Positions 1-64,000 of a stretch of DNA of 64,000 bases are shown here, one piece after another; position 1 is the first letter of the stretch, and every line of letters begins with the position of its first letter. Made by a program: the position numbers and the translations under genes. The notes below the pieces were generated by a model. That model was not told the origin of the DNA. It did not search any database and saw nothing but the letters and a program-made list of their open reading frames with translations. The DNA is taken from contig NZ_VYQF01000002.1 of the NCBI RefSeq assembly GCF_008710285.1, forward strand, positions 434,001 through 498,000. The letters run 5' to 3'. The DNA comes from Ginsengibacter hankyongi. GTDB taxonomy: Bacteria > Bacteroidota > Bacteroidia > Chitinophagales > Chitinophagaceae.

Positions 1-586
1 CTGTTTCATTTGCAATTAAAAGCGCCTTATTAAAATAAGCAAGGCCCAGTGGCAAACTATTCTGCTCAGTATAAATATCTCCTATATTAATAAAGGCATT
101 CATTTCATCGGTTTTGCTTTTAACCTGTTGCGCAATTGATAAATATTTAGAATAATAATCCAAAGCCTTTTTATAGTTTTTAAGATCAGCATAAATATTT
201 GCAATATTGTTATAGATGGTTGCATTAAAAAAATTATTGTTTATGGATTGCCCGGCTTTCAAGGCCTTAAGGTAATAATCCATTGCCCGGAATTTATCGG
301 TTAATATATAATACACATAGCCCATTTGGCGAAACGAAAGTGCAATACCCTTTTGCCATTTTATTTGTTGTGAGAGTTCCATGGCTTCATCAGTATATTT
401 CATTGATGAATCCGGATTGTTGTATATAAGAATATTGGCAATATTTAATAATGTTTTTACTCGGCTGGAATCGCCGCTTTTATTTTGAGTCAAAACATTC
501 ACCAGCGAATCGAAGTCCTTTGCATTTTGTGCATTGGCTATTTGGACCGATATGCTAAATGAAATAAGGAAAAAGATCTTAGTCAT
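1..586 (-). CDS. Secreted TPR-repeat protein, 3' part cut by window edge
   Basis: Reading the minus strand from the ATG at 584-586 gives an uninterrupted frame to base 1, about 195 residues, so the C-terminus lies outside the window. The first 20 residues form a signal peptide (MTKIFFLISF, then ANAQ). Tetratricopeptide-like helices follow, seen as recurring patterns such as AMDYYLKALKAG, KKALDYYSKYLSIAQ and GLAYFNKALLIA at about 40-residue spacing. Such exported TPR arrays in Bacteroidota often form the sensor half of histidine kinases or LuxR/LytTR-type regulators, but the part that would show this is missing. It is divergent from the secreted gene at 951. The TPR call is firm; any signalling role is a guess. 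Confidence 0.8.
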   Translation of the reverse strand, partial: MTKIFFLISFSISVQIANAQNAKDFDSLVNVLTQNKSGDSSRVKTLLNIANILIYNNPDSSMKYTDEAMELSQQIKWQKGIALSFRQMGYVYYILTDKFRAMDYYLKALKAGQSINNNFFNATIYNNIANIYADLKNYKKALDYYSKYLSIAQQVKSKTDEMNAFINIGDIYTEQNSLPLGLAYFNKALLIANET

Positions 587-950
587 ACAACAGCATTTTG
601 TAAATGAAATAGAAATTGATTTTTATCTCACCGATAATAAAAGGTAAACATTCTGTACGGTTTTTCCTTCAACGGCTACGAAAAATAAATGAACGCAGTC
701 AAAAAATAAATACGGATTGACACCGGTAGAACGGTGGATTAAATTTATATAGAAATCAATCATCGTTTATCAGCCGTCGATTACCGCACACATAATGCAA
801 ATTTATATTTATTAGCTGCGGTTTCAGAAGTTGGTTCCATTTTTTGCATGAATTGTATTTCCATATTTATCAAAAAACTAAAAGCATCCGCAAAGAAGAA
901 TATCAACAACTAAAATCAAAATTAATTTAATCATCAATAAAAATTATTGT
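587..950. other. Divergent intergenic region
   Basis: No coding frame seen. It separates the divergent TPR gene and the 951 operon. It holds an AT-rich motif at 699-720 that recurs near 3383, and a sigma70-like arrangement (TTGACA 717-722, 17-base spacer, TAAATT 740-745). An inverted repeat, CACCG-6-CGGTG at 721-736, overlaps the -35 element and the spacer. Bacteroidota normally use a different promoter consensus (-33 TTTG, -7 TAnnTTTG), so the sigma70 match may be chance. Confidence 0.35.
699..720 (+). repeat. 22-bp direct repeat, copy 1
   Basis: The motif TCAAAAAATAAATACGGATT followed by GA is repeated at 3383-3404 with one mismatch (A to G at motif position 14). A partial third copy, AAAAATAAATGAACG, lies just upstream at 681-695. 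Both full copies sit in leader regions ahead of plus-strand genes (951 and 3474), so a shared regulator site is possible but unproven. Confidence 0.4.
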
Positions 951-2072
951 ATGAAAAAATCACAATTATTCATGATCATTATTATGATTATTTTTTTTGT
1001 CGGGCAAGCGAAAGCAGCTATCTGGCGGGTGAACAATAAATCAAACTATAATGGCTCCACTTTATACGGAGAAAATTTTGGTGGCTCTGCCGCCTATCCT
1101 GTTTTTGCACAAATTAACCAGGCAGTTGCTTTTGGAATTGTAAACAGTGGCGATACGCTTCATGTGGAAGGCTCTACAACTATTTATGATTTTTCAACCA
1201 TTACAAAAAGACTGGCTATTATTGGAACAGGTTATTTGTTAACTGAAAACCAAAATACATCTAACACAACTTTAGAAACCAAACTAAGTAGAATAGTTTT
1301 TAATGCAGGTGCTGAATCCTCACAATTAGTTGGCGTGAGTGTGGTAAGTGGAGGAAATGTTGCAGATGCAACTGTATATGTAAATGTAAATGGCGTCACC
1401 GTTAAACGATGCAGAATTGATAACGGAATTGAATTTGGATCAGGCTTGGTGGACATTTATATTTTACAAAATTATTTTTCAAATACTATTGTTTCAAATG
1501 CTCTTTTTACGAATGGGAATGTATCTTTTATACCGCCCACAGAAATAACGTTCAATAATAATATCTGTCGTAAAACATTGGTATGGGGAACACCCGCAAC
1601 AAACCCGACAACTTTTTGGCCAATATTACAATGCAATAACAATGTATTTGATGGCCCGGATAACCTAGCAACGACAAACCTTGCATTTTCCACAGGAGAA
1701 TTTAAAAACAATATTCTTATGCCTGTAAATGCAAAAGTAAATATATCAGCTTCGGCAGGAGTAATTGCATACAATATAGGAACGCTTTCAACACAATTCG
1801 GTACCGCGGATAATAATGTTGTTGTTCCCGCAATAACTTCTCTATTTATTACTTCAACTTCTACAGATGGAGCATATCAAATTGCAAACGGAAGCCAGGC
1901 AAATAACACTGGTTCTGATGGTACAGACCGTGGTGCGTTTGGCGGAGCAGCAGTTATTAATCGTTATACACTTTCCGGTTTAGCAGCAATACCAGCTATT
2001 TATCAAATTACTACAACAGGCGCAACATCTACCAACTTACCGGTAACTATTAGTGCAAGAACGATAAAATAA
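951..2072 (+). CDS. Secreted protein of unknown function, possibly beta-helical
   Basis: 373 residues. A hydrophobic signal peptide (residues 1-23, ending QAKA) is followed by a chain rich in Asn, Thr, Val and Gly with short repeated hydrophobic strands. This composition resembles right-handed parallel beta-helix surface proteins of the pectate-lyase fold, although no catalytic motif is recognised. No clear T9SS tail is seen: the protein ends in TISARTIK. The start is ATG with an AT-rich leader, normal for this phylum. It lies 6 bases upstream of the T9SS protein at 2079 and is probably cotranscribed with it. Export is well supported; the fold is inference. Confidence 0.7.
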   Translation: MKKSQLFMIIIMIIFFVGQAKAAIWRVNNKSNYNGSTLYGENFGGSAAYPVFAQINQAVAFGIVNSGDTLHVEGSTTIYDFSTITKRLAIIGTGYLLTENQNTSNTTLETKLSRIVFNAGAESSQLVGVSVVSGGNVADATVYVNVNGVTVKRCRIDNGIEFGSGLVDIYILQNYFSNTIVSNALFTNGNVSFIPPTEITFNNNICRKTLVWGTPATNPTTFWPILQCNNNVFDGPDNLATTNLAFSTGEFKNNILMPVNAKVNISASAGVIAYNIGTLSTQFGTADNNVVVPAITSLFITSTSTDGAYQIANGSQANNTGSDGTDRGAFGGAAVINRYTLSGLAAIPAIYQITTTGATSTNLPVTISARTIK

Positions 2073-2078
2073 TTTTTT

Positions 2079-3350
2079 ATGAAAAATTTTATACTGCTGC
2101 TGCTTTGCACTTGTGTAAGCATTGTTTCATTATCACAAAATGTTGTTCAGGGTGAATATTTTATTGACACCGATTTAGGCTTTGGAAATAATACACGGGT
2201 CAACTTTACACCTTCCCCGGATAATAGTTTTCCCGTTAACATAGATGTCAGCAGCTATCAGCCAGGTTATCACAAATTATATTTCCGTACAAAAGATAGC
2301 GATGGCAAATGGAGCATTACTTCAAGAAGGAATATCGAAATTCCTACATCAGATGCGAAAACTTCAATTGCAAATGGCGAATATTTTATTGATGCTGATC
2401 CGGGTTTTGGTTTGGGAACACCTATAATAATCACCTCGCCGGATTCAATTATACTTCAAAATTTTTCTGCTGTTACAACAGGTTTACCGGAAGGCTACCA
2501 CAAATTATATGGGCGCTTTAAAGATAATTTAGGAAAGTGGAGCCTTACGTTAAGGCGGAATATAGAAGTGTATAAAAGCGATACCAACAAAGTTCTGAAC
2601 GGAGAATATTTTTTCAAGACAGACGAGGGCTTTGGCAGTTGTGATGCTGTATCATTTGCTGCACCTGCTGCAGATGGATCATTTATAATTAATATTGGCC
2701 GTAATACTATCCCCTTAGGTGCAGATACATTATTTATAAGAGTGCGTGATGATATAGAAAACCGGTGGTCGCTTACGCATATCCTGAATAACGTTAATGC
2801 TGCATTACCACTTACATTGCTGAACCTAACTGCTACAAGACAAGATAACATTGCACAGATAAACTGGCAAACTACTAATGAAATAAACACTTCTTATTTT
2901 ATTATACAAAGGAGCATAGACAAAGTAACTTTTGCACCAGTCGGAAAAGTAAATTCAACCAGCAACCCTCGCTTGCAAAATAATTATTCGTATCCTGATA
3001 ATATAGCAAATTTAAAAGAGGGCAAAGTGTTTTATTGCCTGCAAATGGTGGACAATGACGGGCAGGTTACTTACAGTAAAATAGTTTACATAACTATAGA
3101 TGCAAATGGTTTGCAAATCAACGTTCACCCAAATCCTGCGCATAATTATTTCATCATTAAAAACTATAGCCAGGCAGGTATTAATGCAACTTTGCTCGTA
3201 AGAGATATGTCAGGGCGGACACTCATTAACCAAAAATTCAGCAATGCATCGGAGCAAAGAATAAATATTTCGCAGTTATCCAAAGGCATGTATATCATCA
3301 ATATTGTTACTAACGGCAACATGCAAACGCAAAAATTAATGGTGGAATAA
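2079..3350 (+). CDS. Surface protein with three ~75-residue repeats and T9SS type A sorting domain
   Basis: 423 residues. A signal peptide (about 1-19, ending VSLSQ) precedes three homologous units of about 75 residues. Each starts with a GEYF..D.GFG motif (GEYFIDTDLGFG, GEYFIDADPGFG, GEYFFKTDEGFG) and contains a later (G)YHKLY..RxKD..GKWS-type strand, which is degenerate in the third unit. A linker follows, and the last 75 residues form a type A T9SS sorting domain: HPNPAHNYF, an RDMSGR turn, a KGMYIINI strand and the terminal QKLMVE. The tail directs outer-membrane secretion and cell-surface attachment. The repeat may be a carbohydrate- or protein-binding module. Substrate unknown. It forms a two-gene unit with the 951 gene. 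Confidence 0.85.
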   Translation: MKNFILLLLCTCVSIVSLSQNVVQGEYFIDTDLGFGNNTRVNFTPSPDNSFPVNIDVSSYQPGYHKLYFRTKDSDGKWSITSRRNIEIPTSDAKTSIANGEYFIDADPGFGLGTPIIITSPDSIILQNFSAVTTGLPEGYHKLYGRFKDNLGKWSLTLRRNIEVYKSDTNKVLNGEYFFKTDEGFGSCDAVSFAAPAADGSFIINIGRNTIPLGADTLFIRVRDDIENRWSLTHILNNVNAALPLTLLNLTATRQDNIAQINWQTTNEINTSYFIIQRSIDKVTFAPVGKVNSTSNPRLQNNYSYPDNIANLKEGKVFYCLQMVDNDGQVTYSKIVYITIDANGLQINVHPNPAHNYFIIKNYSQAGINATLLVRDMSGRTLINQKFSNASEQRINISQLSKGMYIINIVTNGNMQTQKLMVE

Positions 3351-3382
3351 TTTATTATGAAATAAAAAATAAGTGAAGTGCT

Positions 3383-3404
3383 TCAAAAAATAAATGCGGA
3401 TTGA
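3383..3404 (+). repeat. 22-bp direct repeat, copy 2
   Basis: Matches 699-720 at 21 of 22 bases. It lies about 70 bases before the start of the membrane protein at 3474. Confidence 0.4.
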
Positions 3405-3473
3405 TAAAAAGTTTTGTCATAAATAGATTTTGACCCATCAAATTTTCTTAAACATTTTAAAACATACAAAATC

Positions 3474-4256
3474 ATGAACGAACAACAAAGCAATGAATCG
3501 TCTCCAAAACCAGTGATTACCGGGAATATAGATGGAGCGCAACAAATTTCAATACCTGTAACAAACGCTTCTGGTGCTCAATCGCAGGCGGGGACCAATG
3601 TTTATATTGATGAGGTAAAATCATTCTTTTCAAAAAGTCTTTTACAAATTATTAAAAACATATTCTCCCAGCCTATAAAAGGAACACTCGGCATATTTAC
3701 TAATTCAGGTGGCGAGGCATACCAGCAAGGGCTTATATTAATTGTAACCACTACAATATTTTACATCCTGGTGCCATACATTGTGGCAGGAAGCGAAATA
3801 CGCTCTGCAATTGGCTTTGGTGCATTTTTTAAAATGGGGCTTAGTGCGGGTCTCATACTGGTGATCATATCGGTTCTCACATTTGTTGTAAAAGCAGTTT
3901 CAGGAAAACCAGATTTAAAAAAAGAATTACTTACCGGCGGAATTTGTGGTATTCCGTTAATGTTGATATTGTTAACTATAGCATTTTTTATGATGTTTAA
4001 TAAAGATAGCATGAGCCTTTTAAATCCTGAATCACTTATACAACAGGGAGTAGTTTCCGGTATTATCTTATTATACCTGCTCCTCATGCTATTTAATATA
4101 GTTCAGCAATCTTTTAAAGCGTCAGGTACTAACGATGCACTTAGCTGGTACCTATCACCGTTAGTTATATGTATAGGATTTTATATTGGCTTTAAAATCG
4201 CGTCGTCTTTATTTATGCCATCAATGGGAGGTTATGGAAATGGCTTTGGTTATTAA
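3474..4256 (+). CDS. Multi-pass membrane protein, Yip1-like topology
   Basis: 260 residues. A polar N-terminus of about 55 residues (Ser/Asn/Gln-rich) is followed by about five hydrophobic segments near residues 85-105, 115-135, 150-175, 190-212 and 220-245, and a Gly-rich end (GGYGNGFGY). This layout resembles bacterial Yip1/YIF1-type small integral membrane proteins of unknown role, but no diagnostic motif was identified, so the family is only suggested. It converges on the copper-cluster outer-membrane gene with a 12-base gap and no visible terminator between them. No catalytic residues seen. Confidence 0.7.
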   Translation: MNEQQSNESSPKPVITGNIDGAQQISIPVTNASGAQSQAGTNVYIDEVKSFFSKSLLQIIKNIFSQPIKGTLGIFTNSGGEAYQQGLILIVTTTIFYILVPYIVAGSEIRSAIGFGAFFKMGLSAGLILVIISVLTFVVKAVSGKPDLKKELLTGGICGIPLMLILLTIAFFMMFNKDSMSLLNPESLIQQGVVSGIILLYLLLMLFNIVQQSFKASGTNDALSWYLSPLVICIGFYIGFKIASSLFMPSMGGYGNGFGY

Positions 4257-4268
4257 AGATGTTTGCAT

Positions 4269-5813
4269 TTACATACCATGCATTTTCATAAGTGCCGGAA
4301 AAATTTTCAGGTAAATTTCAAATGCCATGGGATTTTTTCCGTAAAGAGAATTTAACCTGCTATCGGCATTATAATATGTAAACTGGCTACCAGCAGAAAT
4401 ATTGGTTTGGCCAATATGAAGTAGATTATAATTAACGCCAAGTGTCAATGCATTCACGGGGAACAGTGCATCCGGGCCATAAACGTTTTCACCAAGAGAT
4501 AATTCTTCAACAGATTTTTCTACGTACTCATATTTTGAATAAACGGCGAAGTTTTTTATTTTCCATGAAGCTTCCAGCAAAAAACTATTTTCACCACTGT
4601 GGCCTTTTATTTTATTTAAACCATAAACAGATGAAACATTAATCCATCCATCATTTTTTAATGGCAAACTATAAATTGCAGAAGCTGTTGTTCTATTAAT
4701 ATTTTCATCAGGGTGTAATTCTTCAGGGCTTTTTATAAAACCGCGAGAAACCTGCAGCGCCCAATTCTTAGAAGGATTGTACGATAATCTTCCACTATAT
4801 GAATCGAACCTTGGCTTATCGAAATCGTAACGCCTATCGTTAGGCTCTCGTCCTGTAAATAAGGAGCCGTCAAGTTTTACATTACCAACTCTTACACCTA
4901 ATGTTGCTACGCCAAAAGTAATGTGTGTAGCATCGCTCCAATGATGAGAAAGCGGAGCATCCGGATTATATAAAGCAGAAGGACGATGCATAAACGCAAC
5001 GGGGCCTAATGCCGGCTCGCCGGGATAACCAACGTAAACAAATGCATCAGCTTTTTTCGAAAACGTATGAGAATAACTTACTGATAATTCTGAAAAAAGA
5101 TCATGGGGATGTTGCCGGTCCATCAATGCTTTTCCCTTATATGTCTCTCCTGATTGAAATAATAACGGGTACCCGTACCCGCCAACAAGTAAAGGATCTA
5201 AAGAAAACATACTACTGAAATGAAAGAGGTTTTTTTCGCCAACTTTTCGTTGCCCCATAAACATAAACCAACTTGGGGCATCAAATTTATCGCCGCCTCT
5301 TGAACCTTTATGAGAAAAATCCTGGTTATTGTATCGAATAAAAAGGTTACCATGCAACATGTACATCCATTTGGCGGAATGAAACATATAGCCACTCATT
5401 GGGGATGCGTCCGGCAGCCAGCCGGTTCCTGAGCCATGCCGTTCCATAGGAAGATTTAACGAAAATGCATCACTCATATTATGCATGTTCATTGAATTAC
5501 CAGATGATCCTTCTTTCTGCATGTCCATGTTCATATCATCCATATTATGGTGTGATGGTTTTGTTGTATCCATCTTCATGTTCATCATGTCCATCCCTTT
5601 CATATCATTACTCATCTTCATAGTATCATTTCCTTTATGCATATGCATCATCGCATGGTTCATTGCCCTGGCCGTATCTTTTTTTATTTCTTTTGAAGCA
5701 GGCATGGTATCCTTTTTCATGTTCATTCCTTTCATATCCATTTGGGCAAATGATGTGTTTGTGAGGCTTACCATTATAATAGCAGTAAAAATTATTTTTA
5801 ATCTCATTCTCAT
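4269..5813 (-). CDS. Met/His-rich outer-membrane beta-barrel protein of the copper cluster
   Basis: 514 residues. After a signal peptide (about 1-23, ending NTSFAQ) comes a roughly 95-residue segment packed with Met, His and Asp (MDMKGMNM, HAMMHMHKG, MKGMDMMNMKMD), the kind of sequence that binds Cu(I). The rest, from about residue 120, alternates aromatic and polar residues in short strands ending KIFPALMKMHGM, as in an outer-membrane barrel. The N-terminal composition recalls CopB/PcoB copper-resistance proteins, but sequence identity to that family was not established. It is the last gene of a minus-strand unit behind copA (75-base gap), so binding or export of copper at the outer membrane is the natural inference. 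Confidence 0.75.
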   Translation of the reverse strand: MRMRLKIIFTAIIMVSLTNTSFAQMDMKGMNMKKDTMPASKEIKKDTARAMNHAMMHMHKGNDTMKMSNDMKGMDMMNMKMDTTKPSHHNMDDMNMDMQKEGSSGNSMNMHNMSDAFSLNLPMERHGSGTGWLPDASPMSGYMFHSAKWMYMLHGNLFIRYNNQDFSHKGSRGGDKFDAPSWFMFMGQRKVGEKNLFHFSSMFSLDPLLVGGYGYPLLFQSGETYKGKALMDRQHPHDLFSELSVSYSHTFSKKADAFVYVGYPGEPALGPVAFMHRPSALYNPDAPLSHHWSDATHITFGVATLGVRVGNVKLDGSLFTGREPNDRRYDFDKPRFDSYSGRLSYNPSKNWALQVSRGFIKSPEELHPDENINRTTASAIYSLPLKNDGWINVSSVYGLNKIKGHSGENSFLLEASWKIKNFAVYSKYEYVEKSVEELSLGENVYGPDALFPVNALTLGVNYNLLHIGQTNISAGSQFTYYNADSRLNSLYGKNPMAFEIYLKIFPALMKMHGM

Positions 5814-5888
5814 TTCCTGAGTTTATTTATTTTTCAATTATATCTTTTTGACTTAATAATCCTATCAATCTTCAAACCAAGATTATAC

Positions 5889-8402
5889 TTATAACTTTAA
5901 TTTTCTAAGCCTGAGTGAATTTAATATTACTGATACTGAACTAAAACTCATAGCTACCGCGGCAATCATCGGCGATAACAAAATGCCAAAAAAGGGATAC
6001 AAAATGCCTGCCGCTACAGGTACTCCCAAAGTATTATAAATAAAAGCAAACAATAAATTCTGATGAATATTTTTCATCACTCCTTTACTTAATTTTTTAG
6101 CTTTTACAATGCCGTGAAGATCTCCTTTAACCAAAGTAATTTCGGCGCTTTCAATAGCCGCATCAGAACCGGTACCCATTGCTATACCAATATCCGCCTG
6201 TGCCAATGCAGGAGAATCATTAATGCCATCCCCAGCCATTGCCACCTTTTTACCCGCATCCTGTAATCTTTTTATTTCTTTCATTTTATCTCCAGGCAAA
6301 ACTTCAGCTTTGAAACCGGTTAAGCGTAATTCATCAGCAACTGCTTTGGCAGTTTGCTTATTATCGCCGGTAAGCATAAAAACGCTTATACCTTCTTCCA
6401 GCAAAATTGAAATGGCTTTTTTACTTGTATCTTTTATTTTGTCAGTGATGGTTACATAGCCTATTGCTGCTTCATCAATGGAAATATACGATACGGTTTT
6501 ACCGGATTTTTGTTCTTCGCTTACTTTTTCTTCAAGCTGTTCAGGAATTACTGAATGAATTTCTTTCATTAATTTTTTATTGCCTGATGCTACTCTTTTA
6601 CCATCGATAGTGCCCATTACACCTTTGCCTGCAATGGCTTTAAACTCTTTAACGTTAGAGAAAGATATGTTCTTGGCCTTGCCATATTTGACGATGGCGC
6701 CAGCTAAAGGATGCTCACTATATTTATTGAGCGAAGCAATTTTTTGCAACGCATTTTCGGCACTATATTCACCAACAGTGATTAGCTTTTCTACCGAAGG
6801 TTTTCCTTCAGTAATTGTTCCTGTTTTGTCAATTATTAACGTATCTATTTTATTCATCTTTTCAAGTGCTTCCGCATTTTTTATCAAAACACCTGACTGT
6901 GCCCCTTTTCCAACACCAACCATAACCGACATTGGTGTTGCTAAGCCTAACGCACACGGACAAGCGATAATTAAAACCGCAATTGAGTTTACAAATGCGT
7001 AAGTATATTTTGGTTCAGGACCATAAATTACCCATGCAATAAAAGTGATTACAGAAACCGCAACAACAACGGGCACAAAATACCGAGATATTTTATCGGT
7101 TAAATTTTGGATAGGCGCCTTAGAGCGGCTTGCGTCATTTACCATTTTAATAATGTGCGATAATAATGTTTCAGCACCAACTTTTTCCGCCACCATTATA
7201 AATGAACCCGATGTATTGATAGTCCCGGAAGTAATTTCATCATTCACATTTTTATCTACGGGAATAGGTTCCCCCGTAATCATCGATTCATCAATGCTGC
7301 TCTCTCCTTCAATTACTTTTCCATCAACAGGAATTTTTTCTCCGGGCTTTACACGAAGTTTATCGCCTTCTTTTATATCATCAATGGGAATAATTTTTTC
7401 TTCTCCGTTAATTATTAAGGTTGCTTCAGAAGGAACGAGTTTTAATAATTCCCTTATAGCACCGTTTGTACGGGTATGTGCTTTCGCTTCTAAAAGCTGG
7501 CCTAATAAAACCAAAGTAATGATAACGGTTGCCGCTTCAAAATAAACGAACACACTTCCATTCATCGTTTTAAATTGAGCAGGAAAAATACCGGGAAACA
7601 ACATGGCAATAACGCTGAATAAAAAAGCAACACCTGTACCGGTACCAATGAGCGTAAACATGTTCAGGTTCCATGTTATAACGGAGCGCCATGCACGCTG
7701 AAAGAACATCCAGCCTGCGTAAGATATAACAGGAATGGCCAATGCAAACTGTACCCAATTCCATTTTTCCTGGCTCATTATCTTCATAAGAGGATTGTTG
7801 GAAACCATGTCGGACATGGCAATAATTAACACGGGAAAAGTAAATAACGCCGAAATCTTAAACTTCTTCAAAAGATCTTTGTATGTTTTATTTTCATCAT
7901 CGTCCGCAGGTTCCTTAGGTACTAAATCCATTCCGCAAATGGGGCAGGAACCGGGTGCATTCCTGATAATTTCAGGGTGCATAGGACAGGTATATTGTTT
8001 CTTTCTTACAGAAACAGTATGCTCTTTTTCGAGGTTCATTCCACAAACAGGACAACTACCAGGCTTATCATAAGTCTTACTGCCTTCACAATGCATGGGA
8101 CAATAATATATGCCGTCGCCATGATTGTGAATATGGTTTACAGCAAGAGGTTTAATTTTATTTTGCGTGTGTTGGTTACCGTTAGCTGAGCTATTTTTTT
8201 CTTCCAATTGGTATTTCGGGTAGTCTTTTAAAGCCGACTTTAATGCCGCCGTTGGAATATGTGTTTTCATCTCAATTATGGCTTCGCCACCGGGCAAATC
8301 AACCGAAACTTTCTCTACTCCATCGACTGCTGATAATAATTGCTGAACTTTTGCCTGGCAGCCGGAACAGCTCATTCCTGTAACGCTATATTTATGTGTC
8401 AT
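5889..8402 (-). CDS. copA: Copper-translocating P1B-type ATPase
   Basis: 837 residues, a typical length for a copper exporter. Order: an HMA domain (1-66) with metal motif CSGC at 12-15; a His-rich linker; two short heavy-metal-binding domains (about 99-126 and 137-163), each with a CPMH and a CPxCGM pair; then the P-type ATPase core. Visible core motifs are TGE (376-378, actuator), CPC (481-483, membrane metal site), DKTGT with phosphorylated Asp525, and [14 protein letters not shown] in the hinge. CPC with these N-terminal modules points to Cu(I) export at the inner membrane. The enzyme lies between the HMA-AraC regulator upstream and the Met-rich outer-membrane protein downstream, all on the same strand. 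Confidence 0.96.
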
Positions 8403-8480
8403 TATTATTTATTGTTGACACAAAGTTAGATTAACTGAAAAGTGTTACTGTTACGGAATTTTGTAATACAATTATAACAT

Positions 8481-9041
8481 TTACAGGTCTTCTAAACCTC
8501 TTCTTTTGATTTGTTTTAAAGATTTATAAAAACTAGGTGTAAGGCCTGTTTGTTTTTTGAATTGGTTTGATAAATAAGCTACACTGCTATATCCCAGGCG
8601 ATCAGCGATTTCGGAAAGCGAAAGTTCATCATATTTTAAAAGTTCTTTCACCTTTTCAATTTTTTGGGCAATAAAATATTTTTCAATGGTTGTTCCTTCC
8701 ACTTCAGAAAAAAGATTGCTTAAATAATTATAATCGTGATGAAGCTTTCTGCTGATATATTCTGAAAATGTAGTATTTATTTGTTCCTCGGAATAATGTA
8801 CTAAATCAACAATGCTATTTTTTACTTTCTCTATGAGCCTGCTTTTTTTATCGTCAATTAATTCAAACCCGAATGATTGTAAAATTATATTGAGCTGATT
8901 TTTGTTTTCATCGTTTAGGTCCTCTTCAACTTCAACTTCTCCTAATTCTATATTTTTTGGATGAAGACCAAACTTAATAAGCTCATCTTTTACAACCATT
9001 TTGCAACGGCTGCATACCATATTTTTAATGTATAGCATCAT
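8481..9041 (-). CDS. AraC-type regulator with N-terminal HMA-like CxxC domain, probable copper sensor
   Basis: 186 residues. The first 70 resemble an HMA metal-binding fold: hydrophobic strand MLYIKNMVC, motif CSRC at 10-13, then helix and strand (NIELGEVEVEEDL). The C-terminal 90 residues form a double helix-turn-helix of the AraC/XylS type: LSLSEIADRLGYSSVAYLS is the first HTH and QFKKQTGLTPSFYKSLK the signature tail. AraC regulators usually carry cupin or other ligand domains, so a metal-binding module joined to the reader suggests direct Cu(I) sensing by the Cys pair. It sits 78 bases upstream of copA on the same strand and probably controls it. Family assignment is strong; copper sensing is inferred. 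Confidence 0.85.
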   Translation of the reverse strand: MMLYIKNMVCSRCKMVVKDELIKFGLHPKNIELGEVEVEEDLNDENKNQLNIILQSFGFELIDDKKSRLIEKVKNSIVDLVHYSEEQINTTFSEYISRKLHHDYNYLSNLFSEVEGTTIEKYFIAQKIEKVKELLKYDELSLSEIADRLGYSSVAYLSNQFKKQTGLTPSFYKSLKQIKRRGLEDL

Positions 9042-9138
9042 CTATGCAAGATAATACACATTCCATTTTTTATGCCGGGAAAATATGTAAGCTAAGTCTA
9101 CAGAAACTTTACTCGTTTTTGATTATTGGATTTAAGTC

Positions 9139-10686
9139 TTACAGCTTTATCTCCTCATCACTTTTGTCGTAAAAATGAAACTCAGTAAGATGATAATTAC
9201 TATTAGATTTTATAGTAATCTGTTGCTTGTATTTCCATCTCCATCTCAAGCGTATGGAAGGAAAGCCTTTGGTAAGGTAAGCATGTAATATAGGATGCAC
9301 TTCTATGGAAAGCCCGGTATGCTTTTGCATAATAAGATAGCTGAGATTCTTTTCAATCTCATCTTCTAATATAAGTGTGGAAGAAATTTTGCCAGTTCCA
9401 TCGCAACTTGGGCATACTTCAGAAGTATTGATGTTCATCTCCGGCTTCATACGCTGCCGGGTTATTTGCATCAGACCAAATTTGCTGATAGGTAACACTG
9501 CATGCTTTGCCCTGTCGGCACGCATAAAAACTTCCATTTGATCAGCAAGTCTTTTCTTATTCTCCATCAACTTCATATCTATGAAGTCAACCACTATAAT
9601 ACCTCCAATATCACGAAGCCTTAATTGCCTTGCAATTTCAGCAGCCGCTTCAAGGTTTGTCTCAAAAGCATTTTGTTCCTGATTATTACTTACACTTTTA
9701 TAACCGCTGTTTACATCAATTACATGAAGCGCTTCTGTATGTTCAATTATAAGATAGGCGCCGCTTGGAAGGTTTACCGTTTTTCCAAAAGCTGCTTTTA
9801 CCTGTCGTGTTATTCCATAACTGTCAAACACAGGTGAACCATTATTGTGAAAAGAAAGTATTTCAGTTTTTTCAGGCGCTATCCTTTGTAAATATGTTTT
9901 TGTATCGTTGAAAATATTTTTATCATTCACAACAATTTTATTAAAATCTTCATTTAGTAAATCACGAAGTATGCTGTTTGTCTTTCCTTCTTCACTCATA
10001 ATTTTACAGGGAGCAACTGCACCACTTAAGTTTTTTTGAATATTTTTCCAGGTAGTTATTAACGATATTAAATCTTCATGCAATTCTGACGTATGTTTCC
10101 CCTCAGCGGCTGTACGAACAATTACCCCAAAATTTTTAGGTTTAAACGCTTCTATTATTTTTTGTAGCCGTTTTCTTTCCTCAGATGAATGAATTTTACG
10201 TGATACTGCAATAATATCATTGAAGGGTGTAAGCACAACAAATCTTCCTGGCAGGGACAACTCACAGCTAAGGCGAGGCCCTTTAGCCGCAATAGGTTCT
10301 TTTAATATTTGTACAAGAATATGTGGCTTGCCATTTAGTACTTCAGAAATTTTGCCCGTCTTTATAATTTCCGGTTCTACACTAAATGAAGGAAAATCAA
10401 AGCCGGGTTCAGCTTTGTCATTAATAGCCATTCTTGTAAATTTCAGAATGGACCGAACATAAGGGCTAAGATCGGTATAATGGAGAAAGGCATCTTTTTC
10501 AAACCCGACATCAACAAAAGCGGCATTAAGGCCCGGGATTAATTTTTTTACTTTACCTAAATACAAATCACCCACTGCAAAACTTGCGTTTGCATTTTCA
10601 TTGTGCAATTCTACAAGCTTCTTATCCTCAAGTAAGGCTATTTCTACTGCCTGTGGGGCAGCATTTATAATAAGTTCCTTATTCAA
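9139..10686 (-). CDS. rng: Ribonuclease E/G family endoribonuclease (RNase G)
   Basis: 515 residues, the length of RNase G without the long RNase E scaffold tail. The N-terminal S1-like domain contains LYLGKVKKLIPGLNAAFVDVG. The DNase I-like catalytic part has DVNSG and, further on, IVVDFIDMK, which carry the Mg-binding aspartates. The Zn-link motif CPSCDGTG follows near residue 430. It cuts single-stranded RNA in rRNA maturation and mRNA turnover. The start appears to be TTG at 10684-10686: the frame has a stop five codons upstream and no nearby ATG, and the protein begins MNKELIINAAPQAVEIALLE as relatives do. The COX24-like gene lies directly upstream. Confidence 0.95.
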   Translation of the reverse strand: MNKELIINAAPQAVEIALLEDKKLVELHNENANASFAVGDLYLGKVKKLIPGLNAAFVDVGFEKDAFLHYTDLSPYVRSILKFTRMAINDKAEPGFDFPSFSVEPEIIKTGKISEVLNGKPHILVQILKEPIAAKGPRLSCELSLPGRFVVLTPFNDIIAVSRKIHSSEERKRLQKIIEAFKPKNFGVIVRTAAEGKHTSELHEDLISLITTWKNIQKNLSGAVAPCKIMSEEGKTNSILRDLLNEDFNKIVVNDKNIFNDTKTYLQRIAPEKTEILSFHNNGSPVFDSYGITRQVKAAFGKTVNLPSGAYLIIEHTEALHVIDVNSGYKSVSNNQEQNAFETNLEAAAEIARQLRLRDIGGIIVVDFIDMKLMENKKRLADQMEVFMRADRAKHAVLPISKFGLMQITRQRMKPEMNINTSEVCPSCDGTGKISSTLILEDEIEKNLSYLIMQKHTGLSIEVHPILHAYLTKGFPSIRLRWRWKYKQQITIKSNSNYHLTEFHFYDKSDEEIKL

Positions 10687-10778
10687 CTCAAAATCTTTTA
10701 ATTAATTTCTTAATTACACAGAGGGGGTATCAGGCAAAATCCGGGACGCAGGCCGGTGCGCAAAGTAAATGTACAGTT

Positions 10779-10868
10779 TTACTTCTTCTTATGACGATTT
10801 TTTCTTAAACGCTTTTTACGCTTATGAGTTGCGATTTTATGACGTTTTCTCTTTTTACCACAAGGCAT
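10779..10868 (-). CDS. 29-residue AURKAIP1/COX24-domain basic protein, ribosome-associated type
   Basis: An ATG at 10866-10868 opens a 29-codon frame: MPCGKKRKRHK, then IATHKRKKRLRKNRHKKK, then TAA. More than half of the residues are Lys or Arg. The pattern KKRKRHKxxTHKRKKRLRKxRHKKK matches the short bacterial AURKAIP1/COX24 family as I remember it. Its mitochondrial relatives belong to the small ribosomal subunit, and the actinobacterial relatives are called bS22. It is too short for most ORF cut-offs. Position between the TPR/HU genes and RNase G, all on the minus strand, fits a translation and RNA-turnover neighbourhood. A role in the ribosome of this organism is inference. Confidence 0.85.
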   Translation of the reverse strand: MPCGKKRKRHKIATHKRKKRLRKNRHKKK

Positions 10869-10960
10869 AACTGAGTATTTTTAAATAATTTATAAATAAA
10901 GACAAATTAAAAGCACGTTGTTTTTAAACTGTCAACGTTGCAATATTGTATGCCCTACAA

Positions 10961-11848
10961 TTAAGGACCTGTATTTAATGCTTTAATTCTTTCATCCACC
11001 TCTCTGCTAAATGCAGGATTGTTTACCAGTCGTTTACTTTGCTCGTACCACTTAACTGCATTTTTTTTATCACCTTCTCCTGCATAAGCATCTGCAAGCC
11101 ACGATACAGCTTCAAGATTATTTGGGTCGAATGCCACAACTTTGTTAAGCCTTTCAACTGCTTTATCAAATTGACGGGAAATAACTGCCCCGATTCCTAA
11201 AACCATTTGAGCCTGCATGTTATTGGAATCTTTGTGAACTACTTCCAGTAACTGCTGTATACCTCTCATCGTCTGTTGTGGATCCCCAATCATCCCCTGG
11301 CCATAAACATAGCAGCTTCCGAGACCAACTTTTAAATCAGCATTTTCGGGATCAAGCTTTAAAGCCCTTTCAAATAGAGACGCAGCGGTCTCTGCTTCCC
11401 ACGATTTCAGTGCCACACTGTCTTCCCTCCTCATGTTCTCTAAAATCAAACGGGCAGCAAAGGTGAGGTTTTTTTCCGAATTATCCAACTTGGCTGCTTC
11501 ACTTAAGTAATAAGCGTATGGAGGAAATAATTTAACTGAATCTTTCCAGAAATCAGCGAGCTGGTATAATTGATTTTGAGACTGATTTTTTACGTCTCCC
11601 CTGCTGATACTATTTTCAATTTTAGAAATATGGATAAGTTGGGTCGGGGTTAATTGTTGCTTCTCTTTTGCAATAAATGCAGAGATATCAAAAACCGGTA
11701 AGGTTTGTTCTGGCTGCGGAAGATTAGGTTTAGTTGTAGTAGTTTTTCCGAAAAGAAAAAGTACCAACAAAAATGCCAGGCCTGCTGATGCAAGAATAAT
11801 TCTTTTAATCAATGTAAATAAAGAGGAGATTTTTTTGTCCCCGCACAA
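10961..11848 (-). CDS. Membrane-anchored TPR protein
   Basis: 295 residues. A membrane anchor at about 18-35 (IILASAGLAFLLVLFLFG) precedes a soluble part with TPR-like repeats from about residue 150: AASLFERALKLDPENADLKVGLG, then VLGIGAVISRQFDKAVERLNKVVAFDPNN (shown here as family pattern, not full length), then AVSWLADAYAGEGDKKNAVKWYEQ. Such proteins usually act as scaffolds. The start is uncertain: the frame opens at TTG (11848) and there is no ATG before the middle of the protein. A second TTG inside the leader would give a form starting just before IKRIIL. It lies 8 bases after the HU gene and is likely cotranscribed. Confidence 0.8.
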   Translation of the reverse strand: MCGDKKISSLFTLIKRIILASAGLAFLLVLFLFGKTTTTKPNLPQPEQTLPVFDISAFIAKEKQQLTPTQLIHISKIENSISRGDVKNQSQNQLYQLADFWKDSVKLFPPYAYYLSEAAKLDNSEKNLTFAARLILENMRREDSVALKSWEAETAASLFERALKLDPENADLKVGLGSCYVYGQGMIGDPQQTMRGIQQLLEVVHKDSNNMQAQMVLGIGAVISRQFDKAVERLNKVVAFDPNNLEAVSWLADAYAGEGDKKNAVKWYEQSKRLVNNPAFSREVDERIKALNTGP

Positions 11849-11856
11849 AGGTACAA

Positions 11857-12156
11857 TTATTGTGGATTGCGTTTTTGGTTACGCGCCTTTATCTCCTGTA
11901 CAAATTCTTTTGCCGGCTTAAAGGCAGGAATATAATGTTCCGGTATCTCTACAGCAACATTTTTTTTAATATTCCTGCCGATTTTTGCAGCTCTCTTTTT
12001 GGTAATAAAACTGCCAAACCCTCTTATGTAAATATTCTCACCCTGGGCCAGCGATTCTTTTACTTCTTTAAATAAGGTTTCCAATGTTACCAAAACATCT
12101 ACCTTGGGAATCCCCGTTTTTTCTGAAATTTGATTAATGATATCAGCTTTTCTCAT
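11857..12156 (-). CDS. HU/IHF family DNA-binding protein
   Basis: 99 residues from the ATG at 12154-12156 (MRKADIINQISEKTGIP). An earlier in-frame start would add 23 residues that do not match the family, so the shorter form is chosen. Features of HU/IHF are clear: the N-terminal helical pair with KADIINQISEKTGI, the strand turn ENIYIRGFGSF, and the DNA-gripping arm with IPEHYIPAFKPAKEF. It binds and bends DNA in the nucleoid. It is divergent from mutY, and this HU-mutY-ssb-gldE arrangement is a familiar Bacteroidota neighbourhood. Whether it is an HU homodimer or an IHF-like partner cannot be told here. Confidence 0.93.
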   Translation of the reverse strand: MRKADIINQISEKTGIPKVDVLVTLETLFKEVKESLAQGENIYIRGFGSFITKKRAAKIGRNIKKNVAVEIPEHYIPAFKPAKEFVQEIKARNQKRNPQ

Positions 12157-12323
12157 TTTTGTTACGTTGAATTGGGTTAATGATTTAAATTCCAAACAAA
12201 AAAAAATTTTACCATAGGTTAGCACAAATGAATATATTTCTTTTAAAATCCATTTCGAATAATATTAAAGAAGCATCTTTATATGAATTATTCATTATAA
12301 ATTCTTTACGCATTTAATATTTA

Positions 12324-13379
12324 ATGAAAAATAAGAAATTTTTTTTTGAAATTTTAATAAAATGGAATAGAAATGAAAATAAAAGAGAAATGCCGTGGAA
12401 GGGGGAAAAAGATCCTTATAAAATTTGGATAAGTGAAATTATCCTGCAACAAACACGCGTACAACAAGGCTTAAATTATTATAACCGTTTTATTAAAAAA
12501 TGGCCTACTGTTAACGATCTTGCAAATGCACCTGAACAAGAAATCTATAAACTATGGGAAGGATTAGGGTATTACAGTCGTTGTAGAAATTTAATTACCT
12601 CCGCCAAATATATTACCGATACGTTGAACGGGAAATTTCCTGAAAAATACGCAGACATTTTATCACTTAAAGGAATCGGGGATTATACCGCTGCAGCCAT
12701 AGCGTCTTTTGCTTTTAACCAGCCGTATGCCGTGGTGGACGGAAATGTTTTTAGAGTGTTGGCGAGGGTTTTCGGAATAGAAACACCCGTGGATTCCACG
12801 GAAGGAAAAAAACTATTTAAAGAGCTGGCAAACGAACTGCTTGACAAAAACAATCCTGCAGAATATAACCAGGCTATTATGGACTTTGGAGCTGTTATTT
12901 GTAAGCCGGCCGTACCGCTTTGTGCCGAATGCCCATTCCACGAAAGATGTATCGCCTATCAAAAGAGAACTGTGGAAGTTTTACCGGTAAAAGAAAAAAA
13001 AATCAAGCAACGAACCCGCTTCTTTAATTACCTGTTGGTTGAGCAGGACGGCAACATTTACATAAACCAAAGAACTGATAAAGATATCTGGCAAAATTTA
13101 TACGAGTTTATCCTGGTGGAAACCGGGAGTCTTGTTGCCGAGAAAGAATTTTTGCACTCTTCAGCCTTCACATCCTTACTTGGAAAGAATAATTTTAAGG
13201 TCAATAGAATCTCAAAAATATATATTCAAAAACTTACGCATCAAACTATTAACGGGAGGTTTATCCACATCAAAATAAAAAATTCAAAAGCCAACTTAAA
13301 AAAATACAAATTGATTCCCGTTAGGGATCTTAAAAACCTTGCTTTTCCCAAATTTATCGCATCATATTTGCAAGATTAA
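12324..13379 (+). CDS. mutY: Adenine DNA glycosylase MutY
   Basis: 351 residues, the standard length. The catalytic Glu lies in ISEIILQQTRV. The helix-hairpin-helix is LKGIGDYTAAAIASFAF and the catalytic Asp is in YAVVDGNVFRV. The four-cysteine [4Fe-4S] signature C-6-C-2-C-5-C is complete in CKPAVPLCAECPFHERC. The C-terminal third is the NUDIX-like 8-oxoG recognition domain. The enzyme removes adenine mispaired with 8-oxoguanine. It is the first gene of a plus-strand run with ssb, gldE and gldD, and is divergent from HU. Confidence 0.97.
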   Translation: MKNKKFFFEILIKWNRNENKREMPWKGEKDPYKIWISEIILQQTRVQQGLNYYNRFIKKWPTVNDLANAPEQEIYKLWEGLGYYSRCRNLITSAKYITDTLNGKFPEKYADILSLKGIGDYTAAAIASFAFNQPYAVVDGNVFRVLARVFGIETPVDSTEGKKLFKELANELLDKNNPAEYNQAIMDFGAVICKPAVPLCAECPFHERCIAYQKRTVEVLPVKEKKIKQRTRFFNYLLVEQDGNIYINQRTDKDIWQNLYEFILVETGSLVAEKEFLHSSAFTSLLGKNNFKVNRISKIYIQKLTHQTINGRFIHIKIKNSKANLKKYKLIPVRDLKNLAFPKFIASYLQD

Positions 13380-13435
13380 AATGTATCTTTAAATTTGTTT
13401 TCATTAAATCGTTAACTGAAGAAAATAAGATTTTT

Positions 13436-13864
13436 ATGAGAGGAGTAAACAGAGTTGTGCTAATTGGCAACCTGGGAAAAGACCCTGAAATACAATACCT
13501 GGAGGGCAATATTCCTGTGGCAAAATTTCCATTGGCAACAACAGAAAATTATAAAGACAAGACAGGAAAATTAATTTCTCAAACTGAATGGCACAATGTT
13601 GTATTGTGGCGGGGCCTTGCAGAGCTTGCTCAAAAATACCTTCATAAAAGCAGCCTTGTTTATATTGAAGGACGCTTAAAAACGAGGCATTGGGAAGACC
13701 GGGATCATAATAAAAAAGTGGCCACTGAAATAATAGCAGATAACCTGATCATGCTGGATAAAAGGGCAGAAAGCGGACAACCGGGAGTAGAGGGAAGTCA
13801 TGAGAATATACCGCCAAATGAAATACCACCAATTGAGGAGGGCTCCGAAAAGCTCCCTTTTTAA
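13436..13864 (+). CDS. ssb: Single-stranded DNA-binding protein
   Basis: 142 residues. The N-terminal OB fold is recognisable from MRGVNRVVLIGNLGKDPEI, followed by EWHNVVLWRGLAELAQKYL and SLVYIEGRLKTR. The C-terminus is an acidic, proline-rich tail ending EEGSEKLPF; the terminal PF is the conserved docking tip for partner proteins. It coats single-stranded DNA in replication and repair. It lies 56 bases after mutY and 49 bases before gldE on the same strand. Confidence 0.96.
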   Translation: MRGVNRVVLIGNLGKDPEIQYLEGNIPVAKFPLATTENYKDKTGKLISQTEWHNVVLWRGLAELAQKYLHKSSLVYIEGRLKTRHWEDRDHNKKVATEIIADNLIMLDKRAESGQPGVEGSHENIPPNEIPPIEEGSEKLPF

Positions 13865-13913
13865 AAGGATGAATTTATATTCTCATCCGCATCTTTAATT
13901 AAAATTATTTATT

Positions 13914-15257
13914 TTGGATTATCATTCGTCTATTCCTTACTGTTATGCTTCGCTTAATTTTCTTGTAATAACTCCTGCTGCAACAACCATACTTTTTTTT
14001 ATCGTTATCATTCTTTTTTTATTATCATTTTTAGTTGCCGGTTCTGAAGTAGCTTTTTTTTCGCTTACGGTAAAGGACATAAATATGCTCAAAACACGAC
14101 AACAGCCATCATATAAAAGAATAGTGACGCTCTTGGAAAACCCGAAGACATTGCTTGCTTCAATGCTAATTGCAAACAGCCTGGTAAATATTGGAATTAT
14201 ACTAATATTAAATACATTAATGAACACCTGGATTGACAGCCTGCACCTCCAGTTTATACTTGAGTTTATAATTAAAGTGATCGTGGTAACTGCACTCCTG
14301 GTTATGTTTTGTGAAGTGCTGCCAAAGGTATGGGCAACACATCACAAAATATGGTTTGCTGCTACGTCTTCGCTGATTATAGAAATATTTCACAGCATTT
14401 TTTTTCGCGTAAGCGGACGCCTTGTAAAACTCAGCGATTCAATTGAAAAAGGCTTTCACCCAGGTTCTTCCCGCATGGATGATAAACAATTAGATTATGC
14501 TATTGATTTACTTCCTGAGCATGAAGCATCAAGAGAAGAAAAGCAAATTTTAAAAGGAATCAGGAAATTTGGTAATACAACGGTAAAGCAAACGATGCGT
14601 ACACGGTTAGACGTTAGTGGTATAGAATACGACACCTCTTTCCACGATGTAAAAAATAAAGTGGAGGAAATGCATTACTCCCGCTTACCTGTTTATAAAA
14701 ACAATCTTGATGAAATTGCAGGTATCCTGCACACTAAAGATTTATTACCACACCTTGATGAAGAAATATATGACTGGCATTCCCTGATGAGGCCCGTGTT
14801 TTATGTTCATGAACAAAAACTAATTGAAGATCTTTTACAGGATTTTAGAAATAAACGCATTCACTTTGCAGTGGTTGTGGATGAGTTTGGCGGCACATCT
14901 GGTATTGTAACCCTTGAAGATGTGATGGAAGAAATTATAGGCGATATACAAGATGAATTTGACGACGAACAAAGCGCTAATAAAAAATTAGATGACTATA
15001 ACTATATATTTGAAGGGAAAACAATGATTAATGATGTGTGTAAAGCACTTCATATTCCCATAGATACTTTCGATAAAATCCGTGGAGACAGCGATTCTCT
15101 TGCAGGCCTTGTACTTGAAATTGCCGGCGAGTTTCCACAAATAAATGAAAATATTGTTGCAGGCGATTTTACATTTATACCCCTTGCAATAAATAAAAAC
15201 CGTATTGAAAAAGTGAAACTCACATTGAAAAAAAATGAAAATGAACAAACTGCCTGA
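13914..15257 (+). CDS. gldE: Gliding motility-associated protein GldE (CNNM/CorC-like)
   Basis: 447 residues. The N-terminal DUF21/CNNM membrane domain has about four hydrophobic segments (23-45, 80-100, 110-130, 135-155). It is followed by two CBS motifs (about 225-335, including VDEFGGTSGIVTLEDVMEEI) and a C-terminal CorC/HlyC transporter-associated domain. Gene order ssb-gldE-gldD is the known gliding locus order in Bacteroidota. GldE is reported to be linked functionally to the lipoprotein GldD. The start used is TTG at 13914, because the first in-frame ATG lies within the membrane domain and would remove the first segment. It overlaps gldD by 23 bases. Confidence 0.9.
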   Translation: MDYHSSIPYCYASLNFLVITPAATTILFFIVIILFLLSFLVAGSEVAFFSLTVKDINMLKTRQQPSYKRIVTLLENPKTLLASMLIANSLVNIGIILILNTLMNTWIDSLHLQFILEFIIKVIVVTALLVMFCEVLPKVWATHHKIWFAATSSLIIEIFHSIFFRVSGRLVKLSDSIEKGFHPGSSRMDDKQLDYAIDLLPEHEASREEKQILKGIRKFGNTTVKQTMRTRLDVSGIEYDTSFHDVKNKVEEMHYSRLPVYKNNLDEIAGILHTKDLLPHLDEEIYDWHSLMRPVFYVHEQKLIEDLLQDFRNKRIHFAVVVDEFGGTSGIVTLEDVMEEIIGDIQDEFDDEQSANKKLDDYNYIFEGKTMINDVCKALHIPIDTFDKIRGDSDSLAGLVLEIAGEFPQINENIVAGDFTFIPLAINKNRIEKVKLTLKKNENEQTA

Positions 15258-15912
15258 TGTGAACAACAATCTCTCAATACCATCAATTTTATTTCTTCTC
15301 TCGTTCTTATTTTTTATTAGTTGTAATTCAACTTACACTTCGAAAAAACAGGGTTATTACAAAATCGATTTCCCCAAAAGGGAATATGTAAAATTTGATA
15401 AACAAGGGTTTCCCTATTCTTTCGAATACCCTGCTTATGCAGTAATAGAACAGGATTCAGATTATTCAAATCAAAAAGGAAATGATCCTTATTCAATAAA
15501 TGTTGATTTCCCTGCTTTAAATGGAAAAATTTACATTACTTATAAAGTTATAGGCGAAACATCTGTTTACCAGGTAAAGAATGCGGGCGGAGGTTACAGG
15601 GATTCTATTGGCAAAAATATATTTCAAAACCTGGTTAATGACTGCTATAATCTTACTTATAAAAATGACGTGAAAGCCAATTCAATAGAAGATAGCATAA
15701 TGCATACGCCTAATAACATTACCGGCATTTTTTTCCGTCTTTCCGGAAGCGTGGCTACGGCAAAACAATTTTTTTTAAGCGACACAACCCATAATTTTTT
15801 AAGAGGTGCTTTGTATTTTGATGCTACTCCTAATGAAGATTCCCTTCGACCCGTAAATGATTTTTTACAGGAAGATATGAAGCACATTATTAATACACTT
15901 CAATGGAAATAA
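15235..15912 (+). CDS. gldD: Gliding motility lipoprotein GldD
   Basis: 225 residues. A lipoprotein signal ends in the lipobox FFISC at about residue 31, so the mature N-terminal Cys should be lipidated. The body matches GldD features as I know them: YYKIDFPKREYVKFDKQGFP and a late RPVNDFLQEDMKHIINTLQW segment. GldD is required for gliding and T9SS function in Flavobacterium. The start overlaps the end of gldE by 23 bases, which suggests translational coupling. Family assignment is strong from position and sequence together. Confidence 0.9.
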   Translation: MKMNKLPDVNNNLSIPSILFLLSFLFFISCNSTYTSKKQGYYKIDFPKREYVKFDKQGFPYSFEYPAYAVIEQDSDYSNQKGNDPYSINVDFPALNGKIYITYKVIGETSVYQVKNAGGGYRDSIGKNIFQNLVNDCYNLTYKNDVKANSIEDSIMHTPNNITGIFFRLSGSVATAKQFFLSDTTHNFLRGALYFDATPNEDSLRPVNDFLQEDMKHIINTLQWK

Positions 15913-16013
15913 TTTGATTGTTGCATTGTTTGAATTGCCAAGAATCTAAACTAAATAACAATTAAACAATTTATCAATTGAACAATAACCCTTCCACATA
16001 GTATCTTTGCCGA

Positions 16014-16595
16014 ATGATAAGTATTGACAATGTTTTAATAAGTGACCAGGTCGTTGAAGAACAATTTGTATGCGATCTTATTAAATGCAAAGGTGGATGC
16101 TGTGTAGATGGAGATGCAGGTGCGCCTCTTGAAAATAATGAACTGGAAGAACTAAATGCTGCTTACAAATTTGTTGCGCCTTATCTCACAAAAGAGTCTT
16201 TAAAAGAAGTTGAAAGGCAAGGTAAATACACCTTCGACAAAGAATTTGGCTGGGTGACTCCTACTATAAATTCCGGTATGTGTGTTTACGGAATTGTGGA
16301 TGCTAAGGGCATTGTGAAATGCGGTATAGAGCAGGCTTATAACGATGGGAAAATAAGTTGGAAAAAACCAATTAGCTGTCACCTCTTTCCTTTAAGAATA
16401 AAAAAAAGCAAAAAAAATAAAACAGACCTGGTTAACTACGAGCCGCGTGAAGATCTCTGTCAGGCCGCATGCAGCCTGGGTAAAAAATTAAAAGTTCCTG
16501 TTTACATTTTTCTTAAAGATGCATTAATAAGAAAATATGGAAATGATTTTTATGAAGCTTTGTGCGCAACAGCAGAGCATTATGTAACTAAATAA
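16014..16595 (+). CDS. DUF3109 family cysteine-rich protein
   Basis: 193 residues, soluble, no signal peptide. Cysteines cluster at the N-terminus (FVCDLIKCKGGCCVDGDAG) and recur at GMCVYG, VKCGIEQAY, ISCHLFPLRI and EDLCQAACSLGKK. The pattern recalls the YkgJ/CxxCxxxCC family of putative Fe- or Zn-binding proteins, and DUF3109 members of Bacteroidota have this layout. A metal site is likely and the function unknown. It starts 101 bases after gldD and is followed by the beta-lactamase gene on the same strand. Confidence 0.85.
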   Translation: MISIDNVLISDQVVEEQFVCDLIKCKGGCCVDGDAGAPLENNELEELNAAYKFVAPYLTKESLKEVERQGKYTFDKEFGWVTPTINSGMCVYGIVDAKGIVKCGIEQAYNDGKISWKKPISCHLFPLRIKKSKKNKTDLVNYEPREDLCQAACSLGKKLKVPVYIFLKDALIRKYGNDFYEALCATAEHYVTK

Positions 16596-16630
16596 TAATT
16601 ATAAAATCGACCAATCCTGATTTCTCATTT

Positions 16631-17443
16631 ATGAAAAAAACTTTCCTGTTTTTATCCGTTACACTTCTTACTATTATTTCTTCCTGCTCAGTTAATAAAG
16701 CCAAAATAGACAATGATTTGAAAAAATATTTTGACTCTTCACATGTTGATGGATGCTTTTCTTTATTAGATAATGCATCTGGTGAAATAACGATTTATAA
16801 CATGAAGCTAGATACGCAGAGGGCTTTACCAGCATCAACATTTAAAATTGTGAATTCTCTTATTGGGCTTGAAACTGGTAAAATTACAGATGAAAAAATG
16901 GTGATAAAATGGGATGGAATAAAAAGATGGAATGATGACTGGAATAAAGATCTTACAATGGAAGAAGCATTTAAAGTTTCAGCGGTTCCCTATTACCAGG
17001 AAGTTGCCCGAAGAATAGGAAGAGATACTATGCAACGTTGGATTGATTCGCTGCATTATGGGAATATGAATATTAGCGGACCGATAGATTCTTTTTGGCT
17101 AAATAATACTTTAAAAATTTCGCCTGACGAACAGCTTGGACTTGTTTACCAATTATATTTCGATAAACTTCCATTTACCAAACGTTCCCAACAAATTGTA
17201 CGTGATGTAATGCTGCAGGAAAATGATACGCTTTATAAATTAAGCTATAAGACGGGTTGGGGATTTGATGAAAAAAATAATGCAATCGGCTGGGTGGTTG
17301 GCTGGATAGAAGAAAACCGGCATGTTTACTTTTTTGTAACACAGGTAAAATCTCCAGACCGAAACATCGATATGCCGACAGTGAGGATGAAAATCTTTAA
17401 AGGAATATTAAGTGAACTGGGATTTTTTAAAGGAGAAAAATAA
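16631..17443 (+). CDS. Class D (OXA-type) beta-lactamase, predicted lipoprotein
   Basis: 270 residues. A lipoprotein signal ends at TIISSC (Cys19). All four class D motifs are present in order and spacing: STFK at 69-72 (nucleophile Ser69, carboxylated Lys72), SAV at 117-119, YGN at 143-145 and KTG at 207-209. A Trp-Gly region (GWVVGW) follows, as in OXA enzymes. The family hydrolyses beta-lactams through an acyl-enzyme. Lipidation would anchor it in the periplasm or outer membrane. No neighbouring regulator, integron or insertion sequence is visible and base use looks native, so it is probably an intrinsic chromosomal enzyme. The substrate range cannot be inferred, and BlaR-like sensors are ruled out by length. 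Confidence 0.92.
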   Translation: MKKTFLFLSVTLLTIISSCSVNKAKIDNDLKKYFDSSHVDGCFSLLDNASGEITIYNMKLDTQRALPASTFKIVNSLIGLETGKITDEKMVIKWDGIKRWNDDWNKDLTMEEAFKVSAVPYYQEVARRIGRDTMQRWIDSLHYGNMNISGPIDSFWLNNTLKISPDEQLGLVYQLYFDKLPFTKRSQQIVRDVMLQENDTLYKLSYKTGWGFDEKNNAIGWVVGWIEENRHVYFFVTQVKSPDRNIDMPTVRMKIFKGILSELGFFKGEK

Positions 17444-17448
17444 TGGCA

Positions 17449-18099
17449 TTACCCCGGCATTCTCGAAATATATTTTTCCATTTGCTTCACCTGGTCAACA
17501 ATTTGAGGCGTTGTCGGTTTTAAAGCCTTAACCTTTCTAAAATATTCTTTGGCAGCACGAAATTCACGTTTATTGATCATGATGGAAGAAAGCTGTAAAT
17601 AAGCAGCAGCCTCATTTTCCTTATCAGGAAGCCCTGAGCGAATTGCCTGGCGAATGTAATTTTCTGCTTCGCGGATATTACCTTTTTGCATAGCCAGCAT
17701 TCCCAACTGTAACTTGTTGGCACCTTCAGCTTCCTTCATAGGCATACCGAGACTTAAACTTTTTTTCATGTGTGCTTCGGCATTTTCGTAGTCCTCATTT
17801 ACCATAGCAAGGTTGCCCTTTAAGGTAAAGTAAACAGAACGTACCGGCTTAATAAGTAAACCTGGAAACCATATGGAATCAATAACTTTTTGTGCACCTG
17901 CCATATCTCCACTCTCCATGTATCCTTGAATTAATCGCATAGGTCCGAAAAGAAAATGACCAACAATTAAAACCAATGCAATTAAATATAAAATAAAAGA
18001 CGGCCAGAAACCTGTAAGAACATTGACGACAATAGCAAGCGCAAGAAAAAAAATCCCCAACGGCAATCTATATTTTATTATTACATTCAAAAACTTCAT
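17449..18099 (-). CDS. Membrane TPR protein of unknown function
   Basis: 216 residues. Two hydrophobic segments at about 13-30 and 32-52 place the N-terminus in the membrane. The rest is a TPR-like helical array: YENAEAHMKKSLSLG, then GNIREAENYIRQAIRSG, then REFRAAKEYFRKVKALKP. It is convergent with the beta-lactamase gene (5-base gap). No enzymatic motif seen; a scaffold or assembly role is typical of such arrays. Confidence 0.75.
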   Translation of the reverse strand: MKFLNVIIKYRLPLGIFFLALAIVVNVLTGFWPSFILYLIALVLIVGHFLFGPMRLIQGYMESGDMAGAQKVIDSIWFPGLLIKPVRSVYFTLKGNLAMVNEDYENAEAHMKKSLSLGMPMKEAEGANKLQLGMLAMQKGNIREAENYIRQAIRSGLPDKENEAAAYLQLSSIMINKREFRAAKEYFRKVKALKPTTPQIVDQVKQMEKYISRMPG

Positions 18100-18399
18100 A
18101 AATATTATTTTTAATTATCTTCTTATATATTTAAATATTAATTTTTTGTAGGGGTGTATCAAACGGATTTAATGCATGGCAAAAACTGCATCTTTAAGGA
18201 TAAGTAAATACTTTTTTAAAAGCAGGCAAATATAGTATTAATTCAATTTACAAAAAGCCTAACAGCCCTTCGCAAAAACATAACAGGAAAAAAGTCTTCG
18301 TTTTTTTCCAGAAATATTTAGTATAAAATTTTTAATAGTTGCTCTACATTAAAATATTTTTTTAAATACCAAGATAAAAGTGAATTGGGCAATGTATAC
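18100..18399. other. Intergenic region, nothing recognised
   Basis: 300 bases, very AT-rich, between two minus-strand genes. No ORF with family-like content, no tRNA and no convincing hairpin with a T-run. It presumably contains the promoter of the TPR gene at its low-coordinate side. Confidence 0.5.
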
Positions 18400-21180
18400 T
18401 TAATGGTTGATGGTAAACGTAAAATTCGGTTTAAGGATAAAATTGACACCGGCACCAAGAGTTAAACTTCTTACATTGGGACTTGAATTTACTATTACCT
18501 TTCCGGCATTTATTATTACATCTGTATTTGCATCCGGTAATTTTCCACAGCTCCAGTTAGCGGGATTTTCCCATGAACTATCAACATTGCCAGTCCATGT
18601 ATTTGAAAATTTAAGAACAACTGACTTGCAATGTCCACTATCAACGAGGCAACGATATTTATAACCATACCATTTAGACGGTACACTATCTAATACAAGA
18701 TTAGAACTATTTATGCCATTGTAATTTATGGTATCTGTAATGTCTGCAAATCCGCTACCTGTATTTACCTGCCATTTATAAGATGAGCCTGATAGATCAG
18801 AAGTGATTACCGTACTCCCTCCCGGGCAAACTTCTCCAGCGGTAGTTGGGCATGCCAAAGTGGAAAATTGCGTTGCAGATGAATAATTTCCTGTATCAGC
18901 TACATCACAAATAGCTTGAACCCTGAACGAATAAACCGAGTCGCAAAATAACCCGGAAAGATTAATGAAATTAGTATCTGCCTGCAAAGTCATCCAGCTC
19001 GAATCGCCTATCGTTTTATATTGAACATTAAATTTATTAGCGCCATTGCCATCCCAATGCAGCGTTGCTATGTTGCTATAAATATCCGAAACTGCCAGGT
19101 TAGACGGAATAGCACATGGAACCCGATGTAACTGACCATACACCTGAAATTCCCATATTGAATAACCGTAACTAGTTCCGCTTGCAATTCCGTACACTCT
19201 TACATACCTGCCGCTTCCCTGGAGGGGTAAATAATTATCATGACTCACGTTCCCGGTTATATAATCTATTGTCGTCCAGTTCACGGCATCTCCGGAAACC
19301 TGGATTTTGAAATCTCTTGCCAACGCTGTTTCCCATTTTATTACAACCTCGCATAAATCATAAGTGGCACCAAGATCAACATAAATCCATTGTGGATCTG
19401 AGTAATTACTACCCCACCGGGTACACATGCTACTGTCACATGCCGCTGAAGCAGGCAAACCAGAAACCTGTGAAGAAGCAACAACAGGCTTATGCAAAGC
19501 AATATTCACGGAAGGACAGGTATCTGTCAATTTTCTTAAACCATAAACCATTAGTTTATTAGAAAAAGTAGCAAGGTACACTTTACCATTAGCTACGGTG
19601 GGACAATTAAATTTTGCATAGTTTCCAGGATCGTCTGTGGGAAATTGTTCAGAGTTCCACAATTCGTTTGTAACATTTGTCGCGCTAAAAGCCCTTAAAA
19701 CGCCATGACGCACGACCTGATTCGCATTAGCCCCGTTTGCAGCCTGGTTTACCCATAAAATTGCTGTAGAATCTACCGACCCGTTTGATGATACTGAGGA
19801 AAAAGAACCATTCCCGCCTTGCGGACCCTGCACACAACTTATAATTGCATTTTTCACATCAAGCGTATCGGCCGTCCTGTCATAAGGAAATGCATATAAA
19901 GGAGCCTTCTCGCTCCATGAATAAACAAATTCTTTTTGTTCCCCTTTATAATAAGAAAGAGAAGAACGAAGAATCCAAACGTTGGTACCAAGCGTTATTG
20001 TTTGAGCTACATGATTAGCTGTTGAATCATATCCTCCCATATTGTTTCGATCCAATAGATAAAGATTTCCATCTTTAGACCCGGTTAAAACCCTATTGGT
20101 ATTAGGAATAAGTAGCATGCCTGCAACTCCAAAATCTTTGTCGTATGCCTCCAGTGTTTTATAATTTTTGGGTGTAAAAAAAGTTTTTACCGTTAATGAG
20201 TCACCTGATGGTGTCAACTTTAATGCACTTTCAGACCGATTAACCAAATTGGAAGGATCATTATATGTTCCGACAGAACCATTTGATGTTGCTAGATAAA
20301 CATTCCCCGAATCGTCGGCTGAAGGGGCCGCCCCACTCATCCATATTCCACCTTCATTGCCATTAGGCGTATCATTATATACAATTTTTTGTTGCAAAGA
20401 AGTTTTATCGTAGCCTAAAACCCATCCATGATAAGGGCCCCAGTCGCAATGGGAAGCCCATGTTATATAAACTATACCATTTAACAACAAAAGTCCCGCC
20501 CTTTGGTTTTGTTTTCGAGAATTGAAGGTGATAATTCCTCCGGAGTTGTCGGATCCGGTACCTGCCACTTGTGCTGTAATTAAAAGAGGGCTGTTAGGCC
20601 GTTCCAGGCCCGTGGTTAAATCCAACGCATGAAAGTACTGTTGAAATGTACTGTCGGGCCCGATCGTCACGCTTCTCGCAACCAAATAAATTGTATTGGT
20701 AACGGAGTCGATAACTGGGGTGCCTACAATTCCGATATTGCCACTAAAATCTTTGTAGTTACCACTACATGCGCCGGTCATATCTCCATTGTTTATTACT
20801 CTCGACCCCGATGGCGTCAAATTACTTTGCCAATAGGGAGAACTCACATTGGCAGAATCGGCATCAAATGCATACAAAGTATTATTAACGGTGGCTACTA
20901 TTACAATATTTTTAGACCCCTTCCCGGATATATTTACGTTTGATACTACAAGAGGTTGGGCATAAATCTGGTCGTCCACATTACGGGAAAATATTTCACC
21001 AAAAGAATTTTTATTTACGTTCTTTTCATTTAAGACCGTTTCTTTATTATTCCATCCCGTTCTATATAAATCATTGTGCTGAGTAAGCACGGAAGTCTGG
21101 GAGTAAGCTGTAAGAACTCCTAATACAAAAATAAAATAAAAATGTAAGGGTAGGTGTTTATAAATAGTCATGGGAATCAA
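18400..21180 (-). CDS. Large secreted protein: quinoprotein-like beta-propeller, F5/8 type C and Fn3-like domains
   Basis: 926 residues. A signal peptide (ending LTAYSQ) is followed by a PQQ/quinoprotein-like propeller at about 30-550 with repeated blade strands (NTLYAFDADS, GNLYLLDRNN, GKVYLATFSN). A discoidin (F5/8 type C) carbohydrate- or lipid-binding domain lies at about 560-690 (NIALHKPVVASSQ, PQWIYVDLGATYDL, RYVRVYG). An Fn3-like domain at about 695-780 and an Ig-like segment follow. The C-terminal 65 residues (WENPANWSCGKLPDANTDV, ending FTINH) resemble a beta-strand module common at the ends of Chitinophagaceae surface proteins. No type A or B T9SS tail is evident. A near-upstream second ATG (codon 4) is an equally good start. 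Function unknown; surface binding is the best guess. Confidence 0.8.
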   Translation of the reverse strand: MIPMTIYKHLPLHFYFIFVLGVLTAYSQTSVLTQHNDLYRTGWNNKETVLNEKNVNKNSFGEIFSRNVDDQIYAQPLVVSNVNISGKGSKNIVIVATVNNTLYAFDADSANVSSPYWQSNLTPSGSRVINNGDMTGACSGNYKDFSGNIGIVGTPVIDSVTNTIYLVARSVTIGPDSTFQQYFHALDLTTGLERPNSPLLITAQVAGTGSDNSGGIITFNSRKQNQRAGLLLLNGIVYITWASHCDWGPYHGWVLGYDKTSLQQKIVYNDTPNGNEGGIWMSGAAPSADDSGNVYLATSNGSVGTYNDPSNLVNRSESALKLTPSGDSLTVKTFFTPKNYKTLEAYDKDFGVAGMLLIPNTNRVLTGSKDGNLYLLDRNNMGGYDSTANHVAQTITLGTNVWILRSSLSYYKGEQKEFVYSWSEKAPLYAFPYDRTADTLDVKNAIISCVQGPQGGNGSFSSVSSNGSVDSTAILWVNQAANGANANQVVRHGVLRAFSATNVTNELWNSEQFPTDDPGNYAKFNCPTVANGKVYLATFSNKLMVYGLRKLTDTCPSVNIALHKPVVASSQVSGLPASAACDSSMCTRWGSNYSDPQWIYVDLGATYDLCEVVIKWETALARDFKIQVSGDAVNWTTIDYITGNVSHDNYLPLQGSGRYVRVYGIASGTSYGYSIWEFQVYGQLHRVPCAIPSNLAVSDIYSNIATLHWDGNGANKFNVQYKTIGDSSWMTLQADTNFINLSGLFCDSVYSFRVQAICDVADTGNYSSATQFSTLACPTTAGEVCPGGSTVITSDLSGSSYKWQVNTGSGFADITDTINYNGINSSNLVLDSVPSKWYGYKYRCLVDSGHCKSVVLKFSNTWTGNVDSSWENPANWSCGKLPDANTDVIINAGKVIVNSSPNVRSLTLGAGVNFILKPNFTFTINH

Positions 21181-21496
21181 AGGGTAAAACTACTATAACG
21201 GCAAATATAATTCCATATTGCGACTTGTTACAATAAGTAAAAATAACTTAAGCAAAATGTGGTAAACTTTTTTGATATCGATTAAGACGATATCTGTAAA
21301 GCTTAAATCGGCTAAAACTTACAACCGGGGCGTCCAACTGAGGAAATGTTATTTAATATTACGTTTAATCTTTACTGTTATAATTTTAAATGAAAGATAA
21401 CGACCTGTCATTAGTCAATATCTTATTTGAGAAAATAGCAGCGTTAATAATTTTTTTTTTGAGATAGCACCTATATTTTAAAAGGCTTTTTAAAGA
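21181..21496. other. Intergenic region, nothing recognised
   Basis: 316 AT-rich bases between two minus-strand genes. No coding frame or strong hairpin. It should hold the promoter of the 926-residue secreted protein. Confidence 0.5.
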
Positions 21497-22309
21497 TTAC
21501 CTGTGTAAAAAACTATACCAAAGGTCAAAAGCCCCAAAAGCAACAAGCATTACACCGAAAATTTTTTCGAGTATGTCATTCTTCATTTGTAAAGCCACCC
21601 TTGCTCCTATATAGGAAAAGGGAATTGAGCTTATCGATAACCATAAAACAATTGTCCAGTTAATATGGCCCAGGTACCAGTGAACAATTGTTCCAGGTAC
21701 AGCCAGCCCCGCCGCGACCAGGAGGCTACATGCTAACGCTTGTTTAGTCGGTAATTTTAAGAATCTTATAAATAGAGGTCCAAATAAAACCCCGCCGCTA
21801 TTTGCAAGAAGGCCGGATAAAAACCCAACTGAAATGGCTACTATTGAAATTTTCCAGGTAGGAACAACAATAGCTGCTACAACCGTTTCGGAAAAAGAAG
21901 AAAAGAATAAAAATGAAATTCCAAGCGCTAAAACAAATATTGCAGTTAAAATCATGAGTATACTTCCTCCAAGCCAATCGCTAAAATAAGAACCAATAAT
22001 TGTTGCAGGTATGCCTATCAAAATAGAAAAGATTACTACTTTTCTATTAATTAAATTATTCTTACTGTAGGCAAAAGATGCAGATAAAGTAGTAGGAAGA
22101 GCAGCGGGCAAAGGAGATGCAAGCGCAGCAAAAGGGTTTACCTGGGCAAATATCTGTAATGCAGGTGTAGTAATGGCACTTCCTCCTTTACCCAATAAAC
22201 CTGAAAGAAAGCCCACAACGGCACCGATTAATATTATTATACCGTCCTCTCTAAACCTTGCCAGCCACGAGAATAATCTTATAAGAAATATAGAATGAAT
22301 TAAAAACAT
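21497..22309 (-). CDS. TauE/SafE family sulfite/anion exporter-like membrane protein
   Basis: 270 residues with seven to eight hydrophobic segments. Two related halves start with the family glycine motifs: GAVVGFLSGLLGKGGSAITT near the N-terminus and VGFLSGLLANSGGVLFGPLF in the middle. These paired G-x-x-S-G-L-L motifs are the hallmark of TauE/SafE (DUF81) permeases, which move sulfite, sulfonates or related organic anions across the inner membrane. The N-terminal FLIHSIFLIRLFSW segment may be an extra helix. The substrate cannot be inferred from neighbours. It is divergent from the small lipoprotein gene at 22412. Confidence 0.9.
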   Translation of the reverse strand: MFLIHSIFLIRLFSWLARFREDGIIILIGAVVGFLSGLLGKGGSAITTPALQIFAQVNPFAALASPLPAALPTTLSASFAYSKNNLINRKVVIFSILIGIPATIIGSYFSDWLGGSILMILTAIFVLALGISFLFFSSFSETVVAAIVVPTWKISIVAISVGFLSGLLANSGGVLFGPLFIRFLKLPTKQALACSLLVAAGLAVPGTIVHWYLGHINWTIVLWLSISSIPFSYIGARVALQMKNDILEKIFGVMLVAFGAFDLWYSFLHR

Positions 22310-22411
22310 TATCCGAAAGCAAATATAATTAAACCAGAATAGACGAAAATTATGGTTGTATTAAATTTTATCTTTAGCGTTAATCAACTTGCATTTTTAA
22401 ATAAAATATTG

Positions 22412-22864
22412 ATGAAATGGAATATTGTGATGCCCCTTTGCCTTGTTTTCTTATTTTACAGCTGTAACAAAGCTGTGGATGACGCAAGCGCTATTAAAAA
22501 ACTTCTTGAGAAAGAATCTGCAACATGGCGGTCCGGCGATGTTGCCGCGCATGCAGCTTGCTGGAAGATTGAACCCTATAGCAGAATTTTAGTCTCGACC
22601 ACCGATGGAAATACTTTTGATGTACCACCCGAACAAATGGTTCATCCCTTACCAAATAGTTTAGGGAAAGGTGGTTCCTCAATTAATACTAATTACAAGA
22701 TGAGCATTCATGGCGATAATGCATGGGTGAGCCATAATGAAGAATCTACGGCAAAAGACGGAAAAAAAAGTTATTCCTACGAAATAAGATTACTCGAAAA
22801 AACAGATGGACAATGGAAACTGGTAGGTCAATCAATTCATTTATATAATCCAAAATTAAAATGA
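22412..22864 (+). CDS. SnoaL/NTF2-like lipoprotein
   Basis: 150 residues from the ATG at 22412 (MKWNIVMPLCLVFLFYSC). An ATG at 22352 in the same frame would put the lipobox (LFYSC) too far in, so the later start is preferred. The mature part has an NTF2-like pattern: helix AIKKLLEKESATWRSGDV, then strands WVSHNEEST and YSYEIRLLEK, then DGQWKLVGQSIHLY. Members of this fold bind small molecules or act as enzymes, but nothing specific is visible. Predicted to be a periplasmic lipoprotein. Confidence 0.75.
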   Translation: MKWNIVMPLCLVFLFYSCNKAVDDASAIKKLLEKESATWRSGDVAAHAACWKIEPYSRILVSTTDGNTFDVPPEQMVHPLPNSLGKGGSSINTNYKMSIHGDNAWVSHNEESTAKDGKKSYSYEIRLLEKTDGQWKLVGQSIHLYNPKLK

Positions 22865-22890
22865 ATCTAGGGTATTGTTACCACAAAGAG

Positions 22891-23130
22891 TTAGTTTTTA
22901 AAAAGTCCATTCACAATCTGTCTTCCGAAGAAGTATCCGCAAATGGCTCCTATTAAACCTCCCGTTAAAAGCCATACATAATTGTTGTCAGCAGCAAAAA
23001 AAGCAATGCCGGCGCCAAATAATGAAAAGAAAATAATTGCTACTGCAATAACACGGTATTTTTTAATATCCTTTTTAATCTGTGGAACCGGGGGGTGTTC
23101 GGGATGTTTCTTTTTTTTAGTATGAGACAT
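22891..23130 (-). CDS. Small two-helix membrane protein
   Basis: 79 residues. A basic, proline-containing cytoplasmic start (SHTKKKKHPEHPPVPQ) precedes two transmembrane helices (about 28-47 and 52-72), the second ending in GYFFGRQIVNGL. The shape resembles small AtpZ- or DUF-type membrane proteins, but no family can be named. It converges with the lipoprotein gene at 22412. Unknown function. Confidence 0.6.
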   Translation of the reverse strand: MSHTKKKKHPEHPPVPQIKKDIKKYRVIAVAIIFFSLFGAGIAFFAADNNYVWLLTGGLIGAICGYFFGRQIVNGLFKN

Positions 23131-23308
23131 ATTCTTGATAGTTCAATATTTTTTAAAATGAAAAGTAATTTAAAATTTATTGTTGGGAATAAATATAATA
23201 TTATTTCGTATCCCTATATTATTGTTGATAACTATGAAGAAAGCTCAACAAAATAGTATATATCAATGTGATCCTATAACACTGAATGTTCGAGATGTAC
23301 CGACACAA

Positions 23309-23803
23309 TTACTCACAAAGATGAATGGTATTTGCTGTTTGCGTGCTAAACTGTATCTTATCTACTTTAGATGCGTTGTTATAGTACAATATTAATACGC
23401 CATAAGCGGTTTGAAAAGCATCCCACGTTACATCTTTTATTTGTGGCGTTCCTAACCATTTGAATAAACTATTTCTTGATGCCCCCAGCAAAGGAATGCT
23501 AAGTTTACCTTTAAAAGCGGGGCCTATTTCAATATAGTCACGGGTTGTATAAAAATAAATATCCTTGTCTTTATAAAAAACACCGGCGCCGCATTTGGCT
23601 GAAGTGCCTTCTTCTTCGAAGCTGGTGAAGCATGGCAGATTAAGTTTAATCTGCCCGACTGTAGAAGTCGGAAGTATAACCTGATTTACAATTCCATGCA
23701 GTATATCAATATCGAATGAAGGGCATTTTGGCGTTGTTTTTAATTGAGCCGATGCCATAACAGACAAAAGCAAGGAAGCAAGGCATACAATAATCGTTTT
23801 CAT
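23309..23803 (-). CDS. Secreted protein of unknown function
   Basis: 164 residues. A clear signal peptide (MKTIIVCLASLLLSVMASAQ) is followed by a small predicted all-beta domain with four cysteines (KCPSF, LPCFTS, AKCGAG and the end HLCE), possibly two disulfides. The motif LSIPLLGASRNSLFKWLG suggests a SmpA/OmlA-like turn but is not diagnostic. No relatives recognised. Isolated, with about 290 bases to the next divergent gene. Confidence 0.65.
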   Translation of the reverse strand: MKTIIVCLASLLLSVMASAQLKTTPKCPSFDIDILHGIVNQVILPTSTVGQIKLNLPCFTSFEEEGTSAKCGAGVFYKDKDIYFYTTRDYIEIGPAFKGKLSIPLLGASRNSLFKWLGTPQIKDVTWDAFQTAYGVLILYYNNASKVDKIQFSTQTANTIHLCE

Positions 23804-24092
23804 ATTGATCGTTCTATTTAATGATATATTTAAAAAGGATCATCTTTATTAAGCAAAATCCTTGCTAAACTTTTATCGACATGCGAGAGTTGCTGTTTGC
23901 GCAATTGTTTGCTACTTCAAAACCCGTTTGTAAAATCGCATTTTCGGAAGCAGTTAGATTTTATAAATGTTACTATCATTAATTTCTGTCGCCTTCAATT
24001 TTGTAACAAATCTGTATTAACATTTAGTTGGTAATCTTACTGGCTAAAGTATCGTCTTAAAAATATTCAATAACAATTTAAAAAACAGAATC

Positions 24093-24464
24093 ATGAAAAA
24101 AATTATAACATTATTATTTTTCGCAGGTTGTTTAACCGCTTCTTTTGCGCAGTCTGGCAGCCGCAGGCAAAATAATAATCGACCTAACGGCAACGGTTAC
24201 CAGCAATCGCAAAATTCAGGAAACAATCACGATCAATATTCTCAAAATTCCCGTAGCGAAAATAACAATTACCAAAATAGTCAGAATAACCGAAGTAATG
24301 ACTATGGTTATCAAAAAGACAGAGGCAATAGAAATGATAGATGGAGTGAAGGCCGGCACAATTATTCACGCCACAACCAAGGAAGGTATGAAGAACATTC
24401 CTATGGTAACAGGCATCGGAACCGGTTTTTTCATAACAGGTTTAACAGGCACGACAGAGATTAA
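24093..24464 (+). CDS. Small secreted Asn/Arg/Gln-rich low-complexity protein
   Basis: 123 residues. The signal peptide (ending LTASFAQ) is followed by a chain dominated by Asn, Gln, Arg, Ser, Tyr and His (SQNSGNNHDQYSQ, then RHRNRFFHNRFNRHDRD at the end). It becomes basic and His-rich toward the C-terminus. A longer frame in another phase over the same bases is a shadow without a signal peptide. A good terminator follows at 24510. Function unknown; such chains may be surface-exposed or bind polyanions. Confidence 0.6.
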   Translation: MKKIITLLFFAGCLTASFAQSGSRRQNNNRPNGNGYQQSQNSGNNHDQYSQNSRSENNNYQNSQNNRSNDYGYQKDRGNRNDRWSEGRHNYSRHNQGRYEEHSYGNRHRNRFFHNRFNRHDRD

Positions 24465-24827
24465 TAATGCAGCCGCCAGCTTAAACTAAAAGTTCGGTAC
24501 ATCACCAATAAGCCTGCATCATGCGGGTTTTATATTTTAAACCCAGGGAGTATATTTTACAAAAGATAAATTGAATATTTTCTCCTGGATAATTAAGTGA
24601 AACCTTTTTTAATTGATCTGATTAATGCGCACTTTAATATGCCTTATTTACAAGAGATTTTAAATCGCTCTTCCCAAATTTAAAACATACTATTCAAACC
24701 GGCATTTAGTAGAACTCTCACTTACTGAATTAAAGAAGGAATTATAGTATTTATTGAAATCCATGCCTGAAAATTTATTAGATTTGGATTGGAAATAAAG
24801 TGATACACCATTTATAATTCTTGAATA
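24465..24827. other. Intergenic region with terminator only
   Basis: 363 bases. The only recognisable element is the rho-independent terminator at 24510-24538. The rest is AT-rich leader for the fatty acid hydroxylase-family gene. Confidence 0.5.
24510..24538 (+). terminator. Rho-independent terminator
   Basis: Stem AAGCCTGCA / TGCGGGTTT with loop TCA (two G-U pairs), running into TTATATTTT. It lies about 45 bases after the stop of the low-complexity secreted protein. Confidence 0.7.
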
Positions 24828-25856
24828 ATGATTGCTTTCCTGAATATATTTTCAACCCTTTATGATGAACTTATTGGGTTCCTTGGCATTGGTTCGTTGA
24901 TTGAAATGTATAAGTCGGGAAATTATAGTTCATTGCACACACTGCAAGGTATAGAAAGTGCGATTGGACCTGTAATTCCCTTTTTGCTCATCATTGAAAT
25001 TATACGAGCCGCGTTTTATAGAAGATTCCGGGTAATTCACTATAAGGTGCAGTTCTTAACTTATGTGTTCAACAGTTTTATCGGGCGTTTTATTTCAATT
25101 GCTGCTGTGGCTTTTTGTATCGGTCTTTTCGAAAAATATTCCATCATTAAAACATCTTTCACCTGGTACTGGCTCATTTATGGCTATGTTGCATGGGAAC
25201 TATCACACTTCGTTTATCATTATCTCGCCCATAAAGTGAGATTGCTATGGTGTTTACACTCTACACATCATGCGCCGCAAACGATGAATCTTTCTGTCAC
25301 CTATGCCCATTTTTTTCTTGAAGCGCCTTATGCAGATGTTGTACGCACTTCAATCTGCATTTTACTGGGAGTAAATCCTGCGCTTTTATTTTTTATAATG
25401 TTTATCGATGGTACATGGGGCGCATTTATTCATGTGGGAGAAAATATTTTAAAGGATGGACATCTTGGATTTTTAAATCGACTGATCTTAACACCTTCCC
25501 ATCATCGTGTTCACCATGCACGAAACCCTTATTACATGGACACTAATTTTTGTAACCTGCTAAACGTATGGGATAAAGTTTTTGGAACCTATGTAGATGA
25601 AAAAAAAGCAATTCCTATTGAATACGGCATCACCAGGAAAATGAATCCCAATAATTTTCCGGATGTATATTTTGGAGAATTTGCAGCCTTGTTTCGGGAT
25701 ATGAAAAATGCTCCGGGATTAAAAAATAAATTGATGTACCTGGTAATGCCTCCGGGCTGGAGCCATACCGGCGAACATAAAACTGCCGGAATAGTAAGAA
25801 AACAATTTTTAGAAAATCATGTTACAGAACAGGTTCCCATAACGTCAGAAGCATAA
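24828..25856 (+). CDS. Sterol desaturase / fatty acid hydroxylase superfamily membrane enzyme
   Basis: 342 residues. Several hydrophobic segments in the first 220 residues frame the histidine boxes of the family: HFVYHYLAHK (HxxxH type), HSTHH and HRVHHARN, with an additional NLL.WDK.FGTY stretch typical of the superfamily. The boxes bind a di-iron centre that uses O2 to hydroxylate or desaturate lipids in the membrane. The substrate (sterol-like, carotenoid or fatty acyl) cannot be assigned from sequence. It appears monocistronic. Confidence 0.9.
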   Translation: MIAFLNIFSTLYDELIGFLGIGSLIEMYKSGNYSSLHTLQGIESAIGPVIPFLLIIEIIRAAFYRRFRVIHYKVQFLTYVFNSFIGRFISIAAVAFCIGLFEKYSIIKTSFTWYWLIYGYVAWELSHFVYHYLAHKVRLLWCLHSTHHAPQTMNLSVTYAHFFLEAPYADVVRTSICILLGVNPALLFFIMFIDGTWGAFIHVGENILKDGHLGFLNRLILTPSHHRVHHARNPYYMDTNFCNLLNVWDKVFGTYVDEKKAIPIEYGITRKMNPNNFPDVYFGEFAALFRDMKNAPGLKNKLMYLVMPPGWSHTGEHKTAGIVRKQFLENHVTEQVPITSEA

Positions 25857-26379
25857 AATACAACCGGACTTTATATAACCAATAAAAAAACCCGCGTTAC
25901 TGCGGATTTAATAATTTTAATTCCAGGGGTTGATTATTTCACAAGGATAAATTGGATACAGTTTTATTGGATTATTTTCTCTGGTATCAACTGGTTATTT
26001 ACAAGTATTGGATAAAGAAAAAAAAGAAGTTGACTGATATCAGATTTTATGATTTTCTATTGGATAATTGGATAAAGACCTTTTCAATGGATTTGGATAT
26101 TTTGATTAATGTTTCTTAACATCAATCAACTTCTGGTACAAAGATAGCTTCCATTTAACCCTGCACAAGAGCAGTATCGCTCAATTATTATCGTTCTGAA
26201 TTTACTGTACAAATCGTATTAATACGTAAATGATAAATGAATAAATACCTTCCCTCTGTATAGTTTCCGCTTAATAAAAGGTGGTAGTCCGGCAGAATTT
26301 ATCCTAAATATTCATTAAAGGAAGGTATTCAGATACTTGTACCTATAGATTAGTTCTTTTATTAGCTTACCTTGTATAA
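25857..26379. other. Long intergenic region with TTGGATA repeats
   Basis: 523 bases without a credible gene. A weak hairpin CCCGC..GCGGA lies at about 25890-25910, just after the hydroxylase gene. Between 25952 and 26099 the heptamer TTGGATA, or its variant TTGGATT, occurs six times (25952, 25967, 26008, 26060, 26068, 26093) at irregular spacing. The remainder is leader of the 26380 gene. Confidence 0.45.
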
Positions 26380-26967
26380 ATGGAAACAGATAAAAGAGTG
26401 CAGTTTGTATGTTTTGAAACAACCCTTAATAAAGAGCAGTTTATTAAGCGATGGGAACAATACAGACATTCTTTAAATAGCAATATGGATGTCATTTTGC
26501 ATCAATTCGAAAAAAATGGTGTGTTCAGTTATATTGCTCAACATCGTTTCGCATCCGGTGAATTAGAATTTAAATTTACTAATGAAGGAAGGAACTCCCG
26601 CATTGTGCAAGTGCCAATTAAAACAATGCTGGCAGGAGGTTATTCAATTTTAGAGGCAAATAGATTGCATAATGCAAACAGTAATGAAAGCAAGATTTTT
26701 GTTTTTCTAACTGACCCGAGGGCTGATCTTAATATTTACAAACAACTATTTGGGAAAGCTAATTTAAATATTTACCAGGCCTATTATCAAAATTGCAAGT
26801 ATGCTTATATTTTAGAATATTATACAAAAACCAGAGATGGCGCCGCTCTACTGGAGCAATTGAAAAATTATGATACTGCTGATGTTGGAATTTATAAAGA
26901 GTATGCCCATATTAAAAACCCGGGTAACGAAAAAGAGAAAGAAATTTATGTGTGGCCAACAAATTAA
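26380..26967 (+). CDS. Conserved-looking protein of unknown function
   Basis: 195 residues, soluble, no signal peptide or membrane segment. The first half reads like an alpha/beta domain (METDKRVQFVCFETTLNKEQ, then GELEFKFTNE). The second half contains FVFLTDPRADLNIYKQLFG and ILEYYTKTRDGAALLEQLK. The composition (Lys, Tyr, Asn-rich, normal codon use) supports a real gene. No family could be recognised. It stands alone between two 500-base gene-poor stretches. Confidence 0.6.
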   Translation: METDKRVQFVCFETTLNKEQFIKRWEQYRHSLNSNMDVILHQFEKNGVFSYIAQHRFASGELEFKFTNEGRNSRIVQVPIKTMLAGGYSILEANRLHNANSNESKIFVFLTDPRADLNIYKQLFGKANLNIYQAYYQNCKYAYILEYYTKTRDGAALLEQLKNYDTADVGIYKEYAHIKNPGNEKEKEIYVWPTN

Positions 26968-27484
26968 AGGTCACGGCGCATTATAACTTCTCCAGGTCCC
27001 TGATAGATAAAAAATTAACCCCCTGGCATATTGGTTTTGAAAAGCAAACCGGTAACTTAGCAGGCAAAAATAATCCTTCTAAAGTGGCCAGTAATGCGCA
27101 ACGGAAAGTTTCAATTTATATTGCATTCATTTATGAAATAATTCAGGCTTTGGAAAAATTCAATATTTTAGGAAATTTTATGCTGTTATTCCGAGATTTG
27201 TTTAACGGGTACAGCCTCGGCTACTAAATTTATTTCAACATACTAGCCCTTTTTTTAGAAAACTAAATATCAAAACCAGACAGTAATTTTACGGTCTTGC
27301 ATGTTAACAAAATCTAATCTATGTTTGTTCTCGAAATAGAAAGTTCGCTTTACCTCTAGCTTTCTTCTTCTCTCAAACCCTCCAATCTTTAGAATTACCT
27401 ACCTCTCCATTCTTTTTGAAATTCCTTAAAAGATTTACGCAGTCAACTGCTAAAACAATTTAAGAAACCTCAAAACCCAGGAAA
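26968..27484. other. Intergenic region, no convincing gene
   Basis: 517 bases. A GTG-initiated 91-codon frame (26952-27227) overlaps the preceding gene's end but has no recognisable content and was not accepted. The stretch 27228-27484 is AT/CT-rich leader of the T9SS gene. Confidence 0.4.
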
Positions 27485-28801
27485 ATGAATAAAAATTCTA
27501 CATTAGTAGGTAAGTATGTAATTATTCTTACCAGCTTAATCTTTCTTTCTTCTTTAACTAACGCTCAAATTACTCCAAAACTGAAATTTAAAAATCCGGT
27601 TTTAGTATCAGGTACTGCCGGGCAAATCGGGGCGACTTACAAATTTTCAAATGTTTTCAATAATATTGATGCATATATCAAAATTGAAAATATTGTAAAT
27701 GGTGCAGTACTAAAAAACATTGACGAAAGCTCTTTGGGATATGCTGATGCCTGGCAGCCCACTGTTGGAGGGCCGGGCACCTACGGATCTTCTTATATTA
27801 AATGGGATGTAAAATTCGACAGCGCCGGCACTCCCCATACATTTTCAAAGCTCGACGCTTCGGCCATTGATGTTGATGGAGATAATGTAAGAGTAAGGGA
27901 GTTTATATCCGTAAATGGTCAATCAGACTACAGCATTCCAACGCAGATTCCTAGTTTGCTCACACTTAGTACAACCAAAGATATTGATAACACCCTGGGA
28001 ACTGATGCAAATGATTCCAACTTAAATGCACTGGGCCCTGTTATCAACCGAAATGGAATTGATACATTATCTCAGGACGTAAGAATTAACTTCAACTTTA
28101 CTAATAAATCTGAGTTTAAAATTTATACAGGTTCACAAGTGGATAATAACGGGAATACCGGAGCCATCGCCACAGACCGTTACCACTGTATTTATTTCGC
28201 AGATATCACAGGCATTTACGGAGTTCTGCCGGTTACTTACGAAAGTTTTAACGCCGTGCTTAATAATAATGCAGTTAAGTTAAACTGGACCACGAGTTCA
28301 GATATTAATAATGATCATTTCGAAATAGAAAAAAGTTTCGATCAGTCTGAATTTTCAACAACCGGATTTGTTTTGGGCTCACAATCTGACAATAATGGCG
28401 TAGCGCAGTACAGTTTTGAAGATAAGGACAAAGAAATTTTAACTCACACCATCGTATACTACAGGCTAAAACAGGTAGACATTAACGGCCATGTTAGTTA
28501 CAGCGTTGTAAAGATGGTTCGTATTAATAATATAGCCGATCAAAAAATTACAGTGCAGGTTATGCCAAATCCTTATATGGATAAACTAAATGTAAATTTT
28601 GAAAGCAAGATTAGTGGCAATGCCGAAATAAGAATGATAAGTGCATCTGGAACCTTAGTTAAAAAAATACAATCCAGCATTAATAAAGGTAGCAATAGCC
28701 TTCAGTTCCAGGATTTATCTTCTCAAATTCCGGGAATGTATGTGATCGTTATAGCAGTAAATGGTCAATCCATAGGTATCCAAAAAGTTATAAAAAACTA
28801 A
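27485..28801 (+). CDS. Secreted protein with T9SS type A sorting domain
   Basis: 438 residues. A signal peptide (ending SLTNAQ) precedes a domain of about 220 residues with SGTAGQIGATYKFSNVF and DVDGDNVRVREF, which looks like a secreted beta-sandwich. A typical T9SS linker is present (LPVTYESFNAVLNNNAVKLN, then WTTSSDINNDHFEIEKS). The type A tail runs from about 360: VMPNPYMDKLNVNFES, SASGTLVKKI, PGMYVIVI, GIQKVIKN. Exported across the outer membrane by the gliding-linked secretion system; substrate unknown. A strong terminator follows at 28834. Confidence 0.85.
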   Translation: MNKNSTLVGKYVIILTSLIFLSSLTNAQITPKLKFKNPVLVSGTAGQIGATYKFSNVFNNIDAYIKIENIVNGAVLKNIDESSLGYADAWQPTVGGPGTYGSSYIKWDVKFDSAGTPHTFSKLDASAIDVDGDNVRVREFISVNGQSDYSIPTQIPSLLTLSTTKDIDNTLGTDANDSNLNALGPVINRNGIDTLSQDVRINFNFTNKSEFKIYTGSQVDNNGNTGAIATDRYHCIYFADITGIYGVLPVTYESFNAVLNNNAVKLNWTTSSDINNDHFEIEKSFDQSEFSTTGFVLGSQSDNNGVAQYSFEDKDKEILTHTIVYYRLKQVDINGHVSYSVVKMVRINNIADQKITVQVMPNPYMDKLNVNFESKISGNAEIRMISASGTLVKKIQSSINKGSNSLQFQDLSSQIPGMYVIVIAVNGQSIGIQKVIKN

Positions 28802-28833
28802 TTCACTCATAATTTTTCCATTAAGCATTATCG

Positions 28834-28861
28834 AAAGAGACAGGTAACTGTCTCTTTTTTT
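28834..28861 (+). terminator. Rho-independent terminator
   Basis: Stem AAAGAGACAG / CTGTCTCTTT with loop GTAA and a run of T. It lies 33 bases after the T9SS protein's stop. Confidence 0.9.
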
Positions 28862-28996
28862 ATCTATTGATTTTCTCCTACCAACCCGTCGAAAAACAGT
28901 CTAAAGAATTCTGTTTGTTGTTTGAACATATTTTTACGGAAAAAATGGCGTACTATTTGATTAGCTGTAATTAATCATAACCAAAAAATTATAACC

Positions 28997-29599
28997 ATGA
29001 AAAAAATCACCACCCTTTTATTAGTAAGTATAATGGCACTTACACAGGCCTGCAACAACAGCAGTGACAAAGACAGTGTAGATAAAGCCAATGACATAAA
29101 CGATAAAAAAGACACAACCTCCATGTCGGATAGTAAAAAAGATACCGTTGCAAACGCTATGTCAGTTAACGATGATGTTGCTACATTCGCCGTTAAAGCT
29201 GCCAATGGCGGTATGATGGAAGTAGCGCTTGGTAAAATTGCCGCGCAAAAAGCCGGCAATAAAAAAATCAAAGACTTTGGCGAAATGATGGTTAAAGATC
29301 ACAGTAAAGCCAATGATGAACTAAAACAACTTGCAGCGGATAAAAATATCACGTTACCTGCCGCCATAAGCGATGATAATCAAAAACATATTGATGATCT
29401 GAACAAAGAAAGCGGGAAAGATTTTGATAAAGATTATATAGATATGATGGTAAAAGATCACAAAGATGATATTGATCTTTTTGAAGACGCGGCTAAGAAT
29501 TCAAAAGATTCTGCATTTAAAAGTTTTGCGGTTAAAACCTTGCCCACTTTATACAAACACCTGGGTGCTGCAAAAGCCATTCAAAAAAGCATGCCGTAG
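28997..29599 (+). CDS. DUF4142-type lipoprotein
   Basis: 200 residues. A lipoprotein signal with lipobox ALTQAC (about Cys19) precedes a highly polar Asp/Lys-rich segment and then a helical domain: GGMMEVALGKIAAQKAGN, VKDHSKANDELKQLA and FAVKTLPTLYKHLGAAK. DUF4142 proteins have this ferritin-like four-helix layout, often with HS..N motifs, and are common periplasmic stress-linked proteins in Bacteroidota. Function not established. It is followed by a strong terminator. Confidence 0.9.
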   Translation: MKKITTLLLVSIMALTQACNNSSDKDSVDKANDINDKKDTTSMSDSKKDTVANAMSVNDDVATFAVKAANGGMMEVALGKIAAQKAGNKKIKDFGEMMVKDHSKANDELKQLAADKNITLPAAISDDNQKHIDDLNKESGKDFDKDYIDMMVKDHKDDIDLFEDAAKNSKDSAFKSFAVKTLPTLYKHLGAAKAIQKSMP

Positions 29600-29621
29600 T
29601 TAAATAATCACATTGCTTTGA

Positions 29622-29658
29622 CAGCCGGCCATGTTGTACATGGCCGGCTGTTTTTTTT
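29622..29658 (+). terminator. Rho-independent terminator
   Basis: Perfect 12-bp stem CAGCCGGCCATG / CATGGCCGGCTG, loop TTGTA, then eight T. It lies 22 bases after the DUF4142 gene. Confidence 0.95.
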
Positions 29659-29720
29659 ACCTGCCACATTTTTTTCCTTTGTCTATCTAATACAAAATGT
29701 GGAACATTTTCCCATCACTA

Positions 29721-29994
29721 TTATCTCTTTTTATAGTTCCAATTTTGTAAACATTCATTTACCTGTTCCTTTTGTCGGATAGGCAACATATCCACCACTT
29801 TTCGTTCGTCCTCCAATAACGTCATTCCGAAAGTTTTTACCCGCGTTGGCGGTAATATTTCCCGGCCATGCGGTAAATGGTTTTCCCTGGTAAATTTCAG
29901 TATTAATATCACAATCAATAATATTTAAACCAGGGCAGTTAACCCGTTTCGCCGGCCTTTTTTTATAGGTATTATTTTCAATTTTTTTATTCAT
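29721..29994 (-). CDS. Doubtful small gene, possibly frame-disrupted
   Basis: Two overlapping minus-strand frames are open here. One (29994-29755, 79 codons) has a natural-looking N-terminus: MNKKIENNTYKKRPAKR, then GLNIIDCDINTEIYQGK. The other (29918-29721) has a natural-looking C-terminus: MTLLEDERKVVDMLPIRQ and a tail ending NWNYKKR. Taken together they could be one gene broken by a frameshift near 29830, or neither may be real. No family recognised. Confidence 0.25.
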
Positions 29995-30350
29995 ATAATG
30001 TTTTCAAAGTAAGTATCGAATTATGATCACGCACCCTTACAGACGGCTTTTATTTAAAATTAAGGGCACATGTAAATGATTACAAAATAATTTTGCCGTA
30101 ACTGATGAATCTCAAGCCTGCAAACATCCTGTTAAAACCATCTACTGTCAAGGATCCTGGCTGCAAATAGTACTGACGTCCAAAATAAAAAAGGGATGGT
30201 TAAAAAGGGATGGAAAATATTGCATTGCAATTGAGTCAAAGACCTGCCAATAACAGCATGCATAGTTTGGCGCTCCTGAAAAGTAAAAATCTTAACTTCA
30301 TAGACGAAATACAGGCAACCTTAATTTTTTAAAAGCCGTTATAAATTTAT
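29995..30350. other. Intergenic region, nothing recognised
   Basis: 356 bases. Apart from a short tandem AAAAAGGGATGG repeat near 30188-30212, no structure, ORF or hairpin stands out. It is leader of the type B T9SS gene. Confidence 0.45.
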
Positions 30351-32288
30351 ATGCGGATTTACCATTTTCAATTATACGTAATATTGGCTTTGGTTTTTTG
30401 CTCCGGGTATTTTTTTGCAAACGCACAAACCTGTCCTCCTAATATTGATTTTGAAACCGGAACTTTTAATGGGTGGAAATGTTATATCGGCACTGCAGAT
30501 ACAGTTAATGGCACCAATGTTATTGATTTATCTGAAACAGCCGGGCCGGTTTTTGACCGTCAAACAATGTATACTGCGAATTCGGGCGAGGGCGTAGATC
30601 CATACGGTGGCTTCCCGGTAAATTGCCCTAACGGTAGTGGACACTCGATAAGGTTAGGCAATAATTCTGCCGGCACACAAGCCGAGGGAATATCTTATGA
30701 ATTTACCATTCCTAAGGGACAGGATATTTACTCACTGATATACCATTATGCAGTAGTTTTCCAGGATCCCAATCATAAGGAATATCAACAGCCGCGATTG
30801 GTTATTGAAATTACCAACGTTACCGATAATAAACGAATAGATTGTTCGTCATTTACTTTTATTCCCTATGGCTCTATTTTACCGGGTTTTTTTGAATCAC
30901 CCAATCCTGGCGGAGAAACACCTGTGTGGTGTAAAGGTTGGTCAGCGGTTTCCGTTAACCTTGATGGGAATGCAGGGAAAACTATTCGTCTTTTTTTTAA
31001 AACAGCAGATTGCACTTTTAAAAAACATTTTGGCTATGCCTATATTGATGTTAATTCAGAGTGTTCCAGCAATTTCGTAGGAAGCACGTATTGTAAAGAT
31101 GATACGGCAGTAAATTTAACCGCGCCATTCGGGTATCAAAATTACACCTGGTATAATAACACATTTACCAAAGTGCTCGGCACGCAACAAACTATTACGT
31201 TTCAACCACCACCAGCCCCCGGTTCAACATTTGCTGTAACCGTGGTGCCATATAACGGTTATGGTTGTGTAGATACATTGTACGCAAGACTCGAAGACTC
31301 TTTATCTATAAAAGCATATGCGGGCAGAGATACACTATCCTGTAATCGCAATCCTGTACCAATTGGTGGTAACTCTAAGCCCGGCCTCGTATACACGTGG
31401 AGCCCGACTGAAGGCTTATCCGATCCACATAGTTCTAATCCATTGGCCGGTCCGGATGCAACTACCAGTTATATTCTTAAAACTAATCACGATGGTGGTG
31501 GTTGTATTAATTATGATACAGTGATAGTAACCGCATCCGTTATTGATAGTTCGTTACGCTTAACCGGCGATGCAATGTTTTGTTCCGATAGTGGCGACAG
31601 TGCTGTACTGCATGTTACACCCACAAAGAACATTCAATGGTATAATGAAAAAGGATTTCTAAATGGAGCAAACCGGCCAAATTATAGGGTCAGCGAAACA
31701 GGCTCCTATTATGCATTGCTCGTTAATAACGAAGGCTGCAGCTTAGCTACCAGGAACCAGGATGTTGTTATTGACAATCCTACACCCGGTATCAGTTACC
31801 CGGTGGAATATGCTGTAATAAATTTGCCATTCAATTTAAATGCAAGGAAATTTGGTAAAGAAGCTCTATGGAGTCCCGGTACATTTTTAAATACCCGGAC
31901 AAGTTATTCGCCCGTTTTTAATGGACCATCTGAACAGTTATATACTATACAAATAAAAACCCTTGGCGGATGTATAACCGTGGATACGCAATTGGTAAAA
32001 ACCGTTGAAAAAGCTGATATATTAGTGCCAACTGCATTTAGTCCTAACGGCGATGGGATAAACGATATTTTACGCCCCGTTTTATTTGGCATTAAACAAC
32101 TTAATTATTTTAGAATATATAACAGGATCGGCCAGCAATTGTATGAAACAACAACCGCCCGATTGGGGTGGAACGGAACATTCAAAGGTATTCCTCAATT
32201 ATCGCAGGTAATTGTTTGGATCGCCGAGGGCATTGGATCGGATAATAAAATTTACACACGAAAAGGAACAAGCTTGCTCATACGGTAA
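30351..32288 (+). CDS. Large secreted adhesin-like protein with T9SS type B (gliding motility-associated) C-terminal domain
   Basis: 645 residues. A signal peptide (ending FFANAQ) is followed by a jelly-roll-like lectin/adhesin region at about 25-230 (IDFETGTFNGWKC, then IRLGNNSAGTQAEG) and cysteine-containing Ig/PKD-like repeats. The last 90 residues are the type B T9SS domain: ILVPTAFSPNGDGINDILRP, YFRIYNRIGQQLYET, GWNGTFKG and TRKGTSLLIR. It is exported and retained at the cell surface, probably as an adhesin. Convergent with the GH2 gene. Confidence 0.9.
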   Translation: MRIYHFQLYVILALVFCSGYFFANAQTCPPNIDFETGTFNGWKCYIGTADTVNGTNVIDLSETAGPVFDRQTMYTANSGEGVDPYGGFPVNCPNGSGHSIRLGNNSAGTQAEGISYEFTIPKGQDIYSLIYHYAVVFQDPNHKEYQQPRLVIEITNVTDNKRIDCSSFTFIPYGSILPGFFESPNPGGETPVWCKGWSAVSVNLDGNAGKTIRLFFKTADCTFKKHFGYAYIDVNSECSSNFVGSTYCKDDTAVNLTAPFGYQNYTWYNNTFTKVLGTQQTITFQPPPAPGSTFAVTVVPYNGYGCVDTLYARLEDSLSIKAYAGRDTLSCNRNPVPIGGNSKPGLVYTWSPTEGLSDPHSSNPLAGPDATTSYILKTNHDGGGCINYDTVIVTASVIDSSLRLTGDAMFCSDSGDSAVLHVTPTKNIQWYNEKGFLNGANRPNYRVSETGSYYALLVNNEGCSLATRNQDVVIDNPTPGISYPVEYAVINLPFNLNARKFGKEALWSPGTFLNTRTSYSPVFNGPSEQLYTIQIKTLGGCITVDTQLVKTVEKADILVPTAFSPNGDGINDILRPVLFGIKQLNYFRIYNRIGQQLYETTTARLGWNGTFKGIPQLSQVIVWIAEGIGSDNKIYTRKGTSLLIR

Positions 32289-32346
32289 GATCATTCGGCA
32301 ATTCTTCTGGTTAAGGAGAAAAACCAACAGCCCGAGATTTTATTTT

Positions 32347-34971
32347 TTACTCTACATTCCATCCACTCACAATAACCTTTGCACTTTGTTGTCCCAGATC
32401 CGCCGTATGACACAAAACAGAAACTGTTCGTTCTTCCCCGGGTAATAGTGTAAAATAATTTTGCTCCCAAAAAACGGGAACTACTGATTCATTGCTTCGA
32501 GCTTTTTTTAAATCCAGGTTTACCATAAAGGCAAGATGATCTGAAGGATTTTTCACTTTCACTTGCATTATAGTATTACCTTCTTTTACTGTAGTAGTAT
32601 GAGTAGTTTCTAACTTTACATTGGGCAACTGTTCTAATAAACTGAGATTGGCATATTGCGATTGAGGAGTTACATACCATGTGCTCTTCTTTTCATCGAG
32701 GCTATCTTTTTGCGTTGAGAGCACATAAAAATTATCAGTCATCTCTTTGTGTCTTTTATCAAATAGGCGAAGATCAAGAAACCATGTTTTACTCACATCC
32801 ATGTTATGAGGTAATGTAAATACCGGGCGTGTTTCCTGGCTTGCAAGATTTGCTATTGATAAAGTTTTCTGTAAAACTATTTTCATATTAAAATCGTACA
32901 CATTTATTTCCCCGAAAAGTTCATTTGCTGGTTCGGCAGTATTATTTATTGCATCTATTTCCCGGGTTGCATAGTTAAAAGAAATATGCAAAGACTCATT
33001 TGCTTTTCTTGCACCATAAAATGCGCCGGTAGGCATCAGGTAATAATCGTATAATTGCCACCAAAGCTTCGGCCATGAAGCATTGTACATCCATTGGATT
33101 ATCCCGGTAGCTTTAAACCGGTTCACTTCAAATGCTTCAAACATAGCCCGCATTCCTTCATAATTAAGGTATTGCGCTTTTCGCAAATAATCTTCCAAAT
33201 CGTTCGCCTTACCCAATCTTTCCGCCATTGCGTTATTATATGCATCAAGGTTATGAAATTTTCCGCGTGCTGCGTGATATAGCCATGCACTCCCGATTGG
33301 CCAGAGAGAATCCTTTGGTATCATCTTCTTCAAACTTTCGAGTACAGGTATTTGTGGTCCCGGACCGGTTTCAGTATTAAAACCAAAAGCCCCACCCAAC
33401 GACGTATCGGCATACCAGTAAAGAGGAGGAACATAATCGTAAGGCCCACGCATTTTCATTCCTGTAGGGCCTGTAATTTCACTGGTCCATTCTTTGGCTG
33501 ATTGAGCATAAGGTCTTGTAGTATCTTCATTCTTTAAAATGTTGAGATATTTCAATTCCAATTCGGGCCTCGGCCATTTGTCGCTGCCATACAACCAAAG
33601 AAAAATACTCGGATGATTTCTTAACCACACAACCTGGTCGTTCCACGATTTTGCAGCCATATCAATTTGTTCGTCGGTCTTTATTCCACCATATTTATCA
33701 TCGGGTGTTCCAAAAATTCCTTTCCATTCCCATTGACAGCTAAACCCTACCATTATTAAAATTCCGCGCTCATCACATAGATCATAGATGTGTTGATTTT
33801 GTCCCCAAAAACCTTCCATGCGAATAGCATTTAGATTCATGTGAACCGCATAATCAATTCCTGCTGTTTCATACGAAGGTGTCGCATTCAGCAACATCGG
33901 ATCGGACCATCCGCCCCCTTTTATCAATATTTTTTTACCGTTAAGCCGATAAGCTCTGAATCCTTTATCGGTCATATAACCAGACACCGAACGGATACCG
34001 AATTTTATTTTTTTACGATCAGAAACCGAAGTATTTATTATATAATTTAAATCAAGCGTGTAAAGATTTGGTTTTCCCAAATCGTGCGTCCACCAAAGCT
34101 TTGGATGATCAATGCTTAATGCTGCATCCTCGGCAGGAGTAAGAATTATTTCTTTTGATTCGTGTGGCATCAAAGAAACAGGCTTTGAAATATGCATGTC
34201 CTTTGCAATGGATGTTTGTAAAATTCCATTAATGCTTTTACCGGAATGATTATGCAACATTACTTTAATTGTGATGTTTGCATGATCCAGGGTAGCAGTA
34301 TCAATGTCAGTAACAACAAAAGGTTTTTCTATTGATACCGGCCCGGATCCTAACAAATGTACATCACGCCAGATGCCCATGTGATTATCCGCCGGTTCAG
34401 GGTTCCAGTCAACAAATCCAATATTTAATTCGCCCGGGCCTGCCTGCGTAACTTTTAGCGCAAGTACATTTTCACCATGTTTAATCAACGAACTTATATT
34501 AAAAATAAACTGCCGGAAACTCCCTTTTACTGTATCAGCCGAAGCAATCTTTTTCCCATTAAGCCACACATCGCCGCGGTAACTTATTCCATTAAAACGC
34601 AGGCAATAAACCTGGCCGTCATTTACTTTTTCAATTTTAAAAGTTCGCCGGTACCACCAAGATGCATCAAACAAACTGTCGGGCACTTTTTCAAGATTCC
34701 GGTTAAAAAAAATATTTTTAAAAAGGCCATCCGCCACCAAAGAACCCAATGTACTGTTGGGAACTTTTGCTGCATACCAGTTTTGTGGTTTAAATTTTAT
34801 TGAAGATATTTCTTCTCCATTGGCTAAAACTTTCGAAGATGATTGGATTTGCCAATCGTTGTGTAATTCTTCATCTGTTACTTTACACTTACTATTTTGT
34901 GCATAGCTTGATGCGGGAATCAAAAAGATTATCAGCGCCGCCAACCGAACAAATTTGTCTATTATTTGCAT
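32347..34971 (-). CDS. Family GH2 glycoside hydrolase, exo-beta-D-glucosaminidase-like
   Basis: 874 residues from the ATG at 34971, chosen because the leader MQIIDKFVRLAALIIFLIPA followed by SSYAQN is a good signal peptide. The frame itself opens seven codons earlier at TTG. Order: signal, sugar-binding domain (WWYRRTFKIEKVNDGQVYCL, RFNGISYRGDVWLNGKKIA), Ig-like domain, TIM barrel from about 335 (RAYRLNGKKILIKGGGWSD), C-terminal beta domains. The usual GH2 acid/base Asn-Glu is replaced by GSD, with Asp464, and the nucleophile is Glu534 in FNTETGPG. This GSD/E pair is the signature described for exo-chitosanases such as CsxA, which remove terminal glucosamine from chitosan. Beta-mannosidase is the alternative but would need NE. 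Confidence 0.85.
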   Translation of the reverse strand: MQIIDKFVRLAALIIFLIPASSYAQNSKCKVTDEELHNDWQIQSSSKVLANGEEISSIKFKPQNWYAAKVPNSTLGSLVADGLFKNIFFNRNLEKVPDSLFDASWWYRRTFKIEKVNDGQVYCLRFNGISYRGDVWLNGKKIASADTVKGSFRQFIFNISSLIKHGENVLALKVTQAGPGELNIGFVDWNPEPADNHMGIWRDVHLLGSGPVSIEKPFVVTDIDTATLDHANITIKVMLHNHSGKSINGILQTSIAKDMHISKPVSLMPHESKEIILTPAEDAALSIDHPKLWWTHDLGKPNLYTLDLNYIINTSVSDRKKIKFGIRSVSGYMTDKGFRAYRLNGKKILIKGGGWSDPMLLNATPSYETAGIDYAVHMNLNAIRMEGFWGQNQHIYDLCDERGILIMVGFSCQWEWKGIFGTPDDKYGGIKTDEQIDMAAKSWNDQVVWLRNHPSIFLWLYGSDKWPRPELELKYLNILKNEDTTRPYAQSAKEWTSEITGPTGMKMRGPYDYVPPLYWYADTSLGGAFGFNTETGPGPQIPVLESLKKMIPKDSLWPIGSAWLYHAARGKFHNLDAYNNAMAERLGKANDLEDYLRKAQYLNYEGMRAMFEAFEVNRFKATGIIQWMYNASWPKLWWQLYDYYLMPTGAFYGARKANESLHISFNYATREIDAINNTAEPANELFGEINVYDFNMKIVLQKTLSIANLASQETRPVFTLPHNMDVSKTWFLDLRLFDKRHKEMTDNFYVLSTQKDSLDEKKSTWYVTPQSQYANLSLLEQLPNVKLETTHTTTVKEGNTIMQVKVKNPSDHLAFMVNLDLKKARSNESVVPVFWEQNYFTLLPGEERTVSVLCHTADLGQQSAKVIVSGWNVE

Positions 34972-35326
34972 GAAATAATTTTTATAGAACAAATAAAAAT
35001 CTATTCTTATTGCCTTTCAGTTATACGAAATGATGATCTAAAACCAATTTAACCGGGCTTAAACAATCTATACAAATTACAAAAAAATAACCTGCAATTG
35101 ATTTTAAAAAAATAAAATAATACTATAATATCAAAAGCGTACTGACATTAAAACAGATTAAAAAATAACATTTATTAATAACGGATTTTCATCTCTTTCT
35201 GCACAATTTATTTATTTGTTGAATCGTTGAATAATGTGCCAATTATCAACTAGCGGGCTGGCATACACGAAAAGCTTTTTACTTCTTTTTAAAATATAGT
35301 TGTTATAAAAAAGATTGCCTATAAAG
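34972..35326. other. Intergenic region, nothing recognised
   Basis: 355 AT-rich bases between the GH2 start and the tRNA gene. No coding frame or hairpin was found. It should contain the GH2 promoter. Confidence 0.45.
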
Positions 35327-35398
35327 TAGCCTCGACAGGAATCGAACCTGTATCTGGAGCTTCGGAAACTCTTATACTATCCGTTGTACGACGAGGCC
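35327..35398 (-). tRNA. tRNA-Arg (anticodon CCG)
   Basis: The minus strand folds into a cloverleaf of 72 bases. The acceptor stem GGCCTCG/CGAGGCT opens with a G-U pair. The D arm is GTAC...GTAT. The anticodon stem encloses loop TTCCGAA with anticodon CCG, which reads codon CGG. The T arm is ACAGG-TTCGATT-CCTGT, and the discriminator is A. CCA is not encoded. It stands alone between the GH2 gene and marC. Confidence 0.95.
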
Positions 35399-35444
35399 AG
35401 TAATTTATTTAAAACGCTCGGTCAAAAAGATCTTCCATCAATAT

Positions 35445-36038
35445 TTATTTGCCAAATTGTGCAAGGTTACTGCTAAATATTTTAACCGCAATAGCCAGCA
35501 AAATAACGCCAAAAAATTTTCTTACAACAATCAATCCATTTGGGCCAAGTGCCTTCTCAATCCATTTCAAAGATTTTAATACTACAAAGATCACTACGCA
35601 ATTAATAAGTATGCCAATAAATATATTGATATCATGATAGTTTGCCTTTAGCGACATAATGGTTGTAAGTGTTCCTGAGCCTGCAATCAGCGGAAAAGCT
35701 ATGGGTACCACACTTCCGCTTTTGGGATTATTGTCCGGTTTAAAAAATTCCATGCCCAACACCATTTCCAGTCCGATAATAAAAATTACAATACTTCCGG
35801 CAACCGCAAAAGATTGAATGTCTAATCCTAAAATGTTTAAAAGTTGCTGTCCAACGAATAAAAAAATAATCATCAATGCGCCAGAAGCCATGGTTGCCTG
35901 TGTGGAGCGGATGTGTCCTCCCATTTTATCTTTCAAAGAAATCAGCACCGGTATAGAACCTAATATATCAATTACGGCAAACAGCGTAAACGAAACGGTA
36001 ACCAATTCTTTTTGTGATATGTTGCCGATGGCAGGCAT
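35445..36038 (-). CDS. MarC family integral membrane protein
   Basis: 197 residues with six hydrophobic helices: VSFTLFAVIDILGSIPVLISL near the start, then SFAVAGSIVIFIIGLEMVLGM, AFPLIAGSGTLTTIMSL and the end FFGVILLAIAVKIFSSNL. The D-x-x-G-S/N-x-P motif in the first helix and the PLxAGxG loop identify the MarC/NAAT family. Members were once thought to export drugs, but a function is not settled. It starts 67 bases away from the btuB stop, on the same strand. Confidence 0.92.
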   Translation of the reverse strand: MPAIGNISQKELVTVSFTLFAVIDILGSIPVLISLKDKMGGHIRSTQATMASGALMIIFLFVGQQLLNILGLDIQSFAVAGSIVIFIIGLEMVLGMEFFKPDNNPKSGSVVPIAFPLIAGSGTLTTIMSLKANYHDINIFIGILINCVVIFVVLKSLKWIEKALGPNGLIVVRKFFGVILLAIAVKIFSSNLAQFGK

Positions 36039-36104
36039 CGTTTATTTTTTTGCAAATGTAGTGTAGATAAAAAACAAGTGGGAAAAACTCCACCCCAAAA
36101 ATGA

Positions 36105-38045
36105 TTATAATCTTATCTGCACTCCACCATTTACATTAAAACCCTTTGTAGTAAAACCTCTTGTTACAAAATATTTTTGATCCGTTATGTTTTGTAAATC
36201 GGCAAAAAGGCTGTACTTGTTATTGAATTTAAAACGGCCAAAAAAATCCAACGTATAATAAGCATTCAATTGATAAGGAGCAGCCATATATTGAGGTTCG
36301 TAGGCTGTACTTACGGTTTTTAGGTGAGTTGATAAATAAAGGCTTTTTGTAACGCTATAATTTAAAAAAAGATTTAAAATATTTTTTGGCCGCTTGTATA
36401 AATTGAAAAATGAGGTGTCTTTGCCGGGAAATTCTTTTGTGGTTATTTTCCCATCTACATATGTGTAATTAAGTGCAACAGAAAAAGCTTTGGTAAAATG
36501 AATGGTAGCTTCTGTTTCAATTCCATAATCATGCTGCACATCACCATTAATATACCTGCTGGCAAAAGTGGTTGGATCAGTATAAAACAGGAATATATCT
36601 TTTCCATTTCTTATAAAAGCGGTTGCCCTTGCGTTAATATTTCCGGTATAATATTGAACACCTGCTTCATAGCTCGTCGTTAGTTCAGGCTTCAAATCTT
36701 TATTTCCAAATTCTGAATATAACTGGTATAAAGAAGGCACACGATAACCCGAAGAAACGTTAGCATAAATTTTATAATGATTATTAATTACAAAAAATGG
36801 GTTGACTGAATAAGTAAGATTATTTCCGTAAATGTTATGTTGATTCCACCTTCCTCCAAAATCAAGATTGAATCCATTGGCTGATTTTAAAAATAAAGAC
36901 GCATACCCACTGATTTGATTGGTATGAGCGCTGTCTCCGGATATTGGCAACGATGGAAAACCATAATCAGGCAGGTAAATATATAACTGGTCTGTTTTAT
37001 TTTCCCTGTAATCCACGCCGGCAAGCAATTCGATATGTTTGGTCAAATTAAGATTTGCATATGCCTCTGCAAAATTAGACGTGCCGTTATATCTTCCATT
37101 TTGATAAGTCGAAAATCCACCAACGTCAGTCGAATCATCAATAAAATTTCTGTTGAAACGATTATAACTGTATTGCAACTTAATAAAGCCAGTTTTTATT
37201 TTATAATCAACAGAAGCTCCTGCAATTGTATTGCTATTATGATAGGTATAGTCTTTATCATCTGCGAAAGCACCTGCATCAATATCTGCGTGGTTATTAT
37301 TGTATTTACCAAAAAGCCGCACTGACGTATTTTTAATTGGCTTAAAAGTATAATTAACTTGAATCACATCCTGGTTAAATCCATCCTTATCAAAATTCCG
37401 TTTCCCCGTCGAATCATAGGCAGACGAAAACCCTTTGCTATAGATTTTGTTGTAGGAAATAAAATACGTTTGACCCTTACTGTTAGTACCGCTTATTGAA
37501 AGGCCCCCTTTATAAGTATTATAACTTCCTGCAGAAAGATCCGTATTCAGGTTGAAAGGCTTTTTTTCTCCCTTTTTACTGATGATATTTATGACTCCGG
37601 CAACTGCATCTGAACCATATAAAGTAGATTGTGAGCCCTTTAAAATTTCTATTCTTTCAATATTATCCAAAGCAAAATTATTCAGGTCAAATTCATTCGA
37701 TATTCCTGAAGCATCGTACAAGGGTACACCATCCAGCATAATTAATGTATTGGCAGAAGAAGCACCACGGGTATAAACTGTTTGATTGGTTCCTAAATTA
37801 TTATCCGCGCCATTAATATTTAACCCGGGTTGTTGATTTAAAACTTCGCCAAGCGATTTGCCATAACTCTTTTGCAATTGATCTTGTGTAATAATGGTAA
37901 CTACTTTTCCTGTTTCACTTACCTTTTGTGGAAACTTGTTAGCAGTTACAATTACCTCATCAAGTGTTTTAGATGTTGTGTCTTTTTGCGCATGCAGCTG
38001 ATTGCTGAAAATTACAGCAGCCGCAATAAAAATTCCTTTTTTCAT
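36105..38045 (-). CDS. btuB: BtuB-like TonB-dependent vitamin B12 receptor
   Basis: 646 residues. The signal peptide (ending NQLHAQ) is followed by a TonB box (SKTLDEVIVTANK), a plug domain at about 30-150 (SLGEVLNQQPGLNI, VYTRGASSANTLIMLDGVPL, ERIEILKGSQSTLYGSDAVA) and a 22-strand-type barrel ending NVNGGVQIRL. It transports a ligand across the outer membrane using TonB energy. The cobalamin riboswitch upstream on the same strand makes B12 or a corrinoid the likely ligand. The gene itself lacks the CarboxypepD_reg domain seen in SusC. Confidence 0.92.
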   Translation of the reverse strand: MKKGIFIAAAVIFSNQLHAQKDTTSKTLDEVIVTANKFPQKVSETGKVVTIITQDQLQKSYGKSLGEVLNQQPGLNINGADNNLGTNQTVYTRGASSANTLIMLDGVPLYDASGISNEFDLNNFALDNIERIEILKGSQSTLYGSDAVAGVINIISKKGEKKPFNLNTDLSAGSYNTYKGGLSISGTNSKGQTYFISYNKIYSKGFSSAYDSTGKRNFDKDGFNQDVIQVNYTFKPIKNTSVRLFGKYNNNHADIDAGAFADDKDYTYHNSNTIAGASVDYKIKTGFIKLQYSYNRFNRNFIDDSTDVGGFSTYQNGRYNGTSNFAEAYANLNLTKHIELLAGVDYRENKTDQLYIYLPDYGFPSLPISGDSAHTNQISGYASLFLKSANGFNLDFGGRWNQHNIYGNNLTYSVNPFFVINNHYKIYANVSSGYRVPSLYQLYSEFGNKDLKPELTTSYEAGVQYYTGNINARATAFIRNGKDIFLFYTDPTTFASRYINGDVQHDYGIETEATIHFTKAFSVALNYTYVDGKITTKEFPGKDTSFFNLYKRPKNILNLFLNYSVTKSLYLSTHLKTVSTAYEPQYMAAPYQLNAYYTLDFFGRFKFNNKYSLFADLQNITDQKYFVTRGFTTKGFNVNGGVQIRL

Positions 38046-38154
38046 TTTGTAGAAAATTTTTTTGTGACTGCTTTCGAAATAAAAAAAGAAAGAAATATAA
38101 ATGCCTTACAGCTTTTACACTCCATGCCTTTCACCCGAAAGCTTTGAATGATTT

Positions 38155-38345
38155 TAATTGAACTGGCAGGTCTTCTGGCTTACCTGGGTTTTGGACACCT
38201 TCCCATTCGCCAAACGCAAACAGTGGTTTGTAGATTCCAAAACGAATGCAAATCTTCTTGCATCAGGTTTACAGCTACGGGGATAGCTCCGGAATTTAAC
38301 CGGATTCCCTATTAACCCCGATTTGAAATCGGGGACCAATTACAG
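38155..38345 (-). promoter_or_regulatory. Cobalamin (AdoCbl) riboswitch
   Basis: Read on the minus strand, all conserved blocks are present in order: TTAATAGGGAATCCGGTT, GCTATCCCCGTAGCTGTAA, CCACTG, GGGAAGG and the B12 box AAGCCAGAAGACCTGCCA at 38164-38181. A palindrome CCCCGATTT-G-AAATCGGGG (38316-38334) lies at the 5' edge. About 110 bases separate the B12 box from the btuB ATG. The family represses downstream expression when cobalamin is bound. In that gap CTTTC-GGGT-GAAAG is the only hairpin seen, so whether control is by termination or by translation cannot be decided. Confidence 0.94.
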
Positions 38346-38422
38346 CGGCAAATGTAGCTGCATGTTTTGAATTTCAAAAACTAATTTATTTATAAAAGGT
38401 ATCCGGATAGGAATGCAGGTAA

Positions 38423-40498
38423 TTATTTTTTATTGAAGTTAAATGATATACCAGCGTAATAATTTCTTTTGGGTGCTGCATTGTAATAGCGGCCTGCTGC
38501 GGCATTAATATCATTGCCAAGGCTGTATTTTGTATCAAAAAGATTATCAGCTCCTACAAAGATTTCAGCATTAATTTTTCTATTGAAATCTTTTTTGTAA
38601 CCCAGTCTTGTCCCTAAAAGATTGTAAGAAGAGGCATAAGCTGAATTAGCATCATTGAGTGCGATCTTATCTACATAATTATAGGTAATATTAATATAAC
38701 AGCCTGCTTTGGATGTTATGTCAAGCCCTGCCACCACCACGTTTGGCGCTGCACCCGGTAATTTATTTTTTGAAAAATCACTGTTCACCTGTTTAAAATT
38801 TCCGTAATGGAAATCATGCCACGCATAACTGCTCCATACTTTTGCTGAATTGATAAAATGATGCGGCGCATCAACCAGCTGATAAGAAGCATAAGTTTCT
38901 ATACCATTCTGTTTAGTGGAGCCTGCGTTCACATAATAATAAACGCCATTGGTATCTATGCGCTGTACAATTGTATTTTTCAGATCAAAGAAAAATCCGC
39001 TGATATCGAAATATAGTTTGTTATGCAGCACTGTTCCTTTAATTCCGGCTTCATAATCTATTCCATCTTCCGGCTGGAGATTGGTTCCGAATAACCCATC
39101 GGAACGAAGTACCTCTGAAACAGTTGGTGGAGAGAATCCCCGAGCAACGCTTGCATACACCGATACATTTTTATTAATCTTTTTAAGAACCGCAATGTGT
39201 GGAGGAAGTTTGTTTTTGAAAACTTTTGTTTGCGTAGTTGATAGCCTGGAAGAAAGATGAATGAGCTGAAGAGATAATTTATTCAAACTTACTCCACCCG
39301 TAACCGTCCAGCCATGAGGTAGTTTTAAATCTGCCTGCGCAAAGACCATGTATTGCCAGATGTTTAAATTATCATCCGATTGTAATGAGTCAGCAACCCC
39401 GAGTTTATTGCCATAATCTCTCGTATTAAAAAAACCTTTCTGCGCTTCTGTTCCAAAGTTAAGTTGTAAGCTGGAGCCGCCTATTTGCTTTTTATATTCA
39501 AAGACGCTTCTGCCGCCAAAATGAGGTTCCTTCCTAAGTTCATAAACTCTTATGCCAGGGTTAGTGAAATCGGTATAAGAGCCATATAAAGAAGTTGTAT
39601 TATGCCAGTGATCATTAAACCCGTACTCATTGCTGAACCCGGCAAGAAAGGTTTTTTGATAAATAGCAGCTTTGTTTTGTACAGCTCCGGGTTGCGAACC
39701 CGAACCAGGCCTTGCTTGTTTTGCATCAGCATTATATTGGGCCAGGGTTAACCCCCCGGGTGTTTGATAATAAAGATCACTATAAGACATATATGCATGC
39801 AAGGTTTGTTTATTATTTACTCTTAGCAAACTTTCCCATGAGGCAATGTCCCTGTGCATCTTTGCCTGCTGGCGATAGCCATTGCTTGTTTGATGAGAGT
39901 AATTGAAATTATTTTGATAATCTGAATTGCCTGTTTTTACATTGGCATTAATATTATTTGTATTAAAACTGCCGGTTGTGTAATCAAGTGAAATGCCTTT
40001 GTTCCATTTTGCAGGTAAGGTATGTATGAGCATAGCGCCGCCAATGCCCGCTCCATATAAACTACTTGCCGGTCCTTTGATTATTTCAATAGAATTAAAA
40101 TTATAAAAGCTAAGTTGGTTTAAATAAGTATTTCCGCTTGGGTCTGTAAGAGGTATTTCATTCAGGTAGATCTTAACATCGCGTACGCCAAAAGGTGAGC
40201 GCAAAGAACTCCCGCGGATGTTAAGCCGGTAACTGCCCGGCGAACGTTCTTCCATACTAACACCGGGAGTAATATTTAAAGCGGGCAATATGCTCATGTT
40301 ACCGAAGCGGTTTAATTGTGCCTGTCCGGTAACACTTATGGGAGCTGCCACATCAACCAGGCTGCGGTTTTGTTCATAAGCTTTTACTATTACCTCAGAC
40401 AGGCTTTTTACAGAATCTACTGATCCAACTTGCGACAAACAAAATAGCGGAATGCAAAAGCTGGTGAATAGGGTAAATAAATTTTTCTTCATAAACAT
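38423..40498 (-). CDS. TonB-dependent outer-membrane receptor, iron-complex type
   Basis: 691 residues from the first ATG; a second ATG two codons later (MKKNLFTLF) fits the signal peptide slightly better. After the signal (ending PLFCLSQ) come a TonB box (LSEVIVKAYEQNR), a plug (MSILPALNITPGVSMEERSP, LRGSSLRSPFG-like region, IEIIKGPASSLYGAGIGG) and a beta-barrel ending NYYAGISFNFNKK. It resembles ferric-siderophore/citrate receptors more than SusC. The substrate is not determinable. It reads toward the B12 riboswitch and btuB, so read-through would be subject to the riboswitch. Divergent from the permease gene. Confidence 0.85.
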   Translation of the reverse strand: MFMKKNLFTLFTSFCIPLFCLSQVGSVDSVKSLSEVIVKAYEQNRSLVDVAAPISVTGQAQLNRFGNMSILPALNITPGVSMEERSPGSYRLNIRGSSLRSPFGVRDVKIYLNEIPLTDPSGNTYLNQLSFYNFNSIEIIKGPASSLYGAGIGGAMLIHTLPAKWNKGISLDYTTGSFNTNNINANVKTGNSDYQNNFNYSHQTSNGYRQQAKMHRDIASWESLLRVNNKQTLHAYMSYSDLYYQTPGGLTLAQYNADAKQARPGSGSQPGAVQNKAAIYQKTFLAGFSNEYGFNDHWHNTTSLYGSYTDFTNPGIRVYELRKEPHFGGRSVFEYKKQIGGSSLQLNFGTEAQKGFFNTRDYGNKLGVADSLQSDDNLNIWQYMVFAQADLKLPHGWTVTGGVSLNKLSLQLIHLSSRLSTTQTKVFKNKLPPHIAVLKKINKNVSVYASVARGFSPPTVSEVLRSDGLFGTNLQPEDGIDYEAGIKGTVLHNKLYFDISGFFFDLKNTIVQRIDTNGVYYYVNAGSTKQNGIETYASYQLVDAPHHFINSAKVWSSYAWHDFHYGNFKQVNSDFSKNKLPGAAPNVVVAGLDITSKAGCYINITYNYVDKIALNDANSAYASSYNLLGTRLGYKKDFNRKINAEIFVGADNLFDTKYSLGNDINAAAGRYYNAAPKRNYYAGISFNFNKK

Positions 40499-40622
40499 CG
40501 GCTACGATTAAGTCGTAAAGGTAGAATCTTTTCTTACTATCTACATTACCATCAAACATGCATGTCGTTAGGATGAATAACAAAACGCATATGTAACCAT
40601 AGATATTTTTTATCTTCCCAAA

Positions 40623-42011
40623 ATGAAACCAGCAAGGCAACTAACGCTTTTTGATTTTACCGTTATTATGGTAAGCTTAGTAATAGGGATGGGTATTTTC
40701 AGAACCCCGGTAAACGTTGCAAAAGCTGTCAGCAGCCCTTTTATTTTTTTCAGTGCTTGGATTGCAGGAGGCCTTATTGCTTTTTGCGGTGCACTCACTT
40801 ACGCTGAGATTGGAAGCAGGCTTCCCGTTACAGGTGGTTACTATAAAGTTTTTGCCTATGCCTATCATCCTTCCATTGCCTTTGCTATAAACTGCATTAT
40901 TCTTGTTTCTAATGCCGCCTCTCTTGCAGCAGTAGCGTTAGTTGGCGCTGAATATATTACAGGAGTTCTTCTTCCTCTTTCTCAAAATCCTCAATGGATG
41001 CAGGTTGCAGATAATGCACATCACATTCAAACTATACAAATTGCAATTGCAATTTCTGCTATTATTATTTTTTTTGGAGTGAATCTATTAGGATTGAAAA
41101 TGAGTGCACGTACCCAAAATGTATTAACTGTTATTAAAGTAACGATGGTTATTTTATTAATTAGCCCGTTGTTTTTTGCAGCGGGCAATTCCGGGGCAGT
41201 TGCATTGCCAACCTCGCAACATACACCTCTGTTAACTGAATATGTAAAATCATTTGGAGTGGGCCTCGTGGCTGTAAGCTTTACCTACGGCGGCTATCAA
41301 CAGACTATGAATTTTGGTGAGGAAATAAAAAATCCAAAGAAGACTTTTCCGAAAGGAATATTTTTAGGTATTGCAATTATTATTATTTTATACCTGATCA
41401 TTAACTATGCTTATGTAAGGGTGATCGGTTTTGAAGAATTAAAAACCAGCAAGAATATTGCTGCAATAATGGCTTCAAAAGTATTTGGCGTAAACGCAGA
41501 ACGTATTTTATCCGTCTTGCTTTTTTTAAGCGTATTGGGGTATGTAAACGTTTTACTGTTAAGTAATCCAAGAGTGATGGCTGCAATGAGTGAAGATAAA
41601 ATTTTACCGCCTTCGTTTAAAAGAAGAAATATAAAAACAGAAGCACTTACCACTTCGCTGAGTATTTTTTCAGCCCTATGTATTTTAATAATTTTTTGGG
41701 CCAAACAGTTTGATACCATTTTAAGCTTTACCATTTTCCTGGATTGCTTCGGTATGGTTTTTTCAGCGGGAAGCATTTTTATTATTCGCAAAAAAACATC
41801 TCACCTTAATAACAGCGGCATTTTTATGATGAAGTTATACCCTCTTCTACCTATTATATTTATTGCAGCTTATACTTTTGTGGGAATAAGTATAGCCGCA
41901 GATTATAAAAATAATAATTACGCTGCGCTTACCGGCTTATCAGTATTGGCCGGTTTTATGGTAATTTATTTTATAGTAAAAGCTATTGCAAAAAAAGAAA
42001 TCAAAGAATAA
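40623..42011 (+). CDS. APC family amino acid permease
   Basis: 462 residues with about 12 transmembrane helices. The amino acid-polyamine-organocation signature is at the N-terminus: LTLFDFTVIMVSLVIGMGIF, with the substrate-backbone-binding GxGIF-type motif. FALLTYAEIGSRLP-like TM2 (here CGALTYAEIGSRLPVTGGYY) follows. It imports or exchanges an amino acid across the inner membrane. It ends 4 bases before the PLP-lyase gene, so the two form an operon; the lyase suggests a sulfur amino acid substrate, but this is inference. Confidence 0.92.
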   Translation: MKPARQLTLFDFTVIMVSLVIGMGIFRTPVNVAKAVSSPFIFFSAWIAGGLIAFCGALTYAEIGSRLPVTGGYYKVFAYAYHPSIAFAINCIILVSNAASLAAVALVGAEYITGVLLPLSQNPQWMQVADNAHHIQTIQIAIAISAIIIFFGVNLLGLKMSARTQNVLTVIKVTMVILLISPLFFAAGNSGAVALPTSQHTPLLTEYVKSFGVGLVAVSFTYGGYQQTMNFGEEIKNPKKTFPKGIFLGIAIIIILYLIINYAYVRVIGFEELKTSKNIAAIMASKVFGVNAERILSVLLFLSVLGYVNVLLLSNPRVMAAMSEDKILPPSFKRRNIKTEALTTSLSIFSALCILIIFWAKQFDTILSFTIFLDCFGMVFSAGSIFIIRKKTSHLNNSGIFMMKLYPLLPIIFIAAYTFVGISIAADYKNNNYAALTGLSVLAGFMVIYFIVKAIAKKEIKE

Positions 42012-42015
42012 CATA

Positions 42016-43179
42016 ATGAACCTTTCGTATATTTTAAATGAATTAGGAGAAAATCGTGAAGACTATTTTAATGCGGTTGCACCGCCTATCATTCAAACCA
42101 GCAATTTTGCTTTTAAAAAAGTAGATGATTTAAGAAAGGCTTTTGAAGATGAAGCTTCTGCTTATTTATACAGGCGCGGTAATAATCCTACTTTAAAAAT
42201 ATTATCTCAAAAGCTTGCAGCTCTTGATGGTGCTGAAGATGGCCTGGTTTTTAACAGCGGTGCCGGCGCAATTTACGCGGCAGTTGTTGCCAATGTAAAA
42301 AGCGGGGATCATATTATATCTGTTGATAAGCCTTATTCGTGGGCACAAAAATTATTCAACGAAATTTTACCGCGTTTTAATGTTACCACAACTTATGTGG
42401 ATGGAAGGGAAATTGAAAATTTTAAGAATGCTATTCAACCTAATACAACCGTTATATATTTAGAAACTCCCAATAGCTGGAGCTTTTATTTGCAAGATTT
42501 GAGAGAAGTTGCGAAGCTTGCCAAAGAAAAAAACATTTTAACCATCTGTGATAACAGCTATTGCTCTCCGTTATATCAAAGGCCTGTTGAATATGGGATC
42601 GACCTTGTATTGCAAAGCGCAACAAAATATATAAGTGGACACAGCGATGTAGTAGCCGGAGTGTTATGCGGAACTGCAAAAATGATGAACAAGATTTTTA
42701 ATGCCGAATACATGAATATAGGAATAGGCACAACACCCTTTAATGCCTGGTTGCTCATTCGGGGTTTAAGAACGATTAAAATAAGGTTGGAAAAAATTTC
42801 TGAGACAACACCAAAAATTGTTAATTATTTAAAACTACATGAAAAAGTAGAGTCTGTCATCTTTCCTTTTGATAAAGATTTTCCTCAATCCAAATTAGCA
42901 AAAGAACAAATGCAAGGCGCTTGTGGATTATTTTCTTTTATCATTAGAGCGGAAAAAGTTGACGAGATTGAAAACTTTTGCCAGGGTTTAAAGCACATAC
43001 TTATGGCCGTTAGTTGGGGAGGACATGAATCTTTAATTATTCCTGGCTGTGCTTCTATAAGTTCTAATGAGTTTAGTCCCGCTAACATGGCTCACAGAAC
43101 AATGAGAATGTATGTGGGACTTGAAGAGGCGGAATATTTGATTGAGGATTTGGAAAGAGGATTTAAGACGATGGAATAG
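42016..43179 (+). CDS. PLP-dependent Cys/Met metabolism enzyme (cystathionine synthase/lyase family)
   Basis: 387 residues from the ATG at 42016, four bases after the permease stop. An upstream in-frame ATG at 41986 overlaps the permease and adds a non-family stretch. The fold-type I core is clear: PPIIQTSNFAF, YLYRRGNNPTL, FNSGAGAIYAAV, the PLP-phenolate Asp179 in ICDNSYCSPLYQ, and the Schiff-base Lys204 in QSATKYISGHSD. It could be cystathionine gamma-synthase, beta-lyase, gamma-lyase or methionine gamma-lyase, which are not separable by eye. Pairing with an amino acid permease favours a catabolic lyase. Confidence 0.9.
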   Translation: MNLSYILNELGENREDYFNAVAPPIIQTSNFAFKKVDDLRKAFEDEASAYLYRRGNNPTLKILSQKLAALDGAEDGLVFNSGAGAIYAAVVANVKSGDHIISVDKPYSWAQKLFNEILPRFNVTTTYVDGREIENFKNAIQPNTTVIYLETPNSWSFYLQDLREVAKLAKEKNILTICDNSYCSPLYQRPVEYGIDLVLQSATKYISGHSDVVAGVLCGTAKMMNKIFNAEYMNIGIGTTPFNAWLLIRGLRTIKIRLEKISETTPKIVNYLKLHEKVESVIFPFDKDFPQSKLAKEQMQGACGLFSFIIRAEKVDEIENFCQGLKHILMAVSWGGHESLIIPGCASISSNEFSPANMAHRTMRMYVGLEEAEYLIEDLERGFKTME

Positions 43180-43251
43180 GCTATCACATTACAAGTTCAA
43201 TTACAAGGCTTGCTTGAATAAAACAGGAAGAACAAATAATTATTCAATTCA

Positions 43252-44062
43252 TTAAAGAGGTTTTACGCCCGATTTAATTAATCTTGCAATAACAAAATTG
43301 CCAAGGCTATGGCCTTCCGTTTCTCCTTTATCAATTGAATCCCTGAAATGAATTCCTCCATACAATCTTGAAATGGCTGCTTCTTTGGCTGCCTGCATAA
43401 ATGAGGTAAAATTTCGTGGCTTCATGCCGAATAATTCTTCTGAATTATCAGAAAAAGAAAAATTATTGCCGAGTAAATATTCCAGCACGGTGGCAGCGGC
43501 AACTGATATTACGGCATGGCCGCTCGTATATTCGGGAAAGGGCGGAGTTTGCAACAATGGCTGCCATTTAGGATCGATATACCGGTTGATGTATGTTTCG
43601 GGCCTTATACGGTTACTTCGGTATTTTTCATCCCAGCAGCTAATGAAAGCGTCCATTAATGTAAGCGAAACAATTGTTTGTGCTTCTACATATTTATTAA
43701 AATCAAGTTTTCGCTTTTCAGCAGCGATGCTTACAATATTTACCCAGTGGCCACCCGGAGTAATTTTTTTAAAGCCAATCATCATGTGGCCTTCCGTGCT
43801 TACAGCGAAAGGATTACAATCCCAAAATGATGCAATAGCCAGTTGTTCTTTTGGAGGATTGATAGAAACATCATGCACCTCTTTAGCCAAAGAATAAAAT
43901 GCAGTGCCGCTGTCTTTGCTAAAATTTGTTGGCCGAATAGGCTTAAACTGGTTGCAGGAGTCAATAAGCATAATAACGCGCAGCTCCGGACGGGCTTACA
44001 ACATCATGTATCATAGCCATTGGTGGACGAGCAACGGATTTGCCGTACTCTTCAGTCAACAT
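43252..44062 (-). pseudogene. Vanadium-dependent haloperoxidase, internally deleted and frameshifted
   Basis: Two frames carry one gene. The 5' piece (44062-43961, 33 codons) reads MLTEEYGKSVARPPMAMIHD, then VVSPSGAARYYAY, then TGA, matching the family's start region. The 3' piece (43971-43252, 239 codons) begins MLIDSCNQFKPIRP and keeps the vanadate site: EKYRSNRIRPET, PEYTSGHAVIS and RLYGGIHFRD. Family members usually have well over 100 residues between YAY and the DSC..FKP segment, and these are missing, so a deletion has joined the two pieces out of frame. The catalytic half might still be expressed from its own ATG, but without signal peptide or N-terminal helices. Confidence 0.85.
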
Positions 44063-44068
44063 TTAACA

Positions 44069-44102
44069 TAAAAAAAGACAAGACCAAACGTGGCCTTGCC
44101 TT
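44069..44102 (-). terminator. Rho-independent terminator (minus strand)
   Basis: On the minus strand AAGGCAAGGCCA, loop CGTT, TGGTCTTGTCTT with two G-U pairs, then a run of seven T. It ends transcription coming from the SusC/SusD operon before the haloperoxidase remnant. Confidence 0.8.
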
Positions 44103-44135
44103 TATCTTTAATACCTAAAAACTGGATATATTAAA

Positions 44136-44250
44136 TTATTTATCCCAATACATTTTAGCGGTATAATTGTCAACGCACATGTTAGTAACGTTGGCATTAT
44201 ATTTTGCCCTGTTAACGGTTGGTACAGATGACGGATAAATAAAAAGCATA
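44136..44250 (-). pseudogene. Remnant: C-terminal tail of a second SusD-like protein
   Basis: Directly after the SusD stop, in a different frame, the minus strand encodes LFIYPSSVPTVNRAKYNANV and then TNMCVDNYTAKMYWDK, followed by TAA. This is the typical C-terminal end of SusD-like_2 lipoproteins (the intact SusD ends with MPYPNNERVSNAAGVA and ATRLWWDTG). Only the tail survives. It has no start of its own, so it looks like the leftover of a duplicated or replaced susD. Confidence 0.7.
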
Positions 44251-45843
44251 TTAGAAATTTGAAGGATTACCAGTATCCCACCAAAGACGGGTTGCGATAT
44301 CATCTTTTGCACCTGCGCCCATTTTTGAGACGGCATCTGCGACACCTGCAGCGTTACTTACTCTCTCATTATTTGGATAAGGCATCCGTTTAATCCATTG
44401 ATCAGCCGGTATTACACCCCAATCGGGGCTACTATCATTTTTGGCAACATGGGGAATTTTTGGATAACCAGTTCTCCTGAAATCCACCCATGACTCCAGT
44501 GTATTGGTGAAATTATTAATCCATTTCTGAGTTATGATTTTCTCTAATTTCAGTTCATTATTGTCGGCATCATTCCAGGCAACTGTAACTGTAGAACGTG
44601 ACGTAAAATTATTACGGTGGTCAACGGGATCCACATAATCTAGAGGTTTGCTTGTATTGTCCGCCAGGTAAGCATCCACGCCTCCGGCCCCCCAATCCGC
44701 AAACGATAACCTTACTCCATTTTCATAATTAGTTTTCGGATCGCCCGCGCCAGCCCAGCCTCTCAGCCCAGCCTCCGCCTTAAGAAATGCCACTTCTGCA
44801 GCAGTAAAATCTCGCCTGGTAGTGGTTGTTCCGCCATTTGGTGGATCATTGAAATTTGAATTAACTTTTGAGAAAGGAATATGGTCAGCTTTTGTATTAA
44901 TATAAGCGCCATTGCGAATTCCTTTATATGGAAAGGCAGGGTGATCAACATACAAAGCCGCATCAGATACGGGTGCAAAATAAGACGAAACACGAGGATC
45001 TTTTAAACCTCCAAGAAAGGACTCCATCACTGCACTCATACGGGTGTCGTCCCATTGGTAACAAATCTGGGCCACCGGCATAATATTCCCCAATAAAGAA
45101 TTTGTAAAATTATCGGAATTGGCGGTAATCAATCCGGCAGGATCACTTAATGCTTTTTCGCCCTGAGTCTTCGCCAGTACCGGGTCAACTTTAGACAAAC
45201 GCATAGCTAATCTTAATCTAATAGAATTTACCAATTTCATCCATTCAGGAATGCTACCATGATAACTGGGATCAAACTTGGTAAAACCTTTATAGGTTGT
45301 ATTTGCCGCAAAAGCTGTTTGAATAGAATCTAGCTGCTTAAAGAACAGGTTGTATAAGTCTGATTCTTTATCGTAATGAATGGTAGGGGCGGTGCTGCCA
45401 TATTCGGAGTAGATAACAGGCCCATGAACGGCTGTTAATTTAGACATAGACAAAATCTTAATAAACTTGGCCCATGTAGCAAACAAAGGTAAGTTATTGG
45501 CCTCAGCCAATTGGATAACTTGCTTTGCCGGCGACATCACACTTCCATATTCTCGGCCCCAATAGGCGTTCCAGCGAATATAATAGGTAGTGTTATTAAC
45601 ATTCCCTACAAAATCGGTCCCTGTACTCATAAAACCCATCCAAGAATCTTGGCATAAATCTTCTTCAATCTGATGTCCATTGAGATTGAATAGCATACCC
45701 GAAATAGGAGACCCTACCAGGTTAAAATCCTGCTTTAGTAACGCGTCGGAAATTTGATTTGGATTCTGGTTAGTGCTAACAAAATCTTTGGTACAGGATC
45801 CAAAAATTGTGACGATGAATAATGCAAATATTATTTGTCTCAT
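44251..45843 (-). CDS. SusD/RagB-like nutrient-binding lipoprotein (SusD_2 type)
   Basis: 530 residues. Lipoprotein signal with lipobox TIFGSC (Cys17). The early motif FVSTNQNPNQISDALL and TPR-like helices (EIKFIKILSMSKLTAV-type region, SIRLRLAMRLSKVDP) match the SusD-like fold. The C-terminal part ELKLEKIITQKWINNFTN and SWVDFRRTGYPKIP is characteristic. SusD proteins cap the SusC transporter and bind its glycan or peptide substrate at the surface. It lies 19 bases after susC, same strand. No glycoside hydrolase is present in the operon, so the substrate stays open. Confidence 0.93.
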   Translation of the reverse strand: MRQIIFALFIVTIFGSCTKDFVSTNQNPNQISDALLKQDFNLVGSPISGMLFNLNGHQIEEDLCQDSWMGFMSTGTDFVGNVNNTTYYIRWNAYWGREYGSVMSPAKQVIQLAEANNLPLFATWAKFIKILSMSKLTAVHGPVIYSEYGSTAPTIHYDKESDLYNLFFKQLDSIQTAFAANTTYKGFTKFDPSYHGSIPEWMKLVNSIRLRLAMRLSKVDPVLAKTQGEKALSDPAGLITANSDNFTNSLLGNIMPVAQICYQWDDTRMSAVMESFLGGLKDPRVSSYFAPVSDAALYVDHPAFPYKGIRNGAYINTKADHIPFSKVNSNFNDPPNGGTTTTRRDFTAAEVAFLKAEAGLRGWAGAGDPKTNYENGVRLSFADWGAGGVDAYLADNTSKPLDYVDPVDHRNNFTSRSTVTVAWNDADNNELKLEKIITQKWINNFTNTLESWVDFRRTGYPKIPHVAKNDSSPDWGVIPADQWIKRMPYPNNERVSNAAGVADAVSKMGAGAKDDIATRLWWDTGNPSNF

Positions 45844-45862
45844 ACTAATTGATTTTAAAAAT

Positions 45863-48800
45863 TTAAAAAGTGAACTTCACATTAAATCCAATTGACCTTG
45901 TTGATGGCATGGAAAACACATCGTTGGACTGCATAGAATTGTTGGTGCTCATCGCCTGTTCAGGATCAAATGGCGCTTTTTTGTAAAAGAAGAATAAATT
46001 TCTTCCTATCAAGGAAACTGAAGCATCTTTGAAAACAGGATTTGCTTTTTGGGATCTGAATGTATAGCCGAAAACTAATTGGGCCAGTCGTACATTTGTC
46101 CGGGAAAACACATAAGGTTCCATAATTCTATTTCTGTCACCAACAGTCTGATAATAGGTATATGGATCTATAGATGTTACAGCAGTTGTGCCCATAATAG
46201 CGTTAATGGGAATAGAACCTTTATCCCTTGCATCGGCAGTTCTTTGACTTACACCATAAGAATCCAAAAATGCTTCTGTTTTGGAGAAAGCAACTCCTCC
46301 GAACTTTGAATCGACCAACACGCTGGCAAAGAAATTTTTATAAGTAAAATTGTTGTTCCACCCCAATAAAAAATTTGGATTAACATTGCCCACCTTTGTC
46401 TCATCTTGTGCTTTAGTTGGGAGTGCAGTGTTAGGATCTAATATAATTTGCCCGGCATTATTTCTGGCAAATTTATAAATCCATAAATCATTAAAAGAAC
46501 CGCCAGCCATAATTCGAGAATCAAATCCTTCGTCCTGGCCACCGACTACATATTTAGGGTTGGAAGCGATGAGTTCCACAATCTTATTTTTATTTCTGGA
46601 GCCATTAAAGGCTGTGTTCCAAATCAAATTACTGTTTCTAACCACGTCAGCATCTACAGTAAATTCAAATCCATTGTTTACTATTTTTCCGGCATTTACA
46701 TAATAAAAGGTATACCCAGAACCGGATGGGGCGCTTAAGGTAAGGAATTGGTTAGTGCTAACATCTTTATAAACTGTAAAGTTTAGGCCAATTCTCCCGT
46801 TGAGGAATCTTAAGTCCGTTCCATATTCACTAGCTACAATCTTTTCCGGCTTTAGGTTGGTAAAAGGTACCTGGGTATTTCTGTTAATAGTTCCACCACT
46901 ACCAATCGAGTTTTGCGGGGCAACTACATTGAATGGTACTTCGTTGGCAGTTTGAGTAAGCGATGCCCTTACCTTAAAATATGAAATTACTTCTGGCAAT
47001 TTCACCATTTGGCTAATGATAGCTGACAGTCCGGCTGAAGGGTACAAATACGATTGATTGCCGGTTAGTGCAAGGGTGGAAGCCCAGTCATTCCGAGCTG
47101 ATACATCTAAAAATAAAAATTCTTTAAATCCAAATGTCAAGTCACCAAAAGCACCTTGTTTAAGGCTGCGATTAAGAGTTTTATTGAAGATCACATTTGA
47201 GGGCATGTTTGAGAAACTGAAGAAATTAGGATATCGCAAAGAAGTGGTTCCATTGCCGACATTCATGCCGTCATTAAAGTTATTTTTCTGGTAGCTTACG
47301 CCAGCCAGCCCCGTTAGGCTAAAATTCCCAAATGTATTGTCATAAGTTAAGATGCCGTCTGCATACAAAGCCTTATCCGTGTAACTTGTATAAGACCAGG
47401 TGCCGTTTGGGCTTACACTAACTGAATTTCCATCTGCTGCATAACGATTATCTAATATTACGTCATTGTAATCTATATTGCCTCTTACCTGAAAATTAAA
47501 GTTCTTAGCAATTTCATAAGAAATTTTTACATCCGCAATAACCCGATTGGAGGTTTGCAATTTGGAATCACTGTTTAGCTCCCAGAAAGGATTGTTTTGT
47601 TTTTCTTCTGTAGAATACCAGTTCATCTTCGGCATGTTTCTGGCAGTGTCAAATATGGAATAGTTTTGTTTATACTTGTTAAAATCCCGGTCCCTGGAAA
47701 ACAAGTATAGACCCGTAAGCGGGTTATTATAATAACCGGCTCCCGGACGGTTATGAGATTTTTCCGAAGAAAACATAATATTCGAACTCACAACTATTTT
47801 ATCGTTTAATAGCTTGGTAGATTGGTTAAACGAAAATTGATTTCTGCCATAAGTATTTGTTGGCATTACACCAGTTGATGAGGTATTTGCATAGGAGAAA
47901 TAAGCGGTTGTTTTTTCTCCGCCACCTGAAATAGATACAGAATTGGTAGCAGTTACTCCTGTCCGGAAAAAGTCCTTAATATAACCTTTTTGATAATTGT
48001 CGGATTTAATATTGGCAATAGGTGACTTGGCATTAACCAGAGCAGTGCCGGGTGTACCTGATGGCGGCGGTGTCCAACTGTAGTCGCCACCTACTGAGCC
48101 ATATTTATATTGAAAATCGGGAAGGCCAGATACCTGGTCGAAGACTGTGCTGGAATTAATGCTCACCGTTGCTTTCCCAGGTTTGCCCTTTTTTGTTGTA
48201 ATAAGAATTACACCATTGGCGCCCTGGCTGCCGTAAAGAATGGAAGCACTGGCTCCTCTTAACACACTGATACTTTCAATATCTCCGGGATTAATGGCAG
48301 AAAGGCCATCACCGGCATCAGTTCCACCGTAAGAACCCGGCTGGGAACCTTTGTTATTAACCAATGGAACTCCATCAATCACATATAGTGCCTCACTGGT
48401 ACCGGTTAAAGATTTGCTTCCTCTTAATACAGCTTTCGTAGATCCACCCGCGCCAGAGTTGCTGGTTGCAATATTAACGCCGGCGACTTTACCGCTGAGG
48501 GCGTTCATAAAATTGCTATTGGCGGCTTTTGTCAATTCATCACCCCCAACCTGTTGGGTAGCGTAAGTCAATGATTTTTTTTCTCTTTTGATACCCAAAG
48601 CGGTAACAACCACTTCACTCAAAGCTGTGGAAGTACTAGTCATCATAACGGAAACACTGTTATCCGTTGTGGCTACAGCAACTTCCTTTGGCTCAAATCC
48701 AATCGAAGAAATTTCTAAAACAATATTTCCCGCCGGCACAGATAATGTAAATTTCCCATCGGCACTGGTAAGGCCTTGGATTTTACTACCTTTTACTTTT

Positions 48801-48922
48801 ACAGTAGCTGAGGGAACGCCCTTATTGGAAGCGTCAGTTACAAGCCCATTTAACTGGCGGGTTTGGGCTGACACAACATTAGCTATCAACATGAATAGCA
48901 GAAATACCTTAAATCTAGTCAT
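45863..48922 (-). CDS. SusC/RagA family TonB-linked outer-membrane transporter
   Basis: 1019 residues from ATG 48922 (MTRFKVFLLFMLIANVVSAQ is the signal peptide). An ATG at 48967 would add 15 residues in front of it and is less likely. Next: a CarboxypepD_reg domain (LNGLVTDASNKGVPSATVKV) at about 21-100, a TonB box (LSEVVVTALGIKREKKSL), a plug (SVLRGASASILYGSQGANGV) and a long barrel ending SIGFNVKFTF. SusC imports oligomeric nutrients with SusD as lid. Transcription is divergent from the ROK regulator, with 248-290 bases between starts. Confidence 0.95.
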   Translation of the reverse strand: MTRFKVFLLFMLIANVVSAQTRQLNGLVTDASNKGVPSATVKVKGSKIQGLTSADGKFTLSVPAGNIVLEISSIGFEPKEVAVATTDNSVSVMMTSTSTALSEVVVTALGIKREKKSLTYATQQVGGDELTKAANSNFMNALSGKVAGVNIATSNSGAGGSTKAVLRGSKSLTGTSEALYVIDGVPLVNNKGSQPGSYGGTDAGDGLSAINPGDIESISVLRGASASILYGSQGANGVILITTKKGKPGKATVSINSSTVFDQVSGLPDFQYKYGSVGGDYSWTPPPSGTPGTALVNAKSPIANIKSDNYQKGYIKDFFRTGVTATNSVSISGGGEKTTAYFSYANTSSTGVMPTNTYGRNQFSFNQSTKLLNDKIVVSSNIMFSSEKSHNRPGAGYYNNPLTGLYLFSRDRDFNKYKQNYSIFDTARNMPKMNWYSTEEKQNNPFWELNSDSKLQTSNRVIADVKISYEIAKNFNFQVRGNIDYNDVILDNRYAADGNSVSVSPNGTWSYTSYTDKALYADGILTYDNTFGNFSLTGLAGVSYQKNNFNDGMNVGNGTTSLRYPNFFSFSNMPSNVIFNKTLNRSLKQGAFGDLTFGFKEFLFLDVSARNDWASTLALTGNQSYLYPSAGLSAIISQMVKLPEVISYFKVRASLTQTANEVPFNVVAPQNSIGSGGTINRNTQVPFTNLKPEKIVASEYGTDLRFLNGRIGLNFTVYKDVSTNQFLTLSAPSGSGYTFYYVNAGKIVNNGFEFTVDADVVRNSNLIWNTAFNGSRNKNKIVELIASNPKYVVGGQDEGFDSRIMAGGSFNDLWIYKFARNNAGQIILDPNTALPTKAQDETKVGNVNPNFLLGWNNNFTYKNFFASVLVDSKFGGVAFSKTEAFLDSYGVSQRTADARDKGSIPINAIMGTTAVTSIDPYTYYQTVGDRNRIMEPYVFSRTNVRLAQLVFGYTFRSQKANPVFKDASVSLIGRNLFFFYKKAPFDPEQAMSTNNSMQSNDVFSMPSTRSIGFNVKFTF

Positions 48923-49215
48923 AAGTTTTAAGTTTGGTTTTTGATTAATTAACGGTTTAACAAGCATATTTATGAAAATAAATTTATTAGTCTTTTGGTT
49001 TGATTATTTAGCCAGAATATAATTGCTAACTCCGCTATTTCATACAAACAGCAAAATGCATAAGCATAAAAAAAGTAAAATTTTTACGTTACTATTAATA
49101 AATATCTTTCTTTTGTCAAATTAAAATATTTTTACAATGTTCGGCTAATTAATAAAAAAATTGTTAAATTCTTCCTCATAATAGAATATTTTTTACTATC
49201 TCCATAGAATCTTTT

Positions 49216-50445
49216 ATGAAATACTCCATTTTTAGACATCTTAAGGGCGAAAAATTATCCGGAACTGCTTATAAATTGCAGGGGCAAAGAAAAAATATTA
49301 TATCGAAACTAAGCATCCATAAAGATTCAACAATTCCCGAATTATCAGGTTGTTTAAATATAAGCATTCCTAAAATGAATTATTTAATGATGGGTCTTGT
49401 AGAAGAAGGCCTGGTAATTGGAGGAGGACACACAACCGAAGGCGTTGGGCGTAAGGCAACTACCTATAAACTAAATCCGAATTGCTGCTATTTTTTAGGA
49501 ATCGAAATAAAAAAATACAAAATAAATATTGGTTTAATGGGTTTTGACAAATCCATCATTGAATCTACCGGTAATATTCCATTCCCATTCCTTGATCCTC
49601 ACGAATCATTAAACGCTATCATAAAAGAGATAAATGCTTTTTTAAACAACTCGCGTATCCCGAAAGATAAAATTATGGGTGTTGGATTAAGTATTGCCGG
49701 TAGAATAAATGTTAAGAAAGGTGAGATACTTACCCTTTACCATTTCGAAGATGCTCCCGTTAAGGTAATATTAGAAGAAGCAATTCAGCTTCCGGTATAT
49801 ATAGATAATGACAGCCGTACCATAGCCTATGGCGAATATTACTTTGGCAAAAGAATAAATGCGGGAAATGTTATTGTGGTAAATCTCGATTATGGTATAG
49901 GTTCGGGCATTTTAATTGATGGGAAACCTCTATACGGTGCATCCGGATATGCCGGAGAAATTGGACATATTCCGCTCTTTAATAACGAAAAAATTTGTCT
50001 GTGTGGTAAGAAGGGATGTCTGCAAACAGAAGCTTCCGGGTTTGCACTGATTGAATTTATTACAAATAAAATGAATGAAGGCAGCAATAGTCGCTTAAAT
50101 GTTGTCATTAAGAAAAAGGGATTTCTTGAATTGGAAGATATTATCAAAGCTGTTCAACTTGGAGATAACCTGGCTATAGAAGGCATTTCGAGGATAGGAC
50201 ATAGCCTGGGAAAAGGCTTGTCGGTTGCCATAAATATGTTTAACCCTAATGTTATTATTATTGGTGGCACACTCTCGGCATTGGGAAATGCGCTTCTTTT
50301 ACCCGTAGTTCAATCGTCCATTTTTCAACATTCATTAAGTATTGTAAATAACGATACTCAAATTATGGTTTCAAAACTGGGTGATAGTGCAGGCCTGGTG
50401 GGCTGCTGCTTGTTAGTACGGGACAAAACGCTTGGATTAATATAA
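49216..50445 (+). CDS. ROK family transcriptional regulator
   Basis: 409 residues. An N-terminal winged helix (STIPELSGCLNISIPKMNYL, then LVEEGLVIGGG) is followed by the ROK sugar-kinase-like domain. The ROK Zn motif is CLCGKKGCLQTEASG, preceded by YAGEIGHIP, and the second ATP-like region is NVIIIGGTLSALG. The regulator/kinase family splits by the HTH, so this is a NagC/Mlc/XylR-like repressor. Typical ligands are GlcNAc-6-P or other phosphosugars. It is divergent from the SusC/D operon and probably regulates it. Confidence 0.92.
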   Translation: MKYSIFRHLKGEKLSGTAYKLQGQRKNIISKLSIHKDSTIPELSGCLNISIPKMNYLMMGLVEEGLVIGGGHTTEGVGRKATTYKLNPNCCYFLGIEIKKYKINIGLMGFDKSIIESTGNIPFPFLDPHESLNAIIKEINAFLNNSRIPKDKIMGVGLSIAGRINVKKGEILTLYHFEDAPVKVILEEAIQLPVYIDNDSRTIAYGEYYFGKRINAGNVIVVNLDYGIGSGILIDGKPLYGASGYAGEIGHIPLFNNEKICLCGKKGCLQTEASGFALIEFITNKMNEGSNSRLNVVIKKKGFLELEDIIKAVQLGDNLAIEGISRIGHSLGKGLSVAINMFNPNVIIIGGTLSALGNALLLPVVQSSIFQHSLSIVNNDTQIMVSKLGDSAGLVGCCLLVRDKTLGLI

Positions 50446-50472
50446 ACATATAACGACTTCTTAATTTTCATT

Positions 50473-51354
50473 ATGAAAGCATTGCGAACAGAGATGTCCT
50501 CTCTTTTACAGACATATATTGGAGTGGTTGAAAGAGACGAGCCTTATTTTAAGTCGCCCTTTCATTATCACCCGGAACTGGAACTTGTGTATGTAAAACA
50601 AGGCCAGGGAAAAAGAATTATTGGAGACAAATTAGATACTTTTTCGCCGGGAGACATGGTGTTTATTGGTTCCAATCTGCCACATGTATGGCTAAATGAT
50701 GAACCATATTATAAAGGGATTAATGACCTCAAAGCACAAGCAACTGTTGTTTATTTTAATAAAGAATTGTTTTCTAAAAACTTTTATGAATTAAGAGAAA
50801 GTAATCAAATTAATGATTTGTTTGAACGGGCGTCCCGCGGAATAAAAATTAGCGGGATTACGAAAAGCAAAATTGCGGTAAAGATGGAAAAGCTCGCACA
50901 AAAGAAAAATTTTGATAAAATAATCTGTCTTCTGGAATTAATCAATATAATGGCCACGTCAAAAGATATCGAATATATTACTAATGAAGGATACACCGGC
51001 ACTACAGTGCGTTCCAAAACTGACAGGCTCTCGGAGGTATACAAATATATTACCACCAATTATCACAATGATATCTCTCTTGATGAAATATCAAAAATTG
51101 CGAATATTTCGGCTAACTCATTTTGCAGATTATTTAAGAAACGAACTAACAGGCATTTTGTAGAATATCTTAATGAAGTAAGAATCTCCAATGCCTGCAA
51201 GTTTTTATTGGAAACCAACCTTAATGTATCGGAAATTGCTTTTCAATGTGGTTATAAAACGTTATCTAATTTCAATAAGATATTTAAGAAGACGATTGCC
51301 CTCTCTCCAAATGAATACAGGCAAAACTGCAATAATATAAATTTGTACAATTAA
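50473..51354 (+). CDS. AraC family regulator with cupin domain
   Basis: 293 residues. The N-terminal cupin is recognisable from FHYHPELELVYVKQGQGKRI, then FSPGDMVFIGSNLPHVW. The C-terminal double HTH of AraC/XylS lies at about 190-290: ISLDEISKIANISANSFCRL, then FKKRTNRHFVEYLNEVRIS and VSEIAFQCGYKTLSNFNKIF. It starts 27 bases after the ROK gene on the same strand. Two regulators in tandem beside SusC/D suggest integration of two signals on nutrient uptake. Ligand unknown. Confidence 0.92.
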   Translation: MKALRTEMSSLLQTYIGVVERDEPYFKSPFHYHPELELVYVKQGQGKRIIGDKLDTFSPGDMVFIGSNLPHVWLNDEPYYKGINDLKAQATVVYFNKELFSKNFYELRESNQINDLFERASRGIKISGITKSKIAVKMEKLAQKKNFDKIICLLELINIMATSKDIEYITNEGYTGTTVRSKTDRLSEVYKYITTNYHNDISLDEISKIANISANSFCRLFKKRTNRHFVEYLNEVRISNACKFLLETNLNVSEIAFQCGYKTLSNFNKIFKKTIALSPNEYRQNCNNINLYN

Positions 51355-51584
51355 TTAAATAATCAACTCAATATTTTAACTGCCTTCCCTATGCAATCCT
51401 ACAATCTTTAGTTCCTAATATCTAAAAAATAATACTAAACATGGTATCTTAGAATTAAAATCAAAGAGGCCAAGAATTTGACAGATAAATATCAAGCCTA
51501 AGCCGCAAAATTAAATTTAAGGAGTTTTGGTTATTATTTATCTTTCGCTATTTCTCAATACCTTCCAATTACTATTTTTGCCAG

Positions 51585-53033
51585 ATGTATAGAAAACTAA
51601 AACTGCTAATATCATTTTGCTTATGCGGAATAATGGCCCAGGCTCAGCAAAAATGGAACCTCCAGAGATGCGTGCAATATGCTTTGGATAGTAATATTTC
51701 TATAAAGCAAAATGAAATACAGGCACAACTTGCAGGAATTACCTATAAGGAAAGCAAGCTTTCCCAAATACCAACTGTCAATTTCAGTAATAATGAAGGA
51801 TACAGGTTTGGTAAATCGCAAAACCCTTCAACAGGTATTTTAGAAAATCGAAATTTTTTCCAGGTTGGATTGAATCTTCAATCAAGTGTTACCATCTTCA
51901 ACTGGTATTCCAGGAAGAATACCATACTTGCTAATGAATGGTCTTTACAAGCTTCTAAAGCCGCTACCGATAAACTTAGAAACGATATTGCATTAACAGT
52001 GGCTAATTCTTACTTACAGGTATTGCTCGCCAGGCAACAAGAACAAATAGCAGACGTACAGGTAAAGCAATCCATCTCGCAACTGGATATTGTGAATAAG
52101 CAGGTTAATGCAGGGGCATTGCCGGAACTAAACGCAGTAGAATTACAAGCCCAGCTTGCTAATGACAGCGCTAATTTAATTTCTGCCAAAGGCAATGTTA
52201 CCCAGGCTAAATATGTTTTAAAAGCAAACATGAACCTGGACGCTGCAACGCCTTTCGAAATTGAAGAACCAGCCGCAGACCAGATTCCTTTGGAACCGAT
52301 TGCCGACCTGCAACCTGAAAACGTTTATGCTTTGGCGTTAGCAAACCAGCCCCAGCAAAAAGTGAATGATTACAATTTAAAAGCTGCGCAAAAAAATTCA
52401 CTTGCCGCGAAAGCCGCCTTATATCCTTCTATTGGAGCTTATGGAGGCTTAAGCACTAATTATGGATATTTCAGATCGCCTACTTATACGCAAATTCCTA
52501 ATGGCTATGCGCCAAGCGGGCTTGTTGTAAGCGACGGCAGCGGCGGTTTTATTGATGTGCAGAAACCATTATTTACTAATGGTGGTAAAAACGGGTACAT
52601 TACTTCGGATCCTTTAGGCACCCAATTCAGTAATAATTTCGGGCAATCCATAGGCATCAGTCTTTCTGTTCCTATTTTCAATGGGTGGCAGTCAAAAGCA
52701 AATTATCAGCGGTCAAAACTTAATATTAAAACATTAGAATACCAGGTTCAGTTAGATAATCAGACATTAAAGCAGGATATCTTCCAAGCTTATAACGCTG
52801 CAATTGTTGCATTGGAAAAATTTAATTCATCGCTGGCACAGGTGGATGCAGCCCAAAAAAGTTATGACTTTGCTACCAAGAGATACAATATTGGTATGTT
52901 AAGTACACTTGAACTGGTAACAGATCAAAATAATTTATTCCGTGCAAAATTGCAATATGTGTCAAACCAGTTTGACTATATTTTTAAAATGAAAATCCTG
53001 GAATTTTATAAAGGCATGGGAGTGAAATTATAA
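51585..53033 (+). CDS. TolC family outer-membrane efflux protein
   Basis: 482 residues. The signal peptide ends IMAQAQ. Two structural repeats of the TolC fold are present: WNLQRCVQYALDSNISIKQN, and in the second half QAYNAAIVALEKFNSSLAQV and YDFATKRYNIGMLSTLELVT. The family forms trimeric channels spanning the outer membrane for efflux or type I secretion. It is followed after 140 bases by a membrane-fusion protein, but no RND or ABC inner-membrane partner is present in the window. Confidence 0.92.
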   Translation: MYRKLKLLISFCLCGIMAQAQQKWNLQRCVQYALDSNISIKQNEIQAQLAGITYKESKLSQIPTVNFSNNEGYRFGKSQNPSTGILENRNFFQVGLNLQSSVTIFNWYSRKNTILANEWSLQASKAATDKLRNDIALTVANSYLQVLLARQQEQIADVQVKQSISQLDIVNKQVNAGALPELNAVELQAQLANDSANLISAKGNVTQAKYVLKANMNLDAATPFEIEEPAADQIPLEPIADLQPENVYALALANQPQQKVNDYNLKAAQKNSLAAKAALYPSIGAYGGLSTNYGYFRSPTYTQIPNGYAPSGLVVSDGSGGFIDVQKPLFTNGGKNGYITSDPLGTQFSNNFGQSIGISLSVPIFNGWQSKANYQRSKLNIKTLEYQVQLDNQTLKQDIFQAYNAAIVALEKFNSSLAQVDAAQKSYDFATKRYNIGMLSTLELVTDQNNLFRAKLQYVSNQFDYIFKMKILEFYKGMGVKL

Positions 53034-53131
53034 CTTTTATGAGGGTGCTCAGTAGTTGGCTAACGTTGCACATACACGATGAAATACACAGATTGATGAG
53101 AAGTACAATTTTTAAAAAAATAAAAACTGCA

Positions 53132-53156
53132 AAACCACCTTCACATGAAGGGGTTT
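53132..53156 (+). promoter_or_regulatory. Hairpin just upstream of the adaptor gene
   Basis: AAACC-A-CCTTC, loop ACAT, GAAGG-GGTTT: a stem of ten pairs with one bulged base. It ends two bases before a GAGGAG purine tract (53158-53163), eleven bases from the ATG at 53174. A Shine-Dalgarno-like tract is rare here. The hairpin could shield it or be a leftover terminator (no T-run follows on the plus strand). Confidence 0.4.
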
Positions 53157-53173
53157 AGAGGAGACTCAATATT

Positions 53174-54559
53174 ATGAATAAGACTTTAAAATGGATAATC
53201 ATTTCTCTGGTGGTTCTAATTGTTCTCCTGTTGGTTCTTAAGAAAACAGGAGTTATAGGAAAAGACCAGGGAATAAAAGTTACTGCAGAAAAAGCGGTAA
53301 AGCGTACCATTGTGGAAACAGTAAATGCGAGCGGAAAAATTTATCCCGAAATAGAAGTAAAGATGAGCCCCGATATTTCCGGAGAAATTGTAAAACTAAA
53401 TGTTGCCGAAGGGGATAGTGTAAAAAAAGGGCAGGTTCTTGCGCAGATATATGGCGATATATATGCCACTCAAAGAGACCAGGCAGCTGCCATAGTAAAC
53501 CAACAGCAGGCACAGCTTGCCAATACAACTGCAGCAATTGGGGCGATGCAGGCACAACTTGACCAGGCAAAAAAAACATACGATATGCAAAAGCAATTGT
53601 ATGATGAAAAGGTTATTTCGGCAAATGAATTTAATACTGCAGACGCTGCATACAAATCGGCACTGGCAAATTTTAATGCAGCAAAGCAAGGCATTAATGC
53701 AAGTTCTGCAGGAGTGGCCAGCGCTAAAGCTGCGTTAGCAAAAGCTAACAAAGATATAAGCCTTGCCACTTTGGTTTCTCCTATGGACGGTGTTGTGGAT
53801 TTATTAAATGTAAAAAAAGGAGAAAGAGTAGTCGGAAGTTCCATGATGGCGGGGACAGAAATGATGCGCATCGCAGATTTGAGTAAAATTGAAATAAGAG
53901 TTGATGTAGGAGAAAATGATATTCCTAAAGTTCATTTGGGAGATAGTGCTGTTATTGAAGTAGATGCTTACAACGACAGGAAATTTAACGGGATAGTAAC
54001 CCAAATTGCCGCCAGTAATAATGGAGCTGCAACACAAACTGCCAGTTCCTCATCAAGCACCACAGATGTCACTAATTACAAAGTCTATATAAGATTATCA
54101 CCTGATTCTTACAAAGATTTAATTGATCCTTCAAGACCAAAAAGTTTTCCCTTCAGGCCAGGAATGAGCGCCAGCGCCGATATACAAACAAAAACAAAAA
54201 CAAATGTTCTATCTATTCCTATAAATGCAGTTACTACCCGTGAAAAAAATGATTCTACCGGTAACGGCAAAACGCAGATGGCAAGCAATACAAATGCTAA
54301 CCCTGCGGATGTAGCAAATACTGATGCCGCCAGTAATGATTTAGACGAAGTAGTCTTTATTTTACAGCCCGATGGCACAGTGAAAAAGCAAATTGTGAAA
54401 ACAGGAATCCAGGATATTAATAATATAGAAGTAACGGATGGATTAAAAGAAGGCGATGAAGTAATTACCGGACCTTACGATGTGGTTTCAAAAACATTAA
54501 AGCCGAATGATAAAGTGAAAGTAGTTCCTAAAAGTGAATTGTTTAATACAAAGAAATAG
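53174..54559 (+). CDS. RND/MacA-type periplasmic adaptor (membrane-fusion protein)
   Basis: 461 residues. A single N-terminal membrane anchor (WIIISLVVLIVLLLVL) is followed by a lipoyl/barrel-sandwich half (SGKIYPEIEVKMSPDISGEI), a long alpha-helical hairpin rich in Ala/Gln with heptad-like repeats (about 100-190), the second lipoyl half (VSPMDGVVDLLNVKKGERV) and a membrane-proximal region ending GPYDVVSKTLKPNDKVKVVP. It links an inner-membrane pump to TolC. The pump gene (MacB or RND) is absent; the next genes are convergent. Confidence 0.92.
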   Translation: MNKTLKWIIISLVVLIVLLLVLKKTGVIGKDQGIKVTAEKAVKRTIVETVNASGKIYPEIEVKMSPDISGEIVKLNVAEGDSVKKGQVLAQIYGDIYATQRDQAAAIVNQQQAQLANTTAAIGAMQAQLDQAKKTYDMQKQLYDEKVISANEFNTADAAYKSALANFNAAKQGINASSAGVASAKAALAKANKDISLATLVSPMDGVVDLLNVKKGERVVGSSMMAGTEMMRIADLSKIEIRVDVGENDIPKVHLGDSAVIEVDAYNDRKFNGIVTQIAASNNGAATQTASSSSSTTDVTNYKVYIRLSPDSYKDLIDPSRPKSFPFRPGMSASADIQTKTKTNVLSIPINAVTTREKNDSTGNGKTQMASNTNANPADVANTDAASNDLDEVVFILQPDGTVKKQIVKTGIQDINNIEVTDGLKEGDEVITGPYDVVSKTLKPNDKVKVVPKSELFNTKK

Positions 54560-54625
54560 AGTAAAAATTGCTTGATAGTTGTATGGCTGAATGTTAGTTA
54601 TGCAGGATAAAAATATGAACCAGGA

Positions 54626-55345
54626 TTAAATAAATAATTCTTCCGCCTTTGCAATGCTTTCCGGTTTGCCTACATCAATAAATTTTGTATTGCTATGGTC
54701 AAATGCTCCAATGGCGTATGTTTTAGCAATTTCCAGGTAAACATCCACCATCGAAAATTTACCTTCCATTTTAATCATCGAAAATATTTTGGGCGAAATA
54801 ACATGAATGCCGCTAAACGCTTTTGGATAAAACTTCGTGGCTTCGCGGCTTACTTTTTGTTCGCCTGTTTTTTCATTTCTCCATCCGCATAGGTTAGGCA
54901 TTTCATCAAATAAAAAATAGCGGGAAGTATGTCTTGTGGTTACAGCCAATGTGGCAACAGGTTGTAAATTTTTATGCTCCTCAATCATTACTTTTAAATC
55001 CATATCAGTAAGCACATCTACATTCATTACAACAAAAGGCTCATCACTATCATTAAAAAACCATTCGGCTTTTTTTAATCCGCCACCGGTTTCAAGTACT
55101 TCATCGCTTTCATCAGAGATGGTTACTTTACTTCCGAAACCATTATTCTTTTCAAGTATTTCTTTTATCTGTTCAGGAAAATGATGAACATTTATAATAA
55201 CATCTTTAATACCAAAACTTGCCAGGTATTCAATATTTCTTTGCAATAAAGTTTTACCATTTACTTTCACCAGCGCTTTAGGATGTTTATCAGTGAAAGG
55301 CTTCAGGCGTGTGCCAAGCCCGGCTGCCAGTATCATTGCTTTCAT
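54626..55345 (-). CDS. murU: Sugar-phosphate nucleotidyltransferase, probable MurU
   Basis: 239 residues, the size of short nucleotidyltransferases. The signature MILAAGLGTRLKPFTDKHPK (with ALVKV next) is the G-x-G-T-R-x-x-P-x-T-x-x-x-P-K nucleotide-binding loop, and VVMNVDVLTDMDLKVMIEEH has the metal-binding Asp. The preceding gene of the operon encodes an AmgK-type sugar kinase (11-base gap), which makes MurNAc-alpha-1-P uridylyltransferase (MurU) the most likely function, giving UDP-MurNAc for cell-wall recycling. GDP-mannose or glucose-1-P pyrophosphorylase remains possible. Confidence 0.8.
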   Translation of the reverse strand: MKAMILAAGLGTRLKPFTDKHPKALVKVNGKTLLQRNIEYLASFGIKDVIINVHHFPEQIKEILEKNNGFGSKVTISDESDEVLETGGGLKKAEWFFNDSDEPFVVMNVDVLTDMDLKVMIEEHKNLQPVATLAVTTRHTSRYFLFDEMPNLCGWRNEKTGEQKVSREATKFYPKAFSGIHVISPKIFSMIKMEGKFSMVDVYLEIAKTYAIGAFDHSNTKFIDVGKPESIAKAEELFI

Positions 55346-55356
55346 AGTAAGAGTTT

Positions 55357-56808
55357 TTAGAATCCTTTTTGCTCATGAATATTTTGTTCAATATGATGTA
55401 GATCTATTTTCACTTGAAATTTATTTCTAAGATGCCTGGTAAGCGCATCCGCTGCGTATACGCTTCTGTGTTGGCCACCAGTGCAACCAAAATTTATCAT
55501 TAACGATGAAAAGCCACGGTTAATATAATCTTCCACTGCAATATCAACCAGGTTATAAACGCTGTTTAAAAAATCAGGCATTTTTGTTTGTTGCTCCAAA
55601 AAATCGATTACGGGTTTATCCCTTCCTGTTACCTGTTTAAATTCTTCGAAGCGGCCGGGATTCATTAAACCCCTGCAATCAAAAACAAAGCCACCGCCGT
55701 TATCACTTACGTCTTTAGGATATCCCGTTTTTAAATAAGAGAAACTATTGATTGTTACAATCAGCGGAGTTGCTTCATTTGCCTGCACCGGCCTGAATTT
55801 ATCAACAATATCATCCTGAACAATTAATTGTAAAACCCTTTCAAATTCAGGCAAAGCAATACCCGTTTCTTTATTTTCTAAAAACCATTTCAAATTAGTG
55901 AGGGCAAGTGGTATGCTTATTAAAAAATGAGCTTTTCTTTCAAACAAGCCGCGGAACCCATATGCACCCAATACCTGCAAAAGCCGTATCAACACATACC
56001 CGTTATATTGGCTTATAAATCTTACCCGGTCCAATGACTTATTTAAAATTTTACTTACGCAATCCATGTAATATTCAAGCAACGAATTTTTCCAATCATC
56101 TGGCAGATTAGCCTTTGCCTGCCAGAGTAAAGAAGCAACATCGTATTGCAAAGCGCCTTTCATTCCGCCCTGGTAATCGATAAAGTGCACTTCGTCATTC
56201 TTAATAAATATATTCCGGCTTTGAAAATCGCGGAACATAAAATATTTATTTTTTACATGATCGAGATAAGTGCTCAACGCTTCAAAATCATCGATCAGCT
56301 TTTCCTTATCGTATGCAATTTTAAGCGGATCGAGAAAGTAATATTTAAAATACAAAAGATCGCTCATGATGGCCTGCCTGCCAAATTCTTTTGAAGTGAT
56401 GCAAAAATTATAATTAATACTTTTATCTCCTTTAATCTGCAGCCACGCAAGTTCTTTCAGGCTTTTCTTGAAAAGATTGTACACATATTCGTTCAATCCA
56501 TTTTCTTCGAGTTTATCTAGTAAAGAACTGTTTCCAAAATCTTCCTGCAAATACATCTGTTTATCGGGATGAACAACATAAATCTCCGGAAGAGGAGCTT
56601 TTATTTTTCTTAACCTGTTGGTGAATTCCAGGAAGGCAGTATTCTCCTTAATATTTTCATTATAGGTAGCGATGTAAGACTTATCATCAGTTATAATGCG
56701 GAAATAAATTCTGTCCCCTCCCGATTTGGGAAGCGTCTCAAAATTTTTTATTTCGCTAGAACTATAAGATTTGAAAAATGATTTGATATTCTCGGCTACA
56801 ATCGGCAT
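55357..56808 (-). CDS. Fusion protein: AmgK-type sugar kinase plus RapZ C-terminal domain
   Basis: 483 residues. Residues 1 to about 330 form an aminoglycoside-phosphotransferase-like fold: RIYFRIITDDKSYIATYN, YLQEDFGNSSLLDKL, the catalytic loop MFRDFQSRNIF (Asp194, Asn199) and the metal-binding IDYQGGMKGALQYDVASLL (Asp211). In AmgK the fold phosphorylates MurNAc and GlcNAc at C1. Residues about 345-483 match the C-terminal domain of RapZ (FVFDCRGLMNPGRFEEF, then INFGCTGGQHRSVYAA), the part that senses glucosamine-6-P in E. coli. The N-terminal ATPase domain of RapZ is absent. First gene of the operon with murU. Family calls are strong; combined regulation of amino-sugar flow is inference. 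Confidence 0.85.
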   Translation of the reverse strand: MPIVAENIKSFFKSYSSSEIKNFETLPKSGGDRIYFRIITDDKSYIATYNENIKENTAFLEFTNRLRKIKAPLPEIYVVHPDKQMYLQEDFGNSSLLDKLEENGLNEYVYNLFKKSLKELAWLQIKGDKSINYNFCITSKEFGRQAIMSDLLYFKYYFLDPLKIAYDKEKLIDDFEALSTYLDHVKNKYFMFRDFQSRNIFIKNDEVHFIDYQGGMKGALQYDVASLLWQAKANLPDDWKNSLLEYYMDCVSKILNKSLDRVRFISQYNGYVLIRLLQVLGAYGFRGLFERKAHFLISIPLALTNLKWFLENKETGIALPEFERVLQLIVQDDIVDKFRPVQANEATPLIVTINSFSYLKTGYPKDVSDNGGGFVFDCRGLMNPGRFEEFKQVTGRDKPVIDFLEQQTKMPDFLNSVYNLVDIAVEDYINRGFSSLMINFGCTGGQHRSVYAADALTRHLRNKFQVKIDLHHIEQNIHEQKGF

Positions 56809-57021
56809 ATAACATTTTAAAGGGGAGTAAAAATAGAATATTTATCGGAGGGTTTAAAATGGCATAAAAATTTGTGAAGTTAGCACTGGCTATCAATCTT
56901 ACGATCCTAAAATACCCTTCGGCAGTCTAAACGTATTGCAACGCAAAAAGGCCTCGACATTTGGATCGATTGAAATCAAGTACGCTCACAACTGTGTTTA
57001 TCCCTTGTAGTAATCAACTAG

Positions 57022-57059
57022 GAAAAAATAAAAGCCTTTGCATTGACTGCGAAGGCTTT
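57022..57059 (-). terminator. Rho-independent terminator (minus strand)
   Basis: On the minus strand AAAGCCTTCGCA, loop GTCAA, TGCAAAGGCTTT, then TATTTTTTCC. One G-T mismatch-type pair in the stem. It lies about 20 bases after the cytochrome c stop. Confidence 0.85.
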
Positions 57060-57078
57060 CAAAGAAAATATTTTTTTC

Positions 57079-58038
57079 TCAAAACTTTCTTTCAACCTTG
57101 TTATCGATTGGCGGCACTGTTCTTAGGTAGGCGTAAATAGCGCTTAACTCTTCATCTGTCAAGCCCACATAAGGTTGCATGGGATTGCGTAAAGATGGCG
57201 GTCCGGTCGGCACTGTTCCAGATTTCACTGCGTCAATAAATTGTGCCTCCGTCCAGTTTCCAATCCCGGTGTTCTTATCAGGAGTAATGTTTAAACTGTA
57301 GATTTCTTTACCGTCCACATCATACATCTGGTTTCCGCCGCCAAAGAAGCCCGGCGATTTTTCCGGCTCATCATAATTATTTTTCGCGAAAGATTTCGAA
57401 TGACAGCTATAGCACTCCATTTGATAAAGAGCAATGTATCTTCCCCACGCAATCTTATTCGTTGTGTCCGGGCCGGGAATAACGTGAGAGGGAAAATCGA
57501 ATGGTTTTGCAGCGCCGATTGTTACTAAAAACTTGGTAAGAAATCCTGGCTTCGAAGCAGGCATGTGCTCCGGATTTGCTTTCAACCACGGATCATCAGA
57601 CCGGAGAAATGAGATAATAGAATACAAATCTTCATCAGAAATATGTATGAGTTTCGGCATGTAAGGCGGAACATATTGCCCGTCTGGTTTTATACCCGTT
57701 CTTATAAAAGATATGAGATCGCCATCACTCCATTTGCCGATACCAATTGTTGTGTCGTGTGTAATGTTAGCGCTGTAGATCTTTCCAAACTGAGGCGCTT
57801 CAGTTAATTCACGTCCTGTGAATTCGTCCGTTTTCGGATTATAATGACAACTACGACAAAGCATAGACGCAAGCTTTCGTCCCTGCGTAACTCTCGCTGG
57901 TGTTGACTCTACTTTAATGTCAATCTTGTGCACGGCATATTTTGGAATGGATCTTTTTGAAATATAAAAAGCCATTCCGCCCACCGCCACGATGATAATT
58001 ATAATGATAACCAGGAGCGCTTTAAAGAACTTTCTCAT
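57079..58038 (-). CDS. Membrane-anchored di-heme c-type cytochrome
   Basis: 319 residues. A single N-terminal anchor (8-26) holds two cytochrome c domains. Heme motifs are CRSCH (61-65) and CYSCH (209-213). Candidate axial Met ligands occur in PPYMPKL and in RNPMQPYVG. Both halves share the pattern YS(A/L)NIT.D...GIG.W, showing an internal duplication. It probably carries electrons in the periplasm. No partner dehydrogenase or oxidase is visible here, so the pathway is unknown. Confidence 0.9.
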   Translation of the reverse strand: MRKFFKALLVIIIIIIVAVGGMAFYISKRSIPKYAVHKIDIKVESTPARVTQGRKLASMLCRSCHYNPKTDEFTGRELTEAPQFGKIYSANITHDTTIGIGKWSDGDLISFIRTGIKPDGQYVPPYMPKLIHISDEDLYSIISFLRSDDPWLKANPEHMPASKPGFLTKFLVTIGAAKPFDFPSHVIPGPDTTNKIAWGRYIALYQMECYSCHSKSFAKNNYDEPEKSPGFFGGGNQMYDVDGKEIYSLNITPDKNTGIGNWTEAQFIDAVKSGTVPTGPPSLRNPMQPYVGLTDEELSAIYAYLRTVPPIDNKVERKF

Positions 58039-58166
58039 AGCAAAATGTTTTATTGTTTTTTGATTTTATAAAAATATTTTAAAAATATCAATATAAAAAC
58101 AAAGTTTAATAAATGGCAACAGCCATAATAATTGTCTTTTAATTTTTTCAGTATTTACAATGCCGT

Positions 58167-60098
58167 TTAATAAACATGATGCTTCTCATCCAATCTCTTC
58201 TCTAATACATCTTTAGGCACATTGATTTGTTCACCAATCGGTTTGCCGTCACGGTAGGTAATCGCATTCAAGTAAGTTGCGCCAACAGGAAACTGAATTG
58301 GCTTGCCGTCAAACTTTGGAGAGAACTCATCAGGATTTGTGTTATCAAACGTGTAATAAATATCAAGGCCCTTTACTTCACTTGCAAGTGTTACACCAAA
58401 GTCACTGTTTTTAATACGTGCCGGTTCAAATATTACATTATACATACTCTTTGAATACTTAACATTAGCTGCGTCTAAACGGGGAAATTGTTTTTCCAAT
58501 CTCGTTATGAAATTAGTCCAGTTCTTATTGGCTCTCGAACTCCAGTAAACTTCAGCCAGCGCTATCGCTCTTGGCCACGTCATGTATTCTGCATGCCTGA
58601 ACGTTGGAACAGATTCTGTCCATAAATTTCCTTGTCCGCCTAAAATAAATTTTTCGTCTATGCTGTCCGGTACGGGTTCATAATTATATGAATCTGAAAG
58701 GCGGCATAAACCATAAGTTGGTGGTTCGCCAGAAGGTTCACCCTGGTACAAGTCAAGATAACAATAATCCCATGGCGTCATCACCACTTGATGATTCATC
58801 TTGGCTGCTGCAATACCACCACTCATACCACGCCAGCTCATAACGGTTGCATTCGGGGCTAATCCACCTTCTAAAATCTCATCCCAGCCAATTAATTTTT
58901 TCCCTTTCGATTCCACAATCTTCTCTACTCTTTTTACAAAATAACTCTGCAATTCATCTACATTTTTCAAATGTTCATCAGCCATGCGCTTTTGACATTT
59001 CGGGCATTCGTCCCAAAAACCTTTATACGCTTCATCACCCCCAATGTGTATATATGGATTTGGAAACAGCGTTGCTATTTCAGTAAAAATTTTATCCAAC
59101 ATGCTAAATGTTGAATCATTACCAATGCACAAAACATTATCATTTCGTTCATACCCTTTGCCACCGGCGTTAACAGAATACGGCAATTGCGTACAACTAA
59201 GATTTGGATAAGATGCAATTAGCGCAAGACTATGCGCAGGCACATCGATTTCAGGAAGGATAGTAATGAAACGATCCTGTGCATACTTAATAATTTCCTT
59301 CATGTCTTCCTGCGTGTAAAAGCCGCCATCCGTTGCGGGCTCACCAGCGAAAGCAGCCATAAAAGTTCCCCAGCGGCCTGTACGTTTCACACGCCATGCT
59401 CCTACTTTGGTAAGCTCGGGAAGACTTTTTATTTCGATGCGCCAGCCCTGGTCATCAGCAAGGTGCAGGTGCAAAGTATTGTATTTATAGCGTGCCATCT
59501 GGTCGATATATTCTTCAACTTCCTGTTTGGTGAAAAAGTGGCGACTGACATCCAACATTAACCCGCGCCATCCGAAACGCGGCACATCCTTTATATCAAC
59601 GCAAGGCATGGTCCATTTTACATTTTGCACATCAGTTACACTTTCGATAGATGGAGGCAGTAATTGCAATACAGTTTGCAATCCATAAAAAAGTCCGGCA
59701 GGTTTATTGGCCGTTATCGTTATCATTGAAGATGTAACTTTTAGCGTATAGCCTTCACCGTGTAAAGAAGTATCTGCATATTTGTTTAATATTAAGCTGA
59801 TCGCGTTTTTAGATTTTTTTGTTGAAAGATGATAACCAGTTGATGTGGCAATCTTATTAATAAACCATTGAATACTCTCTTTAACATCAGCGTCGGAAGA
59901 GGTTGATGTAACAGTAGTTGAATTGGTAAGTACAAAATGACCATCGTGAACCTGCATAGCCAATGGCTTTGGAATGATGGCAATGGAATCGGCTGCTTTT
60001 GCTTGTAAAGTGGTTAGTGATAAAAAAGCGATAAAATAGTTGATAATAATTAATGATCGATTAAGTAAGGTAATTTTTTTGCAAACAATCTTTTTCAT
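58167..60098 (-). CDS. Beta-N-acetylhexosaminidase, family GH20
   Basis: 643 residues. A long N-terminal signal region ends LQAKA. The GH20b domain spans about 38-160, followed by a TIM barrel from 161. The catalytic pair Asp355-Glu356 is in YIHIGGDEAYKGFW, with FGWRGLMLDVSRHFF and LHLADDQGWRIEIKSLPELT earlier, and the Trp pocket residue in VMSWRGMSGG. A C-terminal beta domain ends near DEKHHVY. It releases terminal GlcNAc or GalNAc from glycans such as chitin oligomers or peptidoglycan fragments, in the periplasm or outside. Cytochrome c lies downstream on the same strand after 128 bases. Confidence 0.95.
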   Translation of the reverse strand: MKKIVCKKITLLNRSLIIINYFIAFLSLTTLQAKAADSIAIIPKPLAMQVHDGHFVLTNSTTVTSTSSDADVKESIQWFINKIATSTGYHLSTKKSKNAISLILNKYADTSLHGEGYTLKVTSSMITITANKPAGLFYGLQTVLQLLPPSIESVTDVQNVKWTMPCVDIKDVPRFGWRGLMLDVSRHFFTKQEVEEYIDQMARYKYNTLHLHLADDQGWRIEIKSLPELTKVGAWRVKRTGRWGTFMAAFAGEPATDGGFYTQEDMKEIIKYAQDRFITILPEIDVPAHSLALIASYPNLSCTQLPYSVNAGGKGYERNDNVLCIGNDSTFSMLDKIFTEIATLFPNPYIHIGGDEAYKGFWDECPKCQKRMADEHLKNVDELQSYFVKRVEKIVESKGKKLIGWDEILEGGLAPNATVMSWRGMSGGIAAAKMNHQVVMTPWDYCYLDLYQGEPSGEPPTYGLCRLSDSYNYEPVPDSIDEKFILGGQGNLWTESVPTFRHAEYMTWPRAIALAEVYWSSRANKNWTNFITRLEKQFPRLDAANVKYSKSMYNVIFEPARIKNSDFGVTLASEVKGLDIYYTFDNTNPDEFSPKFDGKPIQFPVGATYLNAITYRDGKPIGEQINVPKDVLEKRLDEKHHVY

Positions 60099-60285
60099 TC
60101 AAGTGGATTTTGTTTTGTAAGAGACTAAGGTAAAACATCGCGATAACTTTCTAGAAATTTTATGCATTGATTTGACTCTTGTACTTGTCTTTGAGAGATT
60201 ATTAAAATCCCTCTCCAAGTCGAAAAGAATCAATATCCTTTTTAAGGTCTCGTTCGATCAACAAATAAATAGTATGAAGAAGTCA

Positions 60286-61077
60286 CTAATACACCAGTTC
60301 AGGCACTTCATTATAAACCGCCCTTTCATGAGGCCGTGCCTTTTTCAAAAAATCTTTATCCAGCGGTGTGGCAATCATATCGGCCGAGGCAACCTGGTAA
60401 TTCGCGATATCTAAAATTTCCTGGTCTGTAAGATCATTATACAGCCAGGCTTCCGACAAATCCCCGGCAAGAATTGTAGGCATTCTTTCTTTACTGTTAT
60501 GAATTTGCTTCATTAAAGAATTGGCCGTAGTTGTTACGATTGCAAAGGTGTTCGTTGTTATTTTAGATTCTGTATCAAACCAGGGTTGCCAAATTCCTGC
60601 GAGATAAAACTCTTCCTTATTACGCATGCTGATTACGTAAGGAAATTTTTCCGGCGTTTTTAAAAGCTTACCGCTTTTACCTACTACCGTTACATGCATC
60701 CATTCATAAAAAAAATTTACTGGGACCAAACATCTTCTTTTAAGTGCAGCGTCTTTATACATTTTGCTTAGCAATTCTTCACTGGTTGCATTCAATGTCG
60801 TGTAAGGCTTATTATATTTGCCGGTATCATCTTTATAGCCAAACCTGAATCGTTTTACGTCATCCCTGGTTTTTAAATACGGCGGTAAAAAGCCCCATTG
60901 CATTTTTACAATATCGGTTTCCGTTTTGCCATTTTGTGCTCTGATAACAGGATAGGTATTATAATCGAACCCTTTGTAAATAGCAAGTTCATCACTCAAA
61001 AATCCCATGCGCTCAGCCAGTTCCATCAGCTCCTGGAATTCTGTGTTTGAAATTTTTCTACCAGTTAGATAACACAT
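60286..61077 (-). CDS. SOS response-associated peptidase family protein (YedK/HMCES type)
   Basis: 263 residues. The essential Cys is residue 2 (MCYLTGRKISN) and becomes N-terminal after Met removal. The Asn/Glu catalytic region is seen in LNATSEELLSKM and CLVPVNFFYEW. The family covalently caps abasic sites in ssDNA through a thiazolidine. The usual HxRMP motif is changed here to IHNSKERMPTIL, so the His is displaced by a three-residue insertion. The gene is the last of a minus-strand group with a radical SAM protein and two 2H enzymes. Confidence 0.92.
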   Translation of the reverse strand: MCYLTGRKISNTEFQELMELAERMGFLSDELAIYKGFDYNTYPVIRAQNGKTETDIVKMQWGFLPPYLKTRDDVKRFRFGYKDDTGKYNKPYTTLNATSEELLSKMYKDAALKRRCLVPVNFFYEWMHVTVVGKSGKLLKTPEKFPYVISMRNKEEFYLAGIWQPWFDTESKITTNTFAIVTTTANSLMKQIHNSKERMPTILAGDLSEAWLYNDLTDQEILDIANYQVASADMIATPLDKDFLKKARPHERAVYNEVPELVY

Positions 61078-61153
61078 ATCTTATAGCTTTAATTCTAAAT
61101 TATCATAGCAACAATTTCATAGAATTGCCTCTACGCTAATTTAAAATATATAA

Positions 61154-62263
61154 TCAAAACAACTTCCCCTGTTCCCCCGGCCTCCAGAAAATATTGGTAT
61201 CCAGTTCCCACCGGTCTTCATTCATTCCATACAACTTGCCATATTTTTTATATTGCTGACGAACCATTTCTGCAATGCTTCCTTCGCCACGCATACGAAC
61301 ACCCCAGCGGGTATCATTCACCTGGCCATTATGACTATCTTCGATTAAATGCCACACTTTATCTGCACGATCAGGAAAATTTTTATACAGCCAGTCATGA
61401 AATAATAACTTAATCGCGCCATTCAAGCGGATAAAAGTATAAGCGGTAAATGTAGCACCTGCATCGCGGGCTTCTTTCATTATCCTTTGCATTTCATGTT
61501 CATTCAATCCGGGTATCATTGGTCCCATCATAACGCCCATGCGTACACCGGCGTTGCTTAACTCTTCAATTACTTTTAACCGTTGCGTTGCAGTCGTTGT
61601 TCGCGGCTCCATCACTCTTCGCAGTTCATCATTGAATGATGTAATTGAAACCATAGCAGTTACTAAATTCTTTTTAGCCATTTCCTGTAATACATCTTTA
61701 TCTTTTATAATCCACGAATTCTTGGTGAGTATGCCAATCGGCTGGTTGAACTCATTGCAAACTTCGAGTAGCCCTCGCGTTAGCCTGTACTTTTGTTCAG
61801 CAGGCTGGTAGCAATCAGTATTTCCGCTTAGCATAATCGGGGTTGGTTCATATTTTTTATTCATTAAAAATTTGCGAAGCATTTCAGCAGCGTTCATTTT
61901 TACAATGATCTTTCTTTCAAAATCAAGTCCTGCGCTGTAGCCCCAGTATTCATGCACATTGCGGGCATAGCAATAAATACATCCGTGCTCGCAACCGGCA
62001 TAAGGATTCATGCTGTACATCATACCGAGGTCGGGGCTTTCTACTTTGTTTACAATACTTTTTACCTGTTGCTCTAAATATTGGGTGCCTGCATTGGCCA
62101 CCTCCCAATCATCAATACCTTCTATATGTTCTTTAGTTTGCTGGTTTTTTAAAAATTTATTTTTAGTATTGAATTGAGCACCACGTCCGGCTAAGTATTG
62201 GTCGCTTTCTTCTTTTTGCTGAGCAGCAACTTTAAAATGGTCCTGCTGTAATTGATCAGACAT
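61154..62263 (-). CDS. PA0069-type radical SAM protein (SplB-like)
   Basis: 369 residues. The radical SAM cluster motif CEHGCIYCYARN (C-x3-C-x2-C) lies near residue 91, preceded by LGMMYSMNPYAG. Core strand motifs of the SPL/PA0069 group follow: PIMLSGNTDCYQPAEQKY, RGLLEVC, PIGILTKNSWI, VRMGVMMGPMIPGLN. This family is often found next to DNA-repair genes and resembles spore photoproduct lyase, but its substrate is unknown. The gene is 76 bases from the YedK-type gene on the same strand. Confidence 0.92.
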   Translation of the reverse strand: MSDQLQQDHFKVAAQQKEESDQYLAGRGAQFNTKNKFLKNQQTKEHIEGIDDWEVANAGTQYLEQQVKSIVNKVESPDLGMMYSMNPYAGCEHGCIYCYARNVHEYWGYSAGLDFERKIIVKMNAAEMLRKFLMNKKYEPTPIMLSGNTDCYQPAEQKYRLTRGLLEVCNEFNQPIGILTKNSWIIKDKDVLQEMAKKNLVTAMVSITSFNDELRRVMEPRTTTATQRLKVIEELSNAGVRMGVMMGPMIPGLNEHEMQRIMKEARDAGATFTAYTFIRLNGAIKLLFHDWLYKNFPDRADKVWHLIEDSHNGQVNDTRWGVRMRGEGSIAEMVRQQYKKYGKLYGMNEDRWELDTNIFWRPGEQGKLF

Positions 62264-62373
62264 GATAAAAATTTTTGTGAATTATAAATGATAAAAATTC
62301 AATCGTACATTTTTTAAAATAAAGATCCTATAGCATGCATCGATGCATTAAATACATAACCATACATTATTTG

Positions 62374-62988
62374 TTACGTAAATAATTCGCCTTGTTTGGT
62401 TATAACGGGTAAGTTCATAAATTCAAAACGCTGTACAATCTGGTATGCCTTTTCTCCAACCTTTCGCTTAATCAGCAACATGCCATCAGCAATAAAACGA
62501 CCAGTGAAATGCTTATGGCTGTACTCCAGCCATCCCTTATCATATTGCCATGGCAATAATTTTCTTGCAATAGTTATATGTGGGTCATCAAAAAAATGCG
62601 GTTTATTTTCTTTGTTTAACGTCATCAGGCGTTGTGCAGGCTTTAATTCCTTTATTAAGTTTTGTACCTGTTGCTTACTTTCTATATTAATGAATATCGT
62701 ATGGCTGGGGAAACTGCCGAAATTTTTTAATTCAGCTTTAAACGGCGTATAGCCCATTCCGATAGTTTTTAAACGGCTTACCAGCCTTTCTTCCATCATT
62801 TCAAATTGAACAAAATTTACCAGTGTAATATGCGTCTTACCCCACAAAGCATTTTCAGCCTTATACTTTTCATGAAAATCTTTTTTTATCTGTATAATTT
62901 TATTGCGCAATTCTTCGTGCGGATTTAAGATCAGCAGGTATTCGTTATAGTTATACCCGGGAATCTGTATTAATGATTTTGTATCCAT
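62374..62988 (-). CDS. 2H-phosphoesterase (2'-5' RNA ligase-like), motifs intact
   Basis: 204 residues from the ATG at 62988; the frame also opens three codons earlier with TTG. The two H-x-T motifs of the 2H superfamily are present: H53-I-T55 in KTHITLVNF and H137-I-T139 in DDPHITIARKL, with about 80 residues between. The fold is LigT/CPDase-like and acts on cyclic phosphodiester or 2'-5' linked substrates in RNA. No signal peptide. It is preceded by a close paralogue (22-base gap). Confidence 0.87.
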   Translation of the reverse strand: MDTKSLIQIPGYNYNEYLLILNPHEELRNKIIQIKKDFHEKYKAENALWGKTHITLVNFVQFEMMEERLVSRLKTIGMGYTPFKAELKNFGSFPSHTIFINIESKQQVQNLIKELKPAQRLMTLNKENKPHFFDDPHITIARKLLPWQYDKGWLEYSHKHFTGRFIADGMLLIKRKVGEKAYQIVQRFEFMNLPVITKQGELFT

Positions 62989-63010
62989 AGGTGACAATTT
63001 TTAAAAATTA

Positions 63011-63610
63011 TTAATTAACTAAATCCTCAACAAACGGCGGCAATGCAAACACAATAATTGGCTTCGGCGCATCGTACCCGTCTCTTCTTTTTAGTAACAG
63101 CAATTCATTTACCAGGAATGACTCATGAAATGATTTATGTGCATATTGTGTTAATGCTTTAAAAAAAATTTCTTCAGAAAGATTACTGGCGACACTTACA
63201 TGCGGCTTTGGGGTTAGCAGCATTGGAGGACATGAACTGGCATTTATGTATGCGTTTACAACACTTAATTCCTTTGCCAATTGACGCAATGGCGCTTCAT
63301 TTTGAATACGGAGGTAAATTGTATTAGGAGGAAAGCCACCATAATTATTTAACATAACTACAAAGCTTTTTTGCTTACTGCAAATTCTTTGCATCCAACG
63401 TATAATGGTATTTTCCATGCCTTCTTTTGCAACAAACCTGGCAACAATAATATAAGGCTTCGTGGAGATAGCCCCTTTTTCTTTGTAATCATCATAAAAC
63501 ATTTGTTTTTCAGCCATCAGTTTTTCATTTACTTCCTTCCCTGGATTTATTACGAGTAGATATTCATAACATTCGTGGGAGGAGTCATTAAGATAATTTT
63601 TGGTTTTCAT
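63011..63610 (-). CDS. 2H-phosphoesterase paralogue with lost first motif
   Basis: 199 residues, similar in length and layout to the next gene (both contain YEYLLVINPGKEV- or NEYLLILNPHEEL-type starts and a GGFPPNTIYL or GSFPSHTIFI strand). The second motif H137-V-S139 (PKPHVSVASNL) is kept. The first motif is KPYIIVARF, in which His is replaced by Tyr53 and Thr by Ile55, so catalysis is probably lost. It may bind RNA without cutting or regulate its neighbour. It starts 75 bases from umuD, divergently. Confidence 0.8.
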   Translation of the reverse strand: MKTKNYLNDSSHECYEYLLVINPGKEVNEKLMAEKQMFYDDYKEKGAISTKPYIIVARFVAKEGMENTIIRWMQRICSKQKSFVVMLNNYGGFPPNTIYLRIQNEAPLRQLAKELSVVNAYINASSCPPMLLTPKPHVSVASNLSEEIFFKALTQYAHKSFHESFLVNELLLLKRRDGYDAPKPIIVFALPPFVEDLVN

Positions 63611-63630
63611 GATAATTAAATTTTTCTGTC

Positions 63631-63667
63631 ACTAATTTTAGTATAAATTTACTAAATAATTTAGTAA
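63631..63667. promoter_or_regulatory. Putative operator: two ACTAA/TTAGT inverted repeats
   Basis: The 74-base region between the divergent 2H gene and umuD has a perfect 19-base palindrome TTACTAAAT-A-ATTTAGTAA (63649-63667) and a second inverted repeat ACTAA-TT-TTAGT (63631-63642). Four ACTAA-type half-sites thus lie within 37 bases, ending 17 bases before the umuD start. The layout suits a dimeric repressor acting on both directions. The regulator is not identified. Confidence 0.55.
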
Positions 63668-63684
63668 CCTACCAAAATATTTAT

Positions 63685-64000
63685 ATGGATAGTGATAAAA
63701 TTTTTTCTTCTAAATATAACGGCAGTAAAGGGATGACCCAGTTTGATATTCACTCCGCAAATGCAACAGGGTTTGGTGCCGCAGCTGATGATTATATGGA
63801 GAGAGGCATTGATCTTAACGAGGAACTGGTCCGCAACAAGCCCGCAACTTTTTTTATGAGAGTGAGCAGCGATGCTATGAAAGAAGCGGGAATTTATAAA
63901 GGCGATGTAGCCATTGTTGACCGCTCAATAAAAGCAACTAACGGTAAAGTAATTATTGCCATTTTAAATGGTGATATGCTGATCAGGCGTTTTGAAAAGA
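63685..64000 (+). CDS. umuD: UmuD-like Pol V accessory subunit, protease-dead, 3' cut by window edge
   Basis: The frame from ATG 63685 is open to the window end (105 residues). It aligns with UmuD from TGFGAAADDY (E. coli CGFPSPAADY) through RGIDLNEELVRNKPATFF to IVDRSIKATNGKVIIA. In E. coli, RecA-stimulated self-cleavage between Cys24 and Gly25 uses Ser60 and Lys97. By residue alignment the equivalents here are Thr28-Gly29, Ala64 (codon 63874-63876, SSDAM instead of GDSM) and Arg101 (codon 63985-63987, IRRF instead of VKKL). Both dyad residues are therefore replaced. Family call from memory alignment is good; loss of self-cleavage follows from residues, not from test. umuC may follow outside the window. 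Confidence 0.85.
   Translation, partial: MDSDKIFSSKYNGSKGMTQFDIHSANATGFGAAADDYMERGIDLNEELVRNKPATFFMRVSSDAMKEAGIYKGDVAIVDRSIKATNGKVIIAILNGDMLIRRFEK

Follow-up and report, generated by a model that had tools for sequence, protein, structure and literature searches.

A Chitinophagaceae UmuD lineage with a replaced catalytic dyad and a conserved N-terminal arm

Background

Self-cleavage of UmuD is the textbook timing device by which mutagenic repair is delayed, and HumD of phage P1 is a naturally pre-cut UmuD'. As described in the available part of a study of E. coli UmuD, cleavage requires that residues of the N-terminal arm reach Ser60 and Lys97, and changes at T14, L17 and F18 free the arm to give a non-cleavable mimic of UmuD' (PMC5342242). 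Full-length E. coli UmuD carrying S60A lowers UV mutagenesis, according to the accessible portion of another report (PMC3901139). A published model of the E. coli Pol V structure has the arm of UmuD' reaching into UmuC (PMC12926913, available in part). Finally, the part of a regulatory study at hand gives CTAA-N5-TTAG as the Bacteroidetes SOS box, acting with a LexA-like repressor, names umuDC as a member of the Bacteroidetes LexA regulon, and describes UmuDAb of Acinetobacter as a self-cleaving protein with a DNA-binding domain (PMC8565304).

The lineage of UmuD proteins described here shares with E. coli UmuD/UmuD' (1umu, 8gmt) its fold, size, umuD-umuC gene order and promoter SOS box, but differs in the replacement of Ser60/Lys97, in polar residues where arm hydrophobics stood, and in a new arm motif. 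It resembles the engineered UmuD 3A (T14A L17A F18A) in having a full-length arm that is expected to dock weakly, and in that cleavage is not expected, on the available account of that variant (PMC5342242); unlike UmuD 3A it is natural and family-wide, most of its changed arm residues are other ones, the dyad is lost too, and its function is predicted. In contrast to HumD and natural UmuD' forms, the 28-residue arm is retained and conserved, and the protein studied scores 71.5 bits against the HumD model, for which the cut-off is 120. Like UmuDAb, it has left the usual UmuD role in bacteria that lack a canonical LexA; unlike UmuDAb, it has lost the dyad, and no DNA-binding domain is recognised in it. 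The Bacteroidetes LexA regulon is matched by the CTAA-N5-TTAG in the umuD operator and by a dyad-intact HTH_3-S24 protein in the genome, whereas dyad loss in UmuD is not mentioned in the accessible part of the published account (PMC8565304). Among the matches listed in a search of open PMC literature (titles and abstract starts), no natural UmuD combining a lost dyad with a kept arm was found.

Results and discussion

The umuD gene and its dyad positions

The window, meaning the whole stretch of 64,000 nucleotides that was analysed (G000:C12:434001-498000 in the assembly), ends inside a umuD frame that starts with ATG at 63685 on the + strand and continues beyond 64000. The complete gene encodes 144 amino acids (G000:C12:497685-498116), of which the window carries codons 1-105; the C-terminus lies outside, as a previous sequence-only reading of this DNA had stated. 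The relevant features are as follows.

63685..64000, then to G000:C12 498116 plus stop, + strand: umuD, a lineage member (PF00717, PRK10276.1)
63685..63768, + strand: N-terminal arm, codons 1-28, motif YxG[ST]Kx[FY]xQ..[VI]..ANAT, from column conservation in 131 sequences
63766..63771, + strand: T28-G29, at the position of the E. coli Cys24-Gly25 scissile bond
63874..63876, + strand: Ala64, codon GCT, in the column of catalytic Ser60
63985..63987, + strand: Arg101, codon AGG, in the column of catalytic Lys97

Family membership is supported by 80.5 bits against Pfam PF00717 (Peptidase_S24), the only domain that Pfam found, no N-terminal DNA-binding domain being recognised, and by 126.4 bits against NCBIfam PRK10276.1 (cut-off 110). 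The best structural match of the AlphaFold2 model is UmuD' (Foldseek, 1umu, E 3.6e-9). HMMER, aligning the protein with the UmuD and UmuD' chains of E. coli (best E 5.7e-19), pairs A64 with S60 (ssdAM / sgdSM) and R101 with K97 (lIRRfe / tVKKlq), leaving A64/R101 where UmuD or an active S24 peptidase has its Ser-Lys dyad. The residue assignments of the sequence-only reading are upheld by this alignment and by the lineage-wide Arg97 described below, and its GCT and AGG codons read clearly.

An assembly, annotation or sequencing slip was ruled out, the changes being common to orthologues: those at 88, 75 and 74 percent identity have A/R, A/R and T/R in the Ser60/Lys97 columns. A one-residue misalignment was also rejected, since Arg occupies both residue 101 and residue 102, and the columns immediately before A64 show no conserved Ser. 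The two columns preceding Asp63 contain Ser in only 21 and 34, respectively, of 131 lineage proteins, which argues against a substitute nucleophile there, alternative active sites having been assessed from conservation alone.

Peptidase_S24 was matched three times in the genome, by the window gene, by a UmuD encoded on contig C30 and by an HTH-S24 protein of C1. The C30 UmuD has both Ser and Lys, a T-G cut dipeptide and its own adjoining umuC. The Thr-Gly dipeptide reported earlier is present, at T28-G29, but it fails as a sign of non-cleavage, since it also occurs beside an intact dyad. The surrounding region of C30 (L005:879-7768) is a second damage-tolerance island with canonical umuDC, also containing, by sequence reading alone, 2H phosphoesterase-like and SRAP-like genes and, nearby, a conjugation-type gene (879-2864).

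Extent of the lineage

A pool of 266 open frames gave 247 distinct proteins, none removed for length or score, among which near-copies from two collections may persist. The lineage was defined as those for which the window protein was the best query at more than 135 bits. All 131 distinct proteins so selected have Arg in the Lys97 column; the Ser60 column holds Ala in 109, Ser in 19, Thr in 2 and Val in 1. This is the column comparison among Bacteroidota that the earlier reading had proposed, and it bears that reading out well beyond the single gene considered there, extending it to a lineage that spans the family and whose arm is rebuilt. For comparison, 97 of the 116 non-lineage relatives have both Ser and Lys. 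Seven relatives from the window's genus (L008-L014) all share Arg97, while their Ser60 column reads A, A, T, A, S, V and L; the divergent L014 (Leu/Arg) falls under the score cut-off and is counted among the others.

Of 80 loci in one collection, 55 are from Chitinophagaceae and one from Sphingobacteriaceae, most others having no family label. Among 395 genomes sampled across the class, lineage members (at least 178 bits) were confined to the window's family, the next outside match scoring 129.5 bits. Sixty-three places outside the family were read, 23 obtained as loci and 40 picked from the list, mostly as next best; none is a lineage member, and Ser and Lys are both present in 60 (23/23 loci and 37/40 picked places, the exceptions being L252, L258 and L261). 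Within the family, 241 of 394 genomes have a UmuD-like match, reaching lineage strength (best E 1e-38 or better) in 198, a count of carriers by profile score; the 55 of these that were read at residue level are all Arg97. The lineage UmuD is the sole UmuD match in 166 of the 198, a figure to be read with the incompleteness of some genomes in mind, and with the possibility that a second match is a further copy. Sampling was by genome collections and includes many metagenome bins. Spread by phage was considered and rejected: the 17 relatives in viral_contigs, a scan whose reach is limited to matches of its two peptide patterns, include no lineage member and all have Ser and Lys. Dyad loss thus belongs to a family-wide Chitinophagaceae lineage and is not a one-off mutation.

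A tree was built from a thinned set of 127 of the 247 proteins plus E. coli, with the arm and both dyad columns excluded, leaving many forks open with 114 columns for 128 rows. A branch with SH-aLRT 99 separates the lineage together with L014 from the rest. Within this clade the Ser60 column requires 8 changes while Arg97 is constant, suggesting that Lys97 was probably lost before Ser60.

The gene appears well maintained. Over 50 non-overlapping pairs, dN/dS is 0.059 for the whole gene and 0.046 for the body (residues 31-144). The corresponding figures are 0.17 for the arm (residues 2-24) and 0.014 for residues 25-30, the tightest constraint among body, arm and hexamer thus falling on the former cut site around T28-G29. 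All these values are rough since synonymous sites are near saturation. They indicate purifying selection on lineage umuD, in agreement with the earlier suggestion that the gene is preserved under selection.

A rebuilt N-terminal arm

Conservation in the arm and at the former cut is high at several positions: Y11, G13, K15, Q19, A27, G29 and F30 are each 98-100 percent conserved among the 131 proteins, residue 28 is T in 122, S in 5 and N in 4, and G29 is present in all. The window protein has Met at the [FY] position of the motif. As a canonical comparison set we used 89 UmuDs with Ser and Lys present and an arm of at least 18 residues. Large hydrophobic residues at -9, -7 and -2 from the cut (E. 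coli F15, L17 and V22) are found in 74, 77 and 86, respectively, of these 89 and in none of the 131 lineage proteins, where polar residues stand instead. Position -6 is still hydrophobic in every lineage protein; the T14 position is T, S or N in 104, and the F18 position V or I in 130. Judged by these columns, the substrate side is lost besides the enzyme side: the hydrophobic docking positions are gone and a new, nearly invariant arm motif is in place. The lineage arm resembles the freed-arm state of UmuD 3A, yet among the residues altered there L17 alone is clearly changed.

Nineteen Arg97 UmuDs lie outside the lineage. Eleven have no arm (L174, L175, L177, L180, L185, L189, L282, L283, L285, L289 and L300, all from within the family), two have short arms (L171 and L301) and six have arms of at least 17 residues, that of L181 possibly through a wrong start. 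The arm-less frames have Met at the cut position, with only 1-15 codons open upstream and no other start codon among them; they often begin MGFP, are spread over more than one tree branch, and retain Ser60 in 7 of the 11. All 97 Lys97 proteins, on the other hand, have an arm of at least 11 residues. The pattern indicates that arm-less Arg97 proteins recur as natural UmuD' forms, whereas the window lineage combines Arg97 with a conserved arm. The lineage shares Arg97 with these pre-cut types (for example L175 and L282) and, like them, would have no use for self-cleavage. Other dyads are seen in arm-bearing proteins: C60/R97 (L252, L299), E60/R97 (L258) and Q60/R97 (L261), with L299 from within the family and the other three from outside.

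The UmuC partner

The gene downstream, whose identity the sequence-only reading had left to be checked, is umuC; it encodes 426 amino acids and begins 112 nt past the umuD stop. A umuC lies within 1.5 kb of lineage umuD at 109 of 131 loci; none was found nearby at 20 loci with at least 600 nt of room, and 2 lacked room. The D-D-E catalytic residues are present in 101 of 103 full-length partner UmuCs, the other two lacking the first column, and most have a clamp-like QxxLF motif. Comparison of these 103 with 93 other sequences gave 21 lineage-specific positions, of which N383, F386 and R389 lie in the C-terminal DUF4113 tail; position 389 is Gly in 93/93 others and Arg in the lineage. Lineage UmuCs (e.g. 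L004:2233-3510) also have Met254 and a Gly220 that is absent from 91 of the 93.

AlphaFold2 gave low arm confidence for UmuD alone (residues 1-30: 52, 57, 63). In a joined UmuD-UmuC chain, modelled from 25 rows with a single UmuD copy and without a canonical control, the arm was not placed (33, 40, 38; pTM 0.48). This run lends an arm-UmuC contact no support and, though weak evidence, counts against it.

Operator and SOS box

Ahead of umuD lies an operator:

63638..63667, no strand: operator TTAGTA-N6-TACTAA-N5-TTAGTA, between umuD and the divergent gene
63652-63664, no strand: SOS box CTAA-N5-TTAG, inside the operator

The SOS box occurs within 150 nt upstream of all 129 lineage genes that could be tested, i.e. 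with at least 140 nt of upstream sequence (shuffled mean 0.44), compared with 41 of 115 other UmuDs (shuffled mean 0.66). TTAGYA-N6-TRCTAA is additionally present in 103 of the 129. In 50 umuD-umuC gaps of 20-400 nt no SOS box was found. A stricter box is present at 7 places in the window genome; its reversed control is commoner, at 11 places, so no conclusion can be drawn from the number by itself. Of the seven places, four precede the HTH-S24 gene, both umuD genes and an imuA-like gene. The HTH-S24 (HTH_3-S24) protein itself keeps Ser and Lys, and two boxes lie upstream of its gene.

Proposed function without a proteolytic switch

The sequence-only reading considered that such a UmuD would not follow the UmuD-to-UmuD' switch, and listed a constitutive inhibitor, an activator without processing and a need for a different protease. 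The switch does indeed appear unlikely, and of the three options the second fits best. The third is weakened by the loss of arm hydrophobics and by the 166 of 198 carriers with no other UmuD; the first is unlikely but conceivable.

On balance we lean towards lineage UmuD being a naturally non-cleavable, UmuD'-like subunit of Pol V, active without proteolysis. The protein would not cut itself and its arm would no longer dock over the dead site. SOS derepression, through the HTH-S24 LexA-like repressor, would lead to UmuD and UmuC being made together, and UmuD2C would then form active Pol V directly. The repurposed arm would bind a partner, perhaps UmuC, which is a candidate in view of the published model in which the UmuD' arm reaches into it (PMC12926913, available in part). 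Control exerted in E. coli by RecA-driven UmuD cleavage would here pass to transcription alone. More tentatively, the whole family may run Pol V without a proteolytic switch, UmuD being a pseudoprotease whose arm has become a new conserved binding element (for UmuC, the clamp or another partner), with mutagenesis gated by transcription and an undescribed protein contact. Against the preferred reading count the effect of S60A in E. coli, as given in the available portion of that report (PMC3901139), the clear alteration of only L17 among the 3A positions, and the 20 of 131 loci where umuC was not found nearby. Ser60 is kept in 19 lineage members, so that slow cleavage is possible there.

A lineage that has lost enzyme and substrate features but still has the gene, its operator and the polymerase is a natural test case for whether a delay is needed, and for the role of uncut UmuD. 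It also means that the NCBIfam name 'autoproteolytic subunit' (PRK10276.1) is applied to a protein without catalytic residues.

The S60A effect, and the bar that full-length E. coli UmuD places on translesion synthesis by UmuC (PMC3901139, in its accessible part), would suit a permanent brake, in which uncut UmuD keeps UmuC in a checkpoint (UmuD2C-like) state, so that replication is slowed or the polymerase held back and mutagenic synthesis is never supported. Retention of the arm here, unlike in the 11 arm-less Arg97 UmuDs, also counts in its favour. We nevertheless consider this unlikely: the partner polymerases retain D-D-E in 101 of 103 cases and mostly the clamp-like QxxLF, no second UmuD able to activate them was found in 166 of 198 genomes, and the hydrophobic arm positions are gone.

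The constraint on the T28-G29 hexamer (dN/dS 0.014) and the canonical UmuD on C30 raise the question of cleavage in trans, in which the arm would be removed by a general protease or by a further S24 protein, be it canonical UmuD or the LexA-like repressor; McDonald in 1998 reportedly described intermolecular UmuD cleavage, which would count for this. It seems improbable, given that no other UmuD was detected in 166 of 198 carriers, that P3 and upstream hydrophobics are absent from the arm in 131/131 proteins, and that near-fixed residues lie far from the cut, where a mere substrate would not need them.

LexA with Lys156 changed to Arg shows weak autodigestion at high pH, and by analogy Arg might partly stand in for the Lys base, giving a slow switch in the 19 of 131 members that keep Ser60; the literature matches listed contained nothing on this LexA variant. 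Such residual self-cleavage is very improbable as a general account, with 112 of 131 proteins, the window protein included, lacking the Ser nucleophile and no replacement Ser in the two columns before Asp63 (21 and 34 of 131). That the gene is a decaying relic of a formerly active UmuD, as the lost dyad and the variable Ser60 column of the clade might suggest, is scarcely credible, being already contradicted by the selection estimate (dN/dS 0.059, synonymous sites near saturation) and by the retained umuC and SOS box.

Neighbouring genes

Across the operator, on the opposite strand, lie the following genes.

63011..63610, - strand: 2'-5' RNA ligase/2H phosphoesterase-like protein, 199 aa (PF13563, 38.3 bits), across the operator from umuD
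62374..62988, - strand: second 2H phosphoesterase-like gene (PF13563, 54 bits; coordinates from the ATG start, family search from 62979)
61154..62263, - strand: PA0069-family radical SAM protein (NF033668, 467.9 bits, cut-off 360)
60286..61077, - strand: SRAP (SOS response associated peptidase) family protein (PF02586, 117.8 bits)

Among 60 lineage loci, those of the 80-locus collection with at least 3.9 kb of upstream sequence, 47 have a divergent 2H phosphoesterase gene whose start is 71-291 nt upstream of umuD, and 42 have a divergent radical SAM gene no more than 4 kb upstream. With its start so placed, the divergent 2H gene can, from its position, share the umuD operator. Elsewhere in the genome, SOS boxes lie 61 nt ahead of a 242-aa imuA-like gene (L160, G000:C7:34145) and 60 nt ahead of a 485-aa SIS-domain-like gene (L158, G000:C1:707138), both named by reading alone.
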